Made by a program: the position numbers and the translations under genes. Positions 1 through 64,000 of a stretch of 64,000 nt of DNA are shown here, in pieces (position 1 is the first letter of the stretch; each line of letters begins with the position of its first letter). The notes below the pieces were generated by a model. That model had not been told where the DNA came from. It did no database searches and saw only the letters and a list, made by a program, of their open reading frames with translations. The DNA comes from Nesterenkonia muleiensis. Lineage in GTDB: Bacteria; Actinomycetota; Actinomycetes; Actinomycetales; Micrococcaceae. The stretch is taken from the NCBI RefSeq assembly GCF_003600155.1, contig NZ_QWLD01000014.1, forward strand, positions 62,001 to 126,000, written 5' to 3'.

Positions 1-2213
1 AGCAGGTCGAGCAGTCCGTGGTAGCGCTCTGGCTCCTCAGGGCTGAAGAACCCCTCGGCCAGCAGCTGCAGCACAGGCGGCAGGTGGTCGCTGCCCTCGA
101 TCGCCAGCTTGGAGTGCTCAGGGACCGCGCGCCGTTCCAGCACCTCCTGGGCGGTCAGGCCGAACAGGAAGAAGTTCTGCTCACCGACTAACTGGCGGAT
201 CTCCACATTGGCCCCGTCCAGGGTGCCGATGGTCAGTGCGCCGTTGAGCGCGAACTTCATATTGCCGGTGCCGGAGGCCTCCATGCCGGCGGTAGAGATC
301 TGCTCGGAGAGGTCTGCGGCCGGGATCAGCCGCTCGGCCATGGTCACGTTGTAGTTGGCCGGGTAATGGATGGTGAGCAGCTCGCTGGTGTCCGGGTCAC
401 GGTTGATGACGGCGGCGACGTCGTTGATCAGCCGGATGATCTGCTTGGCGACCGCGTAGCCCGGGGCCGCCTTCCCGCCGAAGATCTTCACCCGCGGCAC
501 CCAGTCACCGCCGGGGTCGGCTTTGATGCGCTGCCACTGCGCGATGGTGTGGAGGATGTTCAGCAGCTGACGCTTGTACTCGTGGATGCGTTTGACCTGC
601 ACGTCGAACAGGGCCTCGGTGTTGACCGGGTGGCCGGTCTGCTGGCTGAGCCACTCGGCGACGGCGAGCTTGTTCTCCCGCTTGGTGGCCCCGAACGCAT
701 CACCGAACGCCGGATCCTCGGCGAACGGCTCGAGTCCGCGCAGCCGGTCCAAATCAGTCTCCCAGCCGGGGCCGATGGCCTGGCTGATGAGCCGGGACAG
801 CGCTGGGTTGGCGGCCCGCAGCCAACGCCTCGGCGTAATGCCGTTGGTCTGGTTCACGATGCGCCCCGGATGGGCGGCGTCGAGCTCGGCGAAAAGTTCC
901 CGGCGCACCATTTCGGTGTGCAGAGCGGAAACGCCGTTGATGCGGTGGGCCAGGATAAAGGCCAAGTTGCCCATCTGCACCGAACCGTCGGTGATGATGC
1001 GTGAAGCCTCTCCGAGAGCGGGGGCCTGCTCACGGTGCCAGTGGTCGACCGCCTCGATGATCTGCAGGTGGCGCGGCAGCACCCGGCCGAGCAGTTCGAC
1101 CGGCCAGCGCTCCAGGGCCTCGGGCAGCAGGGTGTGGTTGGTGTAGGCCAGGGTGGCGGTGACGATGTCGAGGGCCTCGGCCAGGTCGTAGCCGTGCTCG
1201 TCCAGCAGCAGGCGCAGCAGTTCCGGGCCGGCCATGGTCGGATGGGTGTCGTTGAGCTGGATCGCGGCATGGGACGGCAGCGTCCTCAAGTCTGAGGAAT
1301 GCTCGCCGAACTGCCGCAGGATGTCGGCGATGGCGGCAGCGGTCAGAAAGTACTCCTGGCGCAGCCGCAGATCCTTGCCGGCGTCTGTGCTGTCATCGGG
1401 GTAGAGCACCCGGCTCAGCGACCTGGCCAGGGTCTGGGCCTCGACGGCGCCGGTGAAGTCTCCGGAGTTGAACCGGGCCAGGTCCAGCGGCTCCTCGGCG
1501 TGGGCTGACCACAGCCGTAGCGTGTTCGCCCAGTTGCTGCGCCAGCCGACCACCGGCAGGTCATGGGCCTGCGCCACAATATGCCGCTCCGGCTGCCAGC
1601 CGTCCTCTGAGATATGACCGCCGAATCCGATGCGAAATGCCGACTCAGGCCGGTCAACCTCCCAGACCGTGCCCTCCCGCAGCCAACTCTCCGGGACTTC
1701 AACCTGCTGACCGGCGTCGAAGTGCTGCTCGAACAGTCCGTTCTCATAGCGGATGCCGTAGCCGGTGGCGATGCACCCCAGCGTGGCAGTCGACTCCAAG
1801 TAGCAGGCCGCGAGCCGGCCCAGTCCGCCATTGCCCAGCGCGGGGTCAGCCTCATCGTGGACGAGAGCCGAATAGTCGAGGCCGAGCCCTTCCACCGCCG
1901 ATCGGGCAAGAGACTGAATGCCCAGGTTGATCGCGGCGTCGTCGAGCAGCCGTCCGACCAGGAACTCCATCGACAGGTAGTAAACCCGTTTGGACCCGGA
2001 ATGCTGAGCGTGCTGGCGCGATCGCAGCCAGATCTCCATCACCCGGTGGCGGATCGTCAGGCTGAGTGCCGTCCGCCATTGCTGGACCGTCGCCTCGGCC
2101 GGGGTGACGGCGAAGGTGGTGCGGAGGTGCTCAACGAGTTCGAGGCTGAACGATTCGACATCAACATCGGGCACGGTACTGAAACCATTGGGGACATCAA
2201 CGCGTTCAGCCAT
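1..2213 (-). CDS. glgP: Glycogen/alpha-glucan phosphorylase (C-terminus outside window)
   Basis: This enzyme releases glucose 1-phosphate from glycogen or maltodextrin by phosphorolysis in the cytoplasm, using pyridoxal phosphate. Translation from the ATG at 2213 runs open to base 1, giving about 737 codons of a protein usually near 800-850 residues, so only the C-terminus is cut off. Family motifs are visible in order: YYLSMEFLVGR, then ALGNGGLGRLAACYLES, then VKRIHEYKRQLLN, then EASGTGNMKFALNG with the PLP-binding lysine in NMKF. The gene is read toward the window start, 83 bp downstream of the MFS gene's stop. It may have its own promoter. No disruption is visible. Confidence 0.96.
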   Translation of the reverse strand, partial: MAERVDVPNGFSTVPDVDVESFSLELVEHLRTTFAVTPAEATVQQWRTALSLTIRHRVMEIWLRSRQHAQHSGSKRVYYLSMEFLVGRLLDDAAINLGIQSLARSAVEGLGLDYSALVHDEADPALGNGGLGRLAACYLESTATLGCIATGYGIRYENGLFEQHFDAGQQVEVPESWLREGTVWEVDRPESAFRIGFGGHISEDGWQPERHIVAQAHDLPVVGWRSNWANTLRLWSAHAEEPLDLARFNSGDFTGAVEAQTLARSLSRVLYPDDSTDAGKDLRLRQEYFLTAAAIADILRQFGEHSSDLRTLPSHAAIQLNDTHPTMAGPELLRLLLDEHGYDLAEALDIVTATLAYTNHTLLPEALERWPVELLGRVLPRHLQIIEAVDHWHREQAPALGEASRIITDGSVQMGNLAFILAHRINGVSALHTEMVRRELFAELDAAHPGRIVNQTNGITPRRWLRAANPALSRLISQAIGPGWETDLDRLRGLEPFAEDPAFGDAFGATKRENKLAVAEWLSQQTGHPVNTEALFDVQVKRIHEYKRQLLNILHTIAQWQRIKADPGGDWVPRVKIFGGKAAPGYAVAKQIIRLINDVAAVINRDPDTSELLTIHYPANYNVTMAERLIPAADLSEQISTAGMEASGTGNMKFALNGALTIGTLDGANVEIRQLVGEQNFFLFGLTAQEVLERRAVPEHSKLAIEGSDHLPPVLQLLAEGFFSPEEPERYHGLLDL

Positions 2214-2296
2214 GCGGCTCCAAGCTCACGAAGGGTCTCAGTGCCGTCAGCTTAGCAGGATCGTCAGCCCGGTTGGTGGGGAGCACCCAGGCGGGA

Positions 2297-3736
2297 CTAC
2301 TCGGTATAGAGCGATTTCTGGCTGGTCTCCGGGGACAGGACCAGGCTGATCATGGTCAGCACCGCCAGGAAGGCCAGGTAGAGGCCGACCGCCCAGACAC
2401 CGTAGCTCTGCACCAGCCAGGTGGCCACGAACGGGGTCAGTGCCGCACCCAGGATGGATGAGACGTTGTAGGCCACACCGGAACCGGTGTACCTGGTGTT
2501 GGTGGGGAAGAGCTCCGGCAGGTAGGCGGACATCGGGCCAAAGGTCAGGCCCATCAGCGACATGCCGACCGAGAGGAACATCAGCATCTGCCACACGTTC
2601 ATGTCCGCGCCGGAGCCGATCGAGTCCGGGTTGAGCCAGACATTGAAGCTCAGGCCGAAGACGATGATCGCGGCGGTGGTGGTCATCAGCATGCGCCGGC
2701 GTCCGAACCTGTCGGCCAGGCGGCCGGCGATCGGAATGAAGATGGCGAACAGCACGATCGAGATCACCTGCAGCACGAGGAAGGACTGGTATCCGTAGGC
2801 CAAGCCGCCTGCGGCTGCCCCGGCGATCGCGTAGGACAGGATCCAGGTGGTCATGAGGTAGAAGAGACCGTAGGTGGCCAGCATGATGAAGGTGCCCAGG
2901 ATGATCTCGCGCCAGTTCTTGCGGAAGACCTCGCCCACCGGGACCTTGGCCTTCTCCTTGTTCTCCATGGCCTTGGCGAAGACCGGGGTCTCCTCGATGC
3001 GCAGCCGGACATAGAGCCCGACGACGACCATCACCACCGAGAGCAGGAAGGGGATGCGCCAGCCCCACACCAGGAACGGGTCCTGCAGTGCCTCTTCCAC
3101 CGGCAATGCTTGGACGGCCGCGGAGTCGTAGCTGTAGAGGGTGGCCAGCAGCAGGAACAGGCCGTTGGCCAGGATGAAACCGAAGGGGGCGCCGAGCTGC
3201 GGCCACATGGCCGCCTGGGCACGCTTGCCGGGCTTGGCCGTCTCCGAGGCCAGCAGCGCCGCGCCGGACCATTCGCCGCCCAGCCCCAATCCTTGGCAGA
3301 ACCGGAAGACGGTGAGCATCAGCGGAGCCCAGATGCCGATCTGGTAGATCGTGGGCAGCAGTCCGATCAGGAACGTCGCGATGCCCATGGTCAGCAGCGC
3401 CCCGACCAGAGTGGCCTTCCGCCCGATGGTGTCACCGAGGTGACCGAAGAGCACCGCGCCCAGCGGCCGGGCTACGAACGCGGCACCGAAGGTGGCCATG
3501 GAGGCCAGCAGGGCAGCGCCATCGTCCTCGGTGATGAAGAAGAGGATCGGGAAGACCGAGACTGCGGCGGTGGCGTAGATGTAGAAGTCGTAGAACTCGA
3601 TCGTGGTGCCGATCAGCGAGGCGATGATGATGCGGTGCCGCGGAACCGTCAGGTTCTCATCGGCGATCTCGTCGCCCTGATTCGGATTCTTCGGCTCAGG
3701 GGCAGGGGCGGCAGCGGCATCGACTGATGTGGACAT
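2297..3736 (-). CDS. MHS-family MFS symporter (ProP/ShiA-like)
   Basis: This is a 479-residue major facilitator of the metabolite:H+ symporter type, predicted to import an organic acid or osmolyte across the cytoplasmic membrane. It has about 12 hydrophobic segments after a 35-residue polar N-terminus. Typical MHS sequences are present: IGTTIEFYDFYIY in the first helix, then RPLGAVLFGHLGDTIGRK between helices 2 and 3, and GRLADRFGRRRML in the second half. These place it in the family with ShiA, KgtP and ProP, but the substrate cannot be told from sequence. It lies alone between glgP and the siderophore operon, on the same strand as both. Confidence 0.9.
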   Translation of the reverse strand: MSTSVDAAAAPAPEPKNPNQGDEIADENLTVPRHRIIIASLIGTTIEFYDFYIYATAAVSVFPILFFITEDDGAALLASMATFGAAFVARPLGAVLFGHLGDTIGRKATLVGALLTMGIATFLIGLLPTIYQIGIWAPLMLTVFRFCQGLGLGGEWSGAALLASETAKPGKRAQAAMWPQLGAPFGFILANGLFLLLATLYSYDSAAVQALPVEEALQDPFLVWGWRIPFLLSVVMVVVGLYVRLRIEETPVFAKAMENKEKAKVPVGEVFRKNWREIILGTFIMLATYGLFYLMTTWILSYAIAGAAAGGLAYGYQSFLVLQVISIVLFAIFIPIAGRLADRFGRRRMLMTTTAAIIVFGLSFNVWLNPDSIGSGADMNVWQMLMFLSVGMSLMGLTFGPMSAYLPELFPTNTRYTGSGVAYNVSSILGAALTPFVATWLVQSYGVWAVGLYLAFLAVLTMISLVLSPETSQKSLYTE

Positions 3737-3841
3737 CCTGGTCTTTCGTCGGGGTATTGAGGCGAGGTGGCCCCGCGGAGGCAGGGCAAGCTCCAGAATT
3801 TTAGACGTAGCAGCTGAGGCAGCCTGTCTAGCATCAGCTTT

Positions 3842-3858
3842 ATCTCAACAACTGAGAT
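3842..3858 (-). terminator. Stem-loop after siderophore ATPase gene
   Basis: ATCTCA (3842-3847) and TGAGAT (3853-3858) form a 6-bp stem with a 5-nt loop just past the stop of the ATPase gene. On the minus strand it is followed by A-rich rather than U-rich sequence, so termination is plausible but not certain. Confidence 0.35.
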
Positions 3859-3866
3859 GACAGAGC

Positions 3867-4625
3867 TCAGTAGTAGACCGCGAGGGGGCCATTGGGACCC
3901 TCGATCACGTTGACGTCGGTGTTGAAGATCTCGGAGAGCACATGGTCCTGCATGATCTCCGCAGGAGTGCCGTGCTTGACCACCTGGCCGTGCTTCATCG
4001 CCAGGATCTTGTCGGAGTAGTGGGCGGCGAAGTTGATGTCGTGCAGCACGATCACGATGGTCCGGCCGAGCTCGTCGGCGGCGCGGCGCAGCTGCTGCAT
4101 CATCTGCACAGCGTGCTGCATGTCCAGGTTGTTCAGCGGCTCATCCAGCAGCACGTAGTCGGTGTTCTGTGCCAGCACCATCGCCACATAGGCCCGCTGC
4201 CGTTGGCCGCCCGAGAGCTGGTCCAGATAGCGGTTCTCCAGCTCGGTGAGGTCGAGGAAGTCGATGGCCTCGGAGATGTACTTCTCGTCCCCGATGGTCA
4301 GCCGGCCGCGCGAGTGCGGGAACCGGCCGAAGCCGACCAGCTGGCGGACCGTCAGCCGGGTGACGAAGTGGTTCTCCTGGCGCAGCACCGACAGGATCTT
4401 GGCGATGGACTTCGACGGGGTGTTGACGATGTCGTGCCCTGCCACCTCGATGGTGCCCTGGTCGATGTCCAGCAGCCGGCCGATCATGGTGAGGATGGTG
4501 GACTTGCCCGCGCCGTTGGGCCCCACCAGCGCGGTCACTCCCCCGGATTCGATCTCGGTGGTGACAGCACCGATCTTGACCTTGTCTGAGTAGTCCTTGG
4601 TGACGTCGGTCAGGGTGATGCTCAT
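3867..4625 (-). CDS. Siderophore ABC importer ATPase (FecE/YclP-like)
   Basis: This 252-residue ABC ATPase powers ferric siderophore uptake with the two permeases upstream. Walker A is GPNGAGKST, the signature is LSGGQRQR, and Walker B is YVLLDEP followed by an H-loop in IVLHDINFA. The stretches RFPHSRGRLT and DEPLNNLDMQHAV resemble what I recall of the Bacillus petrobactin/catecholate importer ATPase YclP more than FepC. The ATG at 4625 is chosen because it overlaps the preceding stop (ATGA) and begins the canonical domain. A longer open frame to 5480 is only read-through of an alternative frame under the permease. It is the last gene of the operon. Confidence 0.92.
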   Translation of the reverse strand: MSITLTDVTKDYSDKVKIGAVTTEIESGGVTALVGPNGAGKSTILTMIGRLLDIDQGTIEVAGHDIVNTPSKSIAKILSVLRQENHFVTRLTVRQLVGFGRFPHSRGRLTIGDEKYISEAIDFLDLTELENRYLDQLSGGQRQRAYVAMVLAQNTDYVLLDEPLNNLDMQHAVQMMQQLRRAADELGRTIVIVLHDINFAAHYSDKILAMKHGQVVKHGTPAEIMQDHVLSEIFNTDVNVIEGPNGPLAVYY

Positions 4626-5716
4626 AGTCGCCCCTTCCTCATCAGAACGATCAGGAAGACGAGCCCGCCGATGAGCTCGACGATGATGGTCACTGCCCCG
4701 CCGGCGTCCCAGATGTGGCGCAGCATGAAGTAGCTGCCGGCCAGAATGGTGTACCCGAAGAGGACCGCCATGGGGAAGAGCATCCGGTGGGAGTAGGTGT
4801 CGGAGAACTGGTAGGCGAGGATCGCGGCAAGGAATCCGAGGAACATCATGGGGCCCACCAGGGCGGTGGCGGTGGCCACCAGCACAGAGACCAGGGCCAT
4901 GATGATGATCAGCTCCCGTCGGTACGCCACGCCCAGGTTCTGCGCAGTGGTGCGGCCCAGGGCGATGACGTTGAGCGTGTTGGCGCGGAGCCACAGCAGG
5001 GCCACCACGACCAGCACGATCGGGATGGCGTAGGGCAGGTAGTCGGCGCGAGCGTTGGAGATATTGCCGAAGAGCCGTGCCTGCAGCACGTCGAACTCGC
5101 TGGGGGTGAGCATGCGCTGCATGAAATTCGACAGCGACCCCAGCACCCCGCCGATGACGACGCCGACCAGCAGCATGATGTGGATATTGGAGAACCGGCC
5201 ACTCAGCAGCCAGGTGTAGAGGATGGTGGCCAGGACCACCATGGCCGCCATCTGCATGAGGAAGGGGCCGACGCCGACCAGCGCGGTGGCGCTTCCGACG
5301 CCGAGCAGGAACACCGCAGTGGTCTGGATGGCGGTGTACAGGCTGCCGAAGCCCATGATGCCGGGGGTCAGGATGCGGTTGTTGACCGCGGTCTGGAAGG
5401 CGACCGTCGCCACGGCGTGGCACACGGCGACCACCGCGATGGTGATCAGGGAGTCCCGGCGCATTGCCACGATGAGCCACCAGGGCCGGGTGCCGGTTTC
5501 ACCCGGGTTGTCCCAGGTCATGATGCCGAAGGTGACCCCGACGGCGAGGAGGCCCAGGGCCGTCATGATGAGGATATACCGGCGCATGTGACGCCGGTCA
5601 GTGATGGGCCCGGAGCGGCGGTCTGCCTGGGCGGGGCCGGCGGCGGAGGCACCTGGGGACCGGGGTTCCGGGGGCGGCGAGTCCGGGAAGTCCCGCTCGG
5701 CGGTTTTGAACATCAT
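4622..5716 (-). CDS. Siderophore ABC importer permease, FecCD family (second)
   Basis: This is a 364-residue FecCD-type permease forming half of the membrane channel for ferric siderophore import. The first 45 residues are a proline/arginine-rich cytoplasmic tail (PDSPPPEPRSPG), longer than usual. About nine hydrophobic helices follow, beginning at RRYILIMTALGLLAVG. The start at 5716 overlaps the stop of the upstream permease by ATGA, and its own stop overlaps the ATPase start in the same way, which points to translational coupling of a heterodimeric permease. The open frame extends to 6493 upstream, but that part is out-of-frame sequence of the first permease. Confidence 0.9.
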   Translation of the reverse strand: MMFKTAERDFPDSPPPEPRSPGASAAGPAQADRRSGPITDRRHMRRYILIMTALGLLAVGVTFGIMTWDNPGETGTRPWWLIVAMRRDSLITIAVVAVCHAVATVAFQTAVNNRILTPGIMGFGSLYTAIQTTAVFLLGVGSATALVGVGPFLMQMAAMVVLATILYTWLLSGRFSNIHIMLLVGVVIGGVLGSLSNFMQRMLTPSEFDVLQARLFGNISNARADYLPYAIPIVLVVVALLWLRANTLNVIALGRTTAQNLGVAYRRELIIIMALVSVLVATATALVGPMMFLGFLAAILAYQFSDTYSHRMLFPMAVLFGYTILAGSYFMLRHIWDAGGAVTIIVELIGGLVFLIVLMRKGRL

Positions 5717-6756
5717 GTCACCAGCCCCCCTTTCTTCCGCTGGCGCAGCAGCAGGCCCAGGAAGACCGCACCTCCCACCAGGCCCAGCACCATGCCGACC
5801 GGGATCTCGAAGGGCGCGATGATGAGCCGGCCGATGAGGTCGCAGATCGTCACGGTGCAGATGCCCACCAACACCACCCAGGGCAGGTTGGTGCGCAGGT
5901 CGTCGCCGCGGAACAGCGATACGATATTCGGCACCACCAGCCCCAGGAACGGCAGCACGCCCACCACGGTGGCGGTCACGCCGGTGGCCACTGCGACCAT
6001 GGCGGTTCCCATGAACAGCACCAGGGCGTAGTTGAGGCCCACATTGGTGGCCATGTCCTTGCCGAGCCCGGCCACGGTGAACTGGTCGGCGGTGATGAAG
6101 ACCAGCACGGTGACGATCAGCACGATCCACAGCAGCTCGTAGCGGCCCTGGATGACTCCGGTGAAGGAGCCCTGGAACCAGATGCTCAGGGTTTGCAGAC
6201 GGTCGGTGACCAGCGCCAGATAGGTGCTGAAGGAGCTCACAACAGCCCCGAGCATAATGCCGATGATGGGCACGATGAGGCTGGACTTCAGCGAGACCCG
6301 GCGCAGGAAGAGGAAGAAGACCATCGTGCCGATGAAGGACATGACGACGGCGCCCATCATTCTCTCGAAGAGGGTGGCATAGGGGAAGAGCCACATCACC
6401 AGGATCAGGCCGAGACCGGCCCATTCGGTGGTGCCCATCGTGGAGGGCTCCACGAACCGGTTCTGGGTCAGCAGCTGCATGATGACCCCGCACATGGCCA
6501 TGGCGGCTCCGGCGAGGATGAGCGCGACGGTGCGCGGCACCCGGGTGATGCCGAACATCCAGAAGTTCTCCCAGTCCTCGCCGCCGAAGACGTCGAACTG
6601 GCCGACCAGCAGGGAGGCGACCACCAGAGCGAGCGTGATGAGGATCGCAACCAGGAATGCCGGGGTCCAGAGCCGGCGGTGACGACGGGTCCGAGGGTCC
6701 TCCACGAGGATGTCGCGGCTGGTCTGCGAGACGTCCTGCCGCAGGGTGGTGGTCAT
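5713..6756 (-). CDS. Siderophore ABC importer permease, FecCD family (first)
   Basis: This is a 347-residue FecCD permease and the presumed partner of the next gene. Typical features are the first helix after RRLWTPAFLVAIL, then RVPRTVALILAGAAMAMCG near residues 70-90, and NPLVEP-type sequence appearing here as NRFVEPSTMGTTEW. The pair of distinct permeases plus one ATPase matches the YclNOP/CeuBCD arrangement. It begins 119 bp downstream of the binding-protein gene, and a strong stem-loop lies in that gap. This suggests lower expression of the membrane parts than of the binding protein. Confidence 0.92.
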   Translation of the reverse strand: MTTTLRQDVSQTSRDILVEDPRTRRHRRLWTPAFLVAILITLALVVASLLVGQFDVFGGEDWENFWMFGITRVPRTVALILAGAAMAMCGVIMQLLTQNRFVEPSTMGTTEWAGLGLILVMWLFPYATLFERMMGAVVMSFIGTMVFFLFLRRVSLKSSLIVPIIGIMLGAVVSSFSTYLALVTDRLQTLSIWFQGSFTGVIQGRYELLWIVLIVTVLVFITADQFTVAGLGKDMATNVGLNYALVLFMGTAMVAVATGVTATVVGVLPFLGLVVPNIVSLFRGDDLRTNLPWVVLVGICTVTICDLIGRLIIAPFEIPVGMVLGLVGGAVFLGLLLRQRKKGGLVT

Positions 6757-6817
6757 GGGAACCTCAGAACGTGGATGGACAAGGAGTGCGTGACTTAATG
6801 CGGTTTTGCAATGCTAT

Positions 6818-6858
6818 GGGAGATGGACAAAGAGACCAAGTCTCAATGTCCACCTCCC
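6818..6858 (-). terminator. Long stem-loop between binding protein and permease genes (attenuator)
   Basis: The arms GGGAGATGGACA (6818-6829) and TGTCCACCTCCC (6847-6858) pair at 11 of 12 positions. An inner GAGAC/GTCTC stem lies between them. There is no U tract, so I read it as a partial terminator or mRNA-stabilising hairpin after the binding-protein gene. Confidence 0.6.
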
Positions 6859-6875
6859 ATCAGCACAGCGGCCAG

Positions 6876-7955
6876 CTACTCAGCTGCCTCCAACTGGTCG
6901 GCGAAGTTGTTGAGGAACTCGGTGTAGGCCTGAATATCCTCCGTGAGGTACATGTGCTGCGGCATGTAGACAATCTGCTCATTCTCGATCGCCGCGGTCT
7001 GCTGCAGAGCTGGGGAGTCAGCGATGAGCTCCTCCGCAGCGGTGTACTCCGGGTCCTCGGGGTTCATACCGTCGCGGTCCAGCACGATGATCCATTCGGG
7101 GTCGGAGTCGGCGATGGCCTCCACGGAGATGTCGTCACCCTCGTGGTCGCCGGACTCGTCCTCGACCTCCAGGGCAGGCACCAGGTCGAACTCCTGGAAG
7201 ATCTCGGCGATGGCGCGGCCCTCGGTGGGCCCGGCGTAGTTGATGTCGCCGCCGGAGGTGATGAGGCCCATGACGGTGTCCTCGCCGTTGTATGCCTCAG
7301 ACACCCGGTCGATGGCTTCGTCAAGGTCGGCGATGAGATCCTCGGCCTCAGCCTCGGCGCCGAAGATCAGTCCAATGCTCTCGACCTGTTCACGCAGTCC
7401 GTCAAAGAAAGTCTCGGGGTCGGAGACGGCCTCGTTCCACTCGAGGATGATGCCATCCTCAGGCATCAGACCGGCCATTTCGTCGTAGTACTGAGAGTAG
7501 CGCTGGCCGGTGATGACCAGATCGGGCTCTGCAGCGGCGAAGACCTCGAAGTTCGGCTCCTGGTGGTTGCCGGTGTCGAGGATACCCTCGTCCTCGGCAT
7601 AGGTCTCGTGGATGTGGGGGCGCATCAGGCCGCGCGAGGCCACGCTGAGCTCCACACCGAGATCCTCCAGAACACGGAAGGTGCGGTTGTCGAAGGCGCC
7701 CACCGAGTCGATCGCCTCGGGGTCGATCTCGTGGGTGCCGTGGTCGTCCTCGACGGTGATGGTGCCGGCCTCGGAGTCTTCGGCGTCGCCGTTCTCCTCC
7801 TCGCTGGTCTCGGCCTCGCCGTTGTCTGCGTCGTCCTCAGCCTCATCGCCGTTGTCGCCGCATGCCGTCAGTGCCAGGGCGGCAATCGCGCCCACGGAGA
7901 GGAGCTTGAATAGCGGGCTCCCCTCGCCTTCGGGTGCCGTGATGGAGAGAGTCAT
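6876..7955 (-). CDS. Ferric siderophore-binding lipoprotein
   Basis: This is a 359-residue substrate-binding protein for the FecCD importer encoded downstream. The signal sequence KLLSVGAIAALALTAC ends in a lipobox (LTAC), so it is predicted to be tethered outside the membrane. The next 40 residues are almost all Asp, Glu, Gly, Asn and Ser, a flexible acidic linker. The periplasmic-binding TroA/FecB fold follows: VGAFDNRTFRVLEDLGVEL, EPNFEVFAAAEPDLVITG and a GGDINYAGP region. The ATG at 7955 has GAGGAAGG upstream but puts about 16 residues before the hydrophobic core, so an internal start is possible. Iron control is likely from the box upstream. Confidence 0.9.
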   Translation of the reverse strand: MTLSITAPEGEGSPLFKLLSVGAIAALALTACGDNGDEAEDDADNGEAETSEEENGDAEDSEAGTITVEDDHGTHEIDPEAIDSVGAFDNRTFRVLEDLGVELSVASRGLMRPHIHETYAEDEGILDTGNHQEPNFEVFAAAEPDLVITGQRYSQYYDEMAGLMPEDGIILEWNEAVSDPETFFDGLREQVESIGLIFGAEAEAEDLIADLDEAIDRVSEAYNGEDTVMGLITSGGDINYAGPTEGRAIAEIFQEFDLVPALEVEDESGDHEGDDISVEAIADSDPEWIIVLDRDGMNPEDPEYTAAEELIADSPALQQTAAIENEQIVYMPQHMYLTEDIQAYTEFLNNFADQLEAAE

Positions 7956-7980
7956 GAAGGGGTACCTTCCTCGTTTGTTT

Positions 7981-7999
7981 TCTACTTAGCCTGTCCTAA
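7981..7999 (-). promoter_or_regulatory. DtxR/IdeR-like iron box
   Basis: On the minus strand this reads TTAGGACAGGCTAAGTAGA. It agrees with the known 19-bp DtxR/IdeR consensus at 13 of 19 positions and contains the inverted repeat CTTAG-N6-CTAAG. It lies 26 bp upstream of the binding-protein start, where a repressor would block transcription when iron is sufficient. Confidence 0.7.
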
Positions 8000-8095
8000 G
8001 CTGACCAGAAGCTTACGCGGGACTGAATGGGGTTAGCAAATACCTCATGCCCACGTTTCAGAATATGAGGTGCTGGCGCCCGCTACCCTGGTTCC

Positions 8096-9424
8096 ATGGC
8101 TTCCCCCGATGCGCTCAAGCCCGTGCTCACTCCGCGGGGCTGGGAGCTGCTGAACTCACTTCCGGAGTATGATTCGGCCAGCTCGGCTGCGCTCAATGCT
8201 CAGCTGCGGAAGGAGGGCTGGGATCCAGCGACCGTGGCTGCGGCGCTGACCCAGTCGCGACTGCGCCGTGATGCGCAGGCGAAGTTCGGAGAGTTCGCCT
8301 CCCGGATGCTGCTCACTCCTGAGGGACTGCAGCAGTCCACCCGGCTGGCTGTGGCCGCTCGGCATGCGCGGCGTTTCCGGCAGGCCCGGCTGGAGCATGT
8401 GGCAGACCTGGGCTGCGGACTGGGTGCGGATGCTCTCGCTTTGGCTTCGCTGGGAATGCGCGTCACCGCGGTGGACGCCGATGAGACCACGGCCGCTGCG
8501 GCCCATATCAACCTGCACCCGTTCCCAGAAGCGCAGGTCGTCCATTCCACTGCGCAAGAATGGGCTGAAGAATATCTTGCCCCAGATTCACACATCGTCT
8601 CGGCGCATTCAGCCGAGAGCCGCTTCAAGGATGCGGGGTTAGGTCTATGGTTGGATCCGGCCCGGCGCAACCAACGCTCTCGGCTATGGGACCCGGAGGA
8701 GTTCAGCCCACCACTGAGCTTTGTGACCGAACTGGCGTCCACCGGCATCCCCCTGGGGGTCAAACTGGGGCCGGGCATCCCGCATGAACTGGTCCCCACC
8801 GACTGCGAGGCCGAATGGGTCAGCATGGATGGGGAGCTGGTGGAGGTGGTCCTATGGTTCAACGCTCTGACCCGGCGCAACGCCGACGGCGCCCCAGTCC
8901 GCCGGGCAGCAACGGTGCTGAGAACCGGCGTCTCTGCTCCCGGCTCCACCCCCGCCTCAGCGGAACTGGCCACCCCCTCAGACTTCGGGGATGGGGCCCG
9001 GCTGACGGCCTCAGGTCCAGACGGCCTGTCTGGAATCCTCTGGGAGCCTGATCCGGCGGTGATCCGGGCCGGGCTGGTGGCCGAGCTGTGCGAACAGCTC
9101 GGCGGGCGGCTGCTCGATGAGCGCATCGCGTATTTCTGCACTGATAGTCCCGGCAGCGGGGGGACCCCGCTGGCGCGGGGATACCGGATTCTGGAGGTGA
9201 TGGGGTTCTCCGCCAAGCGGCTCAAGCAGTGGTGTGCGGAACACGAGATCACCAGCGTCGAGATCAAGAAGCGCGGCGTCGATGTGGTGCCGGAGCAGCT
9301 GCGCAAGCAGATCTTGCCGAAGAGGCCCAAGGGACAGCCCAAAGCCGCGGGCCATCACGCGACGGTGATCATCACACGTCTGGGCGATGACCGGCTGGCA
9401 GCAGTGGTCCAGCCCCTGGGCTGA
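8096..9424 (+). CDS. Class I SAM-dependent methyltransferase with THUMP-like C-terminal domain
   Basis: This is a 442-residue protein with a Rossmann methyltransferase core. Motif I reads VADLGCGLGADALALASLG near residues 100-120 and is followed by the acidic residue of VTAVDADE. The C-terminal part (GYRILEVMGFSAKRLKQW through KKRGVDVVPEQLRKQI) matches the THUMP-like domain seen in actinobacterial proteins of this length. RNA or small-molecule methylation is plausible, but no substrate is known to me. It is read away from the siderophore operon, from a start 140 bp from that operon's start. It converges with the CopC gene, with only 9 bp between stops. Confidence 0.85.
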   Translation: MASPDALKPVLTPRGWELLNSLPEYDSASSAALNAQLRKEGWDPATVAAALTQSRLRRDAQAKFGEFASRMLLTPEGLQQSTRLAVAARHARRFRQARLEHVADLGCGLGADALALASLGMRVTAVDADETTAAAAHINLHPFPEAQVVHSTAQEWAEEYLAPDSHIVSAHSAESRFKDAGLGLWLDPARRNQRSRLWDPEEFSPPLSFVTELASTGIPLGVKLGPGIPHELVPTDCEAEWVSMDGELVEVVLWFNALTRRNADGAPVRRAATVLRTGVSAPGSTPASAELATPSDFGDGARLTASGPDGLSGILWEPDPAVIRAGLVAELCEQLGGRLLDERIAYFCTDSPGSGGTPLARGYRILEVMGFSAKRLKQWCAEHEITSVEIKKRGVDVVPEQLRKQILPKRPKGQPKAAGHHATVIITRLGDDRLAAVVQPLG

Positions 9425-9433
9425 TCCTCAGCG

Positions 9434-10114
9434 TCAGTCCGTCCCGGGGGCTCGGCTGCGCCGGCGCAGTGCATAGCCGGCCGCCACAGCTAACCCGATA
9501 ACGGCCAGGGCAAGGGCCCCCCAGCTGAGGATTCCACCCCATGGGGCTGACTCCTCAGCGTTGTCGCCGTCCGTCTCCACCAGCTCGGCGTCAGTCGCCT
9601 GATCATCTGCAGCAGGGGTGTCCAGTGGCTCGGCATCAGTGGGCTCAGCAGTCGACTCCGTCTCCTCGGTCTCAGCGAGCTGGGCGTCGTCGTCCTCTTC
9701 AGCCGCCGGCACATCAACCTCGAAGCCGAAGCTGCTCTCTTCGCTGTGGCCGTCGGAATAGACCACCCGGTAGTGAACCTCATACTCGCCATTGGGAAGT
9801 GGTTCGGGGAGATCGGTGCTCATTCTGGATCCGTCCACCTCGGCCGGATCCTCAGAGGCCCAGTTCTGCTCCTCCGAGTCAAGCACCAAAATGTCGTTGG
9901 TGATTCCATCACCTGTGGTCAGACCGGAACCGGAGAACTCCAGGACGACCTGATCCGGCAGTTCGGCCAGCACCTCCTCAGCCTCTGGAGTCGAGGCGAT
10001 CAGCGTGTCATGAGCGGAGACGGGGGCTGCAGTGAGCGCCCCCAGGGTCAGTGCTGCGCATCCGGCGAGGGCGCCGAGACGCAGGCGCGCAGGGGCAATG
10101 GTGTGTGTAGGCAT
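9434..10114 (-). CDS. CopC-domain secreted protein with C-terminal membrane anchor
   Basis: This is a 226-residue exported protein. A Sec signal peptide (LRLGALAGCAALTLGALTAAPVSA) ends just before an N-terminal AHDTLIASTPEAEE. The histidine there is the usual CopC copper ligand position. The immunoglobulin-like CopC domain follows, with YEVHYRVVYSDGHSEESSFGF near its end. About 75 residues of acidic, low-complexity linker lead to one membrane helix (WGALALAVIGLAVAAGYAL) and a basic tail. I start at 10114 because the longer frame to 10180 adds a basic segment before the signal peptide. Copper binding is inferred from the family only. Confidence 0.82.
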   Translation of the reverse strand: MPTHTIAPARLRLGALAGCAALTLGALTAAPVSAHDTLIASTPEAEEVLAELPDQVVLEFSGSGLTTGDGITNDILVLDSEEQNWASEDPAEVDGSRMSTDLPEPLPNGEYEVHYRVVYSDGHSEESSFGFEVDVPAAEEDDDAQLAETEETESTAEPTDAEPLDTPAADDQATDAELVETDGDNAEESAPWGGILSWGALALAVIGLAVAAGYALRRRSRAPGTD

Positions 10115-10194
10115 CGTCAAGTCTTTCTGTCTTGTGAAGTGTGAGAGCGGCAAGTGCCTTCGAAGGCAATGCCGCAGCATCTGGATGGTGCTGT

Positions 10195-10881
10195 TTACGT
10201 CACAAGAGCGGGCGGACCACGAAGGCTCCGCGGTCCGGAGCCGAGCCAGGCGTCGTCCTCGTTCTCCGGGTGCCGGACGGAAAAGGCGATGCGCCGCGGT
10301 GCAGAGTGCGGAGCCGGCTGGCGCTCCAGGAGGATCAGCACCGGTGTGATCACCAGCCGCTTTGCGATGGCGTGCAGCAGGACCTCACCACGCCGCAGCA
10401 GAAGATAGGCCAATGCCGCGGCCATCAGGTGGGTGGCCAGCATCGACGAACCGGTCTGAGCGGCGATGCCCGGAACCGAACTGTGCACGGCCTCCCCCAC
10501 CGCCGGGGACACAGCGAGCTCATTGCTGGCCCCGGTGCCGCCAAACGGCAGCAGCGCCGCCTCGACGTGGTGGGTGTGAGAGTCGGCAACCAGCCCCGAA
10601 CTTCCGGCCGAGGAGGCAGGAAAGAGCGCGAAGAGAATGTGAAGGGCCGCCTGGCTGCTGAGCACTGCCGCCACCAATCGGGCACGGCTGAGCGTGACCC
10701 CGGAGAGCTGGACGCAGAGGGGCACGCTGACCGTGACTGCCAGCAGAATCACCACCGCATGGGGAGCCTGATGGCCCGCCGCAACGTGCGCCAGCACCGC
10801 TGCGCCCACTGCCACCATGGCGGCAAGGGCCCCACGGATCAGCTTGGCGGAACCGGTGATCCGGCGCTGTTCAGGAGCCAC
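10195..10881 (-). CDS. Predicted multi-pass membrane protein of unknown function
   Basis: This 228-residue protein has about five hydrophobic segments, starting with LIRGALAAMVAVGAAVLAHV, and a basic 45-residue C-terminal tail. Histidines cluster in the loop around DSHTHHVEAALLP and in SSMLATHLMAAALAY, which could bind metal. It lies 80 bp upstream of the CopC gene on the same strand and probably forms an operon with it. That makes a copper-related role attractive, but it does not look like CopD and I do not recognise the family. Confidence 0.6.
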   Translation of the reverse strand: MAPEQRRITGSAKLIRGALAAMVAVGAAVLAHVAAGHQAPHAVVILLAVTVSVPLCVQLSGVTLSRARLVAAVLSSQAALHILFALFPASSAGSSGLVADSHTHHVEAALLPFGGTGASNELAVSPAVGEAVHSSVPGIAAQTGSSMLATHLMAAALAYLLLRRGEVLLHAIAKRLVITPVLILLERQPAPHSAPRRIAFSVRHPENEDDAWLGSGPRSLRGPPALVT

Positions 10882-11004
10882 ACCATGGATTCTACAACGC
10901 GTAGAAATGACCCGCTGGTCCCCCTCGCGTTTTCAGCGAAGAGCACACTGGCTCTGATACGTCTGACATCAAGTCATCAATTTTAATGATGCTATGATGC
11001 AACC

Positions 11005-11262
11005 ATGCGGACGACTATCACTCTTACTCCTGAGGCTGAGTCTTCGATCAGGCGCCTCATGCAGGAGCGCAACCTGAGCTTCAAGGACGCGGTCAACATC
11101 GCGATCATTCAGGGCTCGAGTGTTCCACGTGACGGGATCAAACGACCTGTCACTCGCACCGCAAGAATGGGGAGGCCCTTGGTCTCCCTGGAGAAGGCAC
11201 TGCAGCTGTCCGGAGAGCTCGAGGACGAAGCCATTCTCGACAAGATGAAGCTGAACAAATGA
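11005..11262 (+). CDS. Antitoxin, ribbon-helix-helix type (VapB-like)
   Basis: This is an 85-residue protein. Its N-terminus RTTITLTPEAESSIRRLMQ is a ribbon-helix-helix DNA-binding segment, with one beta strand followed by two helices. The basic C-terminal half would wrap the toxin. Its stop overlaps the start of the PIN-domain gene by 4 bp (ATGA), the usual antitoxin-first coupling. Antitoxins of this type normally repress their own promoter. The 120-bp space upstream is AT-richer than its surroundings, with TTTTAATGATGCTATGAT near 10980-10997 as a likely promoter/operator region. Confidence 0.85.
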   Translation: MRTTITLTPEAESSIRRLMQERNLSFKDAVNIAIIQGSSVPRDGIKRPVTRTARMGRPLVSLEKALQLSGELEDEAILDKMKLNK

Positions 11263-11714
11263 TCTTGGTGGACGCAAACGTTCTGCTCTACGCGGTGGAC
11301 GAGGACGCTGAGCATCACGATGAATCCCGAGACTGGCTTGATCCTGCCCTCTATGGAGGCCGAACAGTGCTCCTGCCCTGGGTCTCCTTGATCGCTTTTC
11401 TGCGCATCTCCACCCACCCGCGCATCTTTGAGAGCCCACTGCCAGTCTCCGATGCCCTGGCAAACGTCTCAGAGTGGCTGAACAGCCCCGCATCTTCAGT
11501 CCCCGGCGTCGGAGCCGAGGTGCTCCCCGCTCTCACTCAATTCCTGAATGAGGCCGGAACGGGAGGCAACCTGACCAATGATGCACACCTGGCCTCCATC
11601 GCTCTCACCCACCAGGCCACAGTCGCAACCTTCGACTCAGATTTCGGACGGTTCACGGGCGTCCGCTGGGCCCGCCCAAGGGAGTTCCGGGATGGTGCTC
11701 CGCGAGAGGCTTGA
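11259..11714 (+). CDS. PIN-domain ribonuclease toxin (VapC-like)
   Basis: This is a 151-residue PIN-domain toxin, predicted to cleave RNA when freed from its antitoxin. The acidic metal-binding residues expected of the fold are visible: Asp5 in MILVDANVLLYAV, the NLTNDAHLASIA segment, and the Asp pair in ATFDSDFGRF. The length and the SLIAFLRISTHPRIF region match the actinobacterial subgroup found beside ribbon-helix-helix antitoxins. It overlaps the antitoxin gene by 4 bp. Family membership is secure, while the RNA target is unknown. Confidence 0.87.
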   Translation: MILVDANVLLYAVDEDAEHHDESRDWLDPALYGGRTVLLPWVSLIAFLRISTHPRIFESPLPVSDALANVSEWLNSPASSVPGVGAEVLPALTQFLNEAGTGGNLTNDAHLASIALTHQATVATFDSDFGRFTGVRWARPREFRDGAPREA

Positions 11715-11852
11715 AGGCCTCTGGATGTTCTTCCGAGTGGAACGAGGCAGAGGATCCCGAGCGATCTTCAGGAACTCACCGAGGAGCTCGAAGAAGAGCT
11801 GAAAGACCAGGAGAGCGACGGTCAGCTCAAGAGGTCTCAGCAGGCAGAGTGA
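11715..11852 (+). other. Possible coding remnant after the toxin gene
   Basis: In the reading frame of the toxin, past its stop, lies an open stretch ending in DLQELTEELEEELKDQES and a TGA at 11850-11852. It reads like the charged end of a small protein. A neighbouring frame upstream reads SSEWNEAEDPE, so a frameshifted small gene is possible. There is no convincing start or ribosome-binding site, and it overlaps the 3' end of the GH3 gene on the other strand. Confidence 0.2.
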
Positions 11853-13690
11853 CCGACCGGGTAGCTGCCCACCTCCACCGGCAGCGCACCGGATGCCTCA
11901 GCGCCGGTAAGAACCTCGATGAGCGCCTCGAACTGCTCAGGGGAGCGGCCGTAGAGGGCGATCTTGGCATCAGCAGCGGAGTCGGCGAGCGCCTCGGGCC
12001 GGTCCAGGGACACCACCACATCGCCCGAGCCAGGCGTGCTCCCGCCCAGGAGGGTCACCACCGGACCGTTGCCCACCTGCAGACCCGCCTCCTGCGCGGC
12101 GGCGGCCAGGCGGTCCCGGTCCTGCTGGGTGCCGCCCTGGATCTGCAGCGACCCGTCGATCAGCTCGGTCTGACACTGCCCCTCCACCACCGTGATCGAA
12201 GCAGCGGCCACCTGCTCGGCGACTGTGGCGGCGTCGACATCGGTGAGGCCGCTGTCACCAGAGTCTCCAGTGCCCTCCCACAAGGCGCCGTCGTACTCGG
12301 AATCCGCAGGGCCGTAGTTCATCCGTTCGGCAAGATCTTCGGGCACTGGTACTCCAGGACCTGCGGCCAGCAGCCCTGCGGCCAGATCCTGCTGCCACAG
12401 CACCAGGGCGACGACGCGCTCCGCGGCCTCCTCCAGCCGGGACTCCTCCAGTTCGCCGGTCTCCACCGCGGCGATGATCGCACTGTGCGCGCTGGGGGCC
12501 GAATGTGGCATGAGAATCAGATCAGCCCCGGCGGAGAGGGCCTCGACCACCGCCTGGTCACCGCCGAAGCGGTGGGCGATGGCTGCCATGTTCATCGCGT
12601 CGGTGACGATCACCCCGTCATGGCCCATCTCACGCAGCTCGGCGTAGGCAGCCTCCGACAACGAGGAGGGGACACCGTCCTCCAACGCCGGAACCTCGAT
12701 ATGCCCCATCATCACCATCGGGGCGCCTGCCTCGATCACCTCCGCGAACGGCAGCCAGTCACGGTCCCGAAGCTCACTGAGGCTCTGTGGCTGCACAGGC
12801 AGCGTGTCATGAGAATCGTCGGTGACCGACCCATGCCCGGGGAAGTGCTTCGCCGATCCGGCCACCCCGGCCACGGCCAGCCCGCGCAGCCCCTGCAGAG
12901 CCAGCGCGCTGACACTGTCCGGCTCAGCGCCGAAGCTGCGTGATCCGATCGTGGGGTCCGCCGCCCCGATGGTCACATCGGCGTTGGGAGCAAAGGCCAT
13001 GGTGAAGCCGAGGTCAGCAAGGTCTTCGCCCATATGCCGGTGGGCCTGGCCGGCGCTCCAGAGCCCGCCGCCGGAGTGCTGCCCCGCCCCTGACTCGTGG
13101 ACTGCGCCGTGGGCCATCGGTGTGGGCCATTCGGTCAGCGGCGCGCCGACGCGGGTCACCAGGCCGCCCTCCTGGTCCACGGAGACGATCGGCGGCACCG
13201 CACGGCCGGTTTCCTCCTCGTCGTCGGCGGAACCTGCCGCGGAGACGGTCTCGATCTGTTCGGCCAGCGCCTCGGTGTTCACGGAGTCAGAGCCGCCGGG
13301 AATATTGTGCCCCATCAGGATCACCCCGGCCAAGTGAAGCTCCTCGATCATCCCGGCGGCAGAGTCCGCGTCCGTGCCTGAGTACTCACCGATGAGCACC
13401 TGGCCTGCCCGCTGGGACAGTGTCATATCCGCCACCAGCTCAGCGGCCTGATCCCGGTGCTGGTCACCGGGTCCGGCCAAAGCATCCTCCTGCTCATCGA
13501 TCGCATCGCGCACGTCCTGCTCCCTCTGGGCGCGCTCCTGCTCGGCGATCTCCTCCTCAGTCGGCTCCGTGCTCTCAGAACCGGGGGCATCAGTGCCGGG
13601 GGCGCCGGCGCCGTCGTTCCCGGTGCAGGAGGTCACCATCACGATGCCCGTGAGGGCGGCAGCAATCAGGAGGCGCGGAAATCGAGACAT
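11837..13690 (-). CDS. Lipoprotein glycoside hydrolase family 3 (NagZ-like beta-N-acetylhexosaminidase)
   Basis: This 617-residue exported enzyme probably removes N-acetylglucosamine from muropeptides or glycans at the cell surface. A signal peptide (RFPRLLIAAALTGIVMVTSC) ends in a lipobox cysteine, followed by an acidic linker to about residue 75. The GH3 barrel carries the NagZ hallmarks: VSVDQEGGLVTRVG, then AKHFPGHGSVTDDSH (the flexible loop with the catalytic Asp-His pair), and the nucleophile Asp in VIVTDAMNM. A further domain of about 200 residues follows the barrel. I start at 13690 because the longer frame to 13759 precedes the signal peptide with a basic, non-hydrophobic stretch. 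Confidence 0.88.
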   Translation of the reverse strand: MSRFPRLLIAAALTGIVMVTSCTGNDGAGAPGTDAPGSESTEPTEEEIAEQERAQREQDVRDAIDEQEDALAGPGDQHRDQAAELVADMTLSQRAGQVLIGEYSGTDADSAAGMIEELHLAGVILMGHNIPGGSDSVNTEALAEQIETVSAAGSADDEEETGRAVPPIVSVDQEGGLVTRVGAPLTEWPTPMAHGAVHESGAGQHSGGGLWSAGQAHRHMGEDLADLGFTMAFAPNADVTIGAADPTIGSRSFGAEPDSVSALALQGLRGLAVAGVAGSAKHFPGHGSVTDDSHDTLPVQPQSLSELRDRDWLPFAEVIEAGAPMVMMGHIEVPALEDGVPSSLSEAAYAELREMGHDGVIVTDAMNMAAIAHRFGGDQAVVEALSAGADLILMPHSAPSAHSAIIAAVETGELEESRLEEAAERVVALVLWQQDLAAGLLAAGPGVPVPEDLAERMNYGPADSEYDGALWEGTGDSGDSGLTDVDAATVAEQVAAASITVVEGQCQTELIDGSLQIQGGTQQDRDRLAAAAQEAGLQVGNGPVVTLLGGSTPGSGDVVVSLDRPEALADSAADAKIALYGRSPEQFEALIEVLTGAEASGALPVEVGSYPVGHSAC

Positions 13691-13939
13691 CCCCACAAGG
13701 GTACGGTCTACTGCTGGTTTTCGAGCTGCTTTCGACGCCGCTGGTCCAAAGCGGTGCACACCACCAGAGCCGCGGAGTCATATGGTCAAAGCGCTTCGGT
13801 ACCTTTGGCATGGTCTTCCTCCTTCACCCTTGCCAGTGAAACACACTGTCTGCATCGAGCAGATCAGCAGGATCCACCCAGTTGCCTGCCGATAGGGTTG
13901 GCTGAACATTCCAGTTCCGCCGATGATGAGGAGATGCTG

Positions 13940-15091
13940 ATGGGACTTCCATTCGCCGAGTCGAAGCGCTCGACCCTGGGCATCGAGTGGGAGCTGGCTC
14001 TGGTGGACCGGCAGACCGGCGACCTGCGCAGTGTGGCCGAGCGAATCCTGGAGGCCAGCCGGGCCGAGCATCCTGAGCTCTCCGGCGACGACGAGCACCC
14101 CTATGTGAAGCAGGAGCTGCTGCTGAACACCATCGAGCTGATCACTGATGTCTGCGGCAGCGTCGACGAGGGTGTTGGCCAGCTGCGCGAGACCGCCCTG
14201 AACGTCATGCGGCACTGCGAACCGCTGGATGTGGACCTCTACTGCCAGGGCAGCCACCCGTTCGCCCCGCCGACCAAGCAGCCGGTCACCGACAAGGAGC
14301 GCTATGCCGAACTGATCCGCCGCACCCAGTGGTGGGGCCGGCAGATGGTGATCTACGGGGTGCACGTCCATGTGGGGCTAGACGATGTGCGCCAGGCCAT
14401 GCCTGTGGTGGACGGACTGCTCAACTACTATCCGCACTTCCAGGCGCTCTCGGCGTCGTCGCCGTTCTGGGGCGGCGAGTACACCGGCTACGCCTCCCAG
14501 CGCGCCCTGATGTTCCAGCAGCTGCCCACCGCGGGGCTGCCCTTCCAGTTCGACGACTGGGCCGGGTTCGAGGGCTGCGTGGCCGATATGCAGCACACCG
14601 GGGTGATCGACGATGTCACCGAAGTGCGCTGGGACATCCGTGCCGTTCCGCGGCTGGGCACGGTGGAGATGCGCGTCTGCGACGGCCTGGCCACCCTGGA
14701 GGAGATCGCCGGGATCGCCGCCCTGACCCAGTGCCTGGTCCATTCCATCGTGGAGAGTATTGAGGCGGGCAGCACGGTGCCGACGATGCCTCCCTGGCAT
14801 ATCCAGGAGAACAAGTGGCGCGCCGCCAGGTACGGGCTGGAGGCCATCATCATCCTCAACGCCGAGGGGGACGAGGAGCTGGTCACCGACCACCTGGAAC
14901 GCGAGCTGGACCGGCTCGAGCCGGTGGCCGAGCGGTTGGGCTGCGCCGATGAGCTGCGGCTGGTGGAGCGGATGATGCAGGACGGCGCGGGCTACCAGCG
15001 CCAGCAGCGGGTGGCCGAAGCCCACGACGGCGATCTCCGCCAGGTGGTGCTGGACTCAGCCGCCCGGACCCGCACCTCCATCAACGGATAG
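13940..15091 (+). CDS. YbdK-family carboxylate-amine ligase (glutamate-cysteine ligase type 2)
   Basis: This is a 383-residue ATP-dependent ligase of the GCS2 family. It has the N-terminal STLGIEWELALVD, the central GVHVHVGLDD and the RWDIRAVPRLGTVEMRVCD segment that build the active site. Many members form gamma-glutamylcysteine only weakly in vitro. Actinobacteria use mycothiol rather than glutathione, so the true substrate is uncertain. Start 13940 is preferred because GAGGAG at 13928-13933 lies 6 nt upstream. The ATG at 13934 would abut that sequence, and the open frame reaching 13457 overlaps the GH3 signal region on the other strand. Confidence 0.87.
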   Translation: MGLPFAESKRSTLGIEWELALVDRQTGDLRSVAERILEASRAEHPELSGDDEHPYVKQELLLNTIELITDVCGSVDEGVGQLRETALNVMRHCEPLDVDLYCQGSHPFAPPTKQPVTDKERYAELIRRTQWWGRQMVIYGVHVHVGLDDVRQAMPVVDGLLNYYPHFQALSASSPFWGGEYTGYASQRALMFQQLPTAGLPFQFDDWAGFEGCVADMQHTGVIDDVTEVRWDIRAVPRLGTVEMRVCDGLATLEEIAGIAALTQCLVHSIVESIEAGSTVPTMPPWHIQENKWRAARYGLEAIIILNAEGDEELVTDHLERELDRLEPVAERLGCADELRLVERMMQDGAGYQRQQRVAEAHDGDLRQVVLDSAARTRTSING

Positions 15092-15227
15092 CCGGCGCTG
15101 CCTGCTCCGGGCCTGTGAAGCCCACCAGCGTGTGCGGTGGCCTCGTGTGACGACATGTAGGGCTCGGATCAGCGAAGTATGTGGTCGCAGGGGGTCACCG
15201 AACGGCAACGGCAATGGACTCTGCTCG

Positions 15228-16472
15228 TCAGAGGCTGATGCGGTGCACCGGCAGGCTGGAGTCGGCAGGGATCGCCAACGACGACGCCCGCGCCCCTGAT
15301 GCCACCAGCTGCGCTCCCAGCGCGGCCACCATGGCCCCGTTGTCGGTGCACAGCGGGATCGGCGGGACGGTGAGCTCGATCCCGGCGGCGGCACAACGCT
15401 CGGCGAGCAGTCCGCGCAACCGCGAGTTGGCCGCCACTCCCCCGCCGAGCAGCAGAGTGTTCAGCCCGTGTTCCTGACAGGCGCGCACCGCTTTTGAGGT
15501 CAGCACATCCACCACAGCCTCCTGGAAGCTGGCGGCTATGTCTGCCACCGGCACCTCCAACCCGGCGAGCTGGAACTGTTCCACCGCGCGGGCCACCGCG
15601 GTCTTCAGCCCGGAGAAGGACCAGTTGTGCCGGTGCTTGCCGGGGTTTTCGGCGGTGCCTTCAAACTTGGGTCTGGTGAGGCCGCGGGGAAAGGCGAAAG
15701 CCGTGGGGTCGCCTTCGCCGGCGGCAGCGTCGATCTTGGGGCCGCCGGGGTAGCCCAGGCCGAGCAGCCGGGCGGTCTTGTCATAGGCCTCCCCGGCGGC
15801 GTCGTCGATCGTAGCGCCCAGCAGCTCGACATCATCGGTCAGCGAGCCGACCCGCAGAATCTCGGTGTGCCCCCCGGAGACCAGCAGCGCACCTATTGAG
15901 GGCGATGCTTGCGAGCGCCTGCGGCTTTCGCCAGTCTCCACCGGCTCGGAGCATCTGGTGCCGGCACCGGTCTTCGCTCGGCTCCATTGCCCAGGGAGGG
16001 CCGGGGAGGCAGTCGATGCTGTCGAGCCTGAGACGGCGGTGCCACCACTTTCTTCAGGTCCCGGCGCCCCGGGGTCGCCGCCGCCCAGGAGCCCCACCGC
16101 CACATGGGCGACCAGGTGGTTGATCCCGTAGAGGGGTTTGCCGGTGGCCAGCGCCAGGCCCTTCGCCGAGGAGAGGCCGACCATCAGCGCCCCGGCCAGA
16201 CCGGGACCTGCGGTGACCGCGATGGCATCGACCTCCTGCAGCTGCACCCCGGCAGTGGCCAACGCTTTGCGCAGCGTCGGGGTGAAGGCCTCCAGGTGGG
16301 CGCGGGCGGCGATCTCCGGGATCACCCCGCCGAAACGGACGTGCTCCTCCATGGAGGAGGCCACTTCATTGGCCAGCAGCCGGGTGCCGCGCACAATGCC
16401 GACCCCGGTTTCGTCACAGGAGGTCTCGATGCCCAGCACAAGCGGCTCAGCCGCAGCAGCGGTGGCGTTCAT
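15228..16472 (-). CDS. tsaD: tRNA N6-adenosine threonylcarbamoyltransferase TsaD, with internal insertion
   Basis: TsaD transfers threonylcarbamoyl to A37 of ANN-decoding tRNAs, together with TsaB and TsaE. The ASKHA-fold motifs are all present: [11 protein letters not shown] at the N-terminus, the metal-binding His119 and His123 in [19 protein letters not shown], and [14 protein letters not shown]. The protein is 414 residues, about 60 longer than usual. The extra length sits between residues 132 and 191, where related proteins go almost directly from the His motif to the SGGHT strand. That insertion contains a copy of the 55-bp hairpin element. Start 16472 is chosen for the GGGGAGG ribosome-binding site 6 nt upstream. 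Confidence 0.95.
15937..15991 (-). repeat. 55-bp hairpin element, copy inside tsaD
   Basis: Read on the minus strand, this has GAGCCGAGCG, then a stem GGTGC-CG-GCACC with a 2-nt loop, then CCGAG and GGTGGA in place of GATTGA. The spacing between parts is identical to the copies at 16916, 30809 and 57994/58039. It is translated as part of the insertion in TsaD. Confidence 0.7.
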
Positions 16473-16518
16473 CGGGGGCCTCCCCGGAGGATCGGCGGTG
16501 GGTTCTCTGCACTTGTGC

Positions 16519-17184
16519 TCATGATCCGCCCCCAAGTGCAGATTTCGCGTCGGCGATCGGGGTGATGGGGCCATCTGGCACCGGGTTCCGCAGGTCTGCC
16601 GCAGAGGAGCGCCCGCGCTGCTTGAGCCGTTTGCGCATGATCAGGGCGTCGCCGCCGTCGGGATAGTACTGCCGCCGCTGGCGAATGGTCTCGAAGCCGT
16701 TGCGCCGGTAGAGCCGCTGAGCTCCGGGGTTGTCCGCCCGAACCTCCAGCAGCAGGTCCTCAGCCCCACGGTGCCGCGACTCCTCCTCGATGAGTGCCAG
16801 CAGCCGGCTGCCCAGACCCTGGCCCTGGGCCTCCGGGGCCACCGCCAGGGTCTGCACATCGGCCAGCGGCAGCACGCACATCATCCCGGCGTAGGCAATA
16901 ATGCGCGGGACCGGGCCCGATTGAGGCGAGCGAAGAGTCGAGCGTGCTCGATCTGTTCCGAGGGGATTGAAGGTCGGCAGAGGCGACGTCTCTGCCACCC
17001 AGTACTTCCTGGTGGCACGGTGCGGCTCGAGGTTCGGCTCCGCCTGGGCGAGCTCGTCGAAGAAGAACCGCTCAGGCCAGGCGTCGTGCGGGAACAGTGT
17101 CTGCTCCAGCGCCAGCACCTCGGGCACATCGGCGCCAGTCATCTGCCGCACCGCAACCCCAGGTGAGGGCCAGGTGTTAGCCAC
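16519..17184 (-). CDS. rimI: Ribosomal-protein-alanine N-acetyltransferase RimI, with internal insertion
   Basis: This is a GNAT acetyltransferase that in other bacteria acetylates the N-terminus of ribosomal protein S18. The acetyl-CoA loop is [15 protein letters not shown] (residues 117-131), and the end of the fold shows [17 protein letters not shown]. The protein has 221 residues where about 150-165 is normal. Two things account for this: an insertion at about residues 66-93, between YWVAE and RIIAYAG, and a 40-residue C-terminal tail. The insertion is encoded by a copy of the hairpin element read antisense. The gene lies between tsaB and tsaD, as is usual in Actinobacteria. Confidence 0.9.
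16916..16970 (+). repeat. 55-bp hairpin element, copy inside rimI
   Basis: It starts CCCGATTGAG, has the stem TCGAGC (16938-16943), loop GT and GCTCGA (16946-16951), then CCGAG and a closing GATTGA. A second hairpin with a 9-bp stem follows directly (16976-16984 with 16988-16996). The element lies antisense to rimI. Confidence 0.75.
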
Positions 17185-17206
17185 AGTCGACCGCCGATCC
17201 CCGTGG

Positions 17207-17267
17207 GTGCGGCTGTTTCTGGCTTATGAGGCCAGAATCCGCCCGGTTCATCAAGAAACAACCGCAC
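17207..17267. repeat. Nested palindrome between tsaB and rimI
   Basis: The outer arms GTGCGGCTGTTTCT (17207-17220) and AGAAACAACCGCAC (17254-17267) pair at 13 of 14 positions. An inner TCTGGC/GCCAGA hairpin (17218-17236) lies inside. It fills most of the 99-bp gap between two genes that are otherwise in one operon. Confidence 0.6.
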
Positions 17268-17283
17268 TCGATTCTCTGCAGAC

Positions 17284-17961
17284 TCATGAGGCTGCCCCCT
17301 TGAGCATCTGCTGAGGAACCTTGGCGTCTGAGCCCCGCAGGTAGAGCGGCAGCGGCGGGCAGAGCACCCCGGTGAGCTCTCCGGTGACCGCCCCGTGGGC
17401 CAGCCGGCCCAGCTCAGCGGCATCGGGCAGCCACGCAGCGGCATCGGGCAGCAGCTCCGGAACGCTCAGATCTTGAGGGTAGAGCTGCACCCCTGATCCC
17501 ACAGCCGGTAAGGCCGGAAGCTCGGCGGCAGGTCCCACGAAAGGCCCCTCAATGAGCCGGGAACCGACGTCGTCGCTCTCATAGCGCGCCCAGTAGACCT
17601 CACGACGCCGGGCATCAGTAGTCACCAGGAACTCGCCTGCGATTCCGGCATCGGTGGCACGCAGCGCCAGTGAGTCCAGGCTGCAGACACCATAGAGCGG
17701 CTTGTCCCAGGCTTCGGCGAGCGCATGGGCCAGGGCCAGTCCCACTCGTAAGCCGGTGAAGGGGCCCGGCCCCGCCCCGACGACGACGCCGCCGAGCTCC
17801 TCCCCGGTCACACTCGCCTCAGAGATCAGCTGATGAACGGCCGGGGCCAGGACTTCGGCGTGGGAGGTGGTCTGCTCAGTCTGCCAACTGCTCAGAGGCT
17901 CACCGTCGCCGGTCAGCGCGGCCGAGGCCCCGGCGGATGAGTCGATGGAGAGCAGCAGCAC
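17284..17961 (-). CDS. tsaB: t6A biosynthesis protein TsaB
   Basis: TsaB is the non-catalytic ASKHA-fold partner of TsaD in tRNA t6A37 synthesis. The 225-residue protein begins LLLSIDSSAGASAAL and carries the characteristic GAGPGPFTGLRVGLALAHALA-type helix near residues 62-82, plus the GKPLYGV-like DKPLYGVCSLDSLAL strand. It is the first gene of a tsaB-rimI-tsaD unit. In related genomes tsaE normally lies immediately upstream. Here that neighbour is about 12.7 kb away on the other side of the phosphonate island. Confidence 0.93.
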   Translation of the reverse strand: MLLLSIDSSAGASAALTGDGEPLSSWQTEQTTSHAEVLAPAVHQLISEASVTGEELGGVVVGAGPGPFTGLRVGLALAHALAEAWDKPLYGVCSLDSLALRATDAGIAGEFLVTTDARRREVYWARYESDDVGSRLIEGPFVGPAAELPALPAVGSGVQLYPQDLSVPELLPDAAAWLPDAAELGRLAHGAVTGELTGVLCPPLPLYLRGSDAKVPQQMLKGAAS

Positions 17962-18127
17962 CTGTCTATGGTATCGGCGCTAGGGCGTGCCTGGCATATC
18001 CACGCCGCAATGAATGGATGCCATGACCTCAGGGGCCCAGACGGTGCCGCACCCAGTTGAGCGAGCCAAGAGTCGCGGCGCATGTGCCCGAGCAGACGAA
18101 CAGAGAAGGGGATGGGCCAGAGGTGCC

Positions 18128-18463
18128 TCAAGGCGTCACGGCGTAGCGCAGGGCTGGTCCGGGAACTCCGAGCAGGAGCTCCCTGAGGTCCTCAAGCGGA
18201 CGTGCTGGTGCCACCAGCTCCTGCCACGGGTAGAGGTCGAGTGTTCCGGCCAAAAAGTCCAGAGCCTCCACCAGGTGCCGAGGTTCATCATTGTGCGAGC
18301 CCTGGATCTGCAGGTCTCGACGCGCGATCTGCTCGGGGTCCACCGCTATCCGTCCGTCCGGGGCCCCTGATCCGGCGATAACCGCTGTGCCGAGAACATC
18401 GAGGGCTCCCAGGCCATCATGCAGTGCGCTGGATTTCCCGGAGAGTTCCAGCAGCACGTCACA
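18128..18463 (-). pseudogene. C-terminal fragment of phosphonate-associated alcohol dehydrogenase
   Basis: About 111 codons encode only the end of a zinc-type medium-chain dehydrogenase: CDVLLELSGKSSALHDGL, then DPEQIARRDLQIQGSHN, then PRHLVEALDFLAG. This resembles the dehydrogenase family often found in phosphonate gene clusters (TIGR03366 type). The catalytic zinc domain and most of the nucleotide-binding fold are absent. It continues in frame from the truncated FAD oxidoreductase upstream, with the join around GIGA/CDV. The simplest explanation is a deletion that removed the end of one gene and the beginning of the other. Confidence 0.75.
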
Positions 18464-19564
18464 GGCACCGATACCTGTGGTCACGGTGACTACGACGACG
18501 CCGTCAGATGCGGTCTCCAGGAGAAACTGATCCGGTGCCGTGGCGTAGATTCCCTGCCATCGCTCAACGACGTCCACGTCCCCGGTGCCGAAGAGCTTCG
18601 CGGCCGCGTCAAGAAGCAGGCCGAAGAGCGCCTCGGATTGGAAGGGTGCCAGGGCCTCGTCTCGGTAGTGGGTATCGCCCAGCAGCACCGTCGGCTCGGT
18701 CTCGGACCCGCTGCCGCCCTCGAAGAGCTAGGTGCACATCAGGTTCACATCCCAGGTCGCCATTGGTGGGTCCTGCGCGTGCAACCGTTGACGAAGGGCC
18801 TCTGTGGCAGGCAGTACGGCTGTTGCGGAATAGCGCAGCAGCGACCATCCGGTCAGCGTGGGCACCACAGGCGCGAGGGTGTGGCCTCCGCGGCGGATTC
18901 GCACCCGGAGCATGTCCAAGCCGCAGCGGCGAACTGCGCGCTGCTCAGCCAGCTCCGGACAGAGCCGGTCGATGTCTTGATTGACGGCGAACACCGTCCT
19001 GACCGCCGGGATGTCCCCTCTGCTGGTGTGCAGCAGGCCGGATTCTGCACCCAGCGCTGTAGTCCGGTAGCGGAAGTCCACACCCTGAGCCGCCAGCGAG
19101 TAACGGATCCTAGGGGCGGCGATGCGTGGACTCACCTGGCAGTCTTCCCGCAGCCAGACTCCGCCCAGTGCCCCGCATGTTCCGGTGCGCCCAGCGACGT
19201 CCTCGGCACCCAACGGGACGATCGCGGCGTCGTCATCATGGGCCGCCGCTAATTCCCGCAGCACGGAGAGTTCGTCCTCTGCACGTGCGACGACAACCGC
19301 GCCGTCAGTCCGCAGGTCCAGCCCCGCCTGGGCGTCCAGTTGCCTCCAACGGGCCCGGGAGCGTTGGGCTAGCTGGCGGGCGAATCCGGACTGGAGAGTG
19401 AATCCTAGATGGCCGAAGTTTCGGATGCTGGCTCCGCGGGGTTCGGCCGCGGCGTCGATGACCACCACGCGCAGACCACACTCCACCGCTGCCGCCGCAG
19501 CGCCTAGCCCGACGATTCCGGCGCCCACTACGGTGAGGTCATAGGGCGCCCCTGAACCTGCCAC
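18464..19564 (-). pseudogene. FAD-dependent amine/aminophosphonate oxidase-like gene, interrupted by an amber codon
   Basis: This is a DAO-type FAD oxidoreductase similar to the TIGR03364 family linked to phosphonate catabolism. The dinucleotide-binding motif VVGAGIVGLGAAAAAVECG opens the protein. After ...TWDVNLMCT an in-frame TAG (18728-18730) interrupts it. The same frame then carries on with LFEGGSGSETEPTVLLGD and the typical RWQGIYATAPDQFLLE to TVTTGIGA, where the last 15 or so residues are lost. Related proteins have a glutamine at this point, so CAG to TAG is likely. Loss of function is the best reading. The gene starts 5 bp past the phnE stop. Confidence 0.8.
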
Positions 19565-19569
19565 TGCCG

Positions 19570-21285
19570 CTACCGGATCACGTTTCGGATGTAGACGGCG
19601 ATCGCTTCCAGCACGATCACGATGAGCAGGACGCTGAGGATCAGGAAGCTGAGCACGTCGTAGGCCAACTGGGCTTGGGTCTGCATCAGCCAGTAGCCGA
19701 TGCCGCCGGCGCCGACGATGCCCAGCAGGGTAGAGTTTCTGACGTTGTTGTCCACCTGGTACATGATGTGAGCAACCATCGCCGGGGCGACCTGCCGCAG
19801 AGTAGAACCGAAGAAAACCTGAATCCGGGTTGCGCCCCCGGCTCGCAGGGCGTTCTGCACCCGGACGTCGGTCTCCTCGATGGAGTCAGCGAAGAGCTTG
19901 GAGAACAGACCGGTAGTGCCGAAGGCCAGCGCCAGAACGCCCGGTACGGGTCCGAAGCCGAGAATGACCAGCAGCACGATGGCCAGGATCAGTTCCGGGA
20001 TCGCGCGGTTGACGACGATGAAAATGCGGAAGCACAATGCCACAGTGGGCGTAGGCGCCACATTCCGCGCGGCCATCGCACCTACCGGTAGGGCCAGCAC
20101 GAGCCCCAGTAGTGTGGCCGCCAAGCCCATCTGCACCGTTTCGATCAGCGCGGGAAGCCAGTAGTCGACAAACCTGCCTTGGGTCCCGGGAATGAACTCT
20201 GAGATGGTAGGTATGAACCGTTCAACTCCGCGAGGAATCTGCTCCCAGCGGATGTTGGAAGCGATCAATGAAGCCACCAGCAGCACCACCAGGATTCCGA
20301 TGCCGCCGAACCGCATCCAGCGTGCACCGGTCCAGGGAGGACTGACTCGTACGGCACCGGAGCGGGTGCGCACCGGCTCGTGGGTGGCCCAGCCGCTGCG
20401 GTCGGCCGCCTTGATCAGGCCGAGGAAACTGCGATCCCCACTGCTGGGACTCATAATGGCCGCACGGATGCCCATGGAGATCAGCTCGACCACGATGCAG
20501 AGCATCAGCACCCACAGCGCCAAGGCCATACCGCGCTGCCACTGCATGGTCTCCAGGGCTCCGGAGAGGTAGTAGCCGATACCAGGAACACCGACGTAGC
20601 CCAGGATCACCGAAGTACGCAGGTTGATGTCATAGCGGTGCAGGCCGGTGGCGATCATCTGGGGTATCAGTTGTGGGATCACCGTGGAGAGGATCCACTG
20701 CCAGCGTCCGCCGCCGGCGGCTTCGACGGCCTCCGAGGGACCCCGGTCGAGTTCCTCGATCGCGTCGGCGTACAGCTTGCCGATCATGCCGATGGAGCTG
20801 ATGCCCATCGCCAGGATGCCGGTCAGCGCGCCGAGCCCGAAGAGCCGGAAAAGAATGATGGCGAAGACGAGGTCTGGGACTGCGCGGCAGAAGATGATCA
20901 CCAAACGCGAGACGGTCCAGGAGAACCTGCCGCTGGTGGTGCTGGCCGCCGCCATGATGGCGATCGGCGTTGAGACGAAGACCGAGAAGCCGGTGGCAAG
21001 GAAGACAATGCCCAGCGTCTCGGCCGTCATGGCCAGCAACTCGCTGAGCGGCGGCCAGTTCAGCGGAAACGCCCGCTCTATGAAACGGGCTGCATTGTCG
21101 AAGTGTCCGAAGACGTTGGCCGGAGTGACCTCTAGCTCCCAGAGTGACCATGCACCGCCGCCAAGGAGCATGATCATGATGCCCCAGACGGCGACGACAT
21201 GTGGGTTCGGCACCGGCCGCTTAGGGACAGGAGGCAGCACAGAGGTACGCGGCGGCTGGGCAGGACGTTCCATTGTCGCGGTCAT
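19570..21285 (-). CDS. phnE: Phosphonate ABC permease, two PhnE domains fused
   Basis: This 571-residue membrane protein contains two complete PhnE-type permease domains. The first spans about residues 30-280, with its cytoplasmic EAA loop around EELDRGPSEAVEAAGGGRW. The second spans about residues 310-571, with EETDVRVQNALRAGGATR. Single PhnE proteins are about 270 residues, so this one chain can supply the whole channel. It would import phosphonates or phosphite with PhnC (ATPase) and PhnD (binding protein) encoded just upstream. The gap to phnC is 36 bp. Fused PhnE permeases are known in Actinobacteria. Confidence 0.93.
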   Translation of the reverse strand: MTATMERPAQPPRTSVLPPVPKRPVPNPHVVAVWGIMIMLLGGGAWSLWELEVTPANVFGHFDNAARFIERAFPLNWPPLSELLAMTAETLGIVFLATGFSVFVSTPIAIMAAASTTSGRFSWTVSRLVIIFCRAVPDLVFAIILFRLFGLGALTGILAMGISSIGMIGKLYADAIEELDRGPSEAVEAAGGGRWQWILSTVIPQLIPQMIATGLHRYDINLRTSVILGYVGVPGIGYYLSGALETMQWQRGMALALWVLMLCIVVELISMGIRAAIMSPSSGDRSFLGLIKAADRSGWATHEPVRTRSGAVRVSPPWTGARWMRFGGIGILVVLLVASLIASNIRWEQIPRGVERFIPTISEFIPGTQGRFVDYWLPALIETVQMGLAATLLGLVLALPVGAMAARNVAPTPTVALCFRIFIVVNRAIPELILAIVLLVILGFGPVPGVLALAFGTTGLFSKLFADSIEETDVRVQNALRAGGATRIQVFFGSTLRQVAPAMVAHIMYQVDNNVRNSTLLGIVGAGGIGYWLMQTQAQLAYDVLSFLILSVLLIVIVLEAIAVYIRNVIR

Positions 21286-21321
21286 GGCGTATTCCCCTCA
21301 GAAGAAATCCGGACTCGCAGC

Positions 21322-22188
21322 TCAGGACTGGTGTACAGCAGCCAGCTCAGACGTCTCTTGGGCGAGCTCCGTCTCGGAGACCACGGCAACGGCTTCATAG
21401 ATCTCGTGGGCCTCCTTCAGGCTCAGCGAATGGGACTCGCGATCCATGACCAGCTCGCCCCCTCGCAGGCCAATGATTCGGTCAGAGAATTCCAGCGCCA
21501 GTTCCACCTGATGCAGGGAGCAGACCACAGTAAGGTTGTCCTCCTTGGCGATATTGCCGATCAGAGTCATGACTGTGGCCGAGGAAACGGGATCCAATGC
21601 TGCCACCGGCTCATCGGCCAGCAGCACTCGAGGCTCCTGGATCAGTGCCCGGGCGATAGCGACCCGCTGCATCTGACCTCCGGAGAGCGCATCAGCGCGT
21701 TGGAATGCCTTATCGGCCAGACCCACCCGTGCCAGCTGCTCCATCGCCTGCTCCTTGACCGCACGGGGGTAGCTGAACAACCCCAGCCGGGGTCCGCCCA
21801 GCGAGCCCAGTTTTCCGGTGCAGACGTTCTCCAGCACCGACATGGATTCCACCAAATGGAAGTGCTGGAAGATCATGCCGACGTTGCGGCGGAGCTTGCG
21901 CAGCCGTCCTGCACCTGCGGTGTGAACGTCGGTGCCAAGAGTGATGACCTCACCGCTGGTGGGTTTGTGCAGCCCGTTGATCTGCCGCAGCAGTGTCGAT
22001 TTTCCCGAACCGGAGAGGCCCAGCAGAACATTGATCTTCTGCGGCGCAAAGTCAATGTTGATGCCATTGAGCGCAGTCACGCCACCGAAGCGTTTGGTGA
22101 CGTTGCGCAACTGGATGGAACGCTCCTCGGGCGCGCTGAAAGCAACGCCCTTTGCGGCCATGCCGTGTGTGGTCATGTACTGTGCCAT
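21322..22188 (-). CDS. phnC: Phosphonate ABC importer ATPase PhnC
   Basis: This 288-residue ABC ATPase energises phosphonate import. Walker A is LGLSGSGKSTLLRQ, the signature is LSGGQMQRVAIARAL, and Walker B is RVLLADEPVAALDP. The GMIFQHFHLVESMSVLENV stretch is typical of PhnC. The N-terminal 25 residues before RSIQLRNVTKRFGG are extra and may not all be translated. It sits between phnD and phnE and belongs to the second phn transcription unit. Confidence 0.94.
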   Translation of the reverse strand: MAQYMTTHGMAAKGVAFSAPEERSIQLRNVTKRFGGVTALNGINIDFAPQKINVLLGLSGSGKSTLLRQINGLHKPTSGEVITLGTDVHTAGAGRLRKLRRNVGMIFQHFHLVESMSVLENVCTGKLGSLGGPRLGLFSYPRAVKEQAMEQLARVGLADKAFQRADALSGGQMQRVAIARALIQEPRVLLADEPVAALDPVSSATVMTLIGNIAKEDNLTVVCSLHQVELALEFSDRIIGLRGGELVMDRESHSLSLKEAHEIYEAVAVVSETELAQETSELAAVHQS

Positions 22189-22235
22189 ATTTGTGGTCTC
22201 TCTGTAGATGCTTCCAAAGTGGCGGGATTGATGGC

Positions 22236-22272
22236 GTCCGCACCCCGCCTGAACTCCACACGGGGTGCGGAC
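22236..22272 (-). terminator. Perfect 12-bp stem-loop between phnD and phnC
   Basis: GTCCGCACCCCG (22236-22247) and CGGGGTGCGGAC (22261-22272) pair perfectly around a 13-nt loop. There is no U tract. It follows the binding-protein gene, the same place as the stem-loop in the siderophore operon. Confidence 0.6.
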
Positions 22273-22296
22273 AACAACATGTCACGGGAATACGGA

Positions 22297-23304
22297 TCAG
22301 TCCGGGTCGCAGGCCTCGGCCTCAGTGATGTCGCAGACAGCACGAATGCCGTCGAAGACATCGTCGGTGGCTTCGATGTAACCCCACTGGGCGCCGCCGG
22401 GGATCAGGGCCGAACAGTCATTGGCCTCGTCATCGCCTGGCTCCGGGTTGTCGCAGTGGCCCGCCTCGGCCAAAACATCGGTGTTGAAGTCCTCAAGCAT
22501 GATCTCCTGCATGGCCGCGACCATGGTCTCCGGAAGGTCACCGCTGGCAGCGAAGGGAGCAGACGGAATATCCTCAGACTCCCAAATGACCTTCATGCCG
22601 TCGGTCTCGTCGCTCAGCTGCACATCGAACATAGTGTCGTAGACGAAGCCGACGTCACAGTCATCGTTGATGACCGAGCGCACCGAGGAGTCGTGACCGC
22701 CTGACCACACCGGCTCATAGTCACCGGCATCCTCATCCAGGCCGGCCTCCATCATGCCTGCCAGCGGGTACAGCCGCCCGGAGGTGGAGACCTCGTCCAC
22801 GAAACAGACGCGCTGACCCTCCAAATCCTCGATTCCGTTGAGATCAGCACGATCGTCCATCGTGACCAGGTAGGAGACGTAGGAGGCGGGCTCTTCAGGG
22901 CCGTCGATGGCAACTGCTACGGGCACAGCTCCGGCAGTGTCAGCGGCCAGTACGTAGGAGAACGGACCGAAGTTCGCGATGTCGGCCTGCCCTGCGCCCA
23001 GAGCTTCGATCACGGCAGAATAGGAGGTCACCTGGGTGTCGTTGATCGACACGTCCAGCTCCTCTTCGAATCTCTCCAGAAGCGGCCCGTACTCCTCGAC
23101 CAAAGAAATGGAGTCCTCGGACGGGATGGAGATGAACTCCAGCGTGTCGGGCCAGTCTTCGTTGCCACCGGCGTCCGCCGCTTCGACGGTACCGTTCTCG
23201 TCGTTGCCGCTGCCACCGTCTCCACCATTATCGTCGTCGCCACAGGCGGAGAGCATCAGCGCAAGTGCTGCGATCGCCGCAGGGAATGTAGGTTTACGTG
23301 CCAT
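22297..23304 (-). CDS. phnD: Phosphonate-binding lipoprotein PhnD
   Basis: This 335-residue solute-binding lipoprotein feeds the PhnCE importer. A signal peptide PTFPAAIAALALMLSAC ends in a lipobox, followed by an acidic glycine/asparagine linker. The mature protein shows the PhnD landmarks: an early FISIPSEDSISLVEEYGPLL, then VTSYSAVIEALGAGQADIANFGPFSY and, near the middle, LEGQRVCFVDEVSTSGRLYPL. It starts a second unit of the island after a 300-bp gap carrying a PHO-box-like repeat. Substrate preference (aminoethylphosphonate, methylphosphonate or phosphite) cannot be read from sequence. Confidence 0.93.
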   Translation of the reverse strand: MARKPTFPAAIAALALMLSACGDDDNGGDGGSGNDENGTVEAADAGGNEDWPDTLEFISIPSEDSISLVEEYGPLLERFEEELDVSINDTQVTSYSAVIEALGAGQADIANFGPFSYVLAADTAGAVPVAVAIDGPEEPASYVSYLVTMDDRADLNGIEDLEGQRVCFVDEVSTSGRLYPLAGMMEAGLDEDAGDYEPVWSGGHDSSVRSVINDDCDVGFVYDTMFDVQLSDETDGMKVIWESEDIPSAPFAASGDLPETMVAAMQEIMLEDFNTDVLAEAGHCDNPEPGDDEANDCSALIPGGAQWGYIEATDDVFDGIRAVCDITEAEACDPD

Positions 23305-23604
23305 TTTGGGGTGCTTAGTCCTTCACATCAGAGGTTGATCACAAGCGAGTACTCCGGGCGTTGGCTGAGGCTCTGGGCACATGCCAGCCGCGACCTCCTC
23401 AAGACTGCTCGGTGAAGGTTGACCCTGGGGTACAGGTGGAATAAAACCAGGCGAAACACAAGTGAACTGTGGACAAACTCAGCTGATGTTTCCCTCCTCA
23501 GTCGAACATGACGAGTAACATCCGTCACACTGCCCAGAGGTGTGGGCCGCTCCAGACGCGCCCCCGCCGAAAGAAGTGATGTCAAGACAGCGATCCGAAG
23601 CTCA
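23305..23604 (-). promoter_or_regulatory. phnM-phnD intergenic region with PHO-box-like direct repeat
   Basis: This 300-bp gap has no gene. On the minus strand, two adjacent 11-nt units, GTTCACTTGTG (23457-23467) and TTTCGCCTGGT (23446-23456), match the layout of actinobacterial PhoP boxes, which are 11-nt direct repeats beginning GTTCACC. They lie about 150 bp upstream of phnD. This suggests phosphate-starvation control of the importer. Confidence 0.45.
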
Positions 23605-24840
23605 TCACGATGCGAGGAATGTGGCGGCCACACGGGGCCATGCGCCGATCCGGTCGTCAATAAGGGCGAAGTCCGCACGCATTCCTTCGTTCAGAGCCCC
23701 ACGGTCCGCCAGTCCCGCCACACGAGCCGGACCAGAGCTGACCAGCCCGATCGCCTCCGGCAGTGGGATGATCCCGAGCTGTGCGAGAAGAACGGAGGCG
23801 GCCAGCAGACTGCTGGGCAAGTAGTCCGAAGCCAGAGCGTCCACTAGGCCCTCTCGTGCAAGTTCACGTGCCGAGATATTCCCAGAGTGTGAACCCCCGC
23901 GCAGCACGTTCGGAGCGCCAGCCACAATAGTCATTCCCGCCTCCCGGGCAGAGCTCGCGGCCTCCAGAGTGGTGGGGAACTCTGCGACTGTCCCACCGCG
24001 TCCCTGCAGCGCGAGAATCTCTTCGGCAGAGTCCGGATCATGGCCGAGGAGCCGGATCCGGCCGGCGGAAGCCTCAGAGGCAAGCCAGGACATATTGGCC
24101 TCACGAACGCCCCATTTCTCCGCTCGCTCGGCAATCAACCTCTCCACCTGGACCGTGGCCTCCTTATGCGTCAGTCCGTCTCCATCGATCAATGCCCGGC
24201 GCATCACCTCAGGGTCGGCGTACTGTCCCTGCCCCGGGGTGTGGTCCTCATAGGAGACCAACTGGACCGTCGCGTCAGCGCCGAGCTGCTCCAAACGGCG
24301 GCTCAGCGCCTGTGCTCCTTGTTCGGAGAAGACATCCAGCCGATGCAGCACCCGGTGATCCACCCGGTAGGAATCCGTGGCGTCCACTGTGTGACAGGTC
24401 TGCACTGCCCTCCCAGTGCTGCGCATAATGCCGCGGGCAGTCTGGTGCTGAAAGGCAGCTCCGTGGAACATGGTGGTAATCCCTGCCGAGGCGATACGAC
24501 CCTCATAGGAGGCTATGGCGAATTCGACAGGGACTTCGGCATTGGCGCGCGGGCTGCGCTCCTTCTCCAGGGCGTCGCTGTGCACGTCGATGAACCCAGG
24601 CGTCAGCAGCAGATCACAACCGTCGAGATCCGCCGCGGTATCGACGAGACTCTCGACAACGCCGGCGATCCGCCCCTCACGCACCACGACGGTGGCATTG
24701 TCGAGGATGCGGTCCGGCATCACCGCCCGCACACCACGGATGGCATAGTCAGCAGGTGGCGCACCCAGCGGCCAACCGACAAGTTGCTCCGAGACCTGTG
24801 GCCTGCCCGGTGACTGAGCTTCGGTGACCGGGACAGTCAT
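23605..24840 (-). CDS. phnM: C-P lyase pathway triphosphate diphosphatase PhnM
   Basis: PhnM is an amidohydrolase-fold enzyme that removes pyrophosphate from alpha-D-ribose 1-methylphosphonate 5-triphosphate, before radical cleavage of the C-P bond. The 411-residue protein has the metal-binding LLTPGFIDVHSDALEKE, the ITTMFHGAAFQ strand, LVSYEDHTPGQGQY, and the late GAPNVLRGGSHSGN loop. About 30 residues precede the usual start of the family. The ATG at 24840 overlaps the phnL stop (ATGA). It is the last gene of the phnG-to-phnM run. Confidence 0.94.
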   Translation of the reverse strand: MTVPVTEAQSPGRPQVSEQLVGWPLGAPPADYAIRGVRAVMPDRILDNATVVVREGRIAGVVESLVDTAADLDGCDLLLTPGFIDVHSDALEKERSPRANAEVPVEFAIASYEGRIASAGITTMFHGAAFQHQTARGIMRSTGRAVQTCHTVDATDSYRVDHRVLHRLDVFSEQGAQALSRRLEQLGADATVQLVSYEDHTPGQGQYADPEVMRRALIDGDGLTHKEATVQVERLIAERAEKWGVREANMSWLASEASAGRIRLLGHDPDSAEEILALQGRGGTVAEFPTTLEAASSAREAGMTIVAGAPNVLRGGSHSGNISARELAREGLVDALASDYLPSSLLAASVLLAQLGIIPLPEAIGLVSSGPARVAGLADRGALNEGMRADFALIDDRIGAWPRVAATFLAS

Positions 24841-25679
24841 GCTGCTGCCTCCTCCAGTGCCGCGTGATGTTTCTCCAGCACAGCGCCGGGAGTTCCCTCG
24901 TCCACGATACGTCCCTTCGCCATGACGAGGACCCGGCTGGCCACGCGCCGGATGATACGCATATCGTGGTAGACGGCCAGCACACTCACTCCCTGGGAGG
25001 CGAGCCGCTCGATCATCACCAGGGCCTTCTCTCGGTTATACGGGTCCAGCGCTGAGACTGGCTCGTCCAGCAGCAGCAGCCGGGGTGGACTGACGATGCC
25101 GGCCGCCAGGTTCACCCGCTGGCGCTCACCCCCGGAGAGCACAGAGCAGTCCACGCCCCAGAGCTCCTCCTCGAGCCCCAGCCCGGTGAGCGCCTCACCC
25201 ACGGCCTGCTCCGCCGTCGTTCCCTCGAGACCGCGGCGTCGGGCGGAGGTGAGCACATGCTGCCTCGGTGAGTTCCGTGGACCAGCACTGAGGAATTGGG
25301 AGACATAGCCGATCTCGCGACCGCGCAGCCGGGCCATGGAACGATCGTCGAGGGCAGTGAGCTCGATCGTCGCGCCGCCGGGAACACTCTCAGGCGCGAA
25401 GGCAGGCACCGCCGCAGCCGGCCGAGAGCGTGGCGGGGTCTCCCCGCCCGCGGGACCAGCACTGTGGAGCAGGACCTGACCCGCATCCGGCAGATAGTTG
25501 CGGATCAGGCAGCGCAGCAGGCTGGACTTGCCGGCGCCGGAGGAACCGGCGATCGCCACATGCTCACCCTCCTCCAGGTGTAGTGAGACCCCGTGCAGAG
25601 AGTCAATCACCTGCCCGCCCAGCCCATGGAGGGTAAAGCTCTTGCGCAGATCGACCACCGTCAGAATCGGTAACGTCAT
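24837..25679 (-). CDS. phnL: C-P lyase accessory ATPase PhnL, with internal insertion
   Basis: PhnL is an ABC-type ATPase of the C-P lyase machinery, needed for making the ribose triphosphate phosphonate intermediate. Walker A is GSSGAGKSSLLR, the signature is LSGGERQRVNLAAG, and Walker B is LLLLDEPVSALD. It is 280 residues, against about 230 in E. coli. The extra length is mostly a low-complexity insertion at about residues 72-104 (SAGPAGGETPPRSRPAA) in the region before GREIGYVSQFL. Part of that insertion is nearly identical in DNA to one in nnrD 7.6 kb away. It begins 15 bp after phnJK. Confidence 0.92.
   Translation of the reverse strand: MTLPILTVVDLRKSFTLHGLGGQVIDSLHGVSLHLEEGEHVAIAGSSGAGKSSLLRCLIRNYLPDAGQVLLHSAGPAGGETPPRSRPAAAVPAFAPESVPGGATIELTALDDRSMARLRGREIGYVSQFLSAGPRNSPRQHVLTSARRRGLEGTTAEQAVGEALTGLGLEEELWGVDCSVLSGGERQRVNLAAGIVSPPRLLLLDEPVSALDPYNREKALVMIERLASQGVSVLAVYHDMRIIRRVASRVLVMAKGRIVDEGTPGAVLEKHHAALEEAAA
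25430..25467 (-). repeat. Short palindromic insertion element in phnL (second family)
   Basis: On the plus strand, GGCGGGG-TCT-CCCCGCC forms a perfect 7-bp hairpin, followed by GCGGGACCAGCACTG. The 32-bp core differs at only 3 positions from that in nnrD (33014-33045), and both encode SAGPAGGETP in the same frame. Confidence 0.6.
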
Positions 25680-25694
25680 GGTGAATGTTCCTCC

Positions 25695-27509
25695 CTAGCT
25701 CCTTGCTGCAGCGACCAGTCGCTGGGTGTAGGCCTGGTGCGGGTCGGCGAAGAGCTGGTCGGTCAACCCGGTTTCGACGACCTGGCCCCTGTGCATGACC
25801 ATGGCCCGATCGGTCAGTGCGCGGACCACCGAGAAGTCATGACTGACCACGACGACGGCGATGTTCCGCTCCGCCAGCAGCTCACGCAGCAGATCCAGCA
25901 CTCCGGCGGCGACAGAGGCGTCCAGCCCGGTGGTGGGTTCATCCAACAGCAGCACTTTAGGATCGGTGGCCAGAGCCTTGGCGATCTGTACCCGCTGGCG
26001 CATACCTCCGGAGAACTGCCCTACGACATCGTCCATGCGGTCCAATGGCACCTCGACTCGCTCCAGCAGGGCCGCAGCACGGCTGCGGATCTCGTGATAC
26101 TTCCGCCAGCCGGCTGCGGTCAGCCGTTCGGCGATATTGCCGCCTGCGGAGATCCCCATGTCCAGGCCGTGTGACGGGTCCTGATAGACCACCGCGAGTG
26201 TGCCGATACGCAGCCTTCGCCGGGCCGAAAGATCCAGGTCGAACACGTTGCGTCGTCCGTCCTCGAGTCCGGCCAGCCGGACCTCTCCTGCACTGGCAGT
26301 CTCATCGCCGATGATGCAGCGCATCACCGTGGACTTCCCGGAACCGGATTCACCGATGATGCCCAGCGCCTCAGACGGTGCGACGTCGAAGCTGACGTCG
26401 GCGGCGGCCACCACCTCGCTGGAGCCCCAGCTTCCGGGATAGACCTTGGTCAGCCCGCTAACCTTGAGCGACCACTCCTGGCGGGTGCCGTCAGGTCCCA
26501 GTGCAGTCTGGGCTTGGGCGCCCCCCACAGTGAGCGCCTGCCGGTCGGGGTCGCTGACACCGATGGTCCGTAGGCTCTGTCTCCGGGCGGCGTCCGGGTA
26601 GTACTGTTGAGGCGCCAGGGCGGCGTGCTCTACAGCATCGACATCTCTGTGCCTGACCCGAGAACACCATTCAACGTCGCTGCACAGGAAGTTTCCGCCC
26701 TGGACGGGCACCAGATAGGTGTCCTCCGATCCGCAGAGTTCGCAACGACTTCCGGGGGTGTGCTCCACTTCGAAGGGAACGTCGTCGAAGACCACAGGTG
26801 CCACCGGAGTGTGTGGCGGAACCGCGTAGATCTTCTTGTCCCGGCCGTGGCAGAGAATAGTCAGGTGCTCACTGTGGTTCAGTCGCGGGATGTCCCAACG
26901 CGGAATCGGACTGGGTGCCATGAGGTAGCGGTGGTTGACCATCACCGGATAGCTGGCTCCAGTGGTGATCATGCCACCGACGGCGAGCTCCTCGTACATG
27001 GCGACCCAGATCCGGGAGTAATCGGCCTCAGCATGCATCCGCTGACATTCGAGCACGGACTTCTCCACTTTGCGCAGCGGCTCGGAGACAGGGACCTGCA
27101 GCACCAGGGTCTGTCCCACGCGCATACGGTCCTCGGGGATGCGGTGGCGGGACTGAACGATAGTGGCTTCTCGGGTGTCTCCAGTGCCCGCGCAGCCCAG
27201 GGCACCGCGGATGAGCCGGCGCAGATTGACGGCGTTGACGCCCTCCTCGTCTCCCTGGTCGATGACTTTGACCGTATCGTCCTCTCCCCCGACGGCGAGG
27301 GTCACCTGCAGCCCACCCGAGCCCCAGCCGCGGGCAACCGGCATTTCACGAGAGCCGAAAGGCACTTGGTGGCCAGGGATGGCGACAGCGGCGAGGCTGG
27401 CCCTGCGCACCTCGCGCTTGCCCTGTTCATCCATCACGGTGGGGCGCGGAGAATTCTGCCGAGCCCCGGCGTCGTGGTCGAGCTTGTCGAGTATTGCTGC
27501 GGTGCTCAT
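25695..27509 (-). CDS. phnJK: PhnJ-PhnK fusion: C-P lyase radical SAM subunit joined to ATPase
   Basis: One 604-codon frame encodes two C-P lyase components. Residues 1-300 are PhnJ, the radical SAM enzyme that breaks the C-P bond. They include VAIPGHQVPFGSREMP, where Gly46 corresponds to the radical glycine of E. coli PhnJ, and a four-cysteine cluster at Cys256, 259, 276 and 282 (CELC, then CSDVEWC). Residues 345-604 are PhnK, an ABC ATPase that docks on the core complex: Walker A GESGSGKST (386-394), signature FSGGMRQR, Walker B VLLLDEP. A linker of about 45 residues joins them. The frame overlaps phnI by ATGA and no internal stop is present. An internal start for separate PhnK cannot be excluded. 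Confidence 0.93.
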   Translation of the reverse strand: MSTAAILDKLDHDAGARQNSPRPTVMDEQGKREVRRASLAAVAIPGHQVPFGSREMPVARGWGSGGLQVTLAVGGEDDTVKVIDQGDEEGVNAVNLRRLIRGALGCAGTGDTREATIVQSRHRIPEDRMRVGQTLVLQVPVSEPLRKVEKSVLECQRMHAEADYSRIWVAMYEELAVGGMITTGASYPVMVNHRYLMAPSPIPRWDIPRLNHSEHLTILCHGRDKKIYAVPPHTPVAPVVFDDVPFEVEHTPGSRCELCGSEDTYLVPVQGGNFLCSDVEWCSRVRHRDVDAVEHAALAPQQYYPDAARRQSLRTIGVSDPDRQALTVGGAQAQTALGPDGTRQEWSLKVSGLTKVYPGSWGSSEVVAAADVSFDVAPSEALGIIGESGSGKSTVMRCIIGDETASAGEVRLAGLEDGRRNVFDLDLSARRRLRIGTLAVVYQDPSHGLDMGISAGGNIAERLTAAGWRKYHEIRSRAAALLERVEVPLDRMDDVVGQFSGGMRQRVQIAKALATDPKVLLLDEPTTGLDASVAAGVLDLLRELLAERNIAVVVVSHDFSVVRALTDRAMVMHRGQVVETGLTDQLFADPHQAYTQRLVAAARS

Positions 27510-28669
27510 TCGGCATAATCCTCTCGAGTGTCGTCCTCGGTGCTCACAGGGGGAACAGCGACGGCCTGGGCGGCTTCAGCGCGCTCCATCATCGACCGGA
27601 AGGTCACGTAGTGCGGCATCTTGAGATGTTCGAGGAATCCGTTGGCTGCCAATCCGTCCAAGGTGAGCATGATGGACTGCTCCATCTCATCACCCAGCGC
27701 CGTGCCGCGAATGCGGTGAGCCGCTGAGTCCAGGGCCGCCATCGAGATGGCTTTGCGCTCATTGTGGCCCAGCGCCAGCCCATAACCGGCGGTGAACTTC
27801 CCAGGGTCTTCACCACGGTCGTTGAGGTGGTCGATGGCCTCGCATTCGGTCATCCTGACCTGCCCAATGACCAGTGCTTCCCCGGTGTGCGGGTGCCGGA
27901 CAGACAGATCAACCTCACCGTGCCGAACTTCCCCGACGGTCACCGTCTCATCGGTGTAACCGTCTGGGCCGGTGATTGAGCGGTACCACATGCCCACCAG
28001 GGCACCGGTCTCGGCAAGCGCCATGGCTGAGAGCAGCGCTGAGCGGGAGGCCGGCAGCCGAACCGGCTGCAGAGCCAGGTCATAGGGCTCGGGATCCTCA
28101 AGACCCGAAGCGTCGACTCCCGACTCCGAGTGAGGGCTCAGCAGATTGTTCTCTGCCAGATACCGGGTGAAACGCTGAGGTGTGCGGTCCGGGTGCTCCG
28201 CTGAGGTCCGGGCCTCTGCGGAGGCCATCGCCGCCAGCAGTTCATCATTGGGCGGAAGCGGGTCAGGTTCACCGGATCTGCGCAACAGCCGGGGTGAATA
28301 GTCGACTGTGGAGCCCAGCAGCTGAGGACCGTCCGGACTGCGATGTGCCGAGCAGATGCGACGGTCCAGCACTATGGCGTCCGGCTCAATGGGCTCACTG
28401 AAAGCGAACCGTGTGAGTGTGGACCGGTGGGCGCGCAGCAGATGAACGGCCTCAGCACTGTCCCCGGCAGCCTGAAGGAACGCCACGGCTGCGGTCTCCT
28501 CGTCCCAGAGGCCAGCCTCCCCCATGACTCGGTCGACGGCCTCTGGTAATGCCCCGAGGACTGCTTCGACACTCAGCGTCCTCTGGTGGACGGTGCGTTG
28601 TTCTGCGCGAAGAGCCTCCGCTGCCACGATGGCCTCCGTTCCGCCACGGTTTCCTCCTGCGTAGCTCAT
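27506..28669 (-). CDS. phnI: C-P lyase core subunit PhnI
   Basis: PhnI is the core-complex nucleosidase that, with PhnG, PhnH and PhnL, couples methylphosphonate to the ribose of ATP. The 387-residue protein starts MSYAGGNRGGTEAIVAAEAL and contains the conserved RFTRYLAENNLL, then EPYDLALQPVRLPASRSALLSAMALAETGA, and late GYGLALGHNERKAISMAALD. The length is close to the usual 355-370. It overlaps phnH and phnJK by ATGA on both sides, so the whole run from phnG is probably translationally coupled. Confidence 0.94.
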   Translation of the reverse strand: MSYAGGNRGGTEAIVAAEALRAEQRTVHQRTLSVEAVLGALPEAVDRVMGEAGLWDEETAAVAFLQAAGDSAEAVHLLRAHRSTLTRFAFSEPIEPDAIVLDRRICSAHRSPDGPQLLGSTVDYSPRLLRRSGEPDPLPPNDELLAAMASAEARTSAEHPDRTPQRFTRYLAENNLLSPHSESGVDASGLEDPEPYDLALQPVRLPASRSALLSAMALAETGALVGMWYRSITGPDGYTDETVTVGEVRHGEVDLSVRHPHTGEALVIGQVRMTECEAIDHLNDRGEDPGKFTAGYGLALGHNERKAISMAALDSAAHRIRGTALGDEMEQSIMLTLDGLAANGFLEHLKMPHYVTFRSMMERAEAAQAVAVPPVSTEDDTREDYAE

Positions 28670-29349
28670 GAGCAGACCTCCAGCCCGGTGGTGCGCGGAA
28701 TAGCGATGAACCGCCCGTCGCCGTTGACCAGCAGTAGATCGATCCCCCGCGGGAAGTCCGCTATTGCCGCCTGACGTGCTATGAAGAATTCGGCACTGAC
28801 CCCTGAGAGGTGGATCTCCGCTGACCCGTCGATGCCTGGGCCTGTCATGCGCAACCCCACGGCCTGGTCGCTGTGACCACAGGTCAAGCCTCTGCCGATG
28901 CCTCGCACCTGCTGCACGAGCAGCGCGCCCAGATGTGGTTCCCGGGCCGTTCCACGGTGTAGCGACATCAGGTCCTCGGGTGCGATTTCGGTCAGTGCCA
29001 GGATGAGGCGGGCCAGATGGACGGAGACCACAGGCGCCCCGGTGACCACAGCCAGTTCGGTGACAGTCTTTCCGGCCTCATCGTCTGCGGCAGCCAGCGT
29101 GCTCATCAGATCTGCAAGGACCCACAGTGGCGCCGCAGCAGACGGGCGCTCTCCCAGCGCGAGGGTGTCAGGGAGACTCCCGATGTTTCCCGGCCTGGCG
29201 GTGGCTTGCAGAACAGCCCGGTAGATCCGCTGAGCCTGGGCGGGCGTTGCCGGGGACAGCGGAGCAGAGGGCCTCTGGCCCGGGGTGATGTCCTGCTGCT
29301 CCTTCTGGTGGCAGACCGCGGGGGCAGGGGCGAGAGTGCTCTGACTCAT
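28666..29349 (-). CDS. phnH: C-P lyase core subunit PhnH
   Basis: PhnH is a structural subunit of the PhnGHIJ core complex. The start at 29349 is chosen because its ATG overlaps the phnG stop by 4 bp, giving 227 residues, and a longer frame to 29403 runs into phnG. After a variable 40-residue N-terminus, the family region begins TPAQAQRIYRAVLQATARPG. It ends with FFIARQAAIADFPRGIDLLL and the typical IAIPRTTGLEV. Confidence 0.92.
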   Translation of the reverse strand: MSQSTLAPAPAVCHQKEQQDITPGQRPSAPLSPATPAQAQRIYRAVLQATARPGNIGSLPDTLALGERPSAAAPLWVLADLMSTLAAADDEAGKTVTELAVVTGAPVVSVHLARLILALTEIAPEDLMSLHRGTAREPHLGALLVQQVRGIGRGLTCGHSDQAVGLRMTGPGIDGSAEIHLSGVSAEFFIARQAAIADFPRGIDLLLVNGDGRFIAIPRTTGLEVCS

Positions 29350-29792
29350 GACCTCTCCAACACCTCTTCGAATTCGACGATGGTCGGGACAAGGCTGCGC
29401 CACTGCTGCGCGCGCTTCTGCTCCCGGGCTCTGAGGGTTTTGGCCGCCAGATCCTGGACCTGGCCTCTGTGCGGTCCGTTGCGGAAGTACTCTGCCTCGC
29501 AGACAGCGCTGGCCATTGCGGCATGCCTATCCGATCCCATACGCATCGACCATCCGCGCACGCCCGCGATCTCGACCTCCGCCTGGACGGTTTGGACATC
29601 GGCGAGAATGAACCGTTTCTGTGCCAGCGGCTCGCGAATCTGGGCGACGACGATGCCGGTCTCTGGTGGCTTGACCACGTGGACTACCACGCCATCTGAC
29701 TCTGCACCCGCCACAATCCGGTCGGCCACCTCAATGACGGCCTGCGACTCAGCCAGCGCGAGGCCTTCGGCGATGTTCTCTCCATGAGTCAT
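29346..29792 (-). CDS. phnG: C-P lyase core subunit PhnG
   Basis: PhnG is the small subunit of the C-P lyase core, working with PhnI in the first step of methylphosphonate activation. The 148-residue protein shows VKPPETGIVVAQIREPLAQKRF and the conserved VRGWSMRMGSDRHAAMASAV. It is the first structural gene of the lyase operon, with phnF 122 bp upstream. A PHO-box-like repeat and an inverted repeat lie in that gap. Confidence 0.93.
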   Translation of the reverse strand: MTHGENIAEGLALAESQAVIEVADRIVAGAESDGVVVHVVKPPETGIVVAQIREPLAQKRFILADVQTVQAEVEIAGVRGWSMRMGSDRHAAMASAVCEAEYFRNGPHRGQVQDLAAKTLRAREQKRAQQWRSLVPTIVEFEEVLERS

Positions 29793-29831
29793 GAGGCTAT
29801 GACACCCTTGTCCGATGACACCGCCGATAAG

Positions 29832-29853
29832 CAGTGGCGAACGGAGGGTGAAC
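29832..29853 (-). promoter_or_regulatory. PHO-box-like direct repeat upstream of phnG
   Basis: On the minus strand two adjacent 11-nt units read GTTCACCCTCC (29843-29853) and GTTCGCCACTG (29832-29842). They fit the known actinobacterial PhoP-box layout of 11-nt direct repeats starting GTTCACC. They lie 40-61 bp upstream of the phnG start. Confidence 0.55.
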
Positions 29854-29872
29854 GAACTCGTAAACTTCCCGT

Positions 29873-29898
29873 CACCTGTTGCGATAGCTCAACAAGTG
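29873..29898. promoter_or_regulatory. Inverted repeat, candidate PhnF operator
   Basis: CACCTGTTG (29873-29881) and CAACAAGTG (29890-29898) pair at 8 of 9 positions around 8 nt. It lies 80-106 bp upstream of phnG, just downstream of the phnF stop, as expected for a GntR-type operator. Confidence 0.45.
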
Positions 29899-29914
29899 GA
29901 GGCGCCGGGAAGGT

Positions 29915-30616
29915 TCACCATTCAACAGTGACCCGAATCGCATCCGGTCGCATCCAACTGCGGGAGAGAATCAACGGAGCGCTGGTGGTCGACTCTGCAC
30001 TGAGCGTCTCGACTGTCGAAACCGGGGCGGGTTTGGTCAGTTCGAGCAGCTGCTCGATCTCCACAGGCGGGAGCGCAGTAGAGACTCGGCAACGGCTGCG
30101 TACCGGGTGGTAGCCGGCCAGCCGGAGCGTCTCGTAGAGAGAGTCCACCGTGCGGAGCGCGGTTTCGGCCTCCGGAAGCACCTCGGTGCGGAACCAGACA
30201 TGTCCGCAAGTGGCGATGCGATTGTTGATCCAACTCCGCCGGGAGGTCATCATCAGCGGATCTTCAGGTGCACAGCCCAAGAGCGGGGCAATGTCCGCAG
30301 GCGCAGGAACTTCGACGACGTCGCGCAGGTCGAATCTGACCAGCCCGCCTGCCGCTGTGACGGTGGAGGTCAGCGACGGCGGCAGGTTCCCGGCGATCAC
30401 ATAGTCAAAAGGACGGTTGACAAAGGTGCCGGCTCCGCGGACCCGGCGGATGAGGTGTCTGTCCTCCAGCAGGGTGAGCGCCGTGCGGATGCGGGCACGG
30501 GTGACACCGAAGAAGGCCGCGAGCTGGTTCTCGCCGGGAATCCTGTCCCCGTCGGGCGCCTGCGCGTGCTCGGCGGCAAGCGCGGCGGCGATGTCGGCGA
30601 CAGTCGGATCAGCCAC
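29915..30616 (-). CDS. phnF: GntR-family transcriptional regulator PhnF
   Basis: This 233-residue regulator of the HutC/UTRA subgroup probably controls the phosphonate genes. The N-terminal winged helix reads GENQLAAFFGVTRARIRTALTLLE with the wing RRVRGAGTFV. The C-terminal UTRA ligand-binding domain ends in LILSRSWMRPDAIRVTVEW, as in other PhnF proteins that sense phosphonate intermediates. It begins only 6 bp after the tsaE stop, so it may be carried on the alr-tsaE transcript, while phnG appears to have its own promoter. Confidence 0.88.
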   Translation of the reverse strand: MADPTVADIAAALAAEHAQAPDGDRIPGENQLAAFFGVTRARIRTALTLLEDRHLIRRVRGAGTFVNRPFDYVIAGNLPPSLTSTVTAAGGLVRFDLRDVVEVPAPADIAPLLGCAPEDPLMMTSRRSWINNRIATCGHVWFRTEVLPEAETALRTVDSLYETLRLAGYHPVRSRCRVSTALPPVEIEQLLELTKPAPVSTVETLSAESTTSAPLILSRSWMRPDAIRVTVEW

Positions 30617-30622
30617 CAGGGT

Positions 30623-31396
30623 TCAACTCATCGTACCTGAGCGGGGTTCCGGCCAGCGCGGCCCGTATCCGCGCAGCACTGCCCGGCGCGGAGTGCCGTC
30701 GGTGTCCTGGTCAGTCTCACTGAAGTCGGTCTGGATTCCCGCAACCATACCTGCTGCCTCCGATTCAGGAGTGCCGGCGCTGTGAGGCTCGGAGCAAAAT
30801 GAGCGGGACCCGATTGAGCCGCGCGGAACGTCGCGCTCGCGCGGCACATCCTGAGGCGATTGAGTTTCGCCCGCTCCGCTGGCAGCCGGTTTCAGGGGGC
30901 GATGACCAGCGTCAGCTGGCCGAGAGGCGAGTACGCTTCCCTGGCCGCTGGGACCAATACTGCTCAGCTCCAGGTCCAGCCAGGAGCCGCCGCTGCCAAC
31001 CAGCGCATGCTCCACCAGCCCACGGCCCCATTCGACCACGGTGACAGATCCCGGCAGGGTGGCCAGCAGGTCCAGGGACTCCAGCCCTTGGGCATCGGTC
31101 CGGTAGGCGTCCACGTGGACCAGATCTGGCCCGTCAGCGACGGCGCGGTGGATCCGCGAGAGCACGAAGGTCGGCGAGCTGATCTGGCCCTCCACCCCCA
31201 GCGCCTCCCCCAGCGCCTGGACGAAGGTGGTCTTACCTGCCCCAAGGCCGCCGGTGAGCACAACAAGGTCCCAGCGGCGCAGATGCTCAGCCAGATCATG
31301 GGCGAACTCTGCGGTGGCCTCAAGGTCAGCCAGTGTGGTCTCCCGCTGCCAGCTCTCGCCGGGCAGAGGCGCACCGAGTGAGTCGGCAGCGCTCAC
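30623..31396 (-). CDS. tsaE: t6A biosynthesis ATPase TsaE, with internal insertion
   Basis: TsaE is the P-loop ATPase that resets the TsaB-TsaD complex in tRNA t6A37 synthesis. Walker A is TGGLGAGKTTFVQAL (about residues 48-62). The switch region SSPTFVLSRIH and the VEWGRGLVEHAL motif are intact. The protein is 257 residues, against about 155-180 usually. The usual actinobacterial end (AVLRGYGPRW) is still present near residue 249, so the excess is an insertion at about residues 145-235, not a tail. That insertion contains an antisense copy of the hairpin element. The start overlaps the alr stop by ATGA. Confidence 0.93.
   Translation of the reverse strand: MSAADSLGAPLPGESWQRETTLADLEATAEFAHDLAEHLRRWDLVVLTGGLGAGKTTFVQALGEALGVEGQISSPTFVLSRIHRAVADGPDLVHVDAYRTDAQGLESLDLLATLPGSVTVVEWGRGLVEHALVGSGGSWLDLELSSIGPSGQGSVLASRPADAGHRPLKPAASGAGETQSPQDVPRERDVPRGSIGSRSFCSEPHSAGTPESEAAGMVAGIQTDFSETDQDTDGTPRRAVLRGYGPRWPEPRSGTMS
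30809..30863 (+). repeat. 55-bp hairpin element, copy inside tsaE
   Basis: It starts CCCGATTGAG, has a CGCGC-TC-GCGCG stem (30832-30843), then CTGAG and a closing GATTGA. Similarity to the intergenic copy at 58039 continues for about 55 bp further, both ending in AGCG(A/T)CAGCTG at the same distance. Confidence 0.75.
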
Positions 31397-32622
31397 CGGT
31401 TCGGCTCCTGAACTGTGGCGTCGGCGAGCCTCCGGCTCACTTTCCGCATCGGGTCGGAGGTCACCGCGCCAGCCGGGGTCTCCGCCGAGTCCGGCCGGTC
31501 CGAGGCGGCGTTGATCACCACCCGCGGAACGCGGGTGCCGATACGGGTGATGATCTCGTAGTTGATGGTTCCGGCGGCGGCTCCCCAGTCGGCGGCCTCG
31601 ATGCCGGAGTCCCCGCCGAAGACGGTGACCTCATCACCGACCTGCACCTCCGTGTGCTCACCTAAGTCCACCACGAACTGATCCATCGCCACCCGGCCGG
31701 CGGAGTAGTAACGGCGTCCGCCGATGAGGACCGGGGCTCCCACAGCGATCCTGGGGATGCCGTCGGCGTATCCCAGCGGGATCAACCCCAGATGGGTGGG
31801 CGTCTCGACCCGGTGGGTGAGCCCGTAGCTGACGCCCTGGCCGGCGGGGACGTGTTTGACGTTGGCCACGGTGGTGCGCAACTCCATTGCGGGTTTGAGC
31901 CCCAGCTCGGCCGCAGTCCGGTCGGCGAAGGGGCTCTGCCCGTAGACCCCAACCCCGACCCGCACCATGTCGAAGTGCGCATCGGGCCGGGAAAGGGCCG
32001 CCGGGGTGTTGGCCATATGCCGCAGGTCAGGGACTACGCCGTGCTCCTCAGCGACGGCAAGGGCCTCCCGGAAGGCTGCCAGCTGCTCATCGGTCTCCCT
32101 ACGATCAGGCTCATCGGCCACCGCCATATGGGTGAAGACGCCTTCCACACTGATCAGCCCCTGGTTCTGGAGTTCGGCAGCACGGTGGACCACCTCTGGC
32201 CAGTGGCTCATGGTCGCGCCGTTGCGCCCCAGTCCGGTGTCGACTTTCAGGTGCACCCGGGCCGGTTCGTGGAGGGTGTTGGCGGCCTCCGCAATGTGTT
32301 CGAGCTCCCACCCGGAGGCTCCCAGGTCGATATGCGCCTCCAGCGCGGCGGCGAAGTCGGAGGTCCGGGTGTGCAGCCAGGCCAGCAGAGGTGCGTCAAT
32401 ACCGGCTGCGCGCAGTTCGAGGGCCTCGGCGATATGCGCAGCACCCAACCAGTCGGCGCCGCCGGCCAGAGCTGCGTGCGCGGCGGTGACCAGACCATGT
32501 CCGTAGCCGTCGGCCTTGACGGCGACCAGCACCTTGCTGGGGCGGACATAATTGGCGATGGTCCGCACGTTATGGGCGATCGCTGAGGCATCGATGATGG
32601 CTGCACGCTCCGGGAGATCCAT
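31393..32622 (-). CDS. alr: Alanine racemase
   Basis: Alanine racemase makes D-alanine for peptidoglycan, using pyridoxal phosphate. The 409-residue protein has the PLP lysine in VLVAVKADGYGHGL, the KVDTGLGRNG strand of the barrel, LIPLGYADGIPR, and the second catalytic tyrosine region in the C-terminal beta domain near VGVYGQSPF. Length and domain order are normal. It is followed by tsaE with a 4-bp overlap and preceded by nnrD, the order expected in Actinobacteria. Confidence 0.96.
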   Translation of the reverse strand: MDLPERAAIIDASAIAHNVRTIANYVRPSKVLVAVKADGYGHGLVTAAHAALAGGADWLGAAHIAEALELRAAGIDAPLLAWLHTRTSDFAAALEAHIDLGASGWELEHIAEAANTLHEPARVHLKVDTGLGRNGATMSHWPEVVHRAAELQNQGLISVEGVFTHMAVADEPDRRETDEQLAAFREALAVAEEHGVVPDLRHMANTPAALSRPDAHFDMVRVGVGVYGQSPFADRTAAELGLKPAMELRTTVANVKHVPAGQGVSYGLTHRVETPTHLGLIPLGYADGIPRIAVGAPVLIGGRRYYSAGRVAMDQFVVDLGEHTEVQVGDEVTVFGGDSGIEAADWGAAAGTINYEIITRIGTRVPRVVINAASDRPDSAETPAGAVTSDPMRKVSRRLADATVQEPNR

Positions 32623-32711
32623 AGGCTCCAGGTTACCGGTGACGGTTCTGCTGCAGATGTTTGCCCGCAGCTGTTGGCCTACAGGTGCTGATTCGGCGCA
32701 GTTCCATGCCT

Positions 32712-34409
32712 CTATGCAGGATCACCGGCGGTATGCAGTGCGGTGATGAGCTGGGAGGCGCCGAAGCGGCCACGCCCGTCCGGGTCGATATGCTTCGCTG
32801 CTGCGGTGTGCATCCCGACCCCTAACGCTGCCACCTGCAGCCAGTCCGCTTCAGGCGCTAAGGCCGGTGCCGCTGCCCCCGAGCCGAGGGGAGCCGCGGC
32901 GTCGGGGCTCCTGACATCCGGGACCCGCACGGACGCGTCGGTATCCGAGGGGGCCATGTCAGGGAGGACCCGTGGAGGCGCCTCGCGGCTGCGCGGGCCA
33001 CGTCGTGGACCAAGCGGGGTTTCTCCGCCGGCGGGACCAGCACTGCTGGCGGCCAGCGCACCGAGGATCCCGCTGAGCACATCACCAGTGCCGGCGGTGG
33101 CCAGCCCGGGTGCCTGAGCCCGGTGCAGGACCACCTCGCCCTGCGGTGAGGCGATCACTGTGGAGGCCCCCTTCAGCAGCACGGTGCAGTCCAGTCTGCC
33201 GGCCATCCGCCGTGCCACCTCCACCGGATCGGCTTTGGGCGAGGCGCTCTCCAGCATGCTGCTCAGCAGACGGTCGCGCATCACTGCTGCCAGCTGCCTG
33301 GCCTCACCCAGATGGGGGGTGATCAGCACGTTCTTGTTCAGTCCCCCACCCCGGCGCAGCTGCCCCCGGATCAGTCCCAACCCTGAGGCGTCCAGCACGC
33401 AGGCGGTGCCGGTCTCCAGGGCCCGCTCCAACACTCCTTCTGCTTCCTCGAGCCTTTCCGGATCCTCGCCGATGCCAGGACCGACGACGACGCAGGAGGC
33501 TCGGCTCACTGCCCCTGAGCTGGCGGGTCCTGAGACGCCGACGACCTCTGGATGCACGGCAATCACCTGCTCACGGACAGAGACCGGTGCTTGGAGGGTC
33601 ACCATTCCGGCACCCGTGCTGAGCACCGCACCCGCAGTGAGCTGGGCCGCGCCGGGGTATGCCTGGGAGCCTGCCACCACGTGCACGACCCCGCGGGAGT
33701 ACTTGTGGTCCGCCGCAGTCGGCCCGGTGGGCTGCGCGGGCCCGGCGGCCCAGTGCACAGGCGTCCTGGGGAGGTGTTCACCGAGCCCGATGTCCACACT
33801 GTGCAGCTGGCCGCTGAGCAGCCCTCCGCGCCCTGCCAGCAGCCCCTGCTTCAGCCCGCCGAAGGTCACGGTGTGGTCTGCGCGGATCACCCCCTGCCCG
33901 GCTGCCCCGGTATCGGCGTTGACTCCGGAGGGCAGATCACAGGCGACCACCACAGGAGGCGGTGCCGCGGCGTCGTGATGGGTGTTCAGCGCCCCGGCCA
34001 GCCCGGGGATCTCCGGTGTGCTGAACTCACCGCGGAAGCCGGTGCCCAGGACTGCATCGATGAGCACCTGGGTGCCGGCCGGGACGGCATCAGCCGCCTG
34101 ACCGCCGGCGGCGCGGAATGCCTCCAGGGCCTCGTGATGCACGTTCTGGCGGACCAGAACCGCCCGTGCCGCGGCTCCCCGCCGGGCCAGGAACGCCAGG
34201 GCATAGAGTCCGTCCCCGCCGTTGTTCCCCGAACCGATCAGCCCGGTGATCTGCGCCCCGTAGACTGCGCCCTTCAGCACCCCGGCGATCTGCTGGGCCA
34301 GTCCGTAGGCGGCTCGGCGCATCAGGGCTGGGCCGTGGCCGGAGTCGAGCAGGGGCTTCTCCGCCGCACGGATCTGGTCTCCGGTGTAGACAGGGACGAG
34401 CATCGGCAC
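32712..34409 (-). CDS. nnrD: Bifunctional NAD(P)H-hydrate epimerase/dehydratase, with internal insertion
   Basis: This protein repairs damaged NAD(P)HX. The N-terminal epimerase (residues 1-220) shows YTGDQIRAAEKPLL and GSGNNGGDGLYAL. The C-terminal ADP-dependent dehydratase shows VLITPHLGEARQL and LATAGTGDVLSGILGALAA. The protein has 565 residues, about 70 more than typical. The excess is a proline/arginine-rich insertion at about residues 452-522, placed between ILGALAA and VAALGVGMHTAAA, which are normally adjacent. The insertion begins SAGPAGGETP, as in phnL. The function should survive if the insertion is a surface loop. Confidence 0.93.
   Translation of the reverse strand: MPMLVPVYTGDQIRAAEKPLLDSGHGPALMRRAAYGLAQQIAGVLKGAVYGAQITGLIGSGNNGGDGLYALAFLARRGAAARAVLVRQNVHHEALEAFRAAGGQAADAVPAGTQVLIDAVLGTGFRGEFSTPEIPGLAGALNTHHDAAAPPPVVVACDLPSGVNADTGAAGQGVIRADHTVTFGGLKQGLLAGRGGLLSGQLHSVDIGLGEHLPRTPVHWAAGPAQPTGPTAADHKYSRGVVHVVAGSQAYPGAAQLTAGAVLSTGAGMVTLQAPVSVREQVIAVHPEVVGVSGPASSGAVSRASCVVVGPGIGEDPERLEEAEGVLERALETGTACVLDASGLGLIRGQLRRGGGLNKNVLITPHLGEARQLAAVMRDRLLSSMLESASPKADPVEVARRMAGRLDCTVLLKGASTVIASPQGEVVLHRAQAPGLATAGTGDVLSGILGALAASSAGPAGGETPLGPRRGPRSREAPPRVLPDMAPSDTDASVRVPDVRSPDAAAPLGSGAAAPALAPEADWLQVAALGVGMHTAAAKHIDPDGRGRFGASQLITALHTAGDPA
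33014..33045 (-). repeat. Short palindromic insertion element in nnrD (second family)
   Basis: On the plus strand, GCGGGG-TTT-CTCCGC forms a 6-bp hairpin (one G-T pair), followed by GCGGGACCAGCACTG. It matches the phnL copy at 29 of 32 positions and encodes the same SAGPAGGETP peptide. Confidence 0.6.
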
Positions 34410-34442
34410 CTCCTGGTGACTACTCTAGTCACCGAACTCGCA

Positions 34443-34793
34443 TCAGCCCTCGGCGATGACCATGGCGGTGGCGACATCACCGTCGTGGGAGAGGCTCAGA
34501 TGCCAGCGCTTCACGCCTTTGGCCTCTGCAACCCTGGCTACCGTTCCCTCTACGTGCACCGTGGGTGCGCCTGCGGCGTCGAGCACCACCTGACAGTCCT
34601 GCCAGTTCATCCCCGCCGGTGCGCCCAGGGCTTTGGCCACGGCCTCCTTGGCGGCGAACCGGGCGGCCAGGGACCGGGTACTCAGCTCACGCTCGGCAGA
34701 GACGAACAGCCGGTTCCGTAACGCCGGTGCTTTCTTCAGCTGATGCCCGAACCGAGTCACCAGCACCACGTCAACGCCGATTCCGATAATCAC
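34443..34793 (-). CDS. acpS: Holo-[acyl-carrier-protein] synthase
   Basis: AcpS attaches 4'-phosphopantetheine to acyl carrier protein. The 116-residue protein begins [15 protein letters not shown], where the aspartate of GVDVV binds magnesium, and has the second signature [12 protein letters not shown] and the late [18 protein letters not shown] choose the GTG at 34793, since AGGAGG lies 4 nt upstream and the family starts at this residue. The ATG at 34820 would add nine basic residues. Confidence 0.94.
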
Positions 34794-34941
34794 CCTGCCT
34801 CCTGACCGAATTGACCTCATCCAGTTGACTGGTCCTATTCTAGTTGACCTCTCCTACTGCCATGAGAGTCGGACTGCTCAAGAGGAGTAGGAAACTTGGG
34901 GCCGCTGGAGGGACATGACGGAGCAGGTGTAGTGCGACTCA

Positions 34942-36807
34942 TCACTCCACAGTCACAGACTTCGCGAGGTTGCGCGGCTGATCGACGTCGTAGCCCTTCT
35001 CCGTGGCCAGGGCACAGGCAAAGATCTGCAGCGGCACGGTGGTCAGCAGCGGCATCAGCAGCGGCTGGGTCTCGGGCACGAAGAACACGTTCTCGGAGAA
35101 CTCACCGACCGCGTCGTCGCCCTCCTCGGCCACGGTGATGGTCTTGGCCCCGCGGGCGCGGACCTCCTGAATATTGGAGACCACCTTGCTGTGCAGGGAG
35201 TCCCGGCCCCGCGGGGAGGGCACCACCACAAACACCGGCTGGCCCTCCTCGATCAGCGCGATCGGGCCGTGCTTGAGCTCACCGGCGGCGAAGCCCTCGG
35301 CATGGATGTAGGCCAGCTCCTTGAGCTTCAGCGCGCCCTCCATGGCCACCGGGAAACCGACATGACGGCCCAGGAACAGCACACTGGGGGTCTGGGCCAT
35401 GCTCCGGGCCAGTTCCTTGATGGCCTCAGCCCCATCCAGGATGGTCTGGATCTTGGCCGGGATCTTATGCAGATCGGCCAGAATGTCACTGATCTGGCCG
35501 GAGAACAGCTGACCGCGCAGCTGCGCCAGGTACAGGCCCAGCAGGTAGCTGGCGGCGATCATCGCCAAGAACGCTTTGGTGGAGGCCACCGCGATCTCCG
35601 GGCCGGCATGCAGATACAGCACCGCATCAGACTCCCGCGGGATCGTGGACCCGTTGGTATTGCAGATGGACAGGGTCCTGGCCCCCTGCTCCTTGGCATA
35701 GCGGACCGCCATCAACGTGTCCATCGTCTCCCCCGACTGGGAAATCGAGACCACCAAGGTGGACTCATCAATGATCGGGTCCCGGTACCGGAATTCATGG
35801 GCCAGCTCCACCTCCACCGGAATCCTGGTCCAGTGCTCAATGGCATACTTGGCCACCGTCCCGGCATAGGCCGCGGTCCCGCAGGCCAGCACGATGATCT
35901 TCGTGGTGTCCTTCAGCTGATCCGGGCTGATCCGCAGCTCATCGAGGGTCAGCCTCCCCGAGGCATCAGTGCGGCCCAGCAAGGTGTCCTCCACCGCCTT
36001 GGGCTGCTCGTTGATCTCCTTCTCCATGAAGGAGGCGTACCCGCCCTTCTCCGCCGCCGAGGCATCCCAGTCAATGTGGAACCGCTTGCCCTGGGCCGGG
36101 GCGCCGTCGAAACTGATGATGGCGACCTCATCGGTGGTGATCGTCACGATCTGGTCCTGCTCCAGCTCCACCGCCTCCCGGGTGAAGTCGATGAACCCGG
36201 AGACGTCAGAGCCCAGGAAATTCTCTCCCTCACCGAGTCCTACCACCAGAGGGGAGTTCCGCCGGGCGGCCACCACACGGTCAGGCTGATCAGCATGGAC
36301 CGCCAACAAGGTGAACGCACCCTCGAGCTCATTGACCGCCTGCCGCATCGCCTCCGTCAGATCCCCTGTGCCCTGGTAGGCATCACCGATCAGCTTCGCC
36401 GCCACCTCAGTATCAGTCTGCGACTCGAAACCATGCCCGGCAGCAGCCAGCTTCTCCTTCAGCTCCGCGAAGTTCTCGATAATCCCGTTGTGGATCACCG
36501 CCAGCCTGCCCTGATCACCGAAATGCGGATGGGCGTTGGCATCAGTGGGCCCCCCGTGGGTGGCCCACCGGGTATGGCCGATCCCCACCGAAGCCGGGGC
36601 CAGGGGGGCGTCTTCAAGCTCCTGGACCAGGTTCGTCAGCTTCCCAGACTTCTTCCGCGCCTCGACCCTGCCTCCGGCCACCGTCGCCACCCCGGCAGAG
36701 TCATACCCCCGGTACTCCAACCGCCGCAGACCCTCCAGCAGCACATCCAACGCCTGATGCTCAGCGATCTTCTCCGGCACACCGATATAACCAACGATTC
36801 CACACAT
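34942..36807 (-). CDS. glmS: Glutamine-fructose-6-phosphate aminotransferase
   Basis: GlmS makes glucosamine 6-phosphate for cell-wall synthesis. The start at 36807 gives MCGIVGYIG, with catalytic Cys2 exposed after methionine removal; the longer open frame to 37125 would bury it. The glutaminase domain (1-240) has GIGHTRWATHG and FLGSDVSGF. Two SIS isomerase domains follow, with SISQSGETMDTLMA and GRHVGFPVAMEGALKLKELA. The protein ends QPRNLAKSVTVE, the expected C-terminus, at 621 residues. It is divergent from coaA, whose start lies 69 bp away. Confidence 0.97.
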   Translation of the reverse strand: MCGIVGYIGVPEKIAEHQALDVLLEGLRRLEYRGYDSAGVATVAGGRVEARKKSGKLTNLVQELEDAPLAPASVGIGHTRWATHGGPTDANAHPHFGDQGRLAVIHNGIIENFAELKEKLAAAGHGFESQTDTEVAAKLIGDAYQGTGDLTEAMRQAVNELEGAFTLLAVHADQPDRVVAARRNSPLVVGLGEGENFLGSDVSGFIDFTREAVELEQDQIVTITTDEVAIISFDGAPAQGKRFHIDWDASAAEKGGYASFMEKEINEQPKAVEDTLLGRTDASGRLTLDELRISPDQLKDTTKIIVLACGTAAYAGTVAKYAIEHWTRIPVEVELAHEFRYRDPIIDESTLVVSISQSGETMDTLMAVRYAKEQGARTLSICNTNGSTIPRESDAVLYLHAGPEIAVASTKAFLAMIAASYLLGLYLAQLRGQLFSGQISDILADLHKIPAKIQTILDGAEAIKELARSMAQTPSVLFLGRHVGFPVAMEGALKLKELAYIHAEGFAAGELKHGPIALIEEGQPVFVVVPSPRGRDSLHSKVVSNIQEVRARGAKTITVAEEGDDAVGEFSENVFFVPETQPLLMPLLTTVPLQIFACALATEKGYDVDQPRNLAKSVTVE

Positions 36808-36876
36808 GCGGCACACAATACCGTCCGCAGATGAGTGTCCGGCGCACATCGCCGTCACGTTCACGCATGAAGGCCG

Positions 36877-37944
36877 GTGCCTCAGCCCTGTATGGTGTGG
36901 TCTGTGCACTCGCCGCTTGATGACACCCCTACCTCCCCTGTGCCCGTGCCTCCGGAGGTCAGCGGAACCGCTCCTTGGGCCGGTTCGCCGCCGGTGGGCA
37001 ACGACCCCTCCTCGTTCTCCCCGTTCGTGGAATTGGGACGTAAGGATTGGGCGAGGCTCGCCGAGGCCATTGAGCAGCCGCTGAACCAGGACGACGTCGA
37101 CCGCCTCCGCGGCATCGGAGAGCACCTCTCCTTAGATGAGGTCGCCCAGGTCTACCTGCCGCTGTCCCGGCTGCTGAACATCTATGTGGAGAACGCCGCT
37201 CGGCTGCGGGCAGCCACCAATGACTTTCTCGGCGAGTCGACCCGGCGCACACCGTTCATCATCGGTGTGGCCGGCTCAGTGGCGGTGGGCAAGTCCACCA
37301 CCGCCAGGGTGCTACAGGAGATGCTGCGCCGCTGGCCCTCCACCCCGCGGGTGGAGCTGGTTACCACCGACGGCTTCCTCTATCCGAACGCAGAGCTGAA
37401 CCGCCGGGGCATGATGGACCGCAAGGGCTTCCCTGAGGCCTACGACCGGCGCCGCCTGCTGCGGTTCGTCGCCGAGGTCAAGTCGGGCCGCCCTGAGGTG
37501 TCCGCACCGGTGTACTCCCACGTGAAGTACGACATCATCCCCGGCGAAGAGCACACAGTGCGCCGCCCGGATGTGCTCATCCTGGAGGGGCTCAATGTGC
37601 TTCAGCCCGCCCGGGTGCGCGCCGACGGCACTGCCGGGCTGGCACTGAGCGACTTCTTCGACTTCTCCATCTATGTCGACGCCAAGCAGCGCCATATCCA
37701 GCAGTGGTACGTCGACCGGTTCATGCGCTGGCGGCACGGCGCCTTCGCCAATCCCGATGCGTATTTCCACCAGTTCAGCCGGCTGACCGACGGTGAGGCG
37801 GTGGCCAAGGCCACCGATATCTGGAACCGGACCAACGGGCCGAACCTGCGGGAGAACATCCAGCCCACACGCTCCCGGGCCCGGCTGGTGATGTCCAAAG
37901 ACGATGACCACAGCGTCTCCCGGGTGCTGCTGAGGAAAGTGTGA
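36877..37944 (+). CDS. coaA: Pantothenate kinase, type I
   Basis: This kinase phosphorylates pantothenate in the first committed step of coenzyme A synthesis. The P-loop [15 protein letters not shown], the substrate region TTDGFLYPN and [13 protein letters not shown], the ILEGLNVLQ strand and the end [16 protein letters not shown] are those of the CoaA family. A proline-rich N-terminus of about 45 residues precedes the fold. Start choice is uncertain: GTG 36877 with AAGG close by, ATG 36892 and GTG 36904 are all in frame. The lipoprotein gene downstream overlaps by 4 bp. Confidence 0.95.
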
Positions 37945-38825
37945 GCGTGGATCACAGACGACCTGCGGGCGCCGTCGTGCTCTTGTCCTGCCTCGGCGCA
38001 CTCGGGCTTGCCTCCTGCAGCGCTGAGGCGGATCCGGAGCCGACGATCCCGGGTCCGGACATCACAGGGCCTGACGTCTCAGGGCCGGAAAGCACAGGGC
38101 CGGAAGCCACCGACACACCGGGCAGATCGAGTACTACGCTGGCACCGCACACCCCTAGCCCTGAGCCGAGCCCGACCCCTACCCGCGCCTCGGACCCCAG
38201 CTGGGACCCGGATTCGATTCATGTGCTGGCCAACCGGCAGAATCGCCTCGACCCGCCGGATTACGCCCCGGAGGACCTCGTCTACCCGGAGGTGCCGCAG
38301 TACGGTCCAGAGGATGCGATGATGCTGCGTCAGGAGGCCGCAGACTCCCTGGAGGAGCTGTTCGCCGCCGGGGCGGAGGAGGATATGCATCTGGGATTCG
38401 TCAGCGGATACCGCTCCTTCGACTATCAGGTGCAGATCTATGGCGCCCGGCACGCTGAAGTGGGCACCGAGCAGACCGATCTCTACATGGCCCGTCCCGG
38501 GTACTCTGAGCACCAGACGGGCCTGGCCGCCGATGTCATCTCCATCGCCAACCAGGACTGCATGCTGGGTGAGTGCTTCGCGGATACCCCGGAGGGGCAG
38601 TGGGTGGCCGAATACGCCCATGAGCACGGTTTTGTCATCCGCTACCCCGACGGTATGGAGCACATCACCGGCTATCCGTATGAGCCCTGGCACCTGCGCT
38701 ATGTGGGTGAAGAGACTGCAGCGGAGGTCTTTGACCAACAGCTCACCCTGGAGGAGTACTGGGAGCAGGACCCGGCACCAGAGTATGACGAGCCCGAGCC
38801 GAATCCCGAGCATCTGAGCCCCTGA
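37941..38825 (+). CDS. D-alanyl-D-alanine carboxypeptidase lipoprotein (VanY/M15B)
   Basis: This 294-residue extracytoplasmic peptidase trims the D-alanine from peptidoglycan stems. A signal sequence [16 protein letters not shown] ends in a lipobox. A linker follows with repeats of the form GP(D/E)xxGP(D/E) between residues 38 and 57, then a Ser/Thr/Pro stretch. The VanY domain has [14 protein letters not shown], the zinc ligands of [11 protein letters not shown], and the final zinc histidine in EPWHLRYVG. The GTG start overlaps the coaA stop (GTGTGA), implying coupled translation. Confidence 0.92.
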
Positions 38826-38949
38826 GAGCTGGTGCGGAGAGCGCGAACTGGCCGCGCAGTGATTGGTGGTGATCTCCACCGTGGTGCCGACACGGCGTCG
38901 TTTTCCGCATACCTGCCGGACAGGGGCAGCACAGGTCTAAGATGGGCAC

Positions 38950-39480
38950 ATGTTCAAGGGATTCTTCGCCTTCATCAGGCAGGGCAATGTCATTGACCTT
39001 GCCGTAGCGGTGGTCATCGGCACCGCCTTCGGAGCGGTGATCAACGCTCTGGTCGAATCGGTGCTGATGCCGCTGATCGCCAGCCTGGTCGATGAGCCGG
39101 ACTTCGACAATCTTTGGGCGGTGACTCTGCTGGACGGCCCGCCGATCCGATTCGGCATGCTGGTCACCGAAGTGGTCAACTTCCTGCTGATCGCCGCTGC
39201 GATCTACTTCTTCGTCATCCTGCCGATGAACAAGATGATCGAGGCCCGGAACAAGGCCTTCGGCGACCCGGAAGAGGAAGAGGATGAGAACGTCACCCTC
39301 CTGAAGGAGATCCGCGACCAGCTCAAGGTCCAGACCGAGGTGGTCAACCCCGCAGCCTTCGCCTCCGCTGTGGAGGCAGAGCGCCAGTTGGAGGAACAGG
39401 CGCAACAAGCGGCCGAGGCAGCGGCAAAGGACAAGTCCGTGCTGGGCAGGGCCAAGGGCATCCTTTGGGGCAAGGACTAA
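38950..39480 (+). CDS. mscL: Large-conductance mechanosensitive channel
   Basis: MscL opens under membrane tension to release solutes on osmotic downshock. The 176-residue protein has the highly conserved first helix region GNVIDLAVAVVIGTAFGAVI followed by LMPLIASL, a periplasmic loop, and a second helix NFLLIAAAIYFFVILPMNKM. The acidic cytoplasmic helix and alanine/glutamine-rich tail (about residues 105-176) are longer than in E. coli (136 residues), as is common in Actinobacteria. It starts 124 bp after the carboxypeptidase gene. Confidence 0.96.
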   Translation: MFKGFFAFIRQGNVIDLAVAVVIGTAFGAVINALVESVLMPLIASLVDEPDFDNLWAVTLLDGPPIRFGMLVTEVVNFLLIAAAIYFFVILPMNKMIEARNKAFGDPEEEEDENVTLLKEIRDQLKVQTEVVNPAAFASAVEAERQLEEQAQQAAEAAAKDKSVLGRAKGILWGKD

Positions 39481-39683
39481 AGACCTGAGGAGCCTCCATC
39501 ATCGCTGTGCTCGCAGCCAGCAATCGTAGAAGCGGCTGACCGGGGGAGCCCGACGAAGGCACCAAGCAACTGCACCAGGCTGCCAAAAGACCAGCCACCG
39601 ACCCCAACGCCCCCTTTCCCCACCCCTAAGAAGAACGATGTTTGCCTCCCAGGGTGAGCTCACCGGGGTCTCACAACGGACAG

Positions 39684-40508
39684 TTATCGCTGCTCTGCGG
39701 GAGCAGTCCAGGTGAACCGGGGTTCGATTCGCTGCCGGAATGCCTCGACTCCCACCTGCCTGTCCTCTCCCTCGATCATTTCGCTCCAGTTTCGAGACCA
39801 GATTGCGTCGGCCTGCTGCGCAGCGGGAGAGGGGGCATCGATGTACTCCTTGGTCTTGATCTGCGTGAAGCGTGACCGTTTGAGGAGCACCTCCAAAAGC
39901 TCGTTGGTTCGGGCCCCGAACTCATCCTGCTTCACCACATCAGCAATCAGGCCGAGGTCTTGGGCTTGACATGCCGTGAAGGTCTTTCCCGTCATCAGGA
40001 TGTATTTGGCGCGGGCTGGTCCAACGTGCCGGACCAGCCGGTCGACCCCAGAACGAGGGTACAGGATGCCGATTTTGGCAGGGGTAACGGCGAACGTGGC
40101 GTTCGACGAAGCCACGATAAAGTCACAGGCTGAGGCAATCTGCCACCCACCTCCCATGCACACTCCCTGAACCAGAGCCACCGTAGGTTTCTTCACCTGG
40201 GTGAGCGCTGAGTCTGCAGCTGAGAAGTGGTCTACATAGCCACCATCTGGCATTTGCTCAAAAAGGATCGAAGGAAGCTCCTCGATTGACGCTCCTGCCG
40301 AGAAGTCGGGTCCGGCCCCGCTGACCGCAACGAGAGCCACTGAGGGATCATCAGTCAGGGAGTGCATCAGATCCTTCAGCTCGAGGCACATGTGCTGTGT
40401 CAGCGCATTCCGCTTGGACTGATTGCTGATGACAACATGAGCAATTCGGTCGGTGACAGTACACTCGACAACACCTTGATCCGCTGGGGAAACGCCCGCA
40501 GCACTCAC
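39684..40508 (-). CDS. Crotonase-fold protein (enoyl-CoA hydratase/isomerase family) without the usual catalytic glutamates
   Basis: This 274-residue crotonase-superfamily member presumably acts on a CoA thioester made by the CoA transferase next to it. The oxyanion-hole segments FSAGASIEEL and GVCMGGGWQIASACDF are clear. The position usually occupied by Glu in GGGCELA is Gln here, and the second usual Glu (PEVKLG) reads PAKIG. A standard hydratase mechanism is therefore unlikely, and isomerase, hydrolase or decarboxylase chemistry is possible. Its start overlaps the CoA transferase stop by ATGA. Confidence 0.85.
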   Translation of the reverse strand: MSAAGVSPADQGVVECTVTDRIAHVVISNQSKRNALTQHMCLELKDLMHSLTDDPSVALVAVSGAGPDFSAGASIEELPSILFEQMPDGGYVDHFSAADSALTQVKKPTVALVQGVCMGGGWQIASACDFIVASSNATFAVTPAKIGILYPRSGVDRLVRHVGPARAKYILMTGKTFTACQAQDLGLIADVVKQDEFGARTNELLEVLLKRSRFTQIKTKEYIDAPSPAAQQADAIWSRNWSEMIEGEDRQVGVEAFRQRIEPRFTWTAPAEQR

Positions 40509-41725
40509 TTTCGTTCCACCAGCCTTCCGGCCGCCGGCGCGTGAACAAGCCCTTTGTTTTCGAGGGCCTCAATCTCATCATCGCTCAGACCGATCTCCTG
40601 GAGAATCTCAAAAGTGTGTTCTCCCAGAGCCGGCGGTGGCATGCGGACTGGGGCCGGCTCACCGTCGACAGTGATGGGACCACGCAGCAAAGGCAGGGCC
40701 GAACCGTCGAACCGCTGAACCTTGTGGACCATATTCAGCGCAGCAACTTGGTCTGTTGCGAAAGCTTCACTGTAGGTATAGATGGGGCCGCAGGGAATGC
40801 CTAAGGCACGTATGTCCTCCACCCACGCTTCTGCACTGCGGCGAATCAGCTGTTCTTCGATCAGAGGTTTGAGGGCGTGTCGGTTTTCGGATCGCAGCTG
40901 ACCATTGCTGAAGCGATCGTCGGCAGCAAGATCGGGCGAGCCGATCAATGCGGAGAAACGCGCCCAGGCTTTATTGTTCGCAACAGCTAGCGTGATGGGA
41001 ACAGATCCCGTGTCGAAAACACCATACGGGGTGATGGTGGGGTGATCGTTGCCCTGCGGCTCAGGATCAGCGCCAAGGCTCAAGGCTCTCTGGCCCTGAA
41101 AGACGGAGAGCGCAAGTCCGGTCTCCAGAAGCGAAGTGGACATCCTGCCCACAGGGGAGCCAAAGCGCTGTCCTAACAAAGCAGTCACGACGTTGAAGGC
41201 GTTGATCATACCGGTGGTGATGTCAATGATGGAGACACCGGTCCGATAGGTATGATCTCGATCCGGACCCGTCACAGAGGTCAACCCGCTCATTCCCTGG
41301 ATCACCTGGTCCAATCCGGCCATGTTGCGCAGCGGTCCGACATCTCCGAACCCCGAGATGGAAGCGACCACTATGTCGGGATTAAGCGCCCGGATCTTCT
41401 CTTCTGGCAAACCCATCTTGGCCAAGGTTCCAGGACGGAAGTTCTCCACCAACACATCGGAGGAAGCCACAAGCCGCTGCAGCAGGTCCTTCGCCTCAGC
41501 GGAGTACAGATCCAGCGCAATGGAGCGCTTATTCCGGTTCGTCGAGTCGAAGTAGAGGCTGTGCTCCTCCTCGAACGGCGGCCACTGACGCGCCGAGTCA
41601 CCACCCCGGATGCTCTCCACCTTCACAACGTCGGCGCCCATATCCGCTAGGAGGGCTGTGCAGTACGGTCCCGCGAGGGCCCGGCTGAGGTCGAGAACTC
41701 GCACCGAGGACAAAGGTAAGTTCAT
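40505..41725 (-). CDS. CaiB/BaiF family (class III) CoA transferase
   Basis: This 406-residue enzyme moves CoA between carboxylic acids. Family marks are RVLDLSRALAGPYCTALLADMGADVVKVE at the start, the catalytic aspartate region in MAGLDQVIQGMSGLTSVTG, and NFRPGTLAKMGL. With the adjoining crotonase and the divergent tricarboxylate-type transporter, it suggests uptake of a carboxylic acid, activation as a CoA ester, then rearrangement or cleavage. The acid itself is unknown; itaconate-, citramalate- or carnitine-like acids are examples for the family. Confidence 0.92.
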   Translation of the reverse strand: MNLPLSSVRVLDLSRALAGPYCTALLADMGADVVKVESIRGGDSARQWPPFEEEHSLYFDSTNRNKRSIALDLYSAEAKDLLQRLVASSDVLVENFRPGTLAKMGLPEEKIRALNPDIVVASISGFGDVGPLRNMAGLDQVIQGMSGLTSVTGPDRDHTYRTGVSIIDITTGMINAFNVVTALLGQRFGSPVGRMSTSLLETGLALSVFQGQRALSLGADPEPQGNDHPTITPYGVFDTGSVPITLAVANNKAWARFSALIGSPDLAADDRFSNGQLRSENRHALKPLIEEQLIRRSAEAWVEDIRALGIPCGPIYTYSEAFATDQVAALNMVHKVQRFDGSALPLLRGPITVDGEPAPVRMPPPALGEHTFEILQEIGLSDDEIEALENKGLVHAPAAGRLVERK

Positions 41726-41774
41726 AGTTCCCTTTCACTGAATCAGACGACGCTTGGTCAAGCTCACCGGGCGA

Positions 41775-41809
41775 CGCCTCCAGAGGCGTTTGGTCCACTG
41801 AATGAACCG
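41775..41809. promoter_or_regulatory. Hairpin and operator-like inverted repeat upstream of the CoA transferase
   Basis: GGTCCA-CTGAA-TGAACC (41793-41809) is a 17-bp imperfect palindrome 68 bp upstream of the CoA transferase start. Beside it ACGCCTC-CA-GAGGCGT (41775-41790) forms a perfect 7-bp hairpin. The palindrome matches, in reverse, the one next to tctC. Confidence 0.5.
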
Positions 41810-41947
41810 ATGGATCATTATCTTATGACAGCAGTAAGCTACATCACTCCACATGCTGGAGCAACTGGTAATTTTGCTCGAAAACAGGGGATTGTCACGC
41901 CCTCATCTGTGGTGTACGTTACATTCGTTCGATATAAATGAGACGAT
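41810..41947. other. AT-richer divergent promoter region
   Basis: This is the middle of the 286-bp gap between two divergent units. It is noticeably richer in A and T than its surroundings and holds no gene. Promoters for both the CoA transferase and tctC units should lie here. Confidence 0.5.
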
Positions 41948-41964
41948 GGTTCACAGAGTGGACC
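41948..41964. promoter_or_regulatory. Operator-like inverted repeat upstream of tctC
   Basis: GGTTCA-CAGAG-TGGACC is the reverse-complement counterpart of the repeat at 41793, with the same arms and spacing. It lies 47 bp upstream of tctC. The nearby IclR regulator is the obvious candidate to bind both. Confidence 0.5.
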
Positions 41965-42011
41965 GATCATGAGCGTCATGAACGCTCACCTGAGCGATCA
42001 AAGGAGTAACC

Positions 42012-42983
42012 ATGAAATCTTCCATTGCACGGCTCTGTGCCGGGATAGGAATCGCAGGCATCCTTGCTGCCACCGCCTGCGGCGAGGAGGCTGGCGGGGA
42101 CCCAGCGGCATATCCTGAGCAGGACATCGAGATTCTGGTGGGCTTCGGTCCAGGTGGCGGCGCTGACGTCTTCGCTCGCCAAGTGGCCGCAATCGTGGAA
42201 GACCAGAACGAGGTGCGGGTCCAAGTCGTCAATATGGAGGGTGCCGGCGGCGCAAACGCTATCCGGGAGGCAGACAACCGAGCTTCCGACGGTTACACGT
42301 GGCTCATCGACGTCTCATTAGCCGCCCTTGCCGCGCAGGGAGAGTTCGGCGATCCAGGGTACGACTTCCTGCGGCCTGTGGCCCGTTTCCAAGATGAGAT
42401 CGTCCACGTGATGGTCGACCCCGATCGTTACGAGAGCTGGGAGGAGCTCGCCGATCTGGCTGAGGAGGAAGAGATTCGCCTTGGCGGCGTGGGTGTGGGC
42501 GCCCAAGCTGATATCGCCACTATGGAACTGGCAGCAGAGAGCGGCCTGAACATTTCTTATGTGCCTTTTGACGGAGCCGGAGAGCTGCTGGCGGCTCTGC
42601 TCAGCGGCAATGTCCATGGTGCCTCCGAGGAGATCGGGGCTTGGGTGGACCAAATCGATTCCGGAGAGGTCCTTCCGGTCCTTGCGATGAACGAGGAGAG
42701 GATTGAGGGGTTCGAGGACATCCCGACCTCTCTAGAACACGACTACGACGTCACCACCGGAGGAACCCGGGGAATCATGGTCCACGCCGACACCGATGAT
42801 GAGACCGTAGTCGCGATCGAAGAAGTTCTCCAGGCTGTCTATGACTCTGAGGAGTACAAGGAGCATGAGGAGTCTCAGTTCATCCACCTGCGTGAGGGAT
42901 GGCTGGACCACCAGGAGTATGAGGAGTCTGTGGAGGAGCACTACCACCGAGTGTCCTCTCTGCTGGAACAGTCAGGTCAGTAG
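42012..42983 (+). CDS. tctC: Tripartite tricarboxylate transporter substrate-binding lipoprotein
   Basis: This 323-residue TctC/Bug-type binding protein captures a carboxylate outside the cell for the TctAB permease. The signal peptide RLCAGIGIAGILAATAC ends in a lipobox. The typical early segment is DIEILVGFGPGGGADVFARQ, followed by EGAGGANAIREA and DGYTWLI in the binding-site strands, and PFDGAGELLAALLSGNV later. It heads the plus-strand unit tctC-tctB-tctA-iclR and overlaps tctB by one base (TAGTG). Confidence 0.92.
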   Translation: MKSSIARLCAGIGIAGILAATACGEEAGGDPAAYPEQDIEILVGFGPGGGADVFARQVAAIVEDQNEVRVQVVNMEGAGGANAIREADNRASDGYTWLIDVSLAALAAQGEFGDPGYDFLRPVARFQDEIVHVMVDPDRYESWEELADLAEEEEIRLGGVGVGAQADIATMELAAESGLNISYVPFDGAGELLAALLSGNVHGASEEIGAWVDQIDSGEVLPVLAMNEERIEGFEDIPTSLEHDYDVTTGGTRGIMVHADTDDETVVAIEEVLQAVYDSEEYKEHEESQFIHLREGWLDHQEYEESVEEHYHRVSSLLEQSGQ

Positions 42984-43567
42984 TGCACTCCTCTCCCTCC
43001 CCCACCACAGACAGATCACCTATGAACCGCACCTCACGAAGACAGAGGCTGCAGCTGGAGCCGCTGGTGTGGACAGGGCTTGGCGTCGTGGCGCTCATCG
43101 TCGTCATCGCCGGGGTTCCGGCATCGACGGCCACCGCCTTGCAAACTCCTCGCTTCTGGCCCACTGCAGCGGCGGTCATCATGCTTGTGGCAGGACTGTT
43201 GATCGCGTCGAATGCGCTGGCAGGCAGTCGGCGAGCCCTTTCCGACCCTGTGGCAGCTCAGCCTCAGGACTCATCAGGGAAGCCTGCCGCAGCAGATCCG
43301 GAGGTCCTGCGGAGGTACAACCATTTACTTCTGATAGGGATCATCGCCGCATACGTCGCAGCACTGCCCTACCTCGGGTACGTGGTCGCAACCTTTGTCA
43401 TGGCATGGGTGCTTGCCTGGACCATCGGTGTCCGCAAGATTCTCTCGGCGACTCTGGCGAGCATCACCTACGTCGCTCTGACAACGGTGATCTTCGGCAT
43501 TCTGATGAACGTGCCGCTGCCCCGCGGACGCGGGCCTTTCGTCGAGATCAGCACGTTCTTCTTCTAG
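42983..43567 (+). CDS. tctB: Tripartite tricarboxylate transporter small membrane subunit
   Basis: This 194-residue protein has four predicted membrane helices, beginning with VWTGLGVVALIVVIAGV and ending near VALTTVIFGILMNVPLPRG, the usual TctB layout. The GTG at 42983 overlaps the tctC stop (TAGTG) and suggests coupling. An ATG at 43022, 13 codons later, is an alternative that fits the normal N-terminus better. The subunit is poorly conserved in sequence and is identified mainly by helix pattern and position between tctC and tctA. Confidence 0.85.
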   Translation: MHSSPSPTTDRSPMNRTSRRQRLQLEPLVWTGLGVVALIVVIAGVPASTATALQTPRFWPTAAAVIMLVAGLLIASNALAGSRRALSDPVAAQPQDSSGKPAAADPEVLRRYNHLLLIGIIAAYVAALPYLGYVVATFVMAWVLAWTIGVRKILSATLASITYVALTTVIFGILMNVPLPRGRGPFVEISTFFF

Positions 43568-43591
43568 TTCAAGGAAAGTAGTCCACACCTC

Positions 43592-45106
43592 ATGGAACTT
43601 CTATCGTCTGTCACAGAAGGATTTTCGGCTCTGATGAGTCTGGAGAACCTGCTGATCCTCGTCCTGGCAACTCTTATCGGTCTGCTCGGAGGCGTGATTC
43701 CCGGCGTCAGCGGCCCCATGATGGTCGTGGTATTCCTTCCCATCACCTACGCTTTCGAACCCACACAGGCGTTCATTCTCCTTACCGTGATCTATGCGGC
43801 TTCAGTCTACGGAGGAATGGTCACGGCGATTCTCTTTCGGGCACCGGGCACCCCAGAGTCATCGATGACGGTCCTCGATGGTTATGCGATGGCACAGAAC
43901 GGGCAAGCCGGGCGCGCCCTCGGCGTCGGCATCCTCGCCTCCGGCACCGGCGCGATCATCGCTACCCTGGCCATGATATTGCTGACTCCCCCGCTGGCTG
44001 CCCTGGCCATGAACTTCTCCTCGGCGGAGTTCTTTGCCATCGCGCTGCTGGGCCTTTCCATCGTCGCCTCCCTGTCCTCGGGCCAGGTGTCCAAGGGCGT
44101 CTTCGGCGTGGGCCTCGGTATGCTTCTGGCCAGCATCGGGAATGATCCGATGACAGCAACCCAGCGCATGACGTTCAACGTTGCTGATCTCGGTGCCGGA
44201 CTGGAGCTGATCCCCGTGATGATCGGACTCTTCGCCATCCCTGAAGTGCTGCGCCGGTCACGTCTGGACACCAATCTCACATTCAATACCAAGTACGGCA
44301 AAGTGGAGGTGTGGAGCCGGCGAAACCTCACATCAGTGGGCCCGACGGTGGGACGCTCTGGCGTGATAGGCACAGCAATCGGCATCCTGCCTGGCGCCGG
44401 AGCAGTCACCGCCGCGATCCTGGGCTACACCCAGGCCGTTCGCTTCAGCCGGGACAAGTCCAGGTTCGGCAAAGGGGATCCCCGCGGCGTGGCAGGGCCA
44501 GAGAGCGCGAACAACGCTGGCGCGGTAGGTTCCTTGGTGCCCCTGTTCGCACTCGGCATCCCAGGCAGCGCCACCACCGCGATCCTGATCGGGGCCTTTA
44601 TCCTGCACGGCTTTCAACCGGGCCCCAACCTAATGACTACCCAGTCGACATTCGTCTACACCATCTTCGCCGCGATCCTGGTGGCGAATGTTCTTGCTCT
44701 GATCTTCGCCAAACCTCTGATCCGAGTTCTCATCAACGTCCTGAACATCCCCTATGCACTGCTGGGGCCCGCGATCGTGATTTTCTGCATCATTGGGTCC
44801 TACAGTCTGCGGAACTCTGTCTTCGACGTATGGGTTATGCTGCTCTTCGGCGTGGTCGGCTACCTCCTCATGAAGTACAACTTTCCGGTGGGGACCATCG
44901 TCCTCGGTTTCGTCCTGGGGCCCATTGCCGAATCTAATTTCCGCCGCGCACTGATGATGTCCGGTGGCGATGCCACCGTGTTTCTCACCAGGCCGATCTC
45001 CTTGACCATCATCTTGATCGCGGCAGCAATCCTGGTCTATCCCTTCATCAAGCCACTTGTATCGCGCCTGGTGACACCGAGGACTTCCAAGGCCTTGGAC
45101 GCATGA
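43592..45106 (+). CDS. tctA: Tripartite tricarboxylate transporter large permease
   Basis: This 504-residue secondary transporter with about 12 helices is driven by a cation gradient. The family's most conserved parts are present: [18 protein letters not shown] near residue 34, [18 protein letters not shown], and the second repeat [15 protein letters not shown] followed by [23 protein letters not shown]. With TctB and TctC it forms a high-affinity carboxylate importer. Length and motifs are normal. Confidence 0.95.
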
Positions 45107-45149
45107 AGAATCTGTTAGGTTGTGGGACAGCAACCGCTAGGAGTAACCG

Positions 45150-45896
45150 ATGAGTACACGAAGTGTGACCACTGCCATACGTGTACTAGAAGCCGTAGCC
45201 GAACTCCAACCTGTCGGACTTTCCGAGCTGAGCAGGACCGTTGAGGTGCCGAAGGCAACGGTCCAACGCATCCTGGTCACTCTGGAAGAACTTCAATGGA
45301 TCGAACGAGCAGAGCGGGACAGCGGAAAATGGTCTATCGCCGTCCATGCCTATGCGGTGACCAGCCGGGGCAGCAGCGGTTCCCGCATTCGTGATGTGGC
45401 TATTGGGCCCCTGAGCGCTCTGCAGCTTGAGACGGGGGAAACCATTCACCTTGCAGTGCCCGATGATTTTCGCATGGTGGTCATCGAGCGGCTGGACACT
45501 CCCCATGTTCTGCGCGCATTTCTCGCCCTGGGATCGCGAATCCCCATGCATGCCTCGGCCACCGGACTCGCCTTCCTGACGCACTCACCGGATGAGTTTG
45601 TCCACGCCTATCTGCAACGTCCTTTAGCTGCGTCGACGCCTGACACCATGGTCGACCCCCAGGACGTACGAGCCGAGCTCGATGTTGTTCGCCGCCGAGG
45701 ATACTCCATCAACCCCGGTGGCCTCAGTTCGGGAATCACCGCCATCGGCGCTGCCCTGATCAGCCGAGAGCTCGGCCCTGTGGGTTCTATATCAGTATCC
45801 GGTCCGTCGAGCAGAATCACACCCGACAAGTTCGAGGAGTACGGCACAGCTGTTGCTGCGACGGCCCGTCAGATCAGCATGGCCCTTCCAGGCTGA
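45150..45896 (+). CDS. IclR-family transcriptional regulator
   Basis: This 248-residue regulator has an N-terminal winged helix (VGLSELSRTVEVPKATVQRI) and a C-terminal effector-binding domain (GETIHLAVPDDFRMVVIERL, then MHASATGLAFL, then GGLSSGITAIGAALI). It is the last gene of the transporter unit, 43 bp after tctA. It probably senses the imported acid or its CoA derivative and controls both divergent units through the paired inverted repeats at 41793 and 41948. Confidence 0.92.
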   Translation: MSTRSVTTAIRVLEAVAELQPVGLSELSRTVEVPKATVQRILVTLEELQWIERAERDSGKWSIAVHAYAVTSRGSSGSRIRDVAIGPLSALQLETGETIHLAVPDDFRMVVIERLDTPHVLRAFLALGSRIPMHASATGLAFLTHSPDEFVHAYLQRPLAASTPDTMVDPQDVRAELDVVRRRGYSINPGGLSSGITAIGAALISRELGPVGSISVSGPSSRITPDKFEEYGTAVAATARQISMALPG

Positions 45897-45920
45897 TCCA
45901 CTCTGAGCTTCCCTGAGTTC

Positions 45921-45960
45921 TGAGCCGAAACGGCACCCACGGGCCGGTGCACTCCGAGGC
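45921..45960 (+). repeat. Possible degenerate copy of the hairpin element
   Basis: TGAGCCG is followed by GCACC (45933-45937) and GGTGC (45946-45950), then CCGAGGC. The order of parts matches the element family, but the loop is 8 nt and the spacing is 3 nt shorter. I consider it only a possible relic. Confidence 0.3.
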
Positions 45961-46070
45961 AACGCCACGCAGACGGTCCATGAGGTTTACACGGGCCCCA
46001 GTACCGCGGGACAAATCTCCCCCGGCAGCACCACCGGCTCCACACCTCCGATTGAGGGTGGGGAGGAGCG

Positions 46071-47423
46071 TCACAGCGCAAGTTCAGCTTTGACGATTTC
46101 GGCCAGTGCTTCGGACTCGGTCTGCGCCAGGTCAGCGGTAGCAGCCTCGACCATTACCCGCACCACCGGCTCAGTGCCCGAGGGCCGCAGCAACACCCTG
46201 CCGTCCTCCCCCAGGCGCAGTTCGGCCGCCGCCACCGCTTCCTGAACCGCCTGATGGGTCTTGACCTTGGCCCGGTCCACCCCTTTGACGTTGATCAGCA
46301 CCTGCGGAAGCCGGGTCATCGCCTCCTGGGCCAGCACATGCAAGGACCGGCCGGTGGCAGCGACCCGGGCGGCCAGCTGCAGACCGGTCAGCACGCCGTC
46401 GCCGGTGGTCGCATAGTCGGCGAAGATCAGATGTCCTGAGTGCTCCCCGCCCAGGGAGTAGCTCCCAGCACGCATCGCCTCCAGCACGTAACGGTCCCCG
46501 ACGGCGGTCTCCACCAGCTGAATCCCGGCCGCTGCCATCCCCAGCTTCAGCCCCAGGTTGCTCATCACGGTAACCACCAGAGTGTCATCACGCAGCGAGC
46601 CGGCCTCCTTCAGCGCCAAGGCCAGCACACCCATAATCTGGTCGCCGTCGATCACCGCACCGGTGTGATCCACCGCCAGACACCGGTCAGCATCCCCATC
46701 ATGGGCGATCCCCAGATCTGCTCCCTCTGCCACCACAGCGTCCTGCAGCTTCTCCACATGGGTGGAGCCGTACCCCTCATTGATGTTCAGACCGTCAGGG
46801 TCGGCCCCGATCACCACCACTTGGGCTCCTGCGGCGGCGAAGACCTCGGGGGAACAGCCGGAGGCAGCACCGTGGGCGCAGTCCAGCACGATCTTCAGGC
46901 CTTCCAGGCTCACCCCGCCCAGAGACTGCAGCAGATGGACCACATAGCGGTCCTCCGCATCGGAGAAACGCCTCACCCGGCCGACGTCCGCGCCGGTGGG
47001 CAGCAGCGGCGCCTGACCCATCTGCGCCAAGATCTCGTCCTCCACCGCGTCATTGAGCTTATGCCCGCCGGCACCGAGGAACTTGATCCCATTGTCGGCG
47101 GCCGGATTGTGCGACGCCGAGATCATCACACCGAAATCGGCCTCGAAGTCTGCCACCAAGAAGGCCGCGGCAGGAGTCGGCAGCACTCCGGCGTCATAGA
47201 CATCGACGCCGGAGGAGGCCAGACCGGCCTCCACCGCAGCAGAGAGAAACTCCCCTGAGAGGCGCGGGTCCCGGGCCAGCACCGCCACCGGACGCTTCCC
47301 CTCAGCACTGCGACGGTGTCCCAGCACCACTGCGGCGGCCTGAGAGAGACGAAGGGCAAGGTCCGCAGTCAGCAGCCCATTGGCCACACCACGAACCCCA
47401 TCGGTTCCAAACAATCTGGTCAT
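46071..47423 (-). CDS. glmM: Phosphoglucosamine mutase
   Basis: GlmM interconverts glucosamine 6-phosphate and 1-phosphate, the step after GlmS in UDP-GlcNAc synthesis. The 450-residue protein starts [14 protein letters not shown] and has the phosphoserine loop [15 protein letters not shown]. It also has the metal-binding loop [13 protein letters not shown], the sugar-binding [10 protein letters not shown] and the phosphate-binding [14 protein letters not shown]. All catalytic elements are intact. It follows rpsI as usual in Actinobacteria, except that a LysE-type gene lies between. Confidence 0.97.
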
Positions 47424-47522
47424 ATCGAACGTGAGTCTAATGCCCGTGGCATAAAATTTCCCCGCTCAGAGCCGGAGTAGTGCAATTCGGTATGGATCTG
47501 TGACGATGGGGCCGCCGCAGGC

Positions 47523-48161
47523 TTAGGCCTCGAAGACCGGGATTACCAACAGGACGGCCATGACGATCAGCGCTGCACCGGCACCGCCTTCGACCAGCCT
47601 CGTCCACCGCTGGCTCATGGCCCGCCGCAGTCCGGCGATGAACCCGGCACAGATGAAGCACCAGGCCAGTGAGGTCACCATGAAGGCGGCAAAGAAGATC
47701 AGCAGTGAGCCCAACGCGGCGTTCTCTCCCAATGCACCGCCGACGGCTCCACCTGCCCCGCCCCAGTAGACGACGTTCCAGACACTTGCCAGGGACATGA
47801 GCGCCCCGGCCACCAGCGGGCCACCCGCTGCGGTGCTGGTGGCACTGACTGTTTGCGCCGCGTCGTCCGCCACCGGGGGCTTCAGCGCCGCATAGACTCC
47901 CTGCCCACCGAGGAACAGCAGCACCAGGCAGCCTGCCAGAGTGATGGGGATGTGCAGCTGAGGCTGAGTCAGCAACGCCGCAGCACCTGCCAGTCCCAGG
48001 ACCGCCCAGAAGGTGTCTCCGACCAGTGAGCCAATCTGTACGGCGAGGGCGGGCCGGAATCCGCCGCGCACACCGCGGCGCAGTGATTCGGTGAAGACCG
48101 GGCCGGGGGCGACGTTGAAGACCAGGCCGATCCAGAGCCCGGTGAGGATGATGTTCAGCAT
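47523..48161 (-). CDS. LysE-family exporter
   Basis: This 212-residue membrane protein has about six hydrophobic segments and the LysE/RhtB opening (LTGLWIGLVFNVAPGPVFTESLRRGVRGG), including the conserved APGP. Such proteins export amino acids or related compounds. The segment WNVVYWGGAGGAV is in the usual place for the family's second conserved stretch. Substrate unknown. It lies between rpsI and glmM on the same strand, 92 bp after rpsI. Confidence 0.83.
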   Translation of the reverse strand: MLNIILTGLWIGLVFNVAPGPVFTESLRRGVRGGFRPALAVQIGSLVGDTFWAVLGLAGAAALLTQPQLHIPITLAGCLVLLFLGGQGVYAALKPPVADDAAQTVSATSTAAGGPLVAGALMSLASVWNVVYWGGAGGAVGGALGENAALGSLLIFFAAFMVTSLAWCFICAGFIAGLRRAMSQRWTRLVEGGAGAALIVMAVLLVIPVFEA

Positions 48162-48253
48162 GTCAGCAGTGCACCGGAGCTATGATGCAGAATTGCCCCG
48201 CCTGGAGTACCGAGCGGGGCAACTTCTGTCTGAGCTCTGTATGAGCAGCGTGA

Positions 48254-48751
48254 TTAACGCTTGGAGTACTGCGGGGCCTTGCGGGCCTTCTTGAGGCCGG
48301 CCTTCTTCCGCTCCACCGCACGGGCGTCACGGGTCAGGAATCCTGCCTTCTTCAGGGCCGGGCGGTTGTGGTCACGGTCGATGCCGTTGAGCGCACGGGA
48401 GATGCCCAGGCGCAGGGCTCCGGCCTGGCCGGAGGGGCCCCCGCCGTCAATGCGGGCAATGACGTCGTAGGCACCTGACAGGCCGAGCAGGGTGAAGGGG
48501 TCGTTGACCTCCTGCTGGTGCAGCTTATTGGGGAAGTAGTCCTCCAGGCTGCGGCCGTTGAGTGTCCAGGTGCCGGTGCCGGGCACAATGCGGACACGGG
48601 CACGGGCACGCTTGCGCCGGCCGATGGCCGCACCGGGGACGGTCAGTGGAGCGCGCTCGGCGGCAGGCTCCTCGGTGGTGGTCTGGGCAGATTCCGAGGT
48701 GTAGCTGGTCAGCTCCTCGGTTTCGGTGAGCTCTTCAGTGTTCTGAGCCAC
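48254..48751 (-). CDS. rpsI: 30S ribosomal protein S9
   Basis: Small-subunit protein S9, whose C-terminal tail reaches the P-site tRNA. The conserved core ([17 protein letters not shown], then [19 protein letters not shown]) ends in the diagnostic KAPQYSKR. The 165-residue protein carries an acidic, Thr/Glu-rich N-terminal extension of about 43 residues, which is common in high-GC Gram-positives. It lies 34 bp after rplM in the normal rplM-rpsI order. Confidence 0.98.
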
Positions 48752-48785
48752 GGTTCTCCTAAAAGTCTCTAGAGTCGGGCCCGAA

Positions 48786-49229
48786 TTACTGGGCGACCTG
48801 GGTGATCTCGAACGGCTTCGGCTGCTGGGCGGCGTGCGGGTGCTCGCTGCCTGCGTAGACGCGCAGCTTCTTCAGCTGTGCGGCGCCGAGCTTGTTGTGC
48901 GGAAGCATGCCCTTGACGGCCTGCTCCACTGCTCGGGTGGGGTAACGCTCGACCATCTGTTCAAAGGTGATCGACTTGATGCCGCCCGGGAAGCCGGAGT
49001 GGCGGTAGTAGGTCTTCTTGGCTGCTTTGTCGCCGGTGACGGCGGCCTTCTCAGCGTTGATGATGATGACGAAGTCGCCCATGTCCTGATGCGGGGCGAA
49101 GGTGGGCTTGTGCTTGCCGCGCAGCAGCTGGGCTGCGTGGGTCGCCAGACGGCCCAGGACCACATCGGTGGCATCAATGATGTGCCACTGCGGGTCGGCG
49201 TCGCCTTCTTTGGGGGTGTACGTACGCAC
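48786..49229 (-). CDS. rplM: 50S ribosomal protein L13
   Basis: Large-subunit protein L13, 147 residues. It has [22 protein letters not shown] and [20 protein letters not shown], both characteristic. The N-terminus [16 protein letters not shown] is typical of Actinobacteria. A 337-bp gap without genes lies upstream, long enough for a leader and promoter. Confidence 0.98.
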
Positions 49230-49566
49230 GGTTGGTATGCCTTACGGTCGGTCTTCTACGGTTCATACTGCTGTTCGGCAGAGTGTGAGATTCACTGCCG
49301 GCCAGCGCATGATGCACTTGGTCTCAGATGCGGAAACCACCGGCTTCCGCGTCTTTCAGGTCGCAGCCGCCTTGGGCGACTGCTGTTTTCAGCGCGCTGC
49401 CCGATTCCCGGGTGAGGGCCGGGAAGGTTCGGGGCCCGTTGTCTCCCGCTGGATTCCGTGGAGGCTTCGGTGGCCATGCAACTGGACCGCCTCGACACGA
49501 ATCCAGGCAGAACTGGACACGCACAACAGCGACTAACTATACCGGGTTGACGACGACGCCGCCAAC
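49230..49566. other. 337-bp gap upstream of rplM
   Basis: No credible gene is seen on either strand. The part nearest rplM should hold its promoter and 5' leader. The part near 49567 should hold the end of the methyltransferase transcript. I do not recognise a known L13 leader structure. Confidence 0.5.
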
Positions 49567-50439
49567 TCACTCTGCGTGCCGGAGAAACTGCGGGGGCGCC
49601 GTCGTGCTGTCCAGCCGGCGGCGCATGACGTTCACGGCTTCCGCACTGGAGTCGATGAGCAGGTACTTCCGGTTCAGCTCCGCTGCTGCCGCCCCGAGTG
49701 TTCCGGAGCCGGCGAAGAAGTCCAGCACCCAGTCGTCGGGTCGGGAGGAGGCGGCCACCATGCGCTTGACGACTCCCACCGGCTTCTGGGTCGGATACCC
49801 GGTGCGCTCCCGCGCGTTGGGGGCCACAATGGTGTGCCACCAGACATCGGTGGGCAGTTTCCCCCGGGCCACCTTCTCCGGGGTCACCAGTCCCGGGGCC
49901 ATATACGGCTCCCGGTCCACCTCGCCGTTGTTGAAGTAGTAGCTTTTGGGGTCCTTGACGTAGACCAGGATGTTGTCGTGCTTAGTGGGCCATTTCCGGT
50001 TGGAGCGGGCACCGTAGTCATAGGCCCAGATGATCTCGTTGAGGAAGCACTCCCGGCCGAAGAGCGCGTCCATCATCACCTTGGCGTAGTGGACCTCGCG
50101 GTAGTCCAGGTGGAGGTAGAGCGTGCCGGTAGGGCTCAGCAGCCGCCAGGCCTCCTCCAGCCGAGGTGCCAGGAAGTCCCAGTAGTCGGTGAAGGCATCG
50201 TCGTAGGCGGTCAGCACTCCCCTGATGGTCTGATACGTCAGTCCCTTGAACCCGACACGGTCTCCCGCAGCGTCGCGCACGGTACGCATCGGCTGAGCGC
50301 GCTGCTGCCGGCCGGTGTTGAAGGGCGGGTCGATGCAGATCAGCTGGAAAGAGCTCCCCGGCAACGCCTGGAGCACCGGCAGGTTGTCCCCGGCGATCAC
50401 AGTGTTGGGCGCCTCCGGGCTCCAGAGCGGTTGGGTCAC
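49567..50439 (-). CDS. Site-specific DNA methyltransferase (N4-cytosine/N6-adenine, beta class)
   Basis: This 290-residue amino-methyltransferase shows catalytic motif IV as DPPF (residues 37-40, in ICIDPPFNTGR) before the SAM-binding motif I (LDFFAGSGTLGAAA) near residue 240. That order defines the beta class. The stretch TQKPVGVVKRMV precedes motif I, as in related enzymes. No restriction endonuclease gene adjoins it, so it appears solitary and could mark DNA for regulation or cell-cycle purposes. The recognition sequence is unknown. An array of GCTGCCAAC repeats lies just upstream. Confidence 0.88.
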   Translation of the reverse strand: MTQPLWSPEAPNTVIAGDNLPVLQALPGSSFQLICIDPPFNTGRQQRAQPMRTVRDAAGDRVGFKGLTYQTIRGVLTAYDDAFTDYWDFLAPRLEEAWRLLSPTGTLYLHLDYREVHYAKVMMDALFGRECFLNEIIWAYDYGARSNRKWPTKHDNILVYVKDPKSYYFNNGEVDREPYMAPGLVTPEKVARGKLPTDVWWHTIVAPNARERTGYPTQKPVGVVKRMVAASSRPDDWVLDFFAGSGTLGAAAAELNRKYLLIDSSAEAVNVMRRRLDSTTAPPQFLRHAE

Positions 50440-50476
50440 CGCTCTATGTTAGCGGCCCAGAGCCCCTGCCATCCGT

Positions 50477-50585
50477 GCTGCCAACCTTTTTGTCTCGCAC
50501 CGCACCCTGTCACTCTGTGCTGCCAACCATTTGTTCTCGCTGCCAACGGGGATCACGTTGGCAGCAGGGAAAAAGGGTTGGCAGC
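50477..50585. repeat. Five-copy GCTGCCAAC direct/inverted repeat array
   Basis: Forward copies lie at 50477-50486, 50519-50528 and 50539-50547; inverted copies (GTTGGCAGC) lie at 50557-50565 and 50577-50585. The inner pair forms a 10-bp stem, GCTGCCAACG with CGTTGGCAGC. The outermost pair extends into a T-rich arm (ACCTTTTT) facing an A-rich arm (GAAAAAGGGT). It fills the gap between the methyltransferase start and the mtlD stop. Confidence 0.75.
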
Positions 50586-50660
50586 GAGGTGAGGTCACGG
50601 CGGGAGAACGCAGGGGCAATGCCTCAGGCGGAAGGGGCAAAGCAGCAGATCCAGTCGCCC

Positions 50661-51833
50661 TCAGGACGAACCGGCGGCGACGACGCTTGCGACCTGACTG
50701 TGCAGCGGGTGCTCCGGTTCCAGCCCGGTCACCTCGGCGGTGAAATTCCCCGCACTCAGCGACCCTGCGCCGACCTCGGCCAGCTTCTTCTGCAGCTCGA
50801 CTGACTGTTCGTCCTCCGGCAAGTCGAAGCGCAGGGCCGCGCCAACGGCGGCGAGCAGCCCTTCCACCTCCAGACCGCGCTCGGCAGCCTGGGCCGCCGG
50901 GCCGATGAACCGCTCGTGACGGGAGAGCTTGCGCAGGGGCTGCCGCCCGACCCTGGCGGTGGTGTCCGGCAGCAAAGGGTTGCGAAACCGTTCCAGGATG
51001 GTCTCGCGGTAGTCAGCCATCTCCAGGGCGCTGAACCCGTGCTTAGCGATCAGCAACGACGAGGTCTCCTCCAGAGCCGCCTCCACCCCCGCGTAAACCT
51101 CGGGGGCGGCCAGGGCCTCGGCGATGGTGCTGATCGATGCGGCGTGACCCAGGTAGGCGGCCGTGGCATGGCCGGTGTTGACGGTGAACAGCTTGCGCTC
51201 AATGTAGGGGCTGAGGTCCTTCACGAAGTGCGCACCAGGGATGTTGGGACGCTCTTCGCCGAAGGGCTCGGATTCGATGGCCCACTCGTAGAACGGCTCC
51301 ACAGTGACGTCTACTCCGGCCGCCGGCGCCTGCCCCGGGACGATCCGGTCCACCGCAGTATTGGCGAAGACCGCCCTGGACCCAAGCTGGGCCCAGTCTC
51401 TGCCGACGAGCTGCTCCATCTCGGCGCGCAGGGTGTCCGTGGCGCCGACAGCGTTCTCGCAGGCCATCACCTGCAGCGGCGGCGAGCCTGCAGAGCGCTG
51501 CCGCAGACCCGCCACCACATGCGGGGCGATGAACTTCAGGATTGTCGGGCCCACCGCGGTGGTGACCACATCGGCGTCGGCGACCTCAGCGGCCACAGCC
51601 TCCGGGTCCGTGGCGCTGTTGACAGCCCGGAACCCAGTGACGGTCCGGTCTTCGCCGCCCTCGCCGACCTCATGGACGATATAAGACTCGGCGGCGTTGA
51701 TCGCCTCGACCAAAGGCGCATCGACATCGGAGAACACGACCTCGTATCCGCCCTCGTGCAGCAGCACGCCGACGAATCCGCGGCCGATGTTCCCAGCGCC
51801 GAAATGCACTGCCTTCATGGGTCTCTCCTCCAA
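50661..51833 (-). CDS. mtlD: Mannitol-1-phosphate 5-dehydrogenase
   Basis: This enzyme oxidises mannitol 1-phosphate, the product of the mannitol PTS, to fructose 6-phosphate with NAD. The 390-residue protein starts [20 protein letters not shown], the nucleotide-binding loop typical of MtlD. It also has [31 protein letters not shown] and the active-site-containing [20 protein letters not shown]. It lies downstream of mtlA across a strong stem-loop. Confidence 0.96.
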
Positions 51834-51843
51834 CTTGTGTCTA

Positions 51844-51890
51844 GAAACTGCCGGAGCTCCACGAGTTGTGGGTTCAGCTCCGGCAGTTTC
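51844..51890 (-). terminator. Perfect 15-bp stem-loop between mtlA and mtlD
   Basis: GAAACTGCCGGAGCT (51844-51858) and its exact complement (51876-51890) flank a 17-nt loop. On the minus strand the right-hand arm of the stem is followed by CTAG and ACACAAG rather than a U tract. It probably attenuates transcription into mtlD or protects the mtlA mRNA end. Confidence 0.6.
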
Positions 51891-51905
51891 TTGACGCGAT
51901 TCTGA

Positions 51906-53942
51906 CTACTCGTTGACGTCGTTGAGCAGGTCGTAGAGCTCGGCCTCGGTGGCAGCGGCCTTCAGCTCGGCAACCTTCGACTCGTCAGCGAACAGCTCGG
52001 CAATCTTGGAAAGAATCTGCAGGTGCTCATCACCGACCCCGGCGATGCCGACCACGAAGGTGACCTGCTCTCCGGACCAGTCGACGCCGCCGTCGTAGCG
52101 GATCACCGACAGCGCGCTGGACCTGATCGCACCCTTGGACTCATTGGTCCCGTGCGGAATGGCCAGCTCATTGCCCATGAAGGTGGAGGTGGTCGCCTCG
52201 CGGTCCCGCATGGCCTGCAGATACTCCTCGGTCACCGCGCCGGCAGCCACCAGGATCTGGCTGGTCTCGGCCAGCGCCTGCTCCTGAGTGGCGGCCCCGG
52301 CGCGGATCTGCACCCGGTCGGCGGTGAGCACACTGGTCTGCACGGCAGTGGCCGTACCACCGCCCATCTCTGCAGAAGCAGCGGACGACGGCGCCTGTTC
52401 CGCCTGAGCGTCGGCATCTTCCTCTCCGCTGCTCTTGACCAGCTCCACCACGTCGTCGTACTCCGGGGCGTTCATGAAGTTGTCCACCGAGACGTGGATG
52501 GCGTGAGGCTCTTTGGGGCGGGCACGGTCGGTCAGTGTCTGCTGGGTGATGACCAGGTCAGCGTCGCCGGGAAGGGAGGCGATGGCCTTATTGGTGACAT
52601 GCACATCGGTGATTCCGGCTCCGGAGAGCTTCTTGCGCAGTACCGAGGCACCCATGGCAGAAGATCCCATACCGGCGTCGCAGGCGAAGTAGATGGTGGA
52701 GATCTTCTGCGCAGCGGCGGCGGGAACGTTGGCAGCTCCGGCGGCCAGGCTGGACAGATGCGCCGAGGACTTGCCCTTAGCCGACTCGGTCCTCGCCACA
52801 GCCTGGGAGAACTGATCATCTGCCTCCAGGTCTCGCTTGCGGGAGGCGATGAGGATCAACGCGGCAATGGTGAAGGACACCGCAGCCGAGAGAAGCACCG
52901 AGATGATCACTCCGACCACCGAGTCGGTCGCCACCTGCAGCATCACCGCGATGATCGACCCTGGAGCAGCCGGGGCGCGCAGCCCGACGTCGAGCAGCAT
53001 ATTGGTGGTCACGCCGGTGGCACCACCGCCGATGACAGCGAGCAGCAGGGCGGGCTTCATCAGCACATAGGGGAAGTAGACCTCATGGATGCCGCCGAAG
53101 AACTGAATGATCAGTGCGCCCGGAGCGGTGGCCTTGGCGGCTCCAACGCCGAAGATGCTGAAAGCCAGCAGCAGGCCCATACCCGGACCCGGGTTGGCCT
53201 CCAGCAGGAACAGCACCGACTTTCCGGCCTCCCCGGAGGCCTCGGCGATGCCCAGCGGGGTGAGCACGCCGTGGTTGATGGCGTTGTTGAGGAAGAAGAC
53301 CTTAGCCGGCTCGATCAGCAGCGAGGTCAGCGGCAGCAGGCCGTTGTCCACCAGGAACCGCACCGCATTGCCGAGCACCTCCATCAGCCAGTTGATCGGC
53401 GGGGCCAGGACAAAGAATCCGATCACGGCCATGATGAACGCCAGGATTCCGGCGGAGAACATATTGACCAGCATCTCGAAACCGGCCTTGACCTTGCCCT
53501 CCCAGAGGGCGTCGAGCCTCTTCATAATCCAGGCCGAGAGCGGGCCCATGATCATCGCACCGATGAACATATGAATCTCGCCCTCGTCTCCGAGGAGCCA
53601 GTCCGAGCCCACGATGGTGCCGAAGGTCGCCACTGCACCGACCACCGCGCCGCGCATCTGATAGACCATGAAACCGCCCTGGACGGCGATGAGTACCGGC
53701 AGCATGTAGTGGATCATCGGACCGATGGTCTCACCCAGGGCGTCGGCCGGGACCCAGGAACCGTAGAACTCGTTGATGTTGACCACTACGGCGGTGATGA
53801 TGCCCCAGGCGATCAGGGCGGGGATGATCGGCATGATCATCCCGGAGAGGAAGGAGCCGAACTTCTGGACCCCGACCCGGATGCTTCCGGGCTTCTTCTC
53901 AGCCGCGGGAGCTGAGTCTTGAGACATCGTCGTCGTTGTCAT
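51906..53942 (-). CDS. mtlA: Mannitol-specific PTS enzyme IICBA
   Basis: This protein imports and phosphorylates mannitol. Domains run in the order C-B-A: membrane IIC (about residues 20-370, with NAINHGVLTPLGI and the substrate-site GGIHEVYFPYVL), then IIB with the phosphocysteine in IYFACDAGMGSSAMG, then IIA with the phosphohistidine in ELAIPHGTNESKG. Acidic linkers separate the domains. The frame opens at ATG 53960, overlapping the ptsI stop. I prefer ATG 53942 because AGAAAGAG lies 7 nt upstream of it. That start gives 678 residues. Confidence 0.95.
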   Translation of the reverse strand: MTTTTMSQDSAPAAEKKPGSIRVGVQKFGSFLSGMIMPIIPALIAWGIITAVVVNINEFYGSWVPADALGETIGPMIHYMLPVLIAVQGGFMVYQMRGAVVGAVATFGTIVGSDWLLGDEGEIHMFIGAMIMGPLSAWIMKRLDALWEGKVKAGFEMLVNMFSAGILAFIMAVIGFFVLAPPINWLMEVLGNAVRFLVDNGLLPLTSLLIEPAKVFFLNNAINHGVLTPLGIAEASGEAGKSVLFLLEANPGPGMGLLLAFSIFGVGAAKATAPGALIIQFFGGIHEVYFPYVLMKPALLLAVIGGGATGVTTNMLLDVGLRAPAAPGSIIAVMLQVATDSVVGVIISVLLSAAVSFTIAALILIASRKRDLEADDQFSQAVARTESAKGKSSAHLSSLAAGAANVPAAAAQKISTIYFACDAGMGSSAMGASVLRKKLSGAGITDVHVTNKAIASLPGDADLVITQQTLTDRARPKEPHAIHVSVDNFMNAPEYDDVVELVKSSGEEDADAQAEQAPSSAASAEMGGGTATAVQTSVLTADRVQIRAGAATQEQALAETSQILVAAGAVTEEYLQAMRDREATTSTFMGNELAIPHGTNESKGAIRSSALSVIRYDGGVDWSGEQVTFVVGIAGVGDEHLQILSKIAELFADESKVAELKAAATEAELYDLLNDVNE

Positions 53943-53956
53943 AGTGGTGCTCTTTC

Positions 53957-55639
53957 TCATTCAGTGGAGTGGGATGCAGCAGCCGCGCGGGCAGCCTCGA
54001 GAGCCTCTGCGGCGGTAGAGGCAGTGAGAGCTGCCTCGGCAATGGCCTGGGCCTGCTCTTTGGTGTGGTGCAGCAGTTCAGCACGCACATCGGCCAGCGC
54101 TGCCGGCGCCATGGAAAGGGAGTTGACGCCGAGTCCGACCAGCACCACAGCCAGCAGCGGATCGGCGGCTGCTTCACCGCACACTCCCACTGGTTTGCCG
54201 GTCCTAGTGCCTGCGACGCCGACTTCACGGACCAGTTTGAGCACCGCGGGGTGCCAGGGGTCCTGAAGACCGGCAACTGACCCAAGTAGGCGGTCAGCGG
54301 CCATGGTGTACTGGGTGAGGTCATTGGTGCCGATGGAGGCGAAATCGGCGGTGGCCAGGATCTGCTCGGCCAACAGCGCCGAGGAGGGCACCTCGACCAT
54401 CACCCCGGCGGTCTTCAAACCGTGCTGGTGGGCGAATTTGGCGAAAGTCTCGGTCTCCTCGACCGTGGAGACCATCGGCGCCATCACCCACAAGTCTGCT
54501 TCGGTGGCCCGATCTGCCTCGGCGAGCGCGGTGAGCTGGTCGCGCAGCACTTCCTCATTGGTCAGCAGCGCGCGCAACCCCCGCAGGCCCAGTGCGGGGT
54601 TCTCCTCCTCGGCGTCGTTGAGGAACGGCAGCGGCTTATCAGCCCCGGCGTCCAGCGCCCTGACCACCACCTTCTTGCCGGGGAATGCCTCCAGCAGCTG
54701 CTGGTAGGACTGGCGCTGCTCAGCCACACTCGGCGCGGAGTCGGAGGACAGGAAGAGAAACTCCGTGCGGAACAGGCCCACACCTTCGGCTCCGAGCTCT
54801 ACGGCTTCAGCAGCGTGTTCGGGGTTGCCAAGATTCGCCAGCAGCGGGACCTCGGTGCCATCGGCCAGCGCCCCGTCGGTGATGGGGGCAGCCTGGGCAG
54901 CCTCGCGCTGGGCAATTCGTTCAGCAGCCCGGTCCTTCTGCTCTTGGGAGGGGTTGGTGACCACCTCCGAGCTGGCCGCATCGACGATCACCTCGTCTCC
55001 GTCGTTGAGCCCGGCGGCCTCCTTGGCACCGACCACAGCCGTGATGCCCTTGCCTCGGGCCAGGATTGCGGTGTGTGAGGTGGGACCGCCTTCGATGGTC
55101 ACCAGAGCCAGCACCTTGTCCAGGTCCAGCAGAGCGGTATCGGCCGGGGCGAGGTCCTGGGCGACCAGCACGAACGGGTGCCCGGGGTCCGGCACGCCGG
55201 GGGCCGGTTCACCGCGCAGTGCGGCAATGACCCGGATCGCCACGTCATGGAGATCGGCCGCGCGCTCTCCGAGATAGCCGCCCAACGCCTGCAGGGTCTC
55301 GGCGACCTCACCGAAGGCAGCGTGAACGGCGTACTCACCGGTGGTTCCGGCGGAGACCTGGGCCGCCACCGCCTCGGAGACTGTGGGGTCCTGAGCCATC
55401 ATCACCTGGGCCTCGAGGACTTCCTGGGCCTGCCCCCCGGCGGCCTGGCCGCGTGCAGTGAGGTCCGCGGCCACAGTCTGGATAGCCTCCTGGACCCGGG
55501 CAGTCTCCTCCTCCGGGGTCAGGGTGCTGGACTGCTCGGCCGGGACGGCTGGAGGCGGGGACATGCGTGCCACCGGGCCCACTGCCACCCCCTGACCGAT
55601 GCCGGTGCCCTTCAGCACGGACTGGGACGCAACGGCCAT
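53957..55639 (-). CDS. ptsI: PTS enzyme I (phosphoenolpyruvate-protein phosphotransferase)
   Basis: Enzyme I passes phosphate from PEP to HPr. The 560-residue protein has the phosphohistidine in GGPTSHTAILARGKGITAV, the PEP-binding FRTEFLFLSSDSAP, and the active cysteine region GKPVGVCGEAAADPLLAV near the C-terminus. The start lies 4 bp after the ptsH stop. Having ptsH and ptsI with the mannitol genes suggests that this locus supplies the general PTS proteins as well, although other copies may exist elsewhere. Confidence 0.96.
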   Translation of the reverse strand: MAVASQSVLKGTGIGQGVAVGPVARMSPPPAVPAEQSSTLTPEEETARVQEAIQTVAADLTARGQAAGGQAQEVLEAQVMMAQDPTVSEAVAAQVSAGTTGEYAVHAAFGEVAETLQALGGYLGERAADLHDVAIRVIAALRGEPAPGVPDPGHPFVLVAQDLAPADTALLDLDKVLALVTIEGGPTSHTAILARGKGITAVVGAKEAAGLNDGDEVIVDAASSEVVTNPSQEQKDRAAERIAQREAAQAAPITDGALADGTEVPLLANLGNPEHAAEAVELGAEGVGLFRTEFLFLSSDSAPSVAEQRQSYQQLLEAFPGKKVVVRALDAGADKPLPFLNDAEEENPALGLRGLRALLTNEEVLRDQLTALAEADRATEADLWVMAPMVSTVEETETFAKFAHQHGLKTAGVMVEVPSSALLAEQILATADFASIGTNDLTQYTMAADRLLGSVAGLQDPWHPAVLKLVREVGVAGTRTGKPVGVCGEAAADPLLAVVLVGLGVNSLSMAPAALADVRAELLHHTKEQAQAIAEAALTASTAAEALEAARAAAASHSTE

Positions 55640-55643
55640 GGGC

Positions 55644-55913
55644 TCAGGCCTCGTCGTGATCTGTGACGAGAAATTCCTCCAGCGTGTCCAGGGCAGACTC
55701 TGCGCCCTCTCCCTCGGCGGTAAGGGTGACCTCGTCGCCCTTGTCCACGCCCAGAGACATCACACCGAGGATCGAGGCCGCATTGACCGACTTCTCCCCC
55801 TTGGCGATGGTCACCTGAGCGCCGGTGCCCTGAGCGGCCTCGACGAACAGCTTGGCTGGACGAGCATGGAGCCCCTGGGAGGAGCCGACGCTGACGGTAC
55901 GGGTTGCGGTCAT
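55644..55913 (-). CDS. ptsH: PTS phosphocarrier protein HPr
   Basis: HPr relays phosphate from enzyme I to EIIA domains. The 89-residue protein begins TATRTVSVGSSQGLHARPA, with the phosphohistidine in GLHARP, and has the SVNAASILGVMSLGVDKGDEV segment around the usual Ser46 site. The ATG at 55913 has GGAAGG 9 nt upstream. The longer frame to 55970 is not supported. It heads the minus-strand unit ptsH-ptsI-mtlA-mtlD, divergent from mtlR. Confidence 0.95.
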   Translation of the reverse strand: MTATRTVSVGSSQGLHARPAKLFVEAAQGTGAQVTIAKGEKSVNAASILGVMSLGVDKGDEVTLTAEGEGAESALDTLEEFLVTDHDEA

Positions 55914-55997
55914 GGTGTTGCCTTCCGGTTGGCGGGTGTCTTCTGTCAATTCTCCCGTGATCTGGCACACATGGATAGTGTCTGGGAGTCACAGTTC

Positions 55998-56015
55998 TTT
56001 CCGCCCCTGCGGAAA
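55998..56015. promoter_or_regulatory. Inverted repeat in the ptsH-mtlR divergent promoter region
   Basis: TTTCCGC (55998-56004) and GCGGAAA (56009-56015) form a perfect 7-bp palindrome around CCCT. It lies in the 177-bp space between divergent ptsH and mtlR and is a candidate activator or operator site. Confidence 0.4.
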
Positions 56016-56090
56016 TTGTCGACCCAGCCCGGCTCAGCACGGAAAATTCTGGGTATCTCGTGGACACGGCAGTGCCATAGGGTGAGTGAC

Positions 56091-57995
56091 ATGCGCAGGC
56101 GTCCCGAAAAACTGGCCAGCCTTCTGCTGCGCGCAGAGGGGTGGACGACCGCCTCATCATTAGCCGATTCATTGGGCGTGACACCTCGCAGCATCCGGTC
56201 CTACATTGCGCAGCTGAACGCTCGCAGCGCTCCAGCGACCGCGGTGGAGTCCAGCCCCTCCGGCTACCGTGCGGACCGCGGCGTACTGGCCGGACTGCGG
56301 CGCGAGGCCGACGCCACCTCCCCCCAGGACCGGCTGCATTCGCTGGTCCGTGAGCTGCTGCACGCGCCCTCCGGGCTCGATATTCACCGCACCGCAGAGC
56401 GACTGCACGTCTCTGAGGCCACTGTGGAGTCAGATCTGGTCCGGGTGCGCGATCTGATCGGCAGCTCAGGACTTCAGCTGCAGCGCTCCGGCCCCCGGGT
56501 AGTGCTACTCGGCGATGAGCTTGCCCAGCGCCGGCTGGTGTCCAAGCTCGCGCACGACGAAATGGACGGCGGTTTCTCCGATCTGGCGAATCTGCGAGGC
56601 ACTGCCGGCCTGCAGTCGATCGACCCTGAGTCTTTCTCCCCGTTCAAGCAGGAGCTTGCCGCCACGCTTGGCGAACAGGGTTTTTATGTCAATGAGCTGG
56701 CGGTCGCCGATGTGATCCTGCATGTTGCCATAGCTGCTGACCGGGTATCCCAGGGCAGGGCCCTGTCCGGTACACACATCGACCCCTCAGCGCAGCAGCA
56801 GCAGATCGCCGATCTGCTCGACAACCTGGCCCTGCGGCACTTCGACACTCGAATGGGCGCCGGTGATCTGCACCATCTGGCCTCACTGGTGCTGACCCGG
56901 GCAGTGGCGCCGAAGGGCAGCACCAGCGAGGTCTCCCTGGACCCGATGATCGAATCCGTTGTCACCCGCGCTGTCGAGCACGCCGCTCATGAGTATCTGG
57001 TGGATATCGTTCACCCCGACTTCCTCAGGCGGCTGAGCCTGCATGTGCAGAACCTAGTGCACCGGGCCAAGGAGCAGGCCTGGTCACGGAACCCACTGAC
57101 AAAGTCCCTGAAATCGGCCTACCCCATGGTCTTCCAGGTGGCAGTGTCGATTGCCAGCCAACTCAGCGATCACCTGAGGCTGGACCTCGGCGACGACGAG
57201 ATCGCCTATATCGCCATGCACGTGGGCGGACGCCTTGAGCACAACCGCCGCAGTGATGCTGTGCTGACCGCAACCATCGTCTGTCCCGGCTACTACGAGC
57301 TTCATGAGCTGCTCCGCTCACGCATCGACCGGTCCCTGGGCTCCTCTGTGGAAGTCACCGCGGTGGAGACGGATATGACCCCGGACTGGGCAGAGATCAC
57401 CACTGACCTTGTGCTGACCACTGTCGAACCGCCCACACCGGATGAACGAACCGTGATGCTGCCGCCGCTGCTGACCGATGCAGACACCGAACGGATCGCT
57501 GCAGTAGCAGCCCGACGGCGCCGGGCCCGCCGTTTAGCCCGGCTGCGAGTGGAACTGGGGCACTACTTCCACCCGGATGCCTTCATCCGCCCCTTGACGG
57601 TCCGCAGCGAGGAGGAGGCGATCCGCGCCCTGGGCGCTTCACTGGTCGATCTGGGCGTGATTGATCAGGACTACATCGAACGTGCCGTCGCCCGCGAGCA
57701 GATGTCCTCCACAGCATTCACCGAGGCACTGGCAGTGCCCCATGCGCTGAAGATGACCGCTGGGCGCACCGTGCTTTCGGTGGGCATCGCAGACGGTTCA
57801 CTGCACTGGGGCGATTCCCGGGTGCAGTTCGTGGTGCTGGTGGCCTTCAGCGAGGAAGACCGGGAAGCATTTCAGACCATCTTCGAGCAGCTGGTGGAGG
57901 TCTTCAACGAAAGGGGCTCCGTTCAGCGCCTGCTGCGCCGGGGGACCGATTTCACCAGTTTTCTCGACGAGCTCACCGCCGTCATCGACGGCTGA
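56091..57995 (+). CDS. mtlR: BglG-family PTS-regulated transcriptional activator (MtlR-like)
   Basis: This 634-residue regulator has two N-terminal winged helices (VTPRSIRSYIAQLNA and LHVSEATVESDLVRVRDL). PTS regulation domains follow, with conserved histidines in DEIAYIAMHVGGRLEH and HLASLVLTRAV. Next come a IIB-like domain (ATIVCPGYYELHELL) and a C-terminal IIA domain with EALAVPHALKMT. This is the layout of DNA-binding MtlR activators, not of RNA antiterminators. ATG 56091 has AGGG 8 nt upstream; GTG 56082 is also possible. It is divergent from ptsH. Its TGA stop merges with the first unit of the hairpin array. Confidence 0.93.
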   Translation: MRRRPEKLASLLLRAEGWTTASSLADSLGVTPRSIRSYIAQLNARSAPATAVESSPSGYRADRGVLAGLRREADATSPQDRLHSLVRELLHAPSGLDIHRTAERLHVSEATVESDLVRVRDLIGSSGLQLQRSGPRVVLLGDELAQRRLVSKLAHDEMDGGFSDLANLRGTAGLQSIDPESFSPFKQELAATLGEQGFYVNELAVADVILHVAIAADRVSQGRALSGTHIDPSAQQQQIADLLDNLALRHFDTRMGAGDLHHLASLVLTRAVAPKGSTSEVSLDPMIESVVTRAVEHAAHEYLVDIVHPDFLRRLSLHVQNLVHRAKEQAWSRNPLTKSLKSAYPMVFQVAVSIASQLSDHLRLDLGDDEIAYIAMHVGGRLEHNRRSDAVLTATIVCPGYYELHELLRSRIDRSLGSSVEVTAVETDMTPDWAEITTDLVLTTVEPPTPDERTVMLPPLLTDADTERIAAVAARRRRARRLARLRVELGHYFHPDAFIRPLTVRSEEEAIRALGASLVDLGVIDQDYIERAVAREQMSSTAFTEALAVPHALKMTAGRTVLSVGIADGSLHWGDSRVQFVVLVAFSEEDREAFQTIFEQLVEVFNERGSVQRLLRRGTDFTSFLDELTAVIDG

Positions 57996-58151
57996 TTGAG
58001 CCGAGAGAGGACCGGCGCCTGCGCCGAGTCATCCGAGACCCGATTGAGCCGAGCGGAATGTTGCGCTTGCGCAAGCGTTCCCGAGGCGATTGAGGGTTGC
58101 CTGCTGCGCAGGCAGGCGATTGAAAGCCGTGAGCGTAAGCGACAGCTGATG
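57994..58151 (+). repeat. Tandem hairpin array bounded by GATTGA (mtlR-truA gap)
   Basis: GATTGA occurs at 57994, 58042, 58088 and 58118. Between successive copies lie three hairpins: CGGCGC-CT-GCGCCG (58013-58026), TTGCGC-TT-GCGCAA (58061-58074) and TGCCTGC-TGC-GCAGGCA (58098-58114). The second full unit (58039-58093) is 55 bp and aligns without gaps to the copies in tsaD, rimI and tsaE. The 3' end resembles the tsaE copy up to CAGCTG. Confidence 0.8.
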
Positions 58152-58182
58152 GGACAGCATAGGCACCGCTCAGCGGGCTGGA

Positions 58183-59013
58183 CTACCGCCGCGCCCGAGT
58201 CTGCTCGGCCCGCTCAGCCAGCTGATCCTCGGCCGGATACTCCACCCGTTCCAACACCAATCCCTGGGGCGGGGCCAGCCGGACACGTTCGTCCCAGGAC
58301 GGTTCGCTCAGGCGGGAGAAGAGCCAACCGGGTTCGCGGCGTCGCTCCCCCACATCGATACAGGCTCCGATCAGAGCTCGGACCATGTGGTGGCAGAAGG
58401 CATCAGCGGTGATCTGCGCCGAGATCACCGCGTCGCTGCCGCGGGTGATGCTGAACTCAGTCAGTTCTCGGATGGTGGTGGCATTCTCCCGGGGCCGGCA
58501 GAAGCTGCCAAAGTCATGGAGACCCAGCACGCTGGTGGCTTCGGCATCCATCAGCTCTTCATCCAACGCCCGGCGGACCCAGGCGGTGTCAGTGCGTCGC
58601 AGCGGATCCCAGAGCTGGCGGCGGTCTGCGATCCGGTAGGTATAGGTGCGGGTCAGTGCGGAGAACCGTGCGTCGAAGTCCTGCGGCACGGTGGTGACCG
58701 CATGCACCACCACAGCGCCGTCCTCACGGCCCAGCACTCCGTTGAGCCGACGGAGCAGAGCTTCCTCTGGTTCAATATCCCGGCCGCGGGCTGCATACTC
58801 CCGCTCCTGCGGCTCCAGATGCAGGTGCACCACCTGGCCGCGGGCGTGAACCCCGGCATCGGTACGGCCGGCGACCACCACCGGGACGTCCCGCCGGATG
58901 ATCGTGGCCAGTGCCTGGCGCAGCACGCCCTCAACAGTGCGCAGCCCAGGCTGATGCGCCCAACCCCTATAGGCATTGCCGTCATAGGCCAAGTCCAGTC
59001 GTATCCGCGGCAT
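58183..59013 (-). CDS. truA: tRNA pseudouridine(38-40) synthase TruA
   Basis: TruA isomerises uridines 38-40 in the anticodon stem-loop of many tRNAs. The 276-residue protein begins RIRLDLAYDGNAYRGWAHQ. The catalytic aspartate is in VVAGRTDAGVHARGQVVHL, and later motifs are RTYTYRI and FCHHMVRALIGACIDVG. It follows rplQ in the usual actinobacterial order. rplM, normally next, is displaced by the mannitol locus and methyltransferase. Confidence 0.96.
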   Translation of the reverse strand: MPRIRLDLAYDGNAYRGWAHQPGLRTVEGVLRQALATIIRRDVPVVVAGRTDAGVHARGQVVHLHLEPQEREYAARGRDIEPEEALLRRLNGVLGREDGAVVVHAVTTVPQDFDARFSALTRTYTYRIADRRQLWDPLRRTDTAWVRRALDEELMDAEATSVLGLHDFGSFCRPRENATTIRELTEFSITRGSDAVISAQITADAFCHHMVRALIGACIDVGERRREPGWLFSRLSEPSWDERVRLAPPQGLVLERVEYPAEDQLAERAEQTRARR

Positions 59014-59065
59014 GGCCTCACTTTACTTCCTCCACCCCTGGCGTTGATTCCCCTCTGATCTCCAG

Positions 59066-59131
59066 TTGTCGTGGGCCTTTCGAAGAGTCGTAGGGCTATA
59101 GCGCCACGAAAACCCGAAAGGCCCACGACAA
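59066..59131. repeat. Perfect 17-bp inverted repeat between rplQ and truA
   Basis: TTGTCGTGGGCCTTTCG (59066-59082) and its exact reverse complement (59115-59131) are separated by 32 nt. The long loop and lack of a U tract are unlike a simple terminator. It may be a small non-coding mobile remnant. Confidence 0.65.
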
Positions 59132-59144
59132 GTGGCCCCAGACG

Positions 59145-59183
59145 CAGGGCTGCCCCCAACCTGTTCGGTCGGGGGCAGTCCTG
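59145..59183 (-). terminator. Stem-loop after rplQ
   Basis: CAGGGCTGCCCCC (59145-59157) and GGGGGCAGTCCTG (59171-59183) pair at 12 of 13 positions around a 13-nt loop, 20 bp past the rplQ stop. This is a plausible terminator for the rpoA-rplQ transcript, though without a clear U tract. Confidence 0.65.
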
Positions 59184-59202
59184 GCAGTGAAGAGGGTGAG
59201 GC

Positions 59203-59826
59203 TTACTTGTCCTGGTCGGACTCCTCAGCGGCAGCTTCGCCGGAGACCTCGTCAGTCGTCTCGGCTGCGGCCTCATCGGCAGAGTCCGCAGAATCAGCGG
59301 ACTCCGGGGAGTCAGCAGAGGCGGGGGACTCCGGCGAATCCGCGGAGTCTGCTGAATCGACCGAGTCAGCAGACTCAGGGCTCTCAGCCTCAGCCGGTGC
59401 CGCTGCGGCGGCAGTGGCCTCAGCGTCGCGGACCACCTGCTGCTTCGGTGAGACAGGCTCCAGCACCAGCTCGATGACAGCCATCGGGGCGTTGTCCCCC
59501 TTGCGGTTGCCGATCTTGGTGATGCGGGTGTAGCCGCCGGCACGCTCAGCCATGGCCGGAGCGATCACGGTGAAGAGCTCGTGGACGATGGCCTGGTTGG
59601 TGGCGTTGGACGCACTGATCTTGGCCACCACCTGACGGCGTGCCGCCAGGTCACCCTTCTTGGCCAGAGTGATCAGCCGCTCAGCATAGGGGCGAAGCCG
59701 CTTGGCCTTGGTGACGGTGGTGGTGATCGAGCGGTGCTCGAACAGGCTGGCGGCCAGGTTCGCCATGATCTGCTTCTCGTGCGCCGGGCTGCCGCCCAGG
59801 CGCGGTCCCTTAGTGGGGGTTGGCAT
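59203..59826 (-). CDS. rplQ: 50S ribosomal protein L17 with acidic Ser/Asp repeat tail
   Basis: Large-subunit protein L17. The conserved first 120 residues include [19 protein letters not shown] and [20 protein letters not shown] tail of about 85 residues follows, dominated by repeats such as ESADS, DSADS and SPESA with no basic residues until the final lysine. Actinobacterial L17 proteins often have acidic alanine-rich tails, but this one is long (207 residues in total) and built from short DNA repeats. It is 65 bp downstream of rpoA. Confidence 0.97.
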
Positions 59827-59891
59827 GGTCTCTTACTCCTTGTGGAATGCGCTCACCGTGTCAGCGAGCACGAATATCTGGTAGCTGCGGC

Positions 59892-60911
59892 TCAGTTGGA
59901 AAACTGAGGGTCGGCCTCGTCGTCGTACTCGCCCTCTTCAGCGGCGAACCGGGCGGCCGTCGGGTCGAAGCCCTCCGGGGAGTCCTTCAGCTGGAGGTTG
60001 TACTCGACCAGCTTCTCCTTGACCTCGTCGATGGACTTGGCGCCGAAGTTCCGGATGTCCATCAGGTCGGCCTCGGAGCGGGCGGTGAGCTCGCCGATGG
60101 TGTGGATGCCCTCGCGCTTGAGGCAGTTGTAGGAGCGCACGGTGAGCTCCAGGTCCTCAATCGGCAGAGCCATATCGGCGGCCAGGGCGGCGTCGGTCGG
60201 GGATGGCCCGATCTCGATGCCCTCGGCGGCGATGTTGAGCTCCTTGGCCAGGCCGAAGAGCTCCACTAGGGTGGAGCCGGCCGAGGCCAGGGCGTCGCGC
60301 GGGGCCAGGGAAGGCTTGGCCTCCACATCGATGGTCAGCTTGTCGAAGTCGGTGCGCTGCTCCACACGGGTGGCCTCGACCTTGTAGCTGACCTTGGCCA
60401 CCGGGGAGTAGATGGAGTCCACCGGGATACGGCCGATCTCGGAGTCCTCCAGCTTGTTCAAAGCCGCCGAGACGTAGCCGCGGCCGCGCTCAATGGTGAG
60501 CTCCAGGTCCAGCTTGCCGTCATCGTTAAGGGTCAGCAGCTGCTGCTCCGGATTGTGGAACTCCACACCGGCCGGCGGGGTGATGTCGGCGGCGGTGACC
60601 GGGCCGGGGCCCTCCTTGCGGAGGTAGGCGACCACGGGCTCGTCGTGCTCGGAGGAGACGGAGAGCTTCTTGATGTTGAGCACCAGCTCGGTGACGTCCT
60701 CCTTGGCACCGGTAAGGGTGCTGAACTCGTGGAGGACGCCGTCGATCCGAATGCTGGTCACGGCCGCGCCGGGGATCGAGGACAGCAGGGTCCGGCGCAG
60801 TGAGTTGCCCAGGGTGTATCCGAAGCCGGGCTCGAGCGGCTCGATGGTGAAGCGGGAGCGGTTTTCGTCGACGACTTCTTCAGTCAGCGTGGGGCGCTGT
60901 GCAATGAGCAC
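59892..60911 (-). CDS. rpoA: RNA polymerase alpha subunit
   Basis: Alpha subunit of RNA polymerase, 339 residues. The N-terminal assembly domain shows [28 protein letters not shown], the strongest signature of the family. The C-terminal domain ([19 protein letters not shown], then [17 protein letters not shown]) contacts UP elements and activators. A short acidic tail ends the protein. It lies between rpsK and rplQ as in nearly all Actinobacteria. Confidence 0.98.
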
Positions 60912-61046
60912 TGGTGATTCCTTTCAGAGTGCATCCGCTATATGACGCATTCTTTTTCAGTGGTCTTCCGACCGACGACGCCGCCACCTGAGGTTGGCAG
61001 CGATAGTCGCCGATCGGCTGTGAAGGGCTTGGTTAAGGAAGCCGCG
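60912..61046 (-). other. rpsK-rpoA intergenic space
   Basis: 135 bp without a gene. It may hold a secondary promoter for rpoA, and I see no clear terminator. Confidence 0.4.
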
Positions 61047-61448
61047 TCAGACGCGACGGCGCTTGGGCGGGCGGCAACCGTTGTGGGCCGAAGGTGTGAC
61101 GTCGGAGATGGAGCCGACCTCCAGCCCTGCGGCCTGCAGCGAACGGATGGCGGTCTCGCGTCCGGAGCCGGGGCCCTTGACGAAGACGTCAACCTTCTTC
61201 ATCCCGTGCTCCTGGGCGCGCTTGGCGGCCTGCTCAGCAGCCTGTTGCGCGGCGTAGGGGGTGGACTTGCGGGAGCCCTTGTGCCCGACTTCGCCCGAGG
61301 AGGCCCAGGAGACGACCGCGCCGGTGGTGTCGGTGATGGAGACGATGGTGTTGTTGAAGGTCGACTTGATGTGGGCGTGACCGTGGGTGATGTTCTTCGA
61401 TGCGCGGCGGCGTGGCTTGCGCGCCGCAGTACGAGTCTTGGGGGGCAT
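61047..61448 (-). CDS. rpsK: 30S ribosomal protein S11
   Basis: Small-subunit platform protein S11, 133 residues. It has the diagnostic [39 protein letters not shown] and the end [17 protein letters not shown]. It lies 12 bp after rpsM. Confidence 0.98.
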
Positions 61449-61460
61449 TGGAACTCCTGA

Positions 61461-61829
61461 CTACTTCTTCTTGCCTGCGACGGTCCGCTTCGGACCCTTG
61501 CGGGAGCGGGCGTTGGTTTTGGTGCGCTGACCCCGGACGGGCAGGCCGCGGCGGTGGCGCAGGCCCTGGTAGGAGCCGATCTCGACCTTGCGGCGGATGT
61601 CAGCGGAGACTTCACGGCGAAGGTCGCCCTCGACCGTGAAGCTGCCTTCGATGTAGTCGCGCAGAGCAACCAGCTGTTCGTCAGTCAGGTCCTTCACGCG
61701 GGTGTTGGGGTCCACACCAGTGGCCTCAAGGACCTGCTCGGCGCGGGTGCGGCCCACGCCGTAGATGTAGGTAAGTGCGATCACCGTGCGCTTTTCGCGC
61801 GGGATGTCGACACCAGCCAGACGTGCCAT
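61461..61829 (-). CDS. rpsM: 30S ribosomal protein S13
   Basis: Small-subunit head protein S13, 122 residues, starting [23 protein letters not shown] and ending with [21 protein letters not shown]. An AAGGAGGAC ribosome-binding site lies just upstream of the ATG. It is separated from rpmJ by an unusually long 316-bp gap. Confidence 0.98.
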
Positions 61830-62145
61830 GCGGCAGTCCTCCTTGTGTTCTTCCGAAGGTCTTCAGCAGCGCGACCCCAACGGGAGCCCGTCTCTCCAGG
61901 TGAGAGCGCGGGTCCTGGCGCCGGAGGGGGCGCCGTCGTCAGGTCTCCGGCCTTCGGGAACCGGAGGTGTGCTCGCCAGCTCATCCGCGAGCTGCACTGC
62001 TATCTCTGTATTGAGCTGTATCTTGCCGGACAGTTCTCCGTCCTGCCGGGTGAGCATCTGATGATGCCCGGCCCTTCATGCCGGAGGTGCGGGGAAGTCC
62101 CCACACATACTGTCCGTTCAGGCTGGTCGGCGCGGTGGCGCCGCT
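61830..62145 (-). other. 316-bp gap between rpmJ and rpsM
   Basis: No gene is supported here. Several short palindromes occur, for example GGCGCC-N6-GGCGCC near 61918 and a CTCCGG/CCGGAG stem near 61945. The space probably holds the leader and perhaps a promoter for rpsM-rpsK-rpoA-rplQ. Confidence 0.5.
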
Positions 62146-62259
62146 TCAGCCCTGCCGCTGCTTGTGGCGCGGGTTCTTGCAGATCACTCGGACCACACCA
62201 CCACGGCGGATGGTCTTGCAGTCTGAGCAGATCGGCTTGACGCTCGGCTGAACCTTCAT
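62146..62259 (-). CDS. rpmJ: 50S ribosomal protein L36
   Basis: A 37-codon gene, [15 protein letters not shown] at the start and NPRHKQRQG at the end. The zinc ligands Cys11, Cys14, Cys27 and His32 are all present, so this is the zinc-binding form. It lies 20 bp after infA, the normal order infA-rpmJ-rpsM. Confidence 0.97.
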
Positions 62260-62279
62260 TGCGGTTCTCCTACTCTTGC

Positions 62280-62501
62280 TTATTTGTAGCGGTAGACGAT
62301 GCGGCCGCGGTTGAGGTCATAGGGACTCATCTCCACTACCACCCGGTCCTCGGGCAGGATGCGGATGTAGTGCTGGCGCATCTTGCCCGAGATGGTGGCC
62401 AGGACAACGTGGTCGTTCTCCAGCTTGACCCGGAACATTGCATTGGGCAGAGCTTCAACTACTGAGCCCTCAACCTCGATGACGCCTTCTTTTTTCCCCA
62501 T
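62280..62501 (-). CDS. infA: Translation initiation factor IF-1
   Basis: IF-1 binds the ribosomal A site during initiation. The 73-residue OB-fold protein reads [19 protein letters not shown] and ends [20 protein letters not shown]. The start at 62501 gives the normal N-terminus, and the open frame to 62552 adds 17 unrelated residues. Confidence 0.98.
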
Positions 62502-62690
62502 ACTCTCCACACACCGATCGCGATCCCCTTCACTGACCGGCGCATACGGCATAGAATGACGACGACGCCGGAGGATTCAGGGGATCTGGGTTTTTGCTTC
62601 AGAGCCTCGCGGGCGCACAGGACCGCAGAGACAACCAACAGATAACTCTACCGGAGTCAAGCCCGCCGCGCCAATCGCCGGGAATGGTCC

Positions 62691-63533
62691 TCAGTTGGGG
62701 ATCGGGACCGGGGTGACGCCCAGGGGCTCCAGCTCGGATGCGCCGCCGTCGTCTGCGGTGAGGACCCACATGCCGTTGCGGTGCCGGGCCACCGAGTGCT
62801 CCCACTGGCTGGAGCGGGCACCGTCGGTGCTGACCACGGTCCAGTCGTCGTCGAGAACCTTGGTGTCGATGCTGCCGCGCACCAGCATGGGTTCGATGGC
62901 CAGGGCCATACCAGGCTTGACCTTGGCGCCCTTCATGCCGGTGGCATAGTTGAACACATCCGGTGCCATATGCATGGCTGAGCCGATGCCGTGGCCCACG
63001 TACTCCTCCAGGATGCCCAGAGGCTTGCCCGGCTGGGAGGTCACATAGTCCTCAATCGCCTCGCCGATCTCGCCGACGTGCTTGGCGGTGGCGAAGGCCG
63101 CGATTCCGCGCCAGAGCGCAGCCTGAGTGATCTCCGAGAGCCGCTCGTCCTCCGGGTCGGCCGTGCCCTCCGCGCTGGAGCCGAGGATCACCGTGCGGGC
63201 TGAATCGGAATGCCATCCGGCCACAATGCAGCCGCCGTCGATCTTGAGGACGTCACCAGACTCCAGCACCCGGTCACCGGGGATGCCGTGGACGATCTCC
63301 TCATTGACCGAAGCGCAGATATAGCCGGGAAACCCATGGTAGTTCAGGAAGTTCGGCTTCGCCCCGCGGGCGGTGATGTACTCGGCGAACACCTCATTGA
63401 GCTCGCCGGTGGTCACTCCAGGGGCGGCCGCAGCGACGGTGGCGTCCAGGGCACCGGAGAGGACTGCGCCTGCGGCGTCCATCTGCCGCAGCTGCTCCTC
63501 AGACTTCAGCTCGATCCGGGTGCGGGACAGCAC
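62691..63533 (-). CDS. map: Methionine aminopeptidase, type I
   Basis: This enzyme removes the initiator methionine from nascent proteins. The 280-residue protein carries the metal ligands in order: FKIDGG-type VLKIDGGCIV, WHSDSARTVI, VGHGIGSAMH, ALAIEPML and SSQWEHSVA, plus the substrate histidine in NFLNYHGFPGYICASVNE. The GTG start at 63533 directly follows the adk stop (TAA then GTG), so translation is probably coupled. A 138-bp gap separates it from infA. Confidence 0.97.
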   Translation of the reverse strand: MLSRTRIELKSEEQLRQMDAAGAVLSGALDATVAAAAPGVTTGELNEVFAEYITARGAKPNFLNYHGFPGYICASVNEEIVHGIPGDRVLESGDVLKIDGGCIVAGWHSDSARTVILGSSAEGTADPEDERLSEITQAALWRGIAAFATAKHVGEIGEAIEDYVTSQPGKPLGILEEYVGHGIGSAMHMAPDVFNYATGMKGAKVKPGMALAIEPMLVRGSIDTKVLDDDWTVVSTDGARSSQWEHSVARHRNGMWVLTADDGGASELEPLGVTPVPIPN

Positions 63534-64000
63534 TTAGCCCTTCAGCGCTTCCAGGATCCGGGCGTTGACGTCCTCCACGGCGCCGAGGCCGTCGACCTGC
63601 TTGACCAGTCCGCGAGTGGTGAACTCGTCAATCATCGGGCGGGTCTCCTTCTCGAAGAGCTCCAGGCGGCGGCGGATGACGTTCTCGTCGGCGTCGTCCT
63701 CACGGCCCTCGATCTCGGCGCGCTTCTTGATGCGCTGGGTCAACTCCTCGGTGTCAGCGGTGAGCTCCAGCACCACGTCCAGATCCACATCAAGACGTGC
63801 CAGCATCTCATCGAGAGTCGCTGCCTGGGTACGGTTGCGGGGGTAGCCGTCCAGCAGGAAGCCCTCGGCGGCATCGTCCCAGCCCAGCCGGTCCTCCACC
63901 AGCCGGTTGGTCAGTGAGTCAGGGACCAGATCCCCGGCGTCGACGTACTTCTTGGCTTCCTTGCCCAGCTCGGTCTCGCCCTTGATATTGGCGCGGAAGA
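63534..64000 (-). CDS. adk: Adenylate kinase (N-terminus outside window)
   Basis: Adenylate kinase interconverts ATP, AMP and ADP. The window holds the C-terminal 155 or so codons, open to the last base. Visible parts are FRANIKGETELGKEAKKYVD, then GFLLDGYPRNRTQAATLDEML (AMP-binding region) and a short LID with RRLELFEKETRPMIDEF. The P-loop lies beyond base 64000. The order adk-map-infA is standard downstream of secY. Confidence 0.96.
   Translation of the reverse strand, partial: FRANIKGETELGKEAKKYVDAGDLVPDSLTNRLVEDRLGWDDAAEGFLLDGYPRNRTQAATLDEMLARLDVDLDVVLELTADTEELTQRIKKRAEIEGREDDADENVIRRRLELFEKETRPMIDEFTTRGLVKQVDGLGAVEDVNARILEALKG

Follow-up and report, generated by a model that had tools for sequence, protein, structure and literature searches.

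Short hairpin repeats lie behind an mtlR-like regulator gene and inside tsaD, rimI and tsaE in a 64,000-nucleotide stretch of the Nesterenkonia muleiensis genome (contig NZ_QWLD01000014.1; here, the window). What kind of element are they, and how could such DNA enter conserved genes? The initial annotation, made from the letters alone, described five copies with a shared layout and differing but paired stems. Here, we report their extent, structure and distribution, and we weigh the explanations that they admit.

The array behind mtlR

The array reads as follows.

55599..57995, plus strand: mtlR-like regulator gene (open reading frame [ORF] with matches in 24 congeners; name from the initial annotation), with the first TGA of the element as its stop codon
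57992..58039, plus strand: unit 1 of a type B element, the 48-nt form ending in GAGAC (cmsearch, 51.4 bits); its TGA doubles as the mtlR stop
58040..58095, plus strand: unit 2, 56 nt, running from GATTGAG through the stem to CCGAGGCGATTGAGG (cmsearch, 77.9 bits; RNA and DNA minimum-energy folds)
58099..58113, plus strand: hairpin 3, GCCTGC-TGC-GCAGGC, between the GATTGA at 58088 and that at 58118 (sequence and folds; N. ebinurensis type B copies)
58118..58150 (extent approximate), plus strand: final GATTGA and closing part GTGAGCGTAAGCGAC, ending in GACAGCTGA (sequence; mtlR end compared in congeners)

GATTGA is present at all four positions reported for it (57994, 58042, 58088 and 58118). The repeated motifs and hairpins of the supposed tandem array are real, but the hairpin from 58118 on is a different one, and the array as a whole belongs to a composite type of element. 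At its 3' end, GACAGCTGA is an imperfect repeat of GACGGCTGA at the 5' end.

Three types were told apart by simple scripted rules, which are rough and let type B second units land in class C. Type A has one long hairpin and a second hairpin like GCGTGAGCGAAGCGACGC; type B, the form seen at mtlR, joins a 48-nt unit to a 56-nt unit, followed by a small hairpin and a closing part; type C comprises intergenic mosaics. Lengths range from 75 nt (the insert in an AccC-like gene) to ~160 nt (type B at mtlR). Twelve type B copies were read, 10 of them in N. ebinurensis and 2 in the window's genome, and several are decayed; 48-nt first units occur in 12 type B copies, and N. ebinurensis copies have a hairpin where hairpin 3 sits at mtlR. 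The mtlR end is free of the element at 23 of 25 loci compared among congeners, a comparison in which N. alkaliphila has other hairpins at that place and two loci have dissimilar ends. Plasmid sequences searched with the mtlR array gave no match.

Copies inside tsaD, rimI and tsaE

The other three copies and their host genes are as follows.

15228..16472, minus strand: tsaD host gene (ORF and orthologues; name from the initial annotation and from characteristic motifs)
15935..15990, minus strand: element copy in tsaD, in frame and on the sense strand (cmsearch, 48.2 bits)
16519..17184, minus strand: rimI-like acetyltransferase host gene (ORF and orthologues; name from the initial annotation)
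16917..16972, plus strand: element copy in rimI, with the gene on the minus strand and an open antisense frame (cmsearch, 69.1 bits)
30623..31396, minus strand: tsaE host gene (ORF; name from the initial annotation)
30810..30865, plus strand: element copy in tsaE, with the gene on the minus strand and an open antisense frame; ORF 30623-31396 runs through it (cmsearch, 62.3 bits)

A covariance model built on 20 units, among them the five copies named earlier, recovered exactly those five in the window at an E value of <1e-9 (next match, E 0.25).

A dispersed family

The initial annotation had proposed that a covariance search of this genome and its relatives would return many hits with conserved pairing if the family were real. 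It did so, in the window's genome (G000) and in related genomes, which makes this a dispersed family. The window's genome has 37 unit matches at an E value of 1e-3, where a composite copy counts as two. Unit matches were found in 7 of 29 congeners: N. ebinurensis MD2 (G029; at least 97, a lower bound because every one of the 97 candidates scored was a match), N. alkaliphila F10 (G015; 17), G001 and G004 (2 each), and G002, G013 and G025 (1 each). The remaining 22 congeners had no match among the 97 candidates scored per genome, under stricter filters and with some congener assemblies incomplete (62-82%). In a sample of 395 further genomes of the order, four (G053, G074, G173 and G227) had 1-3 matches at an E value of 1e-5 among the 14 candidates scored per genome, several of which resemble related two-hairpin repeats. 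Related two-hairpin GATTGAG repeats were seen in other families of the order (loci L235, L236, L237 and L075).

Motif GATTGAGNCGAGNG occurs 23 times in the window's genome, where its reversed pattern is absent. None of the 395 further genomes of the order, one congener without copies among them, has the motif more than three times. Further copies therefore exist, in numbers that the controls (the reversed pattern and other genomes, in place of shuffled sequence) do not equal. A match in G040 (L078) was dropped as apparently the end of dnaK. Of 25 exact pattern matches in wider genome contigs, the 18 outside Nesterenkonia (at most 21.6 bits) were taken as chance. Among viral contigs, 16 pattern matches were found (best, 25 bits) and none was accepted as a copy. 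In the open-licence literature, we found no description of this Nesterenkonia element.

Structure and covariation

The five stems named by the initial annotation are correct but are the inner half only: the whole helix has 12 bp, with a bulge of one base and a loop of 2 nt, and its geometry, from bulge and loop size to the unpaired flanks, is nearly the same across units. Its claim of paired changes in the stem held in the 20 build units and again in 85 units outside the model build. Among the former, 91.0% of cells pair (72.5% shuffled), with a covariation score of 0.468 (0.168 shuffled; reached in 0 of 500 shuffles). The 85 units come from N. ebinurensis and N. alkaliphila, and none was used to build the model; their alignment was fitted to it, however, and kinship among units can inflate shuffle tests. 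In these units, 87.1% of cells pair against 70.1% shuffled, double changes number 163 against 54.3 shuffled, and the score of 0.465 drops to 0.180 on shuffling and to no more than 0.107 on sliding. Pairs changed on both sides (11) were not above shuffles in this set (136 of 500).

Outside the helix, an outer stem was scored in 138 units, with a mean of 3.91 pairs with a unit's own partner against 3.09 when partners were swapped. None of 300 swaps reached the unswapped mean, the best giving 3.54; since types A and C are mixed in this control, type differences may supply part of the excess, and single columns are mostly near expectation. For type C, a wider outer stem is modestly supported (6.44 pairs against 5.88 swapped; best of 100 swaps, 6.26; n = 39). 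Among 107 units with the 56-nt core, opposed G.A or A.G occurs in 89-97 and opposed pyrimidines occur in 98-99. In the minimum-energy fold of the mtlR array, as RNA and as DNA, GATTGA stands opposite GATTGA between the outer stem and GCC/GGC, an arrangement absent from the DNA centroid. The opposed GATTGA strands thus seem to form a G.A/T.T internal loop under the outer stem, which would make GATTGA more than a spacer, and the opposed bases would form non-canonical pairs. The unit as one long imperfect hairpin (outer stem, GATTGA/GATTGA as G.A, A.G, T.T, T.T, G.A and A.G, then GCC/GGC and GA facing GA) is supported, not proven; the GCC/GGC and G.A columns hardly vary and so offer no proof by covariation.

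A variable stem sequence under a constant fold suggests recognition of the folded single strand. The initial annotation took the paired changes as a sign of selection or of copying based on structure, and they may reflect either. A serious rival, although an unlikely one, is palindrome-directed mutation, in which template switching or gene conversion inside the hairpins would produce the paired changes without recognition based on structure. Such mutation makes hairpins without selection, and by our own reading stem mismatches in two orthologous coding pairs (L162/L048 and L195/L148) indicate that pairing is not strictly kept in place. It accounts poorly, however, for the near-constant geometry of bulge, loop and unpaired flanks, and for the closing outer stem and opposed GATTGA strands that are also present.

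Insertions in conserved genes

Some copies are in-frame insertions in conserved genes whose relatives are without the insert, and one sense frame is the main open one. In an alignment of TsaD, ~30 amino acids around the element are a gap in all other rows (27 of 28 rows element-free). RimI is element-free in 17 of 18 rows, two of those rows coming from one genome, and its insert falls in a loop that is naturally variable in length. An AccC-like protein with an insert of 25 codons is element-free in seven of eight rows, these rows being drawn from 14 loci of which 6 were missed by the pattern.

A codon model was applied to 124 units from eight genomes. In-frame units between coding flanks of the same frame numbered 23, and 3 more had the same frame with a stop; 13 had both sides coding in different frames, 28 and 34 had one side coding, and 23 had neither, so that 101 of 124 units lie outside the strict in-frame class, from a test that overlooks some cases (in the window, the copies in rimI and tsaE do not pass it though their ORFs run through). 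In 30 ORFs, the reading frame continues through a unit without a stop. One sense frame accounts for 20 of these and another for 1, and the remaining 9 are antisense, with at least one of the nine (L158) reassignable to the sense frame. The share of 20 in 30 has a P value of 1.8e-6 if four open frames are equally likely and of 0.049 if sense accounts for half.

Ten of the 30 fused proteins, hand-picked as recognizable-looking, were all above the Pfam cut-off (biotin carboxylase, P-type ATPase, GH3, class I tRNA synthetase, SbcD/metallophosphatase, GcvP, IMPDH, citrate synthase, M18 peptidase and DUF255). Six of them have a domain match that runs across the element; in the other four (carboxylase, synthetase, GcvP and DUF255), the element lies between or behind domain matches.

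Encoded peptides

The main frame of N. ebinurensis type B encodes the zinc-ribbon-like peptide KCGACGAMSEATEGCPQCGQ or one close to it, exact in three copies. In N. ebinurensis, this four-cysteine peptide was seen at unrelated places (L200, L202, L205, L206 and L258), mostly in composite copies. Pfam zinc ribbons matched the type B peptide weakly, all below curated cut-offs, and the window's own copy was unmatched. Purifying selection on the peptide was considered and rejected: codon differences (17 synonymous and 37 nonsynonymous) gave no signal in nine pattern-caught copies, two of them from the window's genome and with L205 missed. The cysteine pairs are owed in part to the palindromes themselves.

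Sites, flanks and a putative mobilizing enzyme

Sites filled in two species are GcvP, mtlR, the end of an acetyltransferase-like gene (L190/L157), an ORF (L195/L148) and the dnaK-grpE spacer (L054/L173), with L064/L249 perhaps another; some of these two-species sites carry different element types. The TsaD, RimI and AccC-like sites are filled in one species only, and private and common sites thus coexist. The dnaK-grpE spacer holds an intergenic type C mosaic in both the window's genome (L054) and N. ebinurensis (L173), rearranged between the two. Another hairpin, like CTTCAGGCGTGAAGGC, recurs beside intergenic copies (L001, L008, L024 and L191) and may be a partner repeat family.

Some copies lie directly behind tRNA genes. 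One (L081, in G001, 1501-1629) follows a complete tRNA-Leu and precedes an apparent second tRNA that is without its 5' part, one (L070, in G004, 830-958) follows a tRNA-Arg gene, and one (L236, in G074) follows a tRNA-Lys-like stretch. The 3' ends of tRNAs may be a preferred place of copies.

Aligned 5' ends have GACGRCGCC or GAGACCC ahead of GATTGAG. Of 99 type A units, 35% have GACG no more than 14 nt away on the upstream side, compared with 1% for a control stretch; on the downstream side, the figures are 40% and 6%. It is also present at element-free sites (19 of 23 at mtlR; 3 of 7 in the AccC-like gene), and GACG is suggested as the insertion target.

The initial annotation had pointed to a REP-associated tyrosine transposase as the possible partner. 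This expectation failed: Y1_Tnp (PF01797) is absent from the window's genome and from 29 of 30 Nesterenkonia genomes, and no unit matched in the one genome of the genus that does carry a Y1 (G006; 79% complete). A reverse transcriptase was considered as the copying agent and rejected; it has matches in the window's genome, N. alkaliphila and G001 and none in N. ebinurensis, the richest genome, and so is not a general mobilizer of today. Clustering of flanking ORFs gave 106 clusters, none of which occurred in more than five loci, and no transposase-like protein recurred beside copies; the five-locus cluster comprises ABC transporter ATPases by our own reading.

These flanks bear on the possibility of an ordinary MITE, with terminal inverted repeats moved by a DD(E/D) transposase that an insertion sequence not yet seen would supply. 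In a few places, copies are flanked by direct repeats (GACGGCTGA/GACAGCTGA at mtlR; GATGCCTGA twice in L086), which would suit it. Yet the conspicuous end motifs are direct and not inverted, target duplication is weak, with some suggestive single cases and no overall excess (five offsets, at 2, 5, 21, 48 and 93 of 200), and the flanks examined hold no recurrent transposase-like ORF, Y1 being the sole transposase family searched. We consider a MITE improbable.

Still less probable is a functional RNA structure (a terminator, an attenuator or a 3' untranslated region stabilizer) kept by selection at each site. The mtlR array does fold better as RNA than shuffles of it (z = -2.27; 4 of 200 shuffles as good; as DNA, z = -1.95), several copies lie at gene ends or behind tRNA genes, and the type C copy in the dnaK-grpE spacer occurs in two species. 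Selection for such a role would, however, have to reckon with open-frame insertions in unrelated genes in both orientations and with element-free sites in congeners, and no Rfam match reached gathering scores.

Least probable of all is a REP/BIME family moved by RAYT (the IS200/IS605-type Y1 transposase), a reading that fits short palindromes, intergenic mosaics and the REPs known inside genes (PMC3733652) but not carriers without any Y1 transposase, aligned ends without a GTAG tag, and units of 48-56 nt with a 12-bp bulged stem.

Proposed mechanism and significance

We favor, at a probability of roughly 0.64, a non-autonomous, modular, hairpin-forming mobile element of Nesterenkonia that works like the Rickettsia palindromic element (RPE). 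A trans-acting enzyme, not of the Y1/RAYT kind, would recognize the folded single strand and would insert the element beside GACG-like targets. An insertion would survive and be inherited if it preserved the frame and landed in a loop, and recombination between units would give rise to composite forms (type B) and intergenic ones (type C).

A bolder proposal, which we hold as tentative and on balance doubtful, is that of a new class of gene-invading DNA. It would be recognized by fold and not by sequence, through a hairpin with GATTGA/GATTGA G.A/T.T loops whose stem is free to change; it would insert beside GACG; and its open main frame would spread ready-made peptides, including the zinc-ribbon-like one in type B, into housekeeping proteins.

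To our knowledge, how RPE-like elements enter genes has been an open question since their description in 2000, in part because Rickettsia and Wolbachia are obligate intracellular bacteria. Nesterenkonia is free-living and culturable. With filled and empty sites, and with old common and private ones, it makes target choice, dependence on the fold and effects on host proteins approachable in ordinary culture. The insertions also bear on how conserved enzymes tolerate inserts of ~25-30 residues.

Comparison with known systems

The initial annotation had likened the repeats, in style, to REP or Rickettsia palindromic elements. The likeness to RPEs goes beyond style, to in-frame insertions in conserved genes, but that to REP/RAYT is not supported (no Y1 in carriers, no GTAG in the aligned ends).

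With REP/BIME and RAYT, the element shares a mosaic of short palindromes; the mark of that system, however, is GTAG at one end of a 20- to 40-bp palindrome, and the Nesterenkonia ends are without GTAG and the carriers without Y1. With PARCELs (palindromic amphipathic repeat coding elements) it shares palindromic coding DNA, but these are described as tandem repeat protein domains, largely in membrane proteins, and the Nesterenkonia copies are mostly single inserts in unrelated proteins (PMC2996958).

REPs tagged with CGTC include RPE-4 and RPE-6, were found without a dedicated transposase and lie inside genes in some species; Actinobacteria is not one of the five phyla named for them (PMC3733652). 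In the Nesterenkonia element, GACG, which reads as CGTC on the opposite strand, is likewise enriched on either side, and no dedicated transposase was found. The CGTC-tagged REPs, however, have stems of 8-9 bp, loops mostly of 4-5 nt and CCA-like tails, in contrast to a 12-bp bulged stem and a 2-nt loop here (PMC3733652).

RPEs and Wolbachia palindromic repeats are described as short palindromic DNA with many chromosomal copies, in frame in conserved protein genes as well as intergenic, and RPEs as encoding a conserved peptide in one frame (PMC2229807, PMC10969869, PMC3767692). In Rickettsia, differing types can occupy one orthologous site (PMC3767692), and a table gives 12-bp terminal inverted repeats for RPEs (PMC2229807). 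In the Nesterenkonia element, an outer stem has support, and the motifs that stand out at the ends are repeated in direct orientation. Some of its copies lie directly behind tRNA genes; RPEs are known inside RNA genes as well. The RPE kind measures ~100-150 bp; our element, palindromic and multi-copy as well, is partly shorter (75 to ~160 nt). It differs further in its actinobacterial host, which is not one of the Rickettsiales, in its make-up of several hairpins that end in directly repeated GATTGA strands, and in its composite and intergenic forms. It is most like RPE-1 to RPE-3, and also like the Wolbachia palindromic repeats: palindromic, multi-copy, in frame and intergenic, with one main peptide frame. 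We would file it with the protein-coding palindromic elements, as RPE-like in its probable working, with no claim of common descent, on a likeness drawn from published descriptions of RPEs.
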